The notes under the pieces are model-generated. The model ran no database searches. It was given only the letters and a program-made list of their open reading frames with translations, and was not told where the DNA came from. The position numbers were made by a program, and so were the translations under genes. A DNA stretch of 31,549 nt from Martensiomyces pterosporus (Eukaryota > Kickxellomycota > Kickxellomycetes > Kickxellales > Kickxellaceae): positions 86,971 to 118,519 of the forward strand of contig MU603946.1 of the NCBI GenBank assembly GCA_025201845.1. Reading direction: 5' to 3'. Positions 1 through 31,549 of the stretch are shown piece by piece (position 1 is the stretch's first letter; every line of letters starts with the position of its first letter).

Positions 1-35
1 TCCGCCGCTCGCCTGAAAATGAGGCACAGCAGTAA
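1..35 (+). CDS. 3' end of a Kex2-type repeat-peptide precursor (copy C), cut by the window edge
   Basis: The first 35 bases read, after two bases of a split codon, RRSPENEAQQ and a TAA stop at 33-35. The same ten residues end the complete precursor at 30758-31057, including the dibasic RR of its last repeat and the acidic tail SPENEAQQ. The 120 bases from position 1 match that gene's 3' end at 113 of 120 positions without a gap, in inverted orientation. This is therefore the C-terminus of a third family member that reads into the window from the left. Its signal peptide and core repeats lie outside, so its core peptide sequence cannot be known from here. Confidence 0.8.
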   Translation, partial: RRSPENEAQQ

Positions 36-69
36 TCCAGATGCTGTTTGGTAGATACCCGCTATAGAA

Positions 70-87
70 CACAGCAGGTTCGCTGTG
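70..87 (+). other. Short hairpin in the 3' UTR of copy C
   Basis: CACAGC and GCTGTG pair around the loop AGGTTC, 35 bases after the stop codon. The equivalent hairpin after copy B has a 7-bp stem, and copy A carries a hairpin of different sequence in a similar post-stop region. It may be an RNA 3'-end or stability element; this is inference. Confidence 0.4.
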
Positions 88-120
88 CGAGCCTCACCAT
101 TTCCACGCTGTACCTGTTAT

Positions 121-1375
121 CTTATTGTTTTGCACCCGCTTGTAGATCCGGTGCGTAGTACACATCATTTTTCAATTGCCAGCTTATAAATGCAAAGAGC
201 CGTAGAATAAGCAATACGAACAAACAACATCTGCAGGATGGTGATAGTGCTAATCCGCGCGTCGGATTCCTGCTAATCCAGGAACCATTTCTGCTTGCAA
301 GGCACACACGTGGCTTTTCCCTGGATTGCTGAGGAGGGCCAAGTTCACGGCCTGCGCTTTGATGTGGTGTGCAAAGCAGAGGCCATACAAGGCAGGGGGC
401 GTGGGTACCCACCTCCTACTCAAAAGAAAACGAGCATAGCAGCCTTTCAGCACTTTCAAGCTTTGTAGTCACCCGGCATCGCCTTTGCCGAGGCATCTGC
501 TGACAGCTTACCCGCTTGCAGTGCCAGACAGCAGTTCAGATGTGTTTTATCAGCACCGGGTGGGGTTTCTCTTCTGTTCAGCGCCATGGCTGTGTAGCTG
601 GAGGGAGAGACTTTTCGCTGAAGGGTGTCTAGTTCCTGAGGGAAAACAGAGACGCCCCGGACGGCTCGCTGTCTTCGTAGCTTGCCAGCCAGGCGGACCA
701 ACCCAGGCACAAAATATGGCACAGGGGCTGACGCATGTACAGCAGGTACCGTGTAGTGTAGCAAGCGCATCTGAGCTGTGACATGTGAATATTTGCGTGT
801 AGTGCTGCTGCAAGTAGCCTCGCATATCCTGGTTGTTGTGCGGTTCTTTGTGGGATAGTAGACATTGTACCGAGAGCCATTCGGCGTCAGCACCTGGCAC
901 CACATGCCATTGTCGGATCCCAGCGACAATACGCAGCAGCAGCACCGCCAACACGCAAAAAAAAACACCGCGCACCCCTGGCAGCCTATATTTTGTGGCG
1001 CAGAGGGTAGCACCAGCTGGGCCCACACGTCGTCTCCATTCCCCCGCTTCAGAGCTGGTATAGTGAACTAGGTGTGCTATTTTTACCAGCACATCCCCTT
1101 CCTGCTGCTTTGCATTTACAAGCGGCTGTCAAAAAGTGCCCATTTTTGTGTATTCGCCTGACAGAAACAAAATGGCGCCTTGGTTCCCTCCTACAAGCCA
1201 GTAATGAAGAGCAGGAGCCTGGGATGCGGCGCTGTTTAAGTACGCCTCCCCATTCCACCCCCTCATTCAGAGACTCGAAGAAACCTCGGTTTCGCTTTAG
1301 CTTCTCTCAGTCTTTCCCTCTGTTGCTGGTACTGCATTTACACATTTCAAGCTAGCTCCAGGTCTTATCTCAAAC
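121..1375. other. Intergenic, no gene recognised
   Basis: This 1.25-kb stretch lies between copy C and the GPI-protein gene. Open frames on both strands exist (for example 456-1028 on the minus strand), but their translations are Cys/Arg-rich, lack domains and resemble random reading. A TTATAAAT sequence at 185-191 could be a stray TATA element. The last 100 bases before 1376 are rich in C and T, as in fungal core promoters and leaders, and probably belong to the downstream gene. Confidence 0.6.
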
Positions 1376-1831
1376 ATGTCGACAAAGCTCTCGATCGTGC
1401 TGCTTGCCCTGGCCATTGCTGTGACTGCAGACCTCGAGAACGCGGCCGGGCATGCCCAGAGTGGTTCCGGCCAAGCACCACAGGCTGCTGCCGCTGCACC
1501 CCAGGCACCTGCTGCAAACTACGAGGTCGGATACGCGCCGCAGACCCTAGTTGCCGCTCAGCAGTACGAGGCCAACAGGCCCAAGTTGCACAGCGGTGGC
1601 TCTAGCGAGCCAGCGAATCCACAGGCGCGTGCTGGCGAGAAGAGCAGTGGCGTCGAGTCTGCTAGCAGCAGCAAAAGCAGCAGCAGCCACAATAGCATGG
1701 AGGAGGAGGAGAGCAGTGCCAGCGAGCACAGCAGCAACTCGTCAAAGAAGAACGCGGGCTCAAGCGTGTATGCTAGCCTTGTCTATGCAGTGGCCGCCGC
1801 GTCCATTGCTGGTGCCTGGGTTGGCATCTAG
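1376..1831 (+). CDS. Small secreted, probably GPI-anchored Ser-rich protein
   Basis: This 151-residue protein starts MSTKLSIVLLALAIAVTADL, a clear signal peptide with likely cleavage after Ala/Thr-Ala near residues 16-19. An Ala/Gln/Pro-rich stretch follows (residues 25-60). Residues 88-127 are a low-complexity Ser/Glu/Lys segment with many O-glycosylation candidates and one acidic EEEES patch. The C-terminus ends in a small-residue site (NAGSS) followed by a hydrophobic tail of about 20 residues ending AGAWVGI, the classic GPI-attachment signal. There are no cysteines and no enzyme domain. By composition it is a cell-wall or plasma-membrane mannoprotein-like protein. The start is the first ATG after a pyrimidine-rich leader. 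It converges with the F-box gene. The specific role is unknown; secretion and GPI anchoring are well supported. Confidence 0.8.
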   Translation: MSTKLSIVLLALAIAVTADLENAAGHAQSGSGQAPQAAAAAPQAPAANYEVGYAPQTLVAAQQYEANRPKLHSGGSSEPANPQARAGEKSSGVESASSSKSSSSHNSMEEEESSASEHSSNSSKKNAGSSVYASLVYAVAAASIAGAWVGI

Positions 1832-1934
1832 GGGGGGCCTGGCTTGATTGTTGACTGTTTGCATCTTTGTTAGTGGCACTGCTCCTTCAATATACCATAT
1901 GGAAGCGTAAGGCCCATGCCTGTGGGTGACTAAG

Positions 1935-1940
1935 AATAAA
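1935..1940 (+). terminator. Poly(A) signal AATAAA for the GPI-protein gene
   Basis: AATAAA lies 104 bases after the stop codon of the GPI-protein gene, in the short convergent interval before the F-box gene. Confidence 0.5.
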
Positions 1941-2009
1941 ATGAGCATAGCGAACAGGATAATTGCGATGCGAGTAAAAATGCTAATGCCATGTAAAAAG
2001 AAAGCAGAT

Positions 2010-3413
2010 TTATGGAAAATATCGTGCATCCAGCGACTGGTCGATGCTGAATGGCTCCAGCTTGCTATACTCGCATGCAATGCCCATGCCCTCCAGAGTC
2101 TTGCGCATTCTGTCGCTGACCCTCACGCACTTGACCACGCTGAGCATCCGGATGGCTGAGCATCTCATGGCAACTTCCTTGACGCCGATATCCGTTATCC
2201 CCGCGCAGTAAGCCACGCTCAGCGCCCTCAGCTTTCTCAGGTTGTGAGCAATGGCAAACATCGACGTGTCCTCAATCTGCGTGCAGTGCGTAAGGTCCAG
2301 TGCCTCGAGGTTGGGGCACTGTTGTGCCAGCTCGCTGATGCCGAAATCCGTCAGATTGGACGTCCACGCAAGCGAGATGCGACGGAGGCCACGCATGTGC
2401 TGCGAGAGCTTGGCTATGGTGATGTCGTTGCGTAGCCCGCCTGCCAGGTTGAGCACGAGGATGGATGACAGCTTGGGCGCTAGTCGCTGCAGCGAATAGT
2501 TGCGCATGCCTTTGCAGAACCGCAGATCCAGGTGGCGCAGCGGCGACGTGTAGCAGCTGGACGATGCTCCATCGGCTCCGCGGCTGTGTGTATGCGAGGG
2601 GACGAACGAATGCGACCCGCGTTTCCAGTCACCAACGGCTGTGGATGGCGGCTGCTGAGAGCAGTGCTGCAGCTGGCTGTCATCCATCAACGGAAGCGAG
2701 GTCTCCCGAGTGGCGCCGCCCGATGCATTCTGCTCTGCCAATTGTTTTGTCGCAGCAGCCCCAGGCTGAGTGCCATCATGGGCGCTGCTGCACTCGGCAT
2801 TGGTGTCGTCCAAGGTTAGGTCCACAGCTGAGTAGGGTCTAGCAGGCGAGCCGTCGTCGTCGTTTCTGGAGAGGCTACGCGAGCGCTTCAAAACCGCCGG
2901 GTGCGCATACTGCCCATGCACACCCAGCCCCAGCCGCGAGTCCTCATGGGGCATAGCAACTGCCAGGCAATTGACAATGCTATCCACAAGCGTTGCCAGC
3001 CGGGGGCTGTTTCTGTCTACCTCTGGAAGAGTGCTGAACGTCAGCGACTCTACGAGCTTTGCATAGGGGCTTGTTTGCATTTGTAGCCCAGAGAGCGGTG
3101 GCAGCACAAGGGTGGATGCAAAGTGCTCCACGTGGGACAGGCGCTCGAATCGTGGTCGCTTCCACAGAATGGGGATGGCTAGCTTGTTCCATTGTCGACA
3201 TGTCAATATGCACGAATACAGGGCTCCTTGCTTGTGCGTCAGTAGTGCGAATATGTCCATTAGAACCTCGACTGGCAAGCGGGAGCTGGCTGGGGCTATG
3301 TCTGTGGTGTCATGCTGCATCGTGTTCACGGCAGCTCCCATGTCCGTATCTATGCCATGTGCATGCTCAGGCACGGAACACCGAGCAATGGCTGTCGGTC
3401 GAGTGTGGAGCAT
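2010..3413 (-). CDS. F-box and leucine-rich repeat protein
   Basis: The 467-residue product has an F-box at about residues 45-90 (SSRLPVEVLMDIFALL, then a Cys-rich CILTCRQW and a W-K-R-P element), the Skp1-binding module of SCF ubiquitin ligases. A Ser/Asp-rich, probably disordered linker of about 150 residues follows. The C-terminal 190 residues hold about six cysteine-type leucine-rich repeats, with signatures such as LDLRFCKGM, LDLTHCTQI and LSVAYCAGI, as in the AMN1/FBXL/Grr1 group. The LRR block should choose the substrate. The architecture is FBXL-like, but the repeat number is lower than in Grr1, so a specific orthologue is not assigned. The start is the first ATG (3413); a second in-frame ATG 24 codons on is also possible. 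The gene is uninterrupted and ends 178 bp from the convergent GPI-protein gene. Confidence 0.85.
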   Translation of the reverse strand: MLHTRPTAIARCSVPEHAHGIDTDMGAAVNTMQHDTTDIAPASSRLPVEVLMDIFALLTHKQGALYSCILTCRQWNKLAIPILWKRPRFERLSHVEHFASTLVLPPLSGLQMQTSPYAKLVESLTFSTLPEVDRNSPRLATLVDSIVNCLAVAMPHEDSRLGLGVHGQYAHPAVLKRSRSLSRNDDDGSPARPYSAVDLTLDDTNAECSSAHDGTQPGAAATKQLAEQNASGGATRETSLPLMDDSQLQHCSQQPPSTAVGDWKRGSHSFVPSHTHSRGADGASSSCYTSPLRHLDLRFCKGMRNYSLQRLAPKLSSILVLNLAGGLRNDITIAKLSQHMRGLRRISLAWTSNLTDFGISELAQQCPNLEALDLTHCTQIEDTSMFAIAHNLRKLRALSVAYCAGITDIGVKEVAMRCSAIRMLSVVKCVRVSDRMRKTLEGMGIACEYSKLEPFSIDQSLDARYFP

Positions 3414-4168
3414 GGGAGGCTAGTGGTGGTGCTGCCTTTGCGTGTTGTGTGTATACGCACAGCAGCGAATTGTTATTTTGGAATGCACAAAAGACGGCTG
3501 CAATAGAAGCAATAATGTTACAAAAGGGGCTTCAAGAGAGGGAGAGAGAGCTGGCTGGCACAAGAGAAGATAGAGAGGTAAGCTGGCAGCTGGTGTCCAA
3601 AGAGTAAAGAGAAGAGGGAGGCCAGAGGCAAGAGGCAGCGAAAATGTGTGCATGCTTGGGGGAGCAATGCTCAGATGGCGCCAGCATGGGTCACGGCGGC
3701 AGTAGTAGACATTTTTAGGCATACCCGCGCACGCCCCTCGCAGAGATCGGCGAATGGACAGAGGACCCTAGCCAGGCTTGCATATGAGATGGGAGGGAGA
3801 TCTCGCACCAGCACGGCCACTTGGGTCTGCCTTTGCAGCCAGCAAAACAGAGACTTTGTGGCCATGCACAAGAGTGCGTCGGCATGCCATTTGTCTTTTG
3901 TATTGTGCAGCCATTGAAGCACAAAAACATTGAGCTGGAAAGGAAAAGGCGCAGTGGCTCTTTATGGACGCCGCGGCAGCACCCAGCACCGCCCCTATTG
4001 CTGTTATCACTTTTGCCTGGAATCCACCAACAATCTACAAAAAGCAGCCTCGTGAAGCGCATCGATTCAAAGCTCAGCAAGGAAAACCGAAAAGAACCCA
4101 AATCAAAGATGTAATATAGATGAGATCAAGAAAGGAGAACAAGAAGCGAGTAAAAACAAAACAAGAGC
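3414..4168. other. Intergenic, upstream of the F-box gene and downstream of QCR7
   Basis: No convincing coding frame is seen. The first 200 bases contain purine-rich runs (GAGAGAGAGAG near 3535-3555), which on the minus strand are a CT-rich tract suited to the F-box gene's promoter. The right part should hold the QCR7 3' UTR. Confidence 0.5.
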
Positions 4169-4817
4169 TTACTTCCGGACGGTGGTCATCGAGTTGAACG
4201 CATCGCGCTCAGCATGCTCAAGACGGACCTCCTCGATGACGGGCTGGAGGTACTGGTAGTCCTCGGCAGGGTTGGTCCACTGGGCGCGGGGAAGCTCCTG
4301 GTGCGCAAGCGAGAGCTGGAAGGCACGCTTGTGGCGGTAGTTGCGGTTGTCAATCTCCTCGCGGCTCAGGCGGTTCACAGCCTCCTGGATAAGGGGGGTC
4401 TCCTCCTTGAGAAGGTCATCGTACCTGAGGCCTAGCTGTAGAATAAGGTGCATTGAAGGGCAGAGTAGAAATAAGTGTTAGCTGGTGTGCGGCAGCCTTC
4501 TGAAATGCCCAGCCTATGAGGCCCTGCTGTTTCTGCTGCTGCGATTCTGTAACTCGCATTTGAATCTGCGCGCAAATGGACCCGGCCGAACTCCGAGGTT
4601 TGAATCCACGCCAAATTCAACCCATGCTCGCCGCCTCCTTGCCTCCAGACTCCAGAGACTGCGTCTCTCCAGGGCTCGAGCGCTTATGCCTTTGCGATTA
4701 TAGCTGAAACTTACCCAGACGGCGGTAGCCAGAGAGGCTGACCCAGGTGTTGGCCAGAGGGCGGCAGACAGCGCGGAAAGCAGTGTTCTTCTGAACGGCA
4801 CGAGCGACAGCCTCCAT
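4169..4817 (-). CDS. QCR7: Cytochrome b-c1 complex subunit 7 (ubiquinol-cytochrome c reductase binding protein)
   Basis: Two exons, 4715-4817 and 4169-4431, are joined across a 283-bp intron with donor GTAAGT and acceptor CTAG. The first exon ends in phase 1, and the join reads RRLGLRYDDLL, the conserved QCR7/UQCRB core. The 121-residue product matches the usual family length of about 110-130. It carries the family blocks GLRYDDLLKEE, NRNYRHKRA and the acidic C-terminal helix. It is a small matrix-side helical subunit of mitochondrial complex III, needed for assembly with cytochrome b. The start ATG is the only one giving the standard short N-terminal helix. The gene is divergent from COG2 with 416 bp between starts. 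The splice junction was chosen from frame continuity plus family homology. Confidence 0.93.
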
Positions 4818-5233
4818 TTCAAATACAAAGGTAGTGTGCGATAATTGAGCAAAGTGCGATTTAAGTGCGTTACAAAGAAAAAGAAAGGAAGGCAGGAAAA
4901 AAAGCACGGCTTCGAATTGTCGAATTGGGGGCACAAAGAAATCCAAGGCAGGCCTGCCGAGCCCGGTTGCCCGCTTTATCGCCAGCTGTTATCATCTGGC
5001 GATTGCACGATCCGGTGATTTTGAAAACCAATCAACGGGCTGTGATTATGCCGCGCTCTGTGTGAGCTCACTTCCAAAGCGAGCGGCAGCCGGTAGGCGC
5101 TGCATAGAAGGGGACGCTGGTGCTGCAGAGCCCGCGCTTTGCAGCTTGCTTCCACATTGCCGCTCTGCACGTTTTGCCTCCATTCGCCTTACTTCAAGAA
5201 CAACCCACGCGGGGCTTTTGTATTCAGCAGGCA
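4818..5233. promoter_or_regulatory. Divergent promoter region between QCR7 and COG2
   Basis: These 416 bp separate the two start codons. A CCAAT element occurs at 5028-5032 on the plus strand. CCAAT boxes (HAP complex) are common upstream of fungal respiratory genes, which fits QCR7. No clear TATA box is seen on either side. An AT-rich segment lies next to the QCR7 start (about 4820-4900). Confidence 0.5.
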
Positions 5234-7675
5234 ATGCAGACAGATGAGGCGAATTCACGGCCCCAGCGGCAGATATTCGATGCCGAAGAGTACGCCTCTT
5301 TGCGGCTCCGGGAGGGCAAGCAGCTCAGCGACATCCGCCAAGAACTCGGCGGACAGCTCCAGGACCTCCGCGACGAGCTGCACAGCCTAATCAACATGCG
5401 CTACGAGGACTTTCTCGGCCTCAGCACCAGCCTGACTGGCATCGACGCCACGATAAATGCAGTTAAGGCACCGCTGTCATCGCTGTCGGGGGAAATAGCA
5501 AACGTGGGGGATTCGTTCGCTTCCAAGCTAGAGTACCTGGACAAAAGGCTCGCGTATAGGTCAGTGATTAGGGAGAACAAGCAGATGCTCCGGCTGTTCA
5601 TTGACCTCTCCCGGCTACTTGACCGCGTAAGCGCCATATTGAAAGAGGCAAAGGCGCTGAAGGAGGATGGGGAGACGCTGGAGTATGTGAAGTGCCTGGA
5701 GCGGGCTGCTGTGGATCTGAGCCAGATCAGGTACTTTGTTGGAAAGGGCGGCGAGCTCCCGTTCGTGGTGCAGGCGGCAAAGAGGACGGCTGAGATTGAA
5801 AAGGACCTCAAGCTGGCGCTGTACATGTTCCTTGTGCGCTGCATCGACGAGCACGCGGAAAGCTCAAAGGAAGGCAGGGGGAGCTCGAGCTCAGAGAACA
5901 TGGTCCTCATTGCGCAGTGCCTTAGGGCATACAGCACGATAGACGAGTGCGCAGAGGCAGAGAGCATCATCCGCAACAGGCTGGTCAAGCCGTTTGCCTA
6001 TAGGACGTTCGCCGAGCAGCCTGGCAAGGGAATGGGCATAGATCCCCTGGTGTTTTCGTCGATGCTGGAGAAGACCCTGGAGTTTCTTGCGCGCGTCGCT
6101 GCTCCTCTAGCCACTGGCATTGAGGCATACCTGCCGGCCAGCTCGTACAACCTTGAGACGCGTGTGTTTTGGCGAGAGATTGCAGAGACCATTGTTGCCA
6201 CCCTGCCCCTGTTGTTTGTTCCGGGAATGCCCGACCGCTTCCACAAGAACTATTTGGCCGCGTGCAAGTTTATGCGCGAGTTTGGCGGTCTGTTTGATGC
6301 GGCCGGTAAGGCTGCTCTGGAGATGGGTGGGTCGCTAGCAAAGGAGGAATCGTTTGTCGAGTTTAACCGCAAATGGCAACTCTCTGCGTACTTTTCAATT
6401 CGCAAGACCCAGATTACCGACGCTATCGATGGCACAGAGCAGCAGCAAAAGACAGGAAATGGTAGGGCACTCAGTCCACCGTCTTTGTCTGGCCGTCCAT
6501 CCACGCCAGTGTCTGTGACTAATAGGGCGATGTCGGCTAGTCCCGAGGGGCCGAGAAATCACAGCACGTCGCCCGAGTTCCAGATCAGCCAGGAGGCTGT
6601 GGATCTGCTGCTGGAGGAACTCGGCATGTGCACAAGGAATGCGGCGCTGGCCATGTGGGCTATCCGCAGGTGCTGGGCACCCGACGTGTACCTCGAGCCG
6701 CTGGCGTACCGGTTCTGGCAGCTGACGGTCCAGGTGACGCTGTGGTACAGGAGCGCAGCGGACGCGGATATCAGACGGCTGATCCTGGACGATTCGTCTG
6801 GTGCGAATGGGGCGGGCTCTACTGGCGAGGGGCGTAGCGGTACGGAGCGGATCTTGGAAAACATCCATGATGTATTCGTGCTTAAACAGCATGTCCTGGA
6901 CCAAGTGGACGGCATCTACCACCTGTTGCCGATCCAGCAGCCCACCACTTCGGCTGACTCGCCCAGTATCCAGTCGCCGGCATCGCCGCTGGCTACCCAC
7001 GCTGCTAATGGGAACAGCAGCAAGATGCCGGGCAATGGTAGGAGCGATATAGCAGAGAGTCTGAAATCGTCCATCGTGCTGGCATTCGCTGCCTTGGAAA
7101 CTACGGCCTCCGGTGCGCTCGACTACATGTGCACCACCATTGTATCCACGAGCTGCGCCAATATCGCCAGCCAGCTACGCCGAACAACCTCGCAGTTCCG
7201 CCACACCAACAGAGCAGCACCCACGACAGCATCCGCCTACGTCGGCAGACTATTCAGCAGCCTCGCTGCAGCGGAGGAGAAAATCGACAAGCTGCAAGAA
7301 ATGAGCAGAGAGCTTGGCGATGATTTTGCCCAAAAGACTAAAAGCGCAATGCGCGAGGGTGTTTGTCGGGGAATCTCGCTGGAAGTTGCCCGGGCTAGTG
7401 CCGAGGCACTGGCGACAATCAGCAAGACAGAGGCCAGTCTGCAGAGACTGCGCAAAACTAGGGACTACTCGAAGGTGGACCACTTGGCGGATGACTTGCC
7501 CGTGCCTGTGGGCGTGGACTTGCGCGGCAAGGTGCCTGCAACGGACAACGAAAAGATCAGGAGGCAGATTTGGCTGGATATCGTGGAGCTGGGACGCATT
7601 GTCGGAGAGTACAGGGCGCGACCGCATGAGGAGTATACCAAGTTGGCTAGGCTAGCTGCACCGCTAGGCACCTAA
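5234..7675 (+). CDS. COG2: Conserved oligomeric Golgi complex subunit 2
   Basis: This 813-residue protein starts at the first in-frame ATG. The open frame extends 38 codons further upstream without an ATG. The N-terminal 100 residues match the COG2 signature: FDAEEYASLRLREGKQLSDIRQ, then a coiled coil, then INMRYEDFLGLSTSLTGID. This is the helical segment with which COG2 joins lobe A (COG1-4). A long alpha-helical rod follows, interrupted by two Ser/Pro-rich low-complexity loops (about residues 405-450 and 565-600). The C-terminal region (about residues 600-813) corresponds to the COG2 C-terminal domain and ends in coiled coils. COG tethers recycling vesicles at the Golgi and keeps glycosyltransferases in place. 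The length is close to the family's usual 700-850. No intron is evident. Confidence 0.88.
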   Translation: MQTDEANSRPQRQIFDAEEYASLRLREGKQLSDIRQELGGQLQDLRDELHSLINMRYEDFLGLSTSLTGIDATINAVKAPLSSLSGEIANVGDSFASKLEYLDKRLAYRSVIRENKQMLRLFIDLSRLLDRVSAILKEAKALKEDGETLEYVKCLERAAVDLSQIRYFVGKGGELPFVVQAAKRTAEIEKDLKLALYMFLVRCIDEHAESSKEGRGSSSSENMVLIAQCLRAYSTIDECAEAESIIRNRLVKPFAYRTFAEQPGKGMGIDPLVFSSMLEKTLEFLARVAAPLATGIEAYLPASSYNLETRVFWREIAETIVATLPLLFVPGMPDRFHKNYLAACKFMREFGGLFDAAGKAALEMGGSLAKEESFVEFNRKWQLSAYFSIRKTQITDAIDGTEQQQKTGNGRALSPPSLSGRPSTPVSVTNRAMSASPEGPRNHSTSPEFQISQEAVDLLLEELGMCTRNAALAMWAIRRCWAPDVYLEPLAYRFWQLTVQVTLWYRSAADADIRRLILDDSSGANGAGSTGEGRSGTERILENIHDVFVLKQHVLDQVDGIYHLLPIQQPTTSADSPSIQSPASPLATHAANGNSSKMPGNGRSDIAESLKSSIVLAFAALETTASGALDYMCTTIVSTSCANIASQLRRTTSQFRHTNRAAPTTASAYVGRLFSSLAAAEEKIDKLQEMSRELGDDFAQKTKSAMREGVCRGISLEVARASAEALATISKTEASLQRLRKTRDYSKVDHLADDLPVPVGVDLRGKVPATDNEKIRRQIWLDIVELGRIVGEYRARPHEEYTKLARLAAPLGT

Positions 7676-7694
7676 GCATTGCCGGCACGCGACT

Positions 7695-7700
7695 AATAAA
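7695..7700 (+). terminator. Poly(A) signal AATAAA for COG2
   Basis: AATAAA occurs 20 bases after the COG2 stop codon in the convergent interval with the carrier gene. Confidence 0.55.
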
Positions 7701-7818
7701 GCACTGGCTACGCAAACGATGGCAGTGAGAGGGATGTATATTTGGTGTTGGCGTAAAAACAGTTACAATATACTATGTCTAGCAAGAATAGCGAGGGAAG
7801 CACTGCCAACACCATTGG

Positions 7819-9135
7819 CTATAGAATGCGGATCAGCAGCTCGTAAGTGAGCAGGGTCATCATACTGGCAGGCACCGTGCGTATGAGGTTCGTCGACAGC
7901 CCGCGGTAGAATGCCGAGAGCCCTTCCTCGGCGTATATTAAGCGGACTGCATGCAGTATTCCCCTGTATTTGTACGGCGCCGTCGACTGGTTCTGCAGCC
8001 TTGTGCGGATGACCTCGTGTGGGTACGTGACGCTCGACGCGACCATCTTTGAGACTGCCGACGCCAGTAGAATCCGCGACGACTCCAGCTGATGCGCCGG
8101 ATCCACATGCATCCACTGCTTGAGCTCCTCGTACAGCGGAAACTGGACTGCAACGTGCGTGACCCCCAACAGGCTACTTCCCAAGCCCTTATAGAATCCG
8201 CGCCACCCTTCCTTTGCCTGGATCATCTGCACCGCATGCCACATGCTGTTGTATCTGTACTCCGTAAACGCACTCTGCGTCATAAACCTCGATTTGAGCA
8301 CCCAGATGGGATTAGTCAACAGCGAGGTCGTTGCGCCAGCACCCATTGCCGACCCCACATGCACTGCCGTATGCCCGGCGGGGAACTCCAAGGCGGTGGA
8401 CAGCTTCGACTTCAGCGCCTCGTAGGCAGCAAAGTAGATGCCCCAGGTCGGCAGATATCCCATGAGCATGGGCGCCAGGCCGCGGTACAGGCCGCGCACT
8501 CCTTCTTCTGTGAATATCCGGCCCAGCGTATTGAATGTCCCCCTGTATGGCGTGTACCCTTGTTTGATGTACTTTTCCTGCAAGACGCCCTGATACTGCA
8601 GCCGGGTTTTGACCACGTCCAATGGACAGGTGACTATCGAGGAAACGCAGCCAGCGCCAGCGCCGGCAATCGAGTTTTTCAGCGGCTGGCTCGATAACGC
8701 TGTCGTGGCAGTGCCAGGTGTCTGCACACTTGCTGCTACCCCTACACCCAGACCAGCAGGGGACTGGCAGGCCCTGCGAGCGCCATCGTCATCAATGTGC
8801 GCTAGCTCCTGCATCCTCCTTAGATCGCCTGTGTCCACCATTGGTGTCGCCACAACTGCGGGCAAATCGCCCACGCCTCTGCTGTCCTCTGCAATCGAGC
8901 CGCTCTGTTCTATGTCGCTGCTGTCGTCTGCTGCACTTCGCCTGCGGTCTCGTTCCCGGTGGGGCGGAATGCCACCAGACGGCCAGTAATGGTCTCGCTC
9001 GCTGTGCATTGGGCGCAGAATTCCTCTTGGGCAGCCTGTATTCTGAATGCTGGCAGCACTGTCGCTAGTGCTTTCGCTGGCTCGCGTGGAGCTCTGCCGT
9101 GTTGAATCTGCCGTCACTGCTGCTAACTCGTTCAT
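7819..9135 (-). CDS. Mitochondrial carrier, NAD+/pyrimidine-nucleotide type (SLC25, Ndt1/Rim2-like)
   Basis: The 438-residue protein has three tandem carrier repeats in its C-terminal 290 residues. The signature motifs are CPLDVVKTRLQ (about residue 170), NPIWVLKSRF and YPHEVIRTRLQ, each followed by the [EG]G-x-Y/F-G second half (GLYRGL, GFYKGL, AFYRGL). The Trp in the second motif (PIW) marks the subgroup of yeast Yia6/Yea6 (NAD+), Flx1/SLC25A32 and Rim2/SLC25A33-36 (pyrimidine nucleotides). CPLDVVKTRLQ plus YPHEVIRTRLQ fits Ndt1 best; the substrate is inference. The first 150 residues are a polar, probably disordered extension that most family members lack. The start is the first ATG (9135). 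The gene is convergent with COG2. Confidence 0.87.
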   Translation of the reverse strand: MNELAAVTADSTRQSSTRASESTSDSAASIQNTGCPRGILRPMHSERDHYWPSGGIPPHRERDRRRSAADDSSDIEQSGSIAEDSRGVGDLPAVVATPMVDTGDLRRMQELAHIDDDGARRACQSPAGLGVGVAASVQTPGTATTALSSQPLKNSIAGAGAGCVSSIVTCPLDVVKTRLQYQGVLQEKYIKQGYTPYRGTFNTLGRIFTEEGVRGLYRGLAPMLMGYLPTWGIYFAAYEALKSKLSTALEFPAGHTAVHVGSAMGAGATTSLLTNPIWVLKSRFMTQSAFTEYRYNSMWHAVQMIQAKEGWRGFYKGLGSSLLGVTHVAVQFPLYEELKQWMHVDPAHQLESSRILLASAVSKMVASSVTYPHEVIRTRLQNQSTAPYKYRGILHAVRLIYAEEGLSAFYRGLSTNLIRTVPASMMTLLTYELLIRIL

Positions 9136-10562
9136 GCACAGCAATGTCTAAATGCGTGTTTCGGTGAACCTTGCGCGCATTCAGCCAAGCGAATTTGTCT
9201 GCTTTCCGGCCAAACCGTCAGAGAAAGGGCGAAAGCAAGCGGCAACAGAACGCGGCTCTTTTGATAAAGTACAGTAATAATAATAGAAAATGACAAGAGA
9301 AGGTGCTGCTCGGGAAAAGAAGGGTGTGCGAGGAAAGGGCAATGTGCAGATAACAAAACACCAGAGGAGAGGCAGAGGAGGAGCTGAATTTGCAGCACAT
9401 GCCACATGCCTCTTTGGCTCGCAGGCGAAAGTACGTGAGAAAAGCTACGCTGGCAGTATTAGCGGATCATCGATTGCGATGAGGGACGATAGCCAAAGGG
9501 CCTCCTCAGCATAGCCGGCTTTAGAGTGAGCAAGCACTGGCCAGTGCGCAACGCGGCACGCTCCTTGGAGATTGTGTTTTTCTCCACAGGCAGTGGAAAT
9601 TGGGGCCGCATGCGTGCCCTTTGGCCTCATGGCCAGCAGCACCCCAAGCACTCCGATCCCGCCTGCTTGCATCCCGAGTTCCAGCGCATCAATATATGCA
9701 CAGGCAGCTATCGCAGACTACTGCGTGTGAGCTTGGTTACATGTGCACTATCAGCAGATCAGGCTGCGCTCTTTGGCACTGCGATTTGACACAGTAGGGC
9801 GCTGCAAGTCACGGACGGCGGAAGAGTGGGGCTGCCTTTATTGCTGTTTGACTGATGGCGTGCACTGAGCAGGCAGAAGCCTGTGCGCAGATGCATTTCG
9901 GCCAAGAAAAAGGGGGCAATGTGCACGCCCTGTTCCTGCGCTGCTCCTTTGGACACACGTTTGCAGCCTACGTCCGAGCGACGTCTGCATTGGGCATATG
10001 TCCCTGCGGAGGAAAGACACAGTACCACCCACACTAAGCGCTGCACACGGGCTTTGCTGGCTTGCCTGACAGTCAAACGGCTATCGAGTGCGAGTGTGAG
10101 AGCGCGGAGACAGGCCAGCATCAGGTGAGGGCACAAAGGGGCCTGTGCAGTGGCTTTTCTCCTTGCTTGCGCACAAAGCAGCAGCCCCTTTCCTGATTTG
10201 CCCGCACCGCTTCAGCCGCCAGCACGGCTGCGAAAAGGTTTTTCTCGCTGCCTGTGAGCGGTAGCCGCTGGTTTGGGCTTGGGTAACATAAATACAGCCC
10301 GCGATGGAGGCGGTCCGCCCTCAGATGGAGGGCCTCACCACTCACCCCCTCAGAGCTGCCTGTTCCCTCGTCCTTTTGTTGTCTATATCCTCCCTCCCGG
10401 GCAATGGCGCTGCTTCTCTGAATAGCCCATCCGCGCATATTTGCTATACCACCACAGCCCCTATCATAGCCTCTCCAAATCTCGCCTTAACGATCTTATT
10501 TATTCTCACTGCACCCACTGCCTCTACGCTATTTCCTCCTAATCATACTAATTTACTCGCTC
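9136..10562. other. Intergenic region, no gene recognised
   Basis: This 1.4-kb interval separates two divergently transcribed genes. Open frames of up to about 125 codons occur, but none has a recognisable domain, a signal peptide with a coherent mature region, or convincing codon use. CATAAATA at 10288-10295 is a plausible TATA element for the repeat-protein gene, followed by a CT-rich leader of about 240 bp. An AT-rich stretch near 9260-9300 may serve the carrier gene. Confidence 0.5.
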
Positions 10563-13500
10563 ATGTCTAACGCCTTCACACACAGCATCTCCACGTCACT
10601 TCCCGAGAGACATGCTGCTGCTTCCTCCGATCCATCTCTGAGAACACCCGAGCCGCACTCGGGCCATAGGCTTAGCGCCAGCCTGAGGCGCGCCAAAACA
10701 GCCACTGGAAACTCGTTAAGGAAACTATTCAAAGGACACAGCAGCAGCGCCAAACGCAGTGGGAACGATGCAGCACCTGGGGCAGCGCCATTCTTGCCTC
10801 TTTCGTCTGAAGAAGCACAACATCGCAGCCCAGGCAGCCCACTCGACCACCAGCACCAGCACCACACAATCTCTAGCACCCCCATGTTTGCCAAGAGCCC
10901 TGTGCTTTTGCGCCGCTACCACACGGAGCGCCGCCCGTCCTCATCGCACTCGACAAAGAGCGCTCGGACCATATTTTCAGCAGCAAAGCGGTTCAGAATC
11001 CGCTCGTCTTCAATGTCCTATCGCCGCGGCAGCGAGGAGATGGACGATGGTGGCTTGTTCAGCCTCGATCAGCCGCCGCTGGCTCACGCCTCGGCTTCAG
11101 TGAATAGGGGCAGCGCCGTGCCCTGGCCGATCACCATCCCCGAAGACAGCGACGTCCCCACGATTCCGGACCAGGAAGAGCCCTCATCGCCTGGGTGTAG
11201 CTTGCCGGTGTCTTCTGGTCAAAGGCTGCGCCATGCTGTACGTACCATGGCACTCAAACCTGGAGTGCCCTGCGCCCTTGTTCCCTTTGTATGAGCTGTC
11301 ACGCGCACATGCCTGTGTGCAGAACCAGCACCTTTCCTTTTCCATCTCCTGCACCTGAAAAACGCTCATCCGATTGTGTGGGTGCACGGGCTCCTCGATT
11401 ATCTCGGGCTCGCTTGAAATCATTGCTCCATTGTGCCATTGCCCTATGCACCTATGCATCCGCCAACGGCGCTTCCTCTCCTGCTCTCGGCATGCATGCT
11501 GTGTGCTATATGGGCCGTGCATGCCATGCAGCCACCACTAATATTTTGCAACTCGCATTTTCCTGGTTTAGGGCTCAATCAAATGCCTCAAGGAGCGTAG
11601 AAATGCAAGCACCGAGCTATTGGCCCGCAGCCGCAAGCCCTCGGTCAACACAACCACAGACACAACACCAACTCGCCAGCCGTCCAGGTACCGCCGCCAC
11701 CCGCTCCCGCCAGCTCGCCCACTACCTCTGGCGCCGTCCACCCCGCCACACTCCTCTATGGCCACTGAGGATGCCAAATCGCCTACATCTTACTCGAGCA
11801 GGAGCCTCGGCTTGAACTCGCTCGACTTTGCGTACGACGAGCACTCTGCTACTAATCTCCTTCCGCCATCGCCCATTGATTCTTCCTTGGCTCGCAGATC
11901 GCCTGCATCATCCATGTCGGCTACCAGCTCACAGCTGCAACCGCTGACCGAGATAAACGCCAACGCACTTGCTGCCTCACCTTTGCTGACGGCAGCATCG
12001 CAGGTGCCCTTCCACGGGACAACTGCGGAGCCACCTGAAGAGTTGCTATCCTCGCTTAGTGGTGTCACGATTGACTTGGTCAGCTTGGATACCCTGAGTG
12101 ACCTGGAGGAACTGGAGGAGGAGCCGCTCGCTACTTTCTCGCCGCTAACCATAGCCGAAGAGGCTGCCGGCCAAATGGATACGCCCGATATTACACTCGA
12201 CGTGAACGAGCTGGTTGCATCGCTTGGCACTGTTTCTATTATCAACGACACAGCACTGCCTTCTGCCACTCGGCCGCTAGATGACGAACCGGGTGTGCTG
12301 TCTCCCTATGTGGTCCGCGATATCGACGAGCTCCTGCTAGAATCTCGGGCTGCAGAGTCACTGGCCAACCACACCACCAGTACCACAACCGAGCACTTGC
12401 CAGCCGTGCAGGCCGATTCTGACGATGCATTCCCTCTGCTTGAAATCCACGAGCTTATCGGGCAGCTTGGACGCACTAGTCTTACTGACAGAATCTCCGC
12501 TGAAGCCACAGCGCCGTGTGATATTGCTGACAAGCAGGTTTGCAATATCGACCCCGCCAGCCTGGTGCGTAGTCTAGGTGTTGCAGTGGTTCCTGAGCCA
12601 CCTCCCACACAGCCCAAAATGCCGCTGCTTGCCTCTTCTGCGTTGGTTTCTGGTCTCGGCACTGTAGCGCCGCGGGTCGTACCAAGGAGCTCGTGCGTGG
12701 AGGAAATTGTACGCGAGCTGGGCAGCACTGAGCGGGTGTGTGACCTCGCCTTGCAGATAGGCGCGGCTGCTTCAGCTAGTCAGGGAGAGCTTGCAGCTGA
12801 GCTTGGATTCATCGCTAGTCTGCAGTCCCCGGCTGCTCTCCATGCTGAGGACCTCGTCTCTGAGGTTGGCAGCGCTGACAGGTTGGCAAATCAGGTAGCC
12901 TCTGCGGCTTCTCCGGTATATCCTGAACTTGATCCAGCGGAGCTTGTGGCAGCACTCGGATCGGTTGTTGCACCCTGCTTCCCGATCGTTCTCCACCCAG
13001 ATGAGCTTGTTACGGAGCTGGGCAGTGTCGGTGCACTGGTATCTCTTGCTGCTCCCGCAATCGCCGAGGACCCTGGGCTTGACCCTGCGGAACTAGTATC
13101 GTCCTTGGGCAGCGTCGTTCCTCTCAAGTTCCCCAGCATTATTCACAGCAACGAGCTCATTGCTGAGCTTGGTGATGTCAGTGCGTTGGTAGCATCTGCA
13201 ACTCCCGTGCCCTCGGGAGCGCCTGCATTTAATCCAGCAGAGCTCGTGTCTGCATTGGGTGCGGTCATACGACCTGAGCTCCCGAATGTCGTTCACATCG
13301 AAGAGCTCATTGCCAATCTTGGCAGCGTTGGCTGTATTGCGAATGTCGTTCCTGTGTCGCTGATTGTTGCGCCAGTAGACCCTGCTCAGCTGGTTTATGA
13401 GCTAGGCAGCGTGGTTTTTCCGTGCGTCTCCCGGAATGTTGACATTGATGGCACAATCGCCATGCTTGGCAGCGCCAACACGCTCTCTGCTCTTACACCC

Positions 13501-14067
13501 CTGCCTGTTGATGTGTCTGTCATTTCGGTGGACCCTGCGCATCTGGTTGGTGAGCTAGGACGTGCTGTTGTTCCAGCACTGCATGTCACAAGTGGGCCAT
13601 TCGCGCATGGCGCTTCCAACGACGCAGGCGAGAAGGATGCGGGATTTCAGGATAAGCTGGACATCCCCAACATCATTTCCAGTCTCGGCGGTGTTTTCTC
13701 CCCCGAGTTCGTCATCTGCGATGCTGGCCGTGTGCGCAAACTGAGCACACAGACGCTAGTGGACGAAGAAACCGCCGATGCAGCCGCTGCCTTTACATGC
13801 GCCAAGCTCCCGCATATCCAGGTGTCTAGCGACAAGCAGATGCGTTTGAAGTCAGACTGCGTCATGCAGCGCTCCTCGTTGTCACACATGGATGTCGACG
13901 AGATAATTCACGAGTCACGCTCGCGTGCCAGCTCTATGTCTGCTGGTCAACAGGAGGGTGCGCAGAATATTTCAAAACTGATTGCTGCTCTGCGCATCCC
14001 GCCTATTGTTGTTTGCCGTCCGCTGCTTGGCCCTCCCAGAAGCGTTCTCTTCTCGCATTTGTGTTGA
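10563..14067 (+). CDS. Large unrecognised protein with about 18 short ELVxxLGSV repeats
   Basis: I do not recognise this gene. I model two exons, 10563-11237 and 11572-14067, joined in phase 0 across a 334-bp intron (donor GTACGT, acceptor TTTAG after a pyrimidine stretch), giving 1,056 residues. The first 430 residues are basic, Ser/Pro/His-rich and probably disordered, with phosphorylation-prone clusters such as RRPSSSHSTKSAR. Residues from about 430 to 935 are tandem repeats of about 25 residues, each centred on [D/H]-P/x-x-E-L-V/I-x-x-L-G-S-V. Two alternating types give a 50-residue double unit. The C-terminal 120 residues contain two degenerate copies (DVDEIIHESRSR, ISKLIAALRI). No signal peptide or membrane segment is seen. 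If the donor is wrong, the first exon would be a separate 243-residue gene. Coding status of exon 2 is strong; the join is moderate. Confidence 0.7.
12187..13704 (+). repeat. Coding repeats: alternating A/B ELV-LGSV motifs, about 25 residues each
   Basis: A-type copies (DPAELVAALGSVV, DPAELVSSLGSVV, NPAELVSALGAVI, DPAQLVYELGSVV, DPAHLVGELGRAV) begin with the residue before D/N at 12928, 13078, 13228, 13375 and 13528, a period of 150, 150, 147 and 153 bp. B-type copies (HPDELVTELGSVGAL, HSNELIAELGDVSAL, HIEELIANLGSVGCI) sit between them. Earlier copies, from 12196 on, are more diverged. The DNA is not repetitive enough for recent expansion; the pattern is conserved at the protein level. Confidence 0.85.
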
Positions 14068-14473
14068 GCCCCTGTGCAATTCACCCCTTCAATAACTTGC
14101 TGAGGTGTCAACAACATTTATTTGACGACTGCTGAGCCGATGTATTTCCAATAAACTCAACCAAAAGCCGGGAAACTAGGCAAACACGTGCTGCCGCGCG
14201 TTCTTTTGGCTGCCTCCTCTCTATTCGCCACGCAACCATCTGTCTGGTCTGCTGGCATGCGTCGGGCACAGGCACATGGAAATAGCACGCTGCTATGATG
14301 GGTGTGGAGCGTTTTGTGGGATGGGATGCATACACCACAGCCCACTCTGCTTGCTCTCATTTCTCCCGAGGGAGCACGGCTGCCAGTGGCACCTCCCTTG
14401 CCCCTCACTTCTTCTGTAGGGCGCTACGGCCACTTTGGAATGGAGAGATGTGCGCGGTTCAGAGACAGGCACC
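14068..14473. other. Convergent intergenic with AATAAA at 14150-14155
   Basis: This 406-bp tail-to-tail interval lies between the repeat-protein gene and the glutaredoxin-like gene. AATAAA at 14150-14155 is 83 bases after the repeat-protein stop codon and is its likely poly(A) signal. Nothing else is recognised. Confidence 0.5.
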
Positions 14474-15133
14474 CTACTTCTTCCTCGACCTGTGCACCAT
14501 CGGATACTCCTCGATTTCGGGGTGCTCACCCCAGTACCTCTTGACCTTGGCCCACCTCTGCCGGTGCACATATGCAAAGCGATGGGAGTCCTGCAGCGCC
14601 ATATCGAAGGACATCTGCGACTTTTCCTTAATCCTCGCCTCCCTGGCCCACGCATCCGGGCGCACTGCATACACCAGCTCGACCCACTCATCGGACTCCA
14701 GAATGCGCTTCACCTTGCCCAGCCGAATCGCCTCCGCCGAATCGTTGTACCCGCCGATGCACTGGCTCTTGGCAAACAAGTTGGGCACGGTCCATTGGCC
14801 CGTCAAGTCCTGTAGCCGCCGCTGCATGATGCTGCCGATGGACATGTCATCCAGGTAAACCACGCGGAACTCGAGCTTGTGGTCCTGGAGCTCCTTGTAC
14901 AGCCTGGCGCTGGAGGGGCACTTGCGCCGGGCGAAGAGGACCAGTGGACTGCTGTTAACAAGCGCGACCACGCGTTCGAGGGCTGTTGGCGTGAAGCGGC
15001 GCCAGAGAGGTCGGGGCTCCTTTGGCGGGACGATCTTGCGCAGCGCATATGACGGCGGTCTGCCCATCTTCTTTCTGGGCCATAAATAGCAGAGAGATGC
15101 GAGTAGATGAATAACAGCCCTGGGCCACTTCAT
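14474..15133 (-). CDS. Monothiol glutaredoxin-like protein with a C-terminal extension
   Basis: The 219-residue product contains a glutaredoxin fold at about residues 50-150. It shows VLFARRKCPSSARLYKEL (active site CPSS, so only the N-terminal cysteine is present), a middle strand FRVVYLDD, the cis-proline motif TVPNLF and the glycine pair CIGGYNDS. A CxxS site means glutathione-dependent monothiol chemistry or Fe-S/GSH binding rather than classical dithiol reduction. The N-terminus MKWPRAVIHLLASLCYLWPRKK could be a short signal anchor, as in the secretory-pathway Grx6/Grx7 type; a second ATG at 15067 would remove it. About 65 charged residues after the domain (rich in W, R, K and E) are not part of the usual fold, and I do not recognise them. 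Confidence 0.75.
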   Translation of the reverse strand: MKWPRAVIHLLASLCYLWPRKKMGRPPSYALRKIVPPKEPRPLWRRFTPTALERVVALVNSSPLVLFARRKCPSSARLYKELQDHKLEFRVVYLDDMSIGSIMQRRLQDLTGQWTVPNLFAKSQCIGGYNDSAEAIRLGKVKRILESDEWVELVYAVRPDAWAREARIKEKSQMSFDMALQDSHRFAYVHRQRWAKVKRYWGEHPEIEEYPMVHRSRKK

Positions 15134-15424
15134 TTTTCCGCCCTTGCAGCCCGCCCCGGGACTCCTAGATGACGGCCAGCGGTGGGAGATTACATGAAGT
15201 CACCTGATCCCCTGCTTCCAAGCCCAATTGGATATGTGGTGGGGTGTACAAAAACATTGGGGTTCATTGGAAATAGAGGTCGTGAAGAGTAGCTAACGAA
15301 AAGGGGAGACACAGACAGACAAAAAGGACAGGGCAAGTGGCCGCACGCTGCTGCATGGATATATCCGCTCAGTCGGCTCTGGTGTAGTAGGCGTAGCGCA
15401 GCCAGTAGTGATCAAACTCGTAGA
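15134..15424. other. Intergenic plus displaced C-terminal codons of the decarboxylase
   Basis: 15369-15424 on the minus strand encodes LYEFDHYWLRYAYYTRAD and a TGA stop, which look like the ancestral C-terminus of the adjacent S-adenosylmethionine decarboxylase. They are out of frame in the present sequence. The remaining bases between 15134 and 15368 show no gene and should hold the decarboxylase 3' UTR and the glutaredoxin promoter. Confidence 0.6.
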
Positions 15425-15577
15425 GGACACGGTCAACCGCCTTGTACCCGTCGACGGCAGCAAACGAAGGCGGGGCAACATCAGCAGTCTTGAGCATGGA
15501 GGGGGACACGGTCAACCGCCTTGTACCCGTCGACGGCAGCAAACGAAGGCGGGGCAACATCAGCAGTCTTGAGCATG
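15425..15577. repeat. Tandem duplication, 74-bp match at a 79-bp period, inside a coding end
   Basis: 15425-15498 and 15504-15577 are identical over 74 bases, separated by GAGGG. Both copies encode MLKTADVAPPSFAAVDGYKA on the minus strand. The 79-bp period is not a multiple of three, so reading through the first copy shifts the frame. The perfect identity implies a very recent event or an assembly or sequencing artefact. Confidence 0.95.
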
Positions 15578-17482
15578 TCCTTCTCATTGCCCAGCTGACC
15601 GCCAGCCGGGCCTCCAGCATGGTGGGCAATGGTGTCAGCACGAGCCTTGAACACAGTGACGGTAACACAGCGGGGCTCAAAGACACGGGTGACTTGCTCA
15701 ACAAGGCTCTTGACTCCCTCGGGGGTGAGCAGATCGATGGCCTGGTCGTTCGAGACGTTAGTCTCAAAGCTGGCGTACGAGCAGTGGGGCTCAGGGGTAA
15801 CGTGGATGGTGTAGTATCCGTCGCCCTGAACTCCATTGAGGGAGAACCCACAGGGCGAGAAAAGGAACGAGTCGCTTGCAGACTCGGGGTAAATGTCCGC
15901 GATCCCCGAGGCACGCTCAACAGCCTTGCCTCCGCAGGCACCCTCCTCGGCGCCAACCCCATCCACGTACATGAGACGCATGCGGTCCGGGTCGAGTCCA
16001 GTCATCAGGATCTCCACAGTGGTGTCGGTGCTGGTGGCCGTAGCGCTGCTGACACTGTGGCCACGCGCAGAGCCCCCGCGGCTGACCTCACAGTCACTGT
16101 GCACAGTGGAGCGCGACGAGGTGCGGCTCAGGGAGTTGATGCGGGGCGACCCCACAATGGAGTTGTTGACAGTAGCCCCACCCAAGGCAGTGCCTTGCTC
16201 CTGCCGGTGCTCGGAGTCGCTGGCCTCCGAGTCCGCGGCGTGCTCCTCGAGCAAGGCGCCATCAAGCATCTTGGCGTTCTCAGCGGCGGCATGCATACGG
16301 GCAGTATCATAGGGCCCGCTGAGGTAGACGTGCCAGTGGTCGCGGTTGGTCTTTCCAATCAGGTACGCAGAACCCTCGGGGAAAAAGGCGTCCAGGAAGG
16401 CCACCTCCTTCTCCCACGAACGGTGCAATTCCTCCTGCTTGTCAGGGAACATAAAGTTCTTGCGCGAGTAAAAGACCTGGTACACGCCAACCACGCCCAG
16501 GTACGAGTGAGCAATCTCGAGGATGCGCGGGATGGCGTATAGAAGCGTCGTCGTCCCGCATGTCTTGAGAACAAGCTTGTGTGGGTACACAAAGAACGAC
16601 GACTCGCTACATGCAGAAGGGCATATCAAATGCATACGAAATGAAGCGAGATTAGCTGCTGGCTCAGGAACAGCCAGGTGCGCGGCTGGTGCGTGTGTGG
16701 CGGAGATGGAACGCATGCACAAACAAAGCGCCCTCCGGTGGCCAATGAAAGGGGCCTGGCACTGCGAGGCAGTTTGGGTGTGCTGCTGCCAGCGCCTGGG
16801 GATGGATGGGGAGGAGGGACGGGAGGGACGGGAGGGACACCTGCTGTTCGCTGCACAGCAGCTGGCAGATATTGGGCCAAGAGCTGGCAATCAGCGGGCC
16901 TCCTCCCCATCCGGCGCTTTCCCTCTGTCGCCCTGTCACGCAGTATGAGAAAAAAAAAATCCCACAGGAACTGCCGATCCACCAATGCAAAGGCACGCCA
17001 GAGGGCCATCAAGCAGAATGTGTGCCCGCGGCAAATGCCTGGCAGTAAAGGCAAGGGAGACGCGAGGAAAACAGGCAGGACGACAGGAGCAGCGGGGACA
17101 ATGCCGCTTACCTAAGGAGGTAGGAATCGAGGTGCTCATTGCACAGAGTGCTGAGCACCTGGCAATGGACGAGATCGAGCATCTCGCGCCAAACAGCACG
17201 CGGGACGCACCGCAGTCCATTGCGCAACTCAGACCACTGATCAAGGTCTTCGTCGCAGAGCTTATCAGCCTGGTTAGTGACCTGCGCCGCCTGAGCGTTA
17301 GGCGCAAACCACATTTCCAGGAGCTTCTCGGGGCCCTCAAAGGCACCCGTATACCCCTCGCTGTGCGTGCCATTGCTGCTGCACGTCGGGGTAGTAGACT
17401 GTTTAACGGCCTTGGGATTCTCGGTGACGCTCACGGCTTGCTGGGCGCCACCGACGGTCGACGAAGATGGAGGATGCGGCAT
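15481..17482 (-). CDS. SPE2: S-adenosylmethionine decarboxylase proenzyme, C-terminus shifted by a tandem duplication
   Basis: Exons 17112-17482 and 15481-16606 flank a 505-bp intron (donor GTAAGC, acceptor TGTAG); the join restores YLLSESSFFVYPHKL. This is the self-cleavage site of the pyruvoyl enzyme, with scission expected between E125 and S126. Downstream, KTCGTTTLL holds the catalytic Cys, and HCSYASFETN is the conserved processing and active-site block. The enzyme makes decarboxylated AdoMet for spermidine and spermine synthesis. As read, the product has 498 residues. A Ser-rich insert of about 90 residues sits between HWHVYLSGPY and TVEILMTGLDPD. The last codons run into a 79-bp-period tandem duplication, so the frame ends DRVPLHAQDC instead of the likely native LYEFDHYWLRYAYYTRAD. 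Only the tail is affected, so activity may survive. Confidence 0.9.
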
Positions 17483-18543
17483 TTATTTGATGCGGCAAAA
17501 GTCGTTCGAGGTCTGAAGCTGGTCTGCTGGGTTGGCTCTGCGAGAGAAAAGCCGTGCTGCTTCGTGGGCTGAGTTTGTCCGCCCGTTCGAAGGGAGAGTA
17601 GAAAAGAGCAAGAAAAAAGTAAAGAGGGGGCCTGCTGGAGTTGGAAAATCAAAAGAGAAAAGGGCTCTGCTTCGCTTGGGTCACAAGCAGCTCTTATCTG
17701 CTGCTGCCTGCTATAAAACTGTAGGGATGGTGTGTGGGCTGACGGTGCGCCAATAAGGTTTGGAGATACCCGTCGCGCGCACGTTTGGAATGTTTAGACT
17801 GCGAATGTTTTCTTAGAAGGCCGTCGGTGTGTCACCGATACATAAAAGGGGAATAGGCCTGGTTACTACCAAAGAGGTGGGTAGCGCAATGAAGAAGGAA
17901 GGGAAAGCTACAGATCAGGAGATGCCGAGCGCGCAAAAATTTTCCTACTGCTTCTGGGGCCAGCTAGCATAGAGCTAGAGGCGATCTGGGGAGTCATGTG
18001 AGCGTCTATCAATGGATGCAAGTCCCAGGAACTCCTGATTTGCCCGTTTGTGCCAGCGGCCGGTCCCGACAGAGAGCGGCTGCCCATACAGAAGGAAGCT
18101 CTTTTATGGCTAGCAAGGCGAGTGGGCGGGGCAGCAGCATCGCCAGCTAGCATTCAGATGCCAGCTGCTGCTGGCAATGGGCGCACGCCGTGTCCTTCAC
18201 CAGAGCTTGGCCTGAGGTTGGCAGGGCTGAAATGTGGCAACTATGCTGGCCTCTGCATGCATGTGCAAAATGGCTACAGCGAGCTGTGTCATGTCGGTAG
18301 GGCATATCATGCAAATATCCGACATTTGGAGGCGTGGAAACGAAACCCCCATTGTGTGCATTCCATTCGTAGCAGCGTTCTGTCGTCACAGTCAGCCCTG
18401 TAGATGTATAATGTTTTAGGTGTTCATTGTGTGGCTCTAGATATAGCTGAGCAGCTAGATAAAGCACCAAAAGTGCTGAGTGCCAACCCAACACATTGGC
18501 GCAAATTAAGAAAAATAACAATCAAGAGGGAGGAAACCGTGAA
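17483..18543. other. Intergenic region upstream of the decarboxylase
   Basis: This is about 1.1 kb with no recognisable gene. TATAAAA occurs at 17712-17717 on the plus strand. An open frame on the minus strand (17431-17652) starts upstream of the decarboxylase ATG and overlaps it in another frame. If transcribed, it would act as an overlapping upstream ORF; such uORFs regulate this gene in plants and animals, but nothing here proves one. The part near 18420-18540 is AT-rich and should hold the end of the repeat-peptide gene A transcript. Confidence 0.45.
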
Positions 18544-18558
18544 GTTTGCGCAGCAAAC
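18544..18558 (-). other. Short hairpin downstream of repeat-peptide gene A
   Basis: GTTTGC and GCAAAC pair perfectly around a 3-base loop, about 90 bases after the stop codon. Copies B and C have hairpins of different sequence (CACAGC..GCTGTG) at 35 bases after their stops. Different bases with retained pairing would suggest structure conservation, but alignment of the copies here is weak. Confidence 0.35.
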
Positions 18559-18649
18559 CCACAGGGCTTTCTAATGGAGCGTCGGTTTGAAGATTGTGAA
18601 ATGGCTGCCCGGCAACATTTTCGGTTGAACGGTGTGTATGCGCATTCCT

Positions 18650-18871
18650 TCACCAGTTGCCCACAGTGTCGACCTGGCGGCGGACGTAGTTGTCGTTCCA
18701 GTTGCCGACGTTGTCAACCTGGCGGCGGACGTAGTTGTCGTTCCAGTTGCCGACATTGTCAACCTGGCGGCGGACGTAGTTGTCGTTCCAGTTGCCAACA
18801 TTGTCGACCTGAGGAGCAGGGGCAGCAATGGCAGCGGTGGCAAGAGCAAGGAGAGCGATGAAGGACTTCAT
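18650..18871 (-). CDS. Secreted Kex2-type repeat-peptide precursor, copy A
   Basis: This 73-residue protein starts MKSFIALLALATAAIA, a textbook signal peptide, followed by APAP. It then carries three consecutive 15-residue repeats QVDNVGNWNDNYVRR and a fourth cut short by TGA after QVDTVGNW. Each full repeat ends in Arg-Arg, the site of the Golgi protease Kex2. Processing would release three copies of QVDNVGNWNDNYV, with N-terminal Gln able to cyclise to pyroglutamate. Two X-Pro dipeptides before the first repeat fit Ste13-like trimming. The architecture is that of alpha-factor-like pheromone or KEP precursors; the core sequence matches nothing I know. The start is chosen at 18871 because the reading frame continues upstream without another ATG leading into a signal peptide, and the paralogue B starts with the same MKSF. 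Confidence 0.85.
   Translation of the reverse strand: MKSFIALLALATAAIAAPAPQVDNVGNWNDNYVRRQVDNVGNWNDNYVRRQVDNVGNWNDNYVRRQVDTVGNW
18677..18811 (-). repeat. Three 45-bp coding repeats of the copy A core peptide
   Basis: Units are 18767-18811, 18722-18766 and 18677-18721 in order of translation. They differ at one to three bases per pair, and every difference is synonymous (GTC/GTT, AAT/AAC, GTT/GTC). A partial fourth unit, 18653-18676, has an Asn-to-Thr change before the stop codon. Confidence 0.95.
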
Positions 18872-18980
18872 TGTTGTAGCTGTTTTGCAGGCGCTGGTGT
18901 TGTAGCTGTTTCGTAGGCTGTGGTGTTGTAGCTTGAAGATATTGAGTAGAGATATTGGGGACTGGTGCGCCAACACGGGC

Positions 18981-18988
18981 TATATATA
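18981..18988 (-). promoter_or_regulatory. TATA box of repeat-peptide gene A
   Basis: TATATATA (plus strand TATATATACT) lies about 110 bases upstream of the ATG. The paralogue B has TATATAA at an almost identical distance from its own ATG, which supports both starts. Confidence 0.65.
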
Positions 18989-19197
18989 CTGTCGATCCAA
19001 GTATCTACATGTATATCGTTACGTAAAATTAACAAGTTCAAAGTTGTTAGCATGAACACCACCATGTACATGTTCAAAAGAGGCAAAAACACACCTTGAA
19101 GCACCACACACCAATTATTTGCGCAATTGCATGAAACACATTGCCCTACCTATTCCGCCAAGTCTTGCTCTATGAGTGCCAGTTGACGGCGTGGATC

Positions 19198-19370
19198 TAT
19201 TATCTGGTGAATGTTTGGAATCAAAGCGGAAGCCCATGTCTCTGTTCGTTTCATTTATTTATTGACTACAAAGAAAGGCCCCACCTGGCTGTTTCCGCTT
19301 TTCATACGAGCATGCACATGTGTCCGATCTCACTAGCTTTGCTCGCTGCATGTCATGCTGCTCCCAGCAG
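19198..19370. repeat. Far-upstream block shared with copy B (31382-31549)
   Basis: Shared landmarks in the same order are TATTATCTGGTG, TTTATTGACTxCAAAGAAAG, GTTTCCGxxTTTCATACGA, GATGCACATG-like and GCTGCATxTCAxGCTGCT. Both blocks lie 330-500 bp upstream of an MKSF start and have the same orientation relative to the gene. This shows that A and B arose by duplication of a segment larger than the coding region. The block contains AATAAA on the minus strand, so it might be the 3' end of a lost neighbouring gene, or an upstream control element. Confidence 0.7.
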
Positions 19371-20217
19371 CTTGTAAGCATGTATGTTGCGCTTGGTATG
19401 CGCTATAGCTACCGCCTCTGCAATTGAAGCAATAGCCGAGAACATTGCTTGCGCAAAATAGCACAGCAGAGGCGGCAGCTCCCAATGCGTCACGAGACAC
19501 CTACCGGTATTCTGTCATACCACCGCGGGTGGGTGTAGTGGAGCAAGAGAGCCCTCTTGCTTCGTGCTGGGGACAAGGATGCGGACACATATAAAGTGTA
19601 TGGGGAGACCCATGCCTCGCACTCTTCGACTCCATCGTATTTCCGTCGCATTCCCTGCCTTGCCTGCTGCTCCGTCTATTTCTGAGCAGGATGCGGTGTC
19701 TGACCAAGCAGTGTGGCCATTGCCCAGTACTCGGCACATGCTCTGCCTTATTGGATCAATGATCTGGTCCATTACATGGCATTCCAACAGAGTGGCGCGA
19801 GTCCCAGCATCCGCTGCGAGACAAGCAGCCAGCAGAGAAAGCACCAGATGGCGGTGCACCCGTACTTCAGCAGCACAAGTGCTGGCAGTATAGCTTCAAT
19901 TGCCACCATTGTAGACTGGGCATCGTATTGCCGCAATAAGGAGTGCGCGAAGACACGCGTCTGGGCTGTGGCGCGAGCCTGCATCTCGTGCATGGAGGCG
20001 CAATGGTTCATTGTGTAACTGACACGAAGCGGCGGGTGATCAAGTACTCCAGATCCGTTAATCAGAACATGCAGCCATCTGGGCTCGCATGAGTTTAATC
20101 TGCCGCTTTTTGCTGCCAAGAATCGCCAGGTATGCGGGCCCAGGTTGACATGGCCCTTTTTTCCGCATTTGTTTGTATTTCAGTAATTAGACGCAGGCCG
20201 CATTTTACGCCTTGGCA
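19371..20217. other. Intergenic; a possible small gene at about 19583-20018 (+), unproven
   Basis: CATATAAAG at about 19586-19594 is a good TATA-like sequence. Downstream, the plus strand reads an open frame ending at TAA 20016-20018 that begins without an ATG at 19704. Its translation has ordinary composition and GC-biased third positions (AQYSAHALPYWINDLVHYM, then a Cys-containing region). The ATG-initiated frame just after the TATA element (19612 on) is a different frame, so linking them would need an intron or a frameshift. I see no family match. It may be a small secreted-protein gene, a decayed one, or chance. Confidence 0.3.
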
Positions 20218-21993
20218 ATGAGCTTTCTCACACGGCGGCCGTGGATCGCCAGGGCCTCGCTCACAGCTGCCGCCGGGCTTGCTGCATACGAATACGACAA
20301 GCACCTGCAAGCCTCGGCAGTGGCCCGCACAGTGCGCACATTCAGGGACATAGCGATTATCTGCATCGACTACAAGGTGAATTTTAGAGTGGAGCGCGGC
20401 GTCGAGTACCTGAACCAGATCCACGAGCGAGCAGCCAGGCGATTGCTGAGCTGCTGCAGGGAGAACGGCGGGCTGTTTATCAAGTTCGGCCAATCGATAG
20501 CCATCCAGAGCTCGCTCTTGCCGCCTGCATTCGGCAGAGAGCTCAGCATCCTGTACGACAACGCACCGTTTGTGCCGGTATCGGAGATTGCGCCGGTGGT
20601 TGAGCGGAATTTCCCGGGAAAGACGCTGGACGATCTCTTTGTGGACTTCTCGGAAGAGGCAGTGGCGTCTGCTTCGGTCGCTCAGGTCCATACTGCCAGA
20701 CTAAGGAGCGATCCGTCGAGAGTCGTGGCGGTGAAGGTGCAGAAACCCGAGATCAAGCTCCAGATCGCATGGGACTTGTTTGCGTTCCGCACGTGCGCGA
20801 GGCTGATTGAGGGGGCGTTTGGCATCCCGATGATGTGGTCGATGCAGGAGGTCGAGAGGCGGCTGCATGAGGAGACGGACTTCCAGCGCGAAGGACACAA
20901 CGCCGACCTGGCACGCAGCGACCTGAGCACTCTGGGCGACAAGTGGCTAAGGTCAAACGTATACATCCCCCAAGTGTACTGGAATGAGACGAGCAAGGAG
21001 GTGCTGACCACAGAGTGGATTGACGGCACTAGTCTTGTTCAGCCTGAGAAATTGGCAAGTGCGGGGTGGTCGAGCAAGGATGTGATGGAGCTGATGGTGT
21101 CCCTGTTTGCATTCCAGATTTTTGTCTCCGGCAATGTGCATGGGGACCCGCACCCAGGGAACATGCTGATCCGGCAGCACCCCGATCGCAAGCACCGCAA
21201 GACACCGCAGCTTGTGCTCCTCGACCACGGGCTGTACATAAGGGAGTCAAGCCAGTTCAAGAGACAGTATGCCGAGTTTTGGCGTGCGGCGATGGTCAAC
21301 GACAAGGCGGAGATGAGCAGAATCGTGTGGAACTGGGGGATGGCCGACTCGGGCATGTTCTCCACGATGGTGTCCCTCCGCCCGCCTGGAGCCAGCGGCC
21401 ACCCGCACTCCAACGCCCGCAGCAGCCCAAGTGCAAAAGACGAGACTGCCAGCGGCGGCTCAGAGGACAGCGACTCTGCCGCGTCAAGAAGGGCGTATAG
21501 CGAGCAGATGGAGTTTAAAAAGCGCGCCATTGCGGCGCTGAAGGGATCGAGGCGCCTGCCGCAAGAGCTCGTGTTTGTTACGCGCAACATGAACATCGTA
21601 CGTGCAAACAACCGCAGCCTGGGCATTCCAGTCAACCGGATACACATTCTTGGGCAGTATGCCGCCTACGGCCTGCGCAGGATGCTTGTTGACGAGGCGC
21701 TGTCGTCGAGCAGGAGGTTCGACCGCACTCGGGGCGTTGTTAGGAGCCGCGACATGCTGCTGAGCCGTCTGGTGGGACTTGTCGCTGGCGAGTGGAGCTA
21801 CTGGACATTTAAGCTGGCCGTGTGGGCGACCACCGCCGGGCTGGCGCTCTACGACATGTGGGGGAGGGTTGCATCGCTGATTGCTGGCAAGCCCCGGCCA
21901 AAGGACTTTGAGGACCTGCTGGACGAAAACATGCGCAAGATGATGGCGAAGAAGCTGGGCTACGAGATTGATACAAGTCTGTTCAGCGCATAA
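20218..21993 (+). CDS. MCP2: ABC1/UbiB family atypical kinase, ADCK1/MCP2 type (mitochondrial)
   Basis: The 591-residue protein carries the full UbiB set: KFGQ (residues 89-92, the KxGQ extension), the Ala-rich loop ASVAQVH (152-158), the lysine in VAVKVQ (173), the catalytic loop HGDPHPGN (308-315) and DHGLY (336-340) in place of DFG. DHGLY, rather than the DFGMV of the COQ8 branch, points to ADCK1 and yeast Mcp2/YLR253W. Those proteins sit in the mitochondrial inner membrane and affect lipid and ubiquinone homeostasis. The N-terminus is Arg-rich and amphipathic (MSFLTRRPWIARASL) with a hydrophobic stretch, as expected for mitochondrial import. The start is the first ATG at 20218. A polar insert at about residues 385-425 is specific to this protein. 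The stop is 75 bp from the convergent amidohydrolase gene. Confidence 0.88.
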   Translation: MSFLTRRPWIARASLTAAAGLAAYEYDKHLQASAVARTVRTFRDIAIICIDYKVNFRVERGVEYLNQIHERAARRLLSCCRENGGLFIKFGQSIAIQSSLLPPAFGRELSILYDNAPFVPVSEIAPVVERNFPGKTLDDLFVDFSEEAVASASVAQVHTARLRSDPSRVVAVKVQKPEIKLQIAWDLFAFRTCARLIEGAFGIPMMWSMQEVERRLHEETDFQREGHNADLARSDLSTLGDKWLRSNVYIPQVYWNETSKEVLTTEWIDGTSLVQPEKLASAGWSSKDVMELMVSLFAFQIFVSGNVHGDPHPGNMLIRQHPDRKHRKTPQLVLLDHGLYIRESSQFKRQYAEFWRAAMVNDKAEMSRIVWNWGMADSGMFSTMVSLRPPGASGHPHSNARSSPSAKDETASGGSEDSDSAASRRAYSEQMEFKKRAIAALKGSRRLPQELVFVTRNMNIVRANNRSLGIPVNRIHILGQYAAYGLRRMLVDEALSSSRRFDRTRGVVRSRDMLLSRLVGLVAGEWSYWTFKLAVWATTAGLALYDMWGRVASLIAGKPRPKDFEDLLDENMRKMMAKKLGYEIDTSLFSA

Positions 21994-22068
21994 AGCAAAG
22001 CAAAGATAGAGTATCTGCAGCATGCATTTCTACTACCACAGCACTATCAACATGAAACAAAACGAGAG

Positions 22069-23268
22069 CTAGTAAGGAGGAGGAGCAGGCATCTCGCGCT
22101 CCTCGTGGGACTTCTTCACGGCCGCCCAGAACTCCTTGTCAATAGCGCAGCGTGCAGCAACTCTTGCATTGGTCTCTGCCGCAAACAGCGTGCTCTCGTG
22201 TGCAATCTCCGTCTTTGCTGCCTCGGCAAACGGCGCAGTGTGCGGGAGGACCCTGAGCCCCTTCAGCGGGAAGTTTGCGTGAAGCGAGATGAAGTCGTGG
22301 GACAGATTGCCGAAATCCGTCGACCCGCCCACATCGAAATGCACGGGCGGCGACTCGAACTCCTCCTCCATGATCTCCTCGTACATTTTGCCCAGCAGGG
22401 GGTTGTCCACGTTATCCAAGTAGGGGTTCTCCAAAGTGAGCTTGTGCGTGCACCCAGTTGCAATGGCTCCTGCCTCAAAGACCTTCAGAACTTTCTCGCG
22501 CAGGGTCTCGAGCTCGCCCTTGGTCTGGGTGCGGAATCCGTAGGAGAGGCGGGCGTAGTCGGAGACAACGTTCGAGGCCTTGCCGCCAACCTCGATTATG
22601 CCGTGGACACGCCAGGTGGGGTGGAACTGCTCACGCATGACACCCATGGCATTCATTGCAATGTTGGCTGCAGACCCGGCGTTGACGCCACGCCAGGGTG
22701 CGATGGCCGAGTGCGAGGGCTTGCCGAAGTACTCAACTCTCACGCTCTGGGCGCATTGTGAGTGCCAGGCACCCGAGGAAACAGGACTGGGGTGCAGCAT
22801 GAGCAGGACATCAGTGCCATCAAACACCTTGGCCTCGTGCATGGTGATCTTGCCTCCTTCGGCTTCCTCTGCCGGAGTGCCAAACAGCCTGACCGTGCCA
22901 GGGATGCTGGCCTCCTTGAACAGCGCACAAATGGCAATGTAGCTGGCAACACCAGAGATGGCAATCAGATTGTGGCCGCAGGCATGCCCGATTTCAGGCA
23001 GCGCGTCGTACTCCGAGCAGAACCCGATGGTCAGTCCGCCTTCGGCGCCTGCTGGGGAGGTGTAGGTGGCGATGAATGCTGTCTCGAGTCCGGCGACGTT
23101 GTGCTCGACCGAGTGGCCTTGGGACTTCAGGTAGTCAGTGAGCACCTTGCATGCATGAAGCTCCTTGAGCGCCAGCTCGGGGTTTGAGTGGATAGACAAG
23201 GAGATCCTGCAAAGCTCCTCGCTGGCGTCCGCGATAGCCCTCTTGATGATTGCAGTAGCAGCGTCCAT
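22069..23268 (-). CDS. M20 family metallopeptidase/amidohydrolase (PM20D2-like)
   Basis: The 399-residue product, counted from ATG 23268, has the M20 aminoacylase layout. The metal-binding motif is HACGHN (residues 95-100). The catalytic EEAEGGK (134-140) holds the general-base Glu, HP (159-160) supplies another ligand, and a lid or dimerisation domain begins at GKPSHSAIAPW. The final ligand region is VHFDVGGSTDFGNLSH with the C-terminal HTAPF. The pattern is closest to PM20D2/Xaa-Arg dipeptidase and amidohydrolases such as AbgB, which hydrolyse dipeptides or N-acyl amino acids; the substrate is not determined. An in-frame ATG 59 codons upstream (23445) exists. A TATA-like AATAAAA lies downstream of that ATG, at 23380-23386, and would place transcription start after it, favouring 23268. 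No intron. Confidence 0.87.
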   Translation of the reverse strand: MDAATAIIKRAIADASEELCRISLSIHSNPELALKELHACKVLTDYLKSQGHSVEHNVAGLETAFIATYTSPAGAEGGLTIGFCSEYDALPEIGHACGHNLIAISGVASYIAICALFKEASIPGTVRLFGTPAEEAEGGKITMHEAKVFDGTDVLLMLHPSPVSSGAWHSQCAQSVRVEYFGKPSHSAIAPWRGVNAGSAANIAMNAMGVMREQFHPTWRVHGIIEVGGKASNVVSDYARLSYGFRTQTKGELETLREKVLKVFEAGAIATGCTHKLTLENPYLDNVDNPLLGKMYEEIMEEEFESPPVHFDVGGSTDFGNLSHDFISLHANFPLKGLRVLPHTAPFAEAAKTEIAHESTLFAAETNARVAARCAIDKEFWAAVKKSHEEREMPAPPPY

Positions 23269-23972
23269 TAGTGCAAAGTAGTACGGGTGTGTTGCTTGTA
23301 AAGACGAAGAAAACAGGCGGGCTGTGACGACGAATGAACTAAAGAGAGGCAGAGAGGCCCGTGTGGCATGGGCAGCCCCTTTTATTGCGCACCTGGAAGA
23401 GGGGGCGCCAAGCGAGGCTGGGGAGATACCTGGAGCGCTCGCCAAGATTCCTGCTACATACGCGGAGGCTCGGCGAACACCGACAAGTCCCTGGTACGCA
23501 AGAAAGGGGGCGCATGGTCAGGCGGAAATGAGGTCGATTGACACTATTGCCAATTGCTGCCACTCCCCTGTCCAAACAAGCCTTGCACCTCCAGAATTGG
23601 CGGGCGATTCGCTGGTGCTACAGGCCGCCATTTCTCTCTGCATGCACATCTTTTCTGCCAGCTATGCAGTTGGCAGCATGCTTGGGATGTTAGAATGCAC
23701 GGGCTTCAGCTCGGAAGAGCGCTGCTTCCATTGCATCGCAGCTTCAAAATAACACCGAAAACATGGTTGCACGCAAGATTGGCTCAGGAGAGGAACTGCA
23801 TGTGACAGCAGTGCGCTAGTGGTTCAGCCAAATAAAGCAAGCGCAAAATAGCACGGGCCGGGTAAATGGCACAGGGTGGTGGTTGGTATGCGTGATATGG
23901 CGGTGATGAGTATGGAATGGCTATAATGAATACAGGTGGCGAAAGAGAAAAGAAACACGCGTGAGCTCAGGC
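23269..23972. promoter_or_regulatory. Upstream region of the amidohydrolase gene and 3' flank of the DHHC gene
   Basis: On the minus strand GCAATAAAAGGGGC (AATAAAA at 23380-23386) is a TATA-like element about 112 bases upstream of the amidohydrolase ATG. The rest shows no gene. AATAAA at 23831-23836 on the plus strand has no plus-strand gene to serve. Confidence 0.45.
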
Positions 23973-26111
23973 TCAGCGATGCAGAGGAACCAGCTCCTCA
24001 ATGCCCTCCGGGTCAACGCGAGCGCGCCATTGAATGTTGGTCGGCATCGCAGGACTGCACAGAGCCGCTGCCCAATTGCTCATGCACGATCCCTTGGAGT
24101 ACGGGCTCACCATGTGTGGGAAAAACAGCCTGCTCCCGATCCTGCTGTTGGATCCCGTCTGCGTCTGGTATGCATGCGAGTGCTTGGCGCCAAGGACCTC
24201 GTGCGTTGTCATATTCCTGCTGATCAGCATCGTGTGGTATCCAAACAGGCCGCCAACAAGCCAGGTATGCAGGAATACATAGATGAGCAGTGCCAGCACC
24301 ACCGGATGCCGCTTGACGCTGTCCCCAAATGTCATTGTGCCTCCGGGGTTGTCTGCGTGGCGGTGGAGCGGGAGAATAAGACGCACCAGGCAGAACGCAA
24401 TGATATAGAAGGACAGCATGGTTATCGAGAACAGGAACGAGTAGAAGTACCGGTAGTTCCGACGCCCGATGCAGTTGTTGAGCCATATGCAGTGGTGGTC
24501 CTCGTTCTCCACACAGTTGTCGCAGTACTTGCAGTGAGACGCTCTGGGCGGGCGGTAAATCCTGCACGTCTCGCAGTACTTGAGTCTGACGCTGACGTTG
24601 TTGATCGACACGAGCTTTGTGGTTGGCGGGTACATGCGGTATGGATCAGAGGCAGGCCGCTGGTCACGCGGTGCCTTGGGGTCGTATACGCTCAGCGGGC
24701 CATTCCGTCTTCCCGCTGCGCCGACATGGATCCACGGCGGCGGCAGCTTCTCGTAGTACTGCATCTGCGGCGGCAGCAGCCTGCTGGATGCCGACTCCTT
24801 GCGGCCATGACTCCAGCCACCGCCGAGCTCGCCGCCAAACCCCCCAGGCTCATCCAGCGGCGCAGCGCTGTGGTGATTGCCGCCGTTTGCAGCCATGCTT
24901 GGTCTGGGCTGCGTGGGCTGCGGGGGTCCAACGTCAATGACATAGTTGTCAGGCGTGGTAATGGCATCCAGGTTGCGCGGAATAATGCCCGGATCCGTGA
25001 GCGACGACATGAACATCGAGGCCAGCGTCAGCGCCGCCAAATACGCAAACACAATGACTGCCGCCTTGTGCAGCTCGTTCCACAAATACGGGCAGACAAA
25101 GATGGCAAACAGGACGACGGGCGCAAGAACCATCACAAGCGCCATGATAAATGGCCATGGCTTGTTGCCCGTCACCGTTCTCCCGCCAAACAGATGCCAG
25201 TTGTCGTGGTCATACAGCCTGTATATCCGCTCCTTCCTGCGCAGTCCGTCACTCGTGAAGCGCTCTGGGTGCCGGCTGTACGACTTCTCGTCCACTGGTT
25301 CGTAGATGCCGATGGGCTGCGGCTTCTGCGGGGCGTGGCTGCTGTTGGCCGCTGTTCCCTCGCTGCTGTGTGCATGCGGTGAGCCAGGCTCGCTCTCCCT
25401 GGCCACTGCTACCGCTGGAATGTCCTCATTCATTGACATTCGCATTACCACCTGCCGCGGCGGCCCCAGAAACTGTATGCTGCTCCGCCTGCCCTTCTTC
25501 TCTGTAGCGTCCTTGGGACCCGGCCTGGGCCCTTCATGTGCAGGCTGGCTAGCCATGGCCAATGATTGCTGCTGAATTTGTGCTGGCGGCTGTGCTGGTG
25601 CGCGTCTATATGGTGGTGATTGCAGTGTGCTGGGCTGTGTTGGTGCTGTAGGTGCTTGAGAGGGAAGAGAGGGAGGAGGAGAAAGCGGCTGGCGCCCCGC
25701 AAACGGGCCAGGCGAAGGCGTAGCACTAACCACAGCAGCGCCCGAATAGTGCTTCTGCCCGCCTGGAGTTCCTGAATGCAGTCTCGCCTCGCGATTGGCT
25801 GGGTGTTTGCTACTGCCAGTACTGTCACGACCCGTGTCGCGGCCCTGCTCCTTCTGTGAGACCGACTTTTTTCGAGACCTCCCGCCCTGTGCTGCGTATT
25901 CCTGCGACCTGGGCCGGCGAAACGCCTTCTTGGATGTTTCAATAAGCGTTCGAGTCGTGTATCCATCGTCTGTGGCTGCCCCTTCGCCTCGCCGCTGAGA
26001 GCTGGAAGCATGGGCGTGGCGGCTGCCTGTGTTACGTGGGCCGGGCGTGAGCTGTACAATAGTCGACCGCTTGGCCGCTGACGAAGGATGTGCGGCGGTG
26101 TTACCAGACAT
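23973..26111 (-). CDS. DHHC-type protein S-palmitoyltransferase, ERF2-like
   Basis: The 712-residue protein has a Ser/Pro/Gln-rich, disordered N-terminal half (residues 1-290). Two transmembrane helices follow ([20 protein letters not shown] and [18 protein letters not shown]), then the TDPG motif [12 protein letters not shown], a polar insert, and the cysteine-rich domain [22 protein letters not shown]. The catalytic [15 protein letters not shown] has DHHC at residues 538-541. Two more transmembrane helices and a TTHE motif (TTxE) follow, and the tail contains NPYS-like [12 protein letters not shown]. This is the Erf2/ZDHHC9 plan, an ER/Golgi enzyme that palmitoylates Ras-like proteins with an Erf4 partner; substrate assignment is inference. 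The polar insert of about 110 residues between TDPG and the cysteine-rich domain is longer than usual. The start is the first ATG. It is divergent from the helicase gene (280 bp). Confidence 0.9.
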
Positions 26112-26391
26112 GGCCTAATTCCTTTTTTGTTGGACAGGTGCTTGTGCCTATTTTAGGTGCTTACAAGTAATAAAGATGCTATGCGAGTGCTGAGCGAAAC
26201 AGAAGCAGGCGGTGTTCCAGCCGACTGATACCAGTGTGCCGTGCCGCGGCCAGACCAAAGCTGAGCAAGCAAGGAGACTGCAGCGCTGCAAGAGCTGCAA
26301 AAAAAAAAACGAGAAAGAGCTAGCGAGCAACAAGCAGAGTTGAAAGGAGCAAAGCGCCTGCGTGCCAGAGGGACTGCAAACAAGAACCCAA
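26112..26391. promoter_or_regulatory. Divergent promoter region between the DHHC enzyme and the helicase
   Basis: These 280 bp separate the two ATGs. A 10-base A run lies at about 26299-26308, and AATAAAGATG lies near the DHHC start. No strong TATA box is seen. Confidence 0.35.
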
Positions 26392-28845
26392 ATGCCTGCT
26401 GGGTTTGAAATCAAAAGCGAGCTGCAGCTGAACAGCGCACTATACCCCCCAAAAACAGACGGCCAGAGATCCTCACTCGCGCCTTCCCTGGCCGTGCCGC
26501 ACCGGAATGCAGCCTCAAACAATAGCACGCTGCAGCTGGGTGTGCTGGGATCAGGTGACAGACCCTTAGGCAGTCTCTGGTCTACAGCGACCCAGGACCT
26601 GGATATACTCGGTGGGATTTACACGGGCCTCGCTGCCTGCTCAGCTGCCAGCGGCATCTCCAGCAAGACGCTTTTACCCTCTTTTACAATGCGGCTGCGC
26701 CCATACCAGAGCGAGTGCGTAAATGCGTGTCTCAAAAGGCTGCAGAGCGGTGTGCACCGGCAGGCAGTCTCGCTTCCCGTCGGCAGCGGCAAGACCGTGG
26801 TATTCTCCAACCTGATCAAGAGGATTCCCCCGCCAACTGGACTCGCCACAAAGACACTTGTCCTTGCCCATCGCGAGGAGCTCTTGTACCAAGCGGCACG
26901 GCAGATCCAGCGAGCAGCACCAAACATCATTGTCGATATAGACCGAGGCACCAGCAAGGCCAACCCAGCCGCCGATGTGATTGTGGCGAGTGTGCCGACG
27001 CTTGGGAGGAGGCAAAGCGAGAGGCTCGAAAGATACGAGCCAAAGAGATACAAGTGCATAGTCATCGACGAGGCCCACCATGCGGCAGCCGAGACGTACA
27101 CACGGATCATTGATTACTTTTGCGGCAAGCAGGGTGCGAACGATCCAGAAAAGAATGAGGGGATAGTCGTTTGGGGCTGTTCGGCCACCCTGCGCAGATA
27201 CGACGGACTGGGACTGAGCAGAGTATTCGACGAGATCGTATACCACAAACCGTTTCTGGAAATGATCAAGGAGGGCTGGCTGTCGAACTTGAAGCTGGTC
27301 ACTGTGCGCACGTCGAGCAGCTTGGGCGACGTGAAAAGATACGCCGGCGATTTTTCAATAGGGTCGCTTTCCTCAGCTGTCAACAACATGGACCGCAACC
27401 TGGCTGTGGTCAAATCCTACCATACGCTGGCTGCAGGGCGCAGGAGTGTGCTTGTGTTTGCCGTCGATGTTGCGCATGCCAGAGAGCTTTGTGGGCTGTT
27501 TGTGAGCTACGGCATCCCGGCAGAGGTGGTGCTCGGCCATACGCCGGCAAACGAGCGTGACCGCATACTGGAAGGGTTTCGGTCTGGCGAAATCCCGGTT
27601 CTCATAAACTGCGGCATCCTGACCGAGGGTACTGATATCCCGAACATCGACTGTGTTATGATGGCGCGGCCAACGCGCAGCCCTGTGCTATTCCAGCAGA
27701 TGGTCGGTCGCGGGATGCGTCTGTCTGATGGCAAAAAGGACTGCCTGATCATCGACTTTGTCGACATGTTCAGGGAAGACACCGGGCTAGTCACTCTGCC
27801 CACGCTGCTAGGGCTGGACCCAGCACTGGCCTTCAAAAAGACAGATATCCTGGACTCTTCGGCTATTGACGAGCTCGTGCGTGCCCACCAAGAAGAGCGC
27901 GATAAGAAATCTGTGTCTGGTGATGGTGATCGCGAAACTGTGGGCCACCAGCAAATCATGGAAAGCTTTGAGAGTGAACTAGACGAGGCGCGGTCGCTGG
28001 ACTCCCTTGAATCGCTTGAGGCAATGGGATTCAAAGCGCGACTACACCTGAACCCGCTGAACTTCTTTGACCTCAGCGTGCCTGCGGCCAACATAAGCAC
28101 TGGCAAGTACGTGTCGGATCTGGACGCAGTGTCTTGCGGTGATCTGCGCCTCCGACAAATGAGCCGACTTTCCTGGGTGTCGCTGTCCCAGGGCAAGTTT
28201 TTGCTGAGCTTCAGTGGCACGCTTTACTTTGTCACCAAGAATGAGGCGGACGGCCTGTGGTATGGAAGCAAGCGAGTGCGTATGAAGAAGCCCCTGAGCA
28301 GCAAGCCTGGTGCGCCGCCCAAGCTTGTGTACTTCTACACTGCCGAAAAGGATATCGGCCTGGTCTCGGACTCGCTGCAGCATGCAATCCACGGCGTTGA
28401 CAAGCTGGTTGCAGCGACAGCCGAGCGGTACGAGCAGTCTATTTTGTTGTGGAGAGCTCCATGGCGCCAGAAGCCCCCGACGCCGGGGCAGATAAAGTCC
28501 CTTGAGCGCCTTGGAGTCAGTGTCCCGGATAGCGTCAAATTAGCGGCATCTCGCAGCGAGCCTCCTCGTAAAAGCTCTCGGCCCGTTTCTGAAGCAGTAG
28601 TTACAGCAGCAGAGGCTACTGGTGCCGGTGCCAAAGAGAGCATGGAAGCGAAGGTCTCTGGAGCTCTTGGCCGTAGCAAAAAGATCGCTGGAATCACACG
28701 AGGCAGCGCAGCGAACCTGATTTTGCGTTTGACTCATGGATCTGCACGAGCATGGCGGAACTTCGAGAAGGCCTCTCAGCGCCTGGAGGCATCGCAGGCG
28801 AAGCGCAACGCTGAGGCAGCAAAGAAAGCAGAGTGGCTCCGATAA
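26392..28845 (+). CDS. IRC3: Mitochondrial SF2 DEAH helicase, IRC3-like
   Basis: Counting from ATG 26392, the product has 817 residues. It has motif Q-like RLRPYQSECV, Walker A PVGSGKT (GSGKT 131-135), motif Ia LVLAHREEL, Walker B/DEAH IDEAHH (226-229), motif III GCSATL, motif V EGTDIPNIDCV and motif VI QQMVGRGMR. This is the Irc3/YDR332W subgroup of branched-DNA-unwinding helicases that maintain mitochondrial DNA in yeast. The C-terminal 330 residues are a Lys/Arg- and Ala-rich extension without a recognised domain. The N-terminus is uncertain: the conserved core begins only at MRLRPYQ (ATG 26689), and the preceding 99 residues are low in conservation signals. They may be a targeting sequence, or non-coding with the true start at 26689 or a missed intron. 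Confidence 0.85.
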   Translation: MPAGFEIKSELQLNSALYPPKTDGQRSSLAPSLAVPHRNAASNNSTLQLGVLGSGDRPLGSLWSTATQDLDILGGIYTGLAACSAASGISSKTLLPSFTMRLRPYQSECVNACLKRLQSGVHRQAVSLPVGSGKTVVFSNLIKRIPPPTGLATKTLVLAHREELLYQAARQIQRAAPNIIVDIDRGTSKANPAADVIVASVPTLGRRQSERLERYEPKRYKCIVIDEAHHAAAETYTRIIDYFCGKQGANDPEKNEGIVVWGCSATLRRYDGLGLSRVFDEIVYHKPFLEMIKEGWLSNLKLVTVRTSSSLGDVKRYAGDFSIGSLSSAVNNMDRNLAVVKSYHTLAAGRRSVLVFAVDVAHARELCGLFVSYGIPAEVVLGHTPANERDRILEGFRSGEIPVLINCGILTEGTDIPNIDCVMMARPTRSPVLFQQMVGRGMRLSDGKKDCLIIDFVDMFREDTGLVTLPTLLGLDPALAFKKTDILDSSAIDELVRAHQEERDKKSVSGDGDRETVGHQQIMESFESELDEARSLDSLESLEAMGFKARLHLNPLNFFDLSVPAANISTGKYVSDLDAVSCGDLRLRQMSRLSWVSLSQGKFLLSFSGTLYFVTKNEADGLWYGSKRVRMKKPLSSKPGAPPKLVYFYTAEKDIGLVSDSLQHAIHGVDKLVAATAERYEQSILLWRAPWRQKPPTPGQIKSLERLGVSVPDSVKLAASRSEPPRKSSRPVSEAVVTAAEATGAGAKESMEAKVSGALGRSKKIAGITRGSAANLILRLTHGSARAWRNFEKASQRLEASQAKRNAEAAKKAEWLR

Positions 28846-29126
28846 GTACTAGCTCCTCAGCTACCGATAGTGCTGAGTGCACACCCTCCGATTGGCTCGT
28901 TTGAATCGTGGGAAAGAATAAAGCGGCCTGCTGGCCTGTGCTCGTGTGAGCGCCTGTCAGGAGGAAGGCGCAGGTGCGGCTCTGGTATAAATATGCCTGG
29001 AGCCCACATGCCTGCGCGCCGCCATGCACAACCACGACGCCTTTCCCTTTTCTGCACCCCTTATCTTATCTGCCTCTCGTGCTGCAACAGCTCCAGCTCT
29101 CTTTTGTAAAAGTACAAACAAAGGCC
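28846..29126 (+). promoter_or_regulatory. Promoter of the isovaleryl-CoA dehydrogenase gene
   Basis: TATAAATA at 28986-28993 lies 134 bases upstream of the ATG. An inverted CCAAT box (ATTGG) lies at 28891-28895, about 95 bases before the TATA box. A CT-rich leader follows (29040-29100). This is the clearest promoter in the window. Confidence 0.65.
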
Positions 29127-30497
29127 ATGCTTCGCAACGCCATCTCCAAGCTTGCTCGTCCCAGCGCCGTGCGCACCCTCGTAAGTAATTTCAACAGCAC
29201 ACGCACCAACTGCTCTTTTTGCAGAGCATGGCAAATTGCAGCCACAAAGGCAGCAACATTACTCAGGGTACACCGCTGAGAACACCACTTTTCGCCTGAA
29301 AGCGTGTAGGGGTCCGCTGCACAAGTCTCGCGCATGAGCACATACAACTCGACCATCGCCGGGCTCTCTGACGAGCAGGAGGAGTTCCGTGAGGCGGTCT
29401 CGTCGTTTGCCCAGCGCGAGCTGGCTCCCCGTGCGGCCCAAATCGACAAGGACAATGCGTTCCCCATGGACATGTGGCAGAAGTTTGGCGACATGGGTCT
29501 TCTGGGCATGACGGCACCTGAGGAGTACGGCGGTGTCAACATGGGCTACTTCATGCACACGATTGCTATGGAGGAGATTTCCAGGGCCTCCGGCTCTGTC
29601 GCTCTCAGCTACGGCGCTCACTCCAACCTGTGCGTCAACCAGATCAACCGCAACGGCACTGCCGAGCAGAAGGCAAAGTACCTGCCCAAGCTCATTTCCG
29701 GTGAGCACGTTGGTGCCCTGGCCATGTCCGAGCCTGGGTCCGGCTCTGATGTGGTCTCGATGAAGCTCCGTGCGGACAAGAAGGGCGACAGGTACATTCT
29801 CAACGGCAACAAGATGTGGATTACCAACGGACCTGATGCCAACACCCTTGTTGTCTATGCAAAGACCGATGTCGAGAAGGGCAAGATTACTGCGTTTATC
29901 GTTGAGAAGGGGTTCAAGGGATTCAGCACCCACCAGAAGCTCGATAAGCTCGGCATGCGTGGATCCAACACCTGCGAGCTCGTATTTGAGGACTGCGAGA
30001 TTCCCGAGGAGAATGTCCTCGGTGAGGTCGGGCGCGGCGTCTATGTTCTGATGTCCGGATTAGACCTCGAACGCCTTGTGCTCTCGGGTGGCCCCCTCGG
30101 CCTAATGCAGGCTGCCGTCGACACTGCTGCTCAGTATGTGCACGAGCGCCACCAGTTCGGTGTCCCCATCGGCACCTTTGAGCTGATGCAGGGAAAGCTT
30201 GCTGACATGTACACCAAGCTCAACGCGTCGCGTGCCTATGTCTATGCTGTCGCCAGGGCCTGTGACCAGGGAAAGATTAGCAACAAGGATTGCGCTGGTG
30301 TCATCCTGTACAGCGCTGAGCGCGCCACTGAGGTGGCACTTGACGCTATCCAGTGCCTTGGCGGCAACGGATACATCAACGATTACCCGACTGGCCGCAT
30401 CCTTCGTGATGCTAAGCTGTATGAGATCGGTGCTGGTACCAGCGAGATCCGCCGCATGCTCATCGGTCGTGAGCTCAACAAGCAGTACCTCAAGTAG
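29127..30497 (+). CDS. IVD: Isovaleryl-CoA dehydrogenase, mitochondrial
   Basis: Two exons, 29127-29180 and 29310-30497, flank a 129-bp intron (donor GTAAGT, acceptor TGTAG) joined in phase 0 and give 413 residues. The first exon encodes [18 protein letters not shown], a mitochondrial presequence. The body is an acyl-CoA dehydrogenase with [14 protein letters not shown], the FAD and substrate signature [22 protein letters not shown] and the C-terminal block [19 protein letters not shown]. The catalytic Glu is within GLDLERLVL (E272), the position used by isovaleryl-CoA dehydrogenase, while the position of the medium-chain enzyme's Glu reads GAGTSEI. It oxidises isovaleryl-CoA in leucine breakdown and passes electrons to ETF. 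A second candidate acceptor (TTTTTGCAG at 29224) leads to a stop, so I chose the later one. Codon use is strongly C-ending, suggesting high expression. Confidence 0.93.
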
Positions 30498-30757
30498 TTG
30501 CCCCATTACACGAATTTTCTTAGTCTAATACAATGTATGCAGCGCTCTTGGCAGCCTGCAGTGGTTTCATCCATGTGCGAGTGTCTAGTTGCATTTCTTT
30601 GCATTCATGAGGTGACAATTAAAAAATGATGTGTACTAGGCACCATATCTACAGGTGGGTGCCAAAAAAAAAATAACAGGTACAGTGGGGAAATAGCGAG
30701 GCTCGCACAGCGAACCCGCTGTGTTCTATAGCGGGTATCTACCAGAGAGCATCTGGA
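30498..30757. other. Convergent interval between IVD and repeat-peptide gene B
   Basis: This holds the 3' UTRs of both genes. It contains an A run (about 30664-30673) and the 3' part of the inverted duplication described separately. No gene is seen. Confidence 0.5.
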
Positions 30758-30792
30758 TTACTGCTGTGCCTCATTTTCAGGCGAGCGGCGGA
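30673..30792. repeat. Right arm of the 120-bp inverted duplication (partner 1-120)
   Basis: It covers the last three codons before the tail (F-R-R), the SPENEAQQ tail, the stop codon and 85 bases of 3' UTR of gene B. It matches the reverse complement of 1-120 at 113 of 120 positions. Confidence 0.85.
30706..30723 (-). other. Hairpin in the 3' UTR of copy B
   Basis: CACAGCG pairs with CGCTGTG around a four-base loop, 35 bases after the stop codon. The inner 14 bases ACAGCGAACCCGCT recur at 31245-31258, upstream of the same gene. Confidence 0.45.
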
Positions 30793-31057
30793 AGTAGCGG
30801 TCGTCCCACCCGCCAACATTGTCAACCTGACGGCGGAAATAGCCATCATTCCAGTTCCCAACGTTATCGACTTGGCGGCGGAAGTAGCGGTCGTCCCATC
30901 TGCCGACGTTGTCAACCTGAGGGGCAGCGATAGGTTCGGGGGCAGCAACGGGCTCAGGAGCAGGAGCAGGAGCAGGAGCAGGAACAGGAACAGGAACAGG
31001 AGCAGGAGCAGCAATGCCAGCGGCAGCAAGGACAAGGAGAGAAATAAAGGACTTCAT
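30758..31057 (-). CDS. Secreted Kex2-type repeat-peptide precursor, copy B
   Basis: The 99-residue precursor starts MKSFISLLVLAAAGIA (signal peptide). Residues 17-46 form a spacer that divides exactly into 15 dipeptides ending in Pro or Ala. The repeats at residues 47-61, 62-76 and 77-91 read QVDNVGRWDDRYFRR, QVDNVGNWNDGYFRR and QVDNVGGWDDRYFRR. The tail is SPENEAQQ. Each repeat ends in the Kex2 site RR, so three related 13-residue peptides are expected. Invariant positions are QVDNVG, W8, D10, Y12 and the RR; the variable ones are 7, 9 and 11, and 13 is Phe here and Val in copy A. It is convergent with IVD. The start is chosen because the only preceding in-frame candidates lack a signal peptide and lie at or beyond the TATA box. 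Function is unknown: a peptide signal, pheromone-like factor or RiPP precursor. Confidence 0.87.
   Translation of the reverse strand: MKSFISLLVLAAAGIAAPAPVPVPVPAPAPAPAPEPVAAPEPIAAPQVDNVGRWDDRYFRRQVDNVGNWNDGYFRRQVDNVGGWDDRYFRRSPENEAQQ
30785..30919 (-). repeat. Three 45-bp coding repeats of the copy B core peptide
   Basis: Units are 30875-30919, 30830-30874 and 30785-30829. Unlike copy A, they differ at both synonymous and non-synonymous sites, with changes concentrated at core positions 7, 9 and 11. Confidence 0.95.
30955..31008 (-). repeat. Hexanucleotide repeat (CAGGAG/CAGGAA), coding an X-Pro ladder
   Basis: Nine hexamers in a row encode the alternating Ala-Pro and Val-Pro dipeptides of the copy B spacer. 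Each hexamer gained or lost adds or removes exactly one X-Pro dipeptide, so the spacer can change length without breaking the frame or the dipeptide register. Confidence 0.9.
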
Positions 31058-31381
31058 TTCCGTGGTTCTTTTCGTAACGTGTTTGCTAGGGTGCTGTTTG
31101 GTGGTGTGGTATGGTGTGGTGATAGCAAGCAAAGACGCTGAGGTCCGGTGCCCTGCCATTGATTATATAGACATGCTCAATCCGAGCACCCACATGTCTG
31201 CAGTTGTGTAGAGACCAACATGCAAACTAATTAACGAGAACAATACAGCGAACCCGCTCAAGGAGCAGCAGGCGATACCCTGAGATGCAGCACACCGACT
31301 ATTGACACAATTGCCTGTAGAGCGCTGGCAAGCTTATTCAGCCATGTCCTACAGTGGATGTGGTGGCTAGTACCGCTGGTG
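31058..31381 (-). promoter_or_regulatory. Upstream region of repeat-peptide gene B with TATA box
   Basis: CTATATAATC (plus strand GATTATATAG, 31161-31170) lies about 108 bases upstream of the ATG, matching the TATA spacing of gene A. ACAGCGAACCCGCT at 31245-31258 repeats the 3' UTR hairpin sequence. CACACCxAxTATTxxCxCAATTGC near 31291-31315 is shared with gene A's upstream region near 19107-19131. Confidence 0.6.
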
Positions 31382-31549
31382 TATTATCTGGTGGGTGTTT
31401 GAAAGAAAGGCGGGAAAACGTGTATCCCCTTGTTTTATTGACTGCAAAGAAAGATGCAGCACGGCCGTTTCCGTGTTTCATACGAGGATGCACATGCACA
31501 TGGTCTGGCTGCTGGCTTGGCTGGCTGCATATCACGCTGCTTCCACCAG
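31382..31549. repeat. Far-upstream block shared with copy A (19198-19370), running to the window edge
   Basis: It contains the same ordered landmarks as the block upstream of gene A, in the same orientation relative to the peptide gene. The homology may continue past the window end. Confidence 0.7.

Follow-up and report, generated by a model that had tools for sequence, protein, structure and literature searches.

Kex2-processed repeat proteins (KEPs) are fungal precursors described by Le Marquer et al. (2019, PMC6339444), whose criteria ask for an N-terminal signal peptide with no other membrane segment, Kex2 in the genome, cleavage at KR or RR into four fragments or more, at least three similar repeats, and repeats that make up at least 15% of the protein. 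In the same survey STE13 is said to prefer X-Pro/X-Ala-type dipeptides, and KEPs with an STE13 signature are put forward as good candidates for peptide hormones (PMC6339444). Qsp1 of Cryptococcus neoformans, a small secreted peptide, undergoes extracellular maturation by Pqp1, a protease associated with the cell wall, and exerts its effect through Opt1, a predicted oligopeptide transporter (PMC7537855). Also comparable are the ascomycete alpha-factor precursors, which combine a signal peptide, X-Pro/X-Ala dipeptides, dibasic-spaced repeats and a 13-residue product, and the dikaritins (ustiloxin, phomopsin), which have Kex2-spaced repeats with Tyr in the core. Among pheromone receptors, STE2-like proteins have been reported only in Ascomycota and STE3-like proteins predominantly in Ascomycota and Basidiomycota (PMC12842992).

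We analysed a 31,549-base stretch of Martensiomyces pterosporus DNA, referred to throughout as the window, in which an earlier note had placed a repeat-peptide precursor at 18650..18871 on the reverse strand; translation bore out its coordinates, strand and peptide. This gene, here called A, is a single open frame of 73 amino acids (coordinates include the TGA stop), and its translation reads MKSFIALLALATAAIAAPAP, three copies of QVDNVGNWNDNYVRR, then QVDTVGNW and the stop. All features of A and of its paralogue B lie on the reverse strand. The putative signal peptide of A, MKSFIALLALATAAIA (18824..18871), was assigned by inspection and hydropathy and is homologous to that of B; it has an MK start, a hydrophobic core with a mean Kyte-Doolittle value of 2.56, and A-I-A before the presumed cut. 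It is followed by an APAP spacer (18812..18823), two X-Pro dipeptides that would suit a Ste13/DPP-type protease, and by the repeats at 18767..18811, 18722..18766 and 18677..18721. The earlier note counted three identical cores, and the three full copies stand, but it omitted a truncated fourth, QVDTVGNW (18653..18676), directly before the stop, so that A would encode three 13-mers plus an 8-mer. A TATA-like element, recognised by sequence and by alignment with B, lies at 18980..18989, ~110 bases before the start codon of A.

Tandem Repeats Finder reported the A array with a period of 45, 3.5 copies and a score of 276, so it is not a chance arrangement. The three full repeats differ in their DNA at only three sites, in codons 2, 4 and 5, and all three differences are synonymous, as the note had said; under simple models the probability that three random changes would all be synonymous is 0.007-0.021. 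However, 12 of the 15 codons are DNA-identical in all three repeats, and much of this identity is accounted for by recent duplication or by gene conversion, so the silent changes within A are thin evidence of selection. Searches of Rfam with window positions 18000-20217 gave no match, and the best hit of A among PDB sequences had an E of 0.97, with nothing convincing.

Gene B (30758..31057; 99 amino acids, stop included in the coordinates) is a paralogue of A, 12 kb away in the same window. We place its start at the ATG at 31057 and not at the in-frame ATG at 31159, because the latter adjoins a TATA-like element and A starts at the homologous MKSF. The putative signal peptide, MKSFISLLVLAAAGIA (31010..31057), was again assigned by inspection and hydropathy, and it leads into a Pro/Ala-rich spacer of 30 residues (30920..31009) that consists of 15 consecutive X-Pro/X-Ala dipeptides and ends exactly at the first Gln. 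Three diverged repeats of the form QVDNVGxWxDxYFRR follow, QVDNVGRWDDRYFRR (30875..30919), QVDNVGNWNDGYFRR (30830..30874) and QVDNVGGWDDRYFRR (30785..30829), and the protein closes with a tail, SPENEAQQ (30761..30784), that is unrelated to the repeat. B thus retains the signal peptide, dibasic spacing and core of A, and the anatomy of both genes bears out the earlier description, a repeat precursor of secreted type whose RR pairs are spaced as for Kex2.

Comparison of the six full repeats of A and B showed that 11 of 15 positions are invariant (residues 1-6, 8, 10, 12, 14 and 15), with residue changes confined to positions 7, 9, 11 and 13. Tyr at position 12 and the RR pair are each present in all six. 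Silent codon variation was seen at nine of the 11 invariant positions, and, of the variable columns, four are in codon phase 1, two in phase 2 and 11 in phase 3. Codons 1-18 of the signal peptides gave a dN of 0.11 and a dS of 0.44 between A and B, the latter from only 15 silent sites. Selection on the peptide, which the note had read from the three silent changes, is better supported by B and by the homologue P0003 described below.

The duplication also extends into the 5' flanks. A block upstream of A (19198..19370) is 70% identical to one upstream of B (31382..31549) over 178 aligned columns (blastn E=2e-17, and alignment), and a further 108-base block in the 5' flanks is also 70% identical. 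Since this is about what silent divergence would leave (dS 0.44, 15 sites), we take the identity to be a footprint of the duplication and not regulatory constraint, and conservation of the upstream DNA as a regulatory signature was dropped because it fits neutral divergence. When the A block was searched against the genome it matched only itself, and as local blastn does find the B copy, that search misses diverged DNA. No third copy of A or B was found in the 17.4 Mb assembly using protein search and the core pattern, a survey that is not exhaustive. The core DNA pattern with at most two mismatches had 267 matches in the genome compared with 153 for a reversed control; 30 matches were inspected as loci, the six exact ones all being A and B, and there was no other repeat precursor among these 30. 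The only other own-genome match of B below E=0.01 was C9 (E=7.7e-5), which was rejected as it aligns with the leader and Pro/Ala spacer only, and its locus (L036) has no core motif.

Outside this genome a single clear relative was detected. P0003 is a protein of 79 amino acids, MKASLTLAALVFAAISAATPAPAPQVDNVGNWKIPRQIDHVVNWKDIHARRQVDNVGNWEDKFGRRQVDHVGNWEEPCP, represented by a single sequence from a 2417-base contig (source 'lgn'), and it was matched at E=1.1e-9 by B (P0002) among the best 8000 candidates by shared words. It shares 61% identity with A across 77 columns and has the plan of A and B, a putative signal peptide, PAPAP and QVDNVGNW, although its first unit ends in a single Arg (PR) and RR stands at two of its three inner junctions. 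The element common to A, B and P0003 is Q[VI]D[NHT]V[GV]xW, with the half after Trp more variable. The earlier note had named the lack of any homologue with conserved repeats as grounds for abandoning its reading; B and P0003 are both homologues of that kind. The search with B gave 28 proteins at E<=10 among the 8000 scored, the 27 besides P0003 all having E>0.06, and six further proteins that were inspected had no core repeat. A profile search with the A2 alignment returned P0003 only, itself a row of that alignment. A protein search with A alone matched nothing although P0003 is 61% identical to it, which demonstrates a limited reach, and rarity of the family does not follow from the few relatives found. 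Scans of prokaryote and viral contigs gave 19 and 118 pattern stretches, respectively, none confirmed by tblastn, and A, B and P0003 (P0001-P0003) had no Pfam match over the cut-off.

We also surveyed the genome for the proteases that such precursors would need. It encodes a Kex2-like protein with an S8 and a P domain and a TM-like stretch towards the C-terminus, and a Ste13/DPP-IV-like protein with DPPIV_N and S9 domains and an N-terminal TM-like stretch. There were 12 matches to S10 carboxypeptidases, and one of the eight examined as loci, L056, carries a tail behind a TM-like stretch, which we take to be the arrangement of Kex1. Between the presumed signal cut and the first Gln, all dipeptides are X-Pro or X-Ala and in register in A (2/2), B (15/15) and P0003 (3/3), using cut sites that were chosen by hand; if P0003 is cut one residue earlier the register is lost. 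A shuffle test reproduced the register in 648 of 200000 cases, but this value of ~0.003 overstates the case and is not independent evidence, because the X-Pro run of B overlaps a 6-base DNA repeat array, slippage of which could produce it.

From these parts the following route can be proposed. The signal peptide would bring the chain into the ER, the Kex2-like protease would cleave behind every RR, and a Kex1-like carboxypeptidase would remove the two Arg, while the Ste13/DPP-IV-like protease would strip the X-Pro/X-Ala leader off the first copy, up to Gln. The predicted products of A are three copies of QVDNVGNWNDNYV together with QVDTVGNW, and those of B are QVDNVGRWDDRYF, QVDNVGNWNDGYF and QVDNVGGWDDRYF. 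Calculated [M+H]+ values are 1536.6714 for QVDNVGNWNDNYV (1519.6448 as pyroGlu), 918.4316 for QVDTVGNW (901.4050 as pyroGlu), and 1669.7717, 1527.6499 and 1570.6921 for the B products, each lower by 17.0266 if pyroGlu forms. N-terminal Gln can become pyroglutamate, and that of the released peptides may likewise cyclise.

The KEP criteria were applied to A and B directly, in place of the published pipeline (FIMO etc.). Each precursor gives four fragments and has three repeats, with a partial fourth in A; repeats account for 45 of 73 residues in A and 45 of 99 in B, and a protein with S8 and P domains is encoded in the genome. A and B resemble KEPs in that a signal-like peptide is followed by three short units, almost identical and with RR between them, in that the repeats take up a large share of a small protein, and in that the genome has a Kex2-like gene. 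They differ in that the core QVDNVGxWxDxY is not among the motifs named in the parts of PMC6339444 compared here, which do not extend to its table of 1193 KEPs, where the family may already be listed. The string QVDNVG was found in none of the papers searched, supplements aside, in keeping with the note's statement that it recognised no described peptide with this core. A, B and P0003 are a real, conserved peptide family of a known kind, and one that is probably undescribed.

The earlier note had also likened A to alpha-factor and dikaritin precursors, and neither likeness was supported. The A and B peptides contain Trp, as alpha-factor does, and the plan of the precursors is shared as outlined above. 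However, alpha-factor precursors have dipeptides at each Kex2 site, whereas in A and B these are restricted to the leader and Gln directly follows RR. Furthermore, Pfam pheromone models were not listed for A, B or P0003 up to E=10 (filters drop most matches above ~0.1). We therefore do not file A and B as alpha-factor type. STE2 was not found in the genome at E<=0.1 and STE3 was also not found, although for each receptor 0 of 14 control genomes gave a match either, so absence is not proven. Taken with the distribution reported for these receptors and with the long uninterrupted reading frames of the window, this makes an early-diverging fungus a guess for the host.

Several features near the genes are recorded here in their own right. 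In the window, a 79-base unit is duplicated in tandem without a mismatch at positions 15425-15577 (1.9 copies, 100% identity), within ORFs 15369-16716 (-). The coding sequence affected is that of an S-adenosylmethionine decarboxylase gene, and 79 is not a multiple of three; the end of this gene appears to lie in a second, overlapping ORF. The duplication may have arisen by recent mutation or be an artefact of the assembly. At 11758-14067 (+) there is an ORF of 769 amino acids in which many degenerate ELVxxLGSV-type units can be seen by eye, with no Pfam match at E<=0.001. In L042, part of the class I chitinase profile (GH19, positions 84-163 of 232) matches an ORF of 346 amino acids (8341-9381, +) above the cut-off, at E=5.6e-11. 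An OPT oligopeptide transporter gene (L041 1872-4310, -) lies upstream of B, ~2.4 kb away in assembly coordinates, and between the two are two near-identical tandem repeat copies of ~180 bases (L041 1292-1744, +).

The proximity of the OPT gene to B, together with the action of Qsp1 through Opt1, makes peptide import a possible route. The genome contains 18 stretches that match OPT, of which seven lie on contig C54, so the position beside B may be coincidental and is a lead only. Qsp1 is likened to the A and B peptides by description and not by sequence, and its extracellular maturation by Pqp1 differs from the processing proposed here.

With respect to what the precursors do, cyclisation of their Tyr- and Trp-containing cores by UstYa-family oxidases after Kex2 cleavage, as in a dikaritin-type RiPP, appears very improbable. 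The cores are Kex2-spaced and contain Tyr, and the KEP survey recovered the ustiloxin and phomopsin precursors (PMC6339444), but dikaritins have UstYa and we found none. A genome search for UstYa (PF11807) gave no match, which weighs little since 0 of 14 control genomes matched either. Nor did Pfam scans of 24 ORFs reveal UstYa; these came from 60 listed ORFs of >=150 aa across the window plus 30 kb of flank, and intron-split genes could be missed in such a scan. That A is merely a decaying or chance ORF, its repeat identity reflecting only a recent DNA duplication, seems scarcely credible: the DNA identity of most codons across its copies and the fourth copy cut short by a stop would fit such decay, but the change between A and B repeats is silent-biased, and P0003, a further homologue with the same plan, already largely refutes it. 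It is also distinctly unlikely that the proteins are secreted with their repeats uncut, as small repeat proteins in which RR is simply part of the repeat. The single Arg after the first unit of P0003 would agree with this, whereas RR is kept in every full repeat of A and B and at most inner junctions of P0003 while residues 7, 9, 11 and 13 drift; moreover, genes for all three pathway protease types are present, and the C-terminal tail of B bears no relation to the repeat.

Cleaved peptides could instead serve some purpose other than signalling, either on the hyphal surface in the manner of Ustilago Rep1 or as a toxin or antimicrobial directed at other organisms, and we regard this as unlikely but deserving of real weight. 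Precursors with several copies of a polar 13-mer, rich in Asn/Asp and containing Trp and Tyr, would fit a bulk product as well as a signal, and Rep1 yields hypha-attached peptides (PMC6339444). Rep1 is, however, without an STE13 signature (PMC6339444), whereas leaders of that kind are present in A and B. Short peptides in which 11 of 15 positions never vary also look receptor-like, and a search of the genome, not exhaustive, gave no more than two gene copies.

On balance we lean, somewhat more than evenly, towards A and B being a duplicated pair of single-frame KEP genes whose 13-residue, Gln-first peptides most likely act as a self-directed extracellular signal, hormone- or pheromone-like. 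The short peptide, the strong constraint on its core, the small number of genes and the Ste13-type leader all favour a signal directed at the fungus itself. A narrower proposal, that an early-diverging fungus with neither STE2 nor STE3 uses the peptides as a signal for mating or density, and would perceive them through another receptor class or by import through the OPT transporter encoded beside B, is speculative and rather improbable. If true, it would mean peptide signalling in a lineage for which pheromone chemistry has been reported as largely unknown. If the peptides are made, A, B and P0003 would represent a conserved family of secreted peptides, with exact predicted products ready for synthesis and assay.
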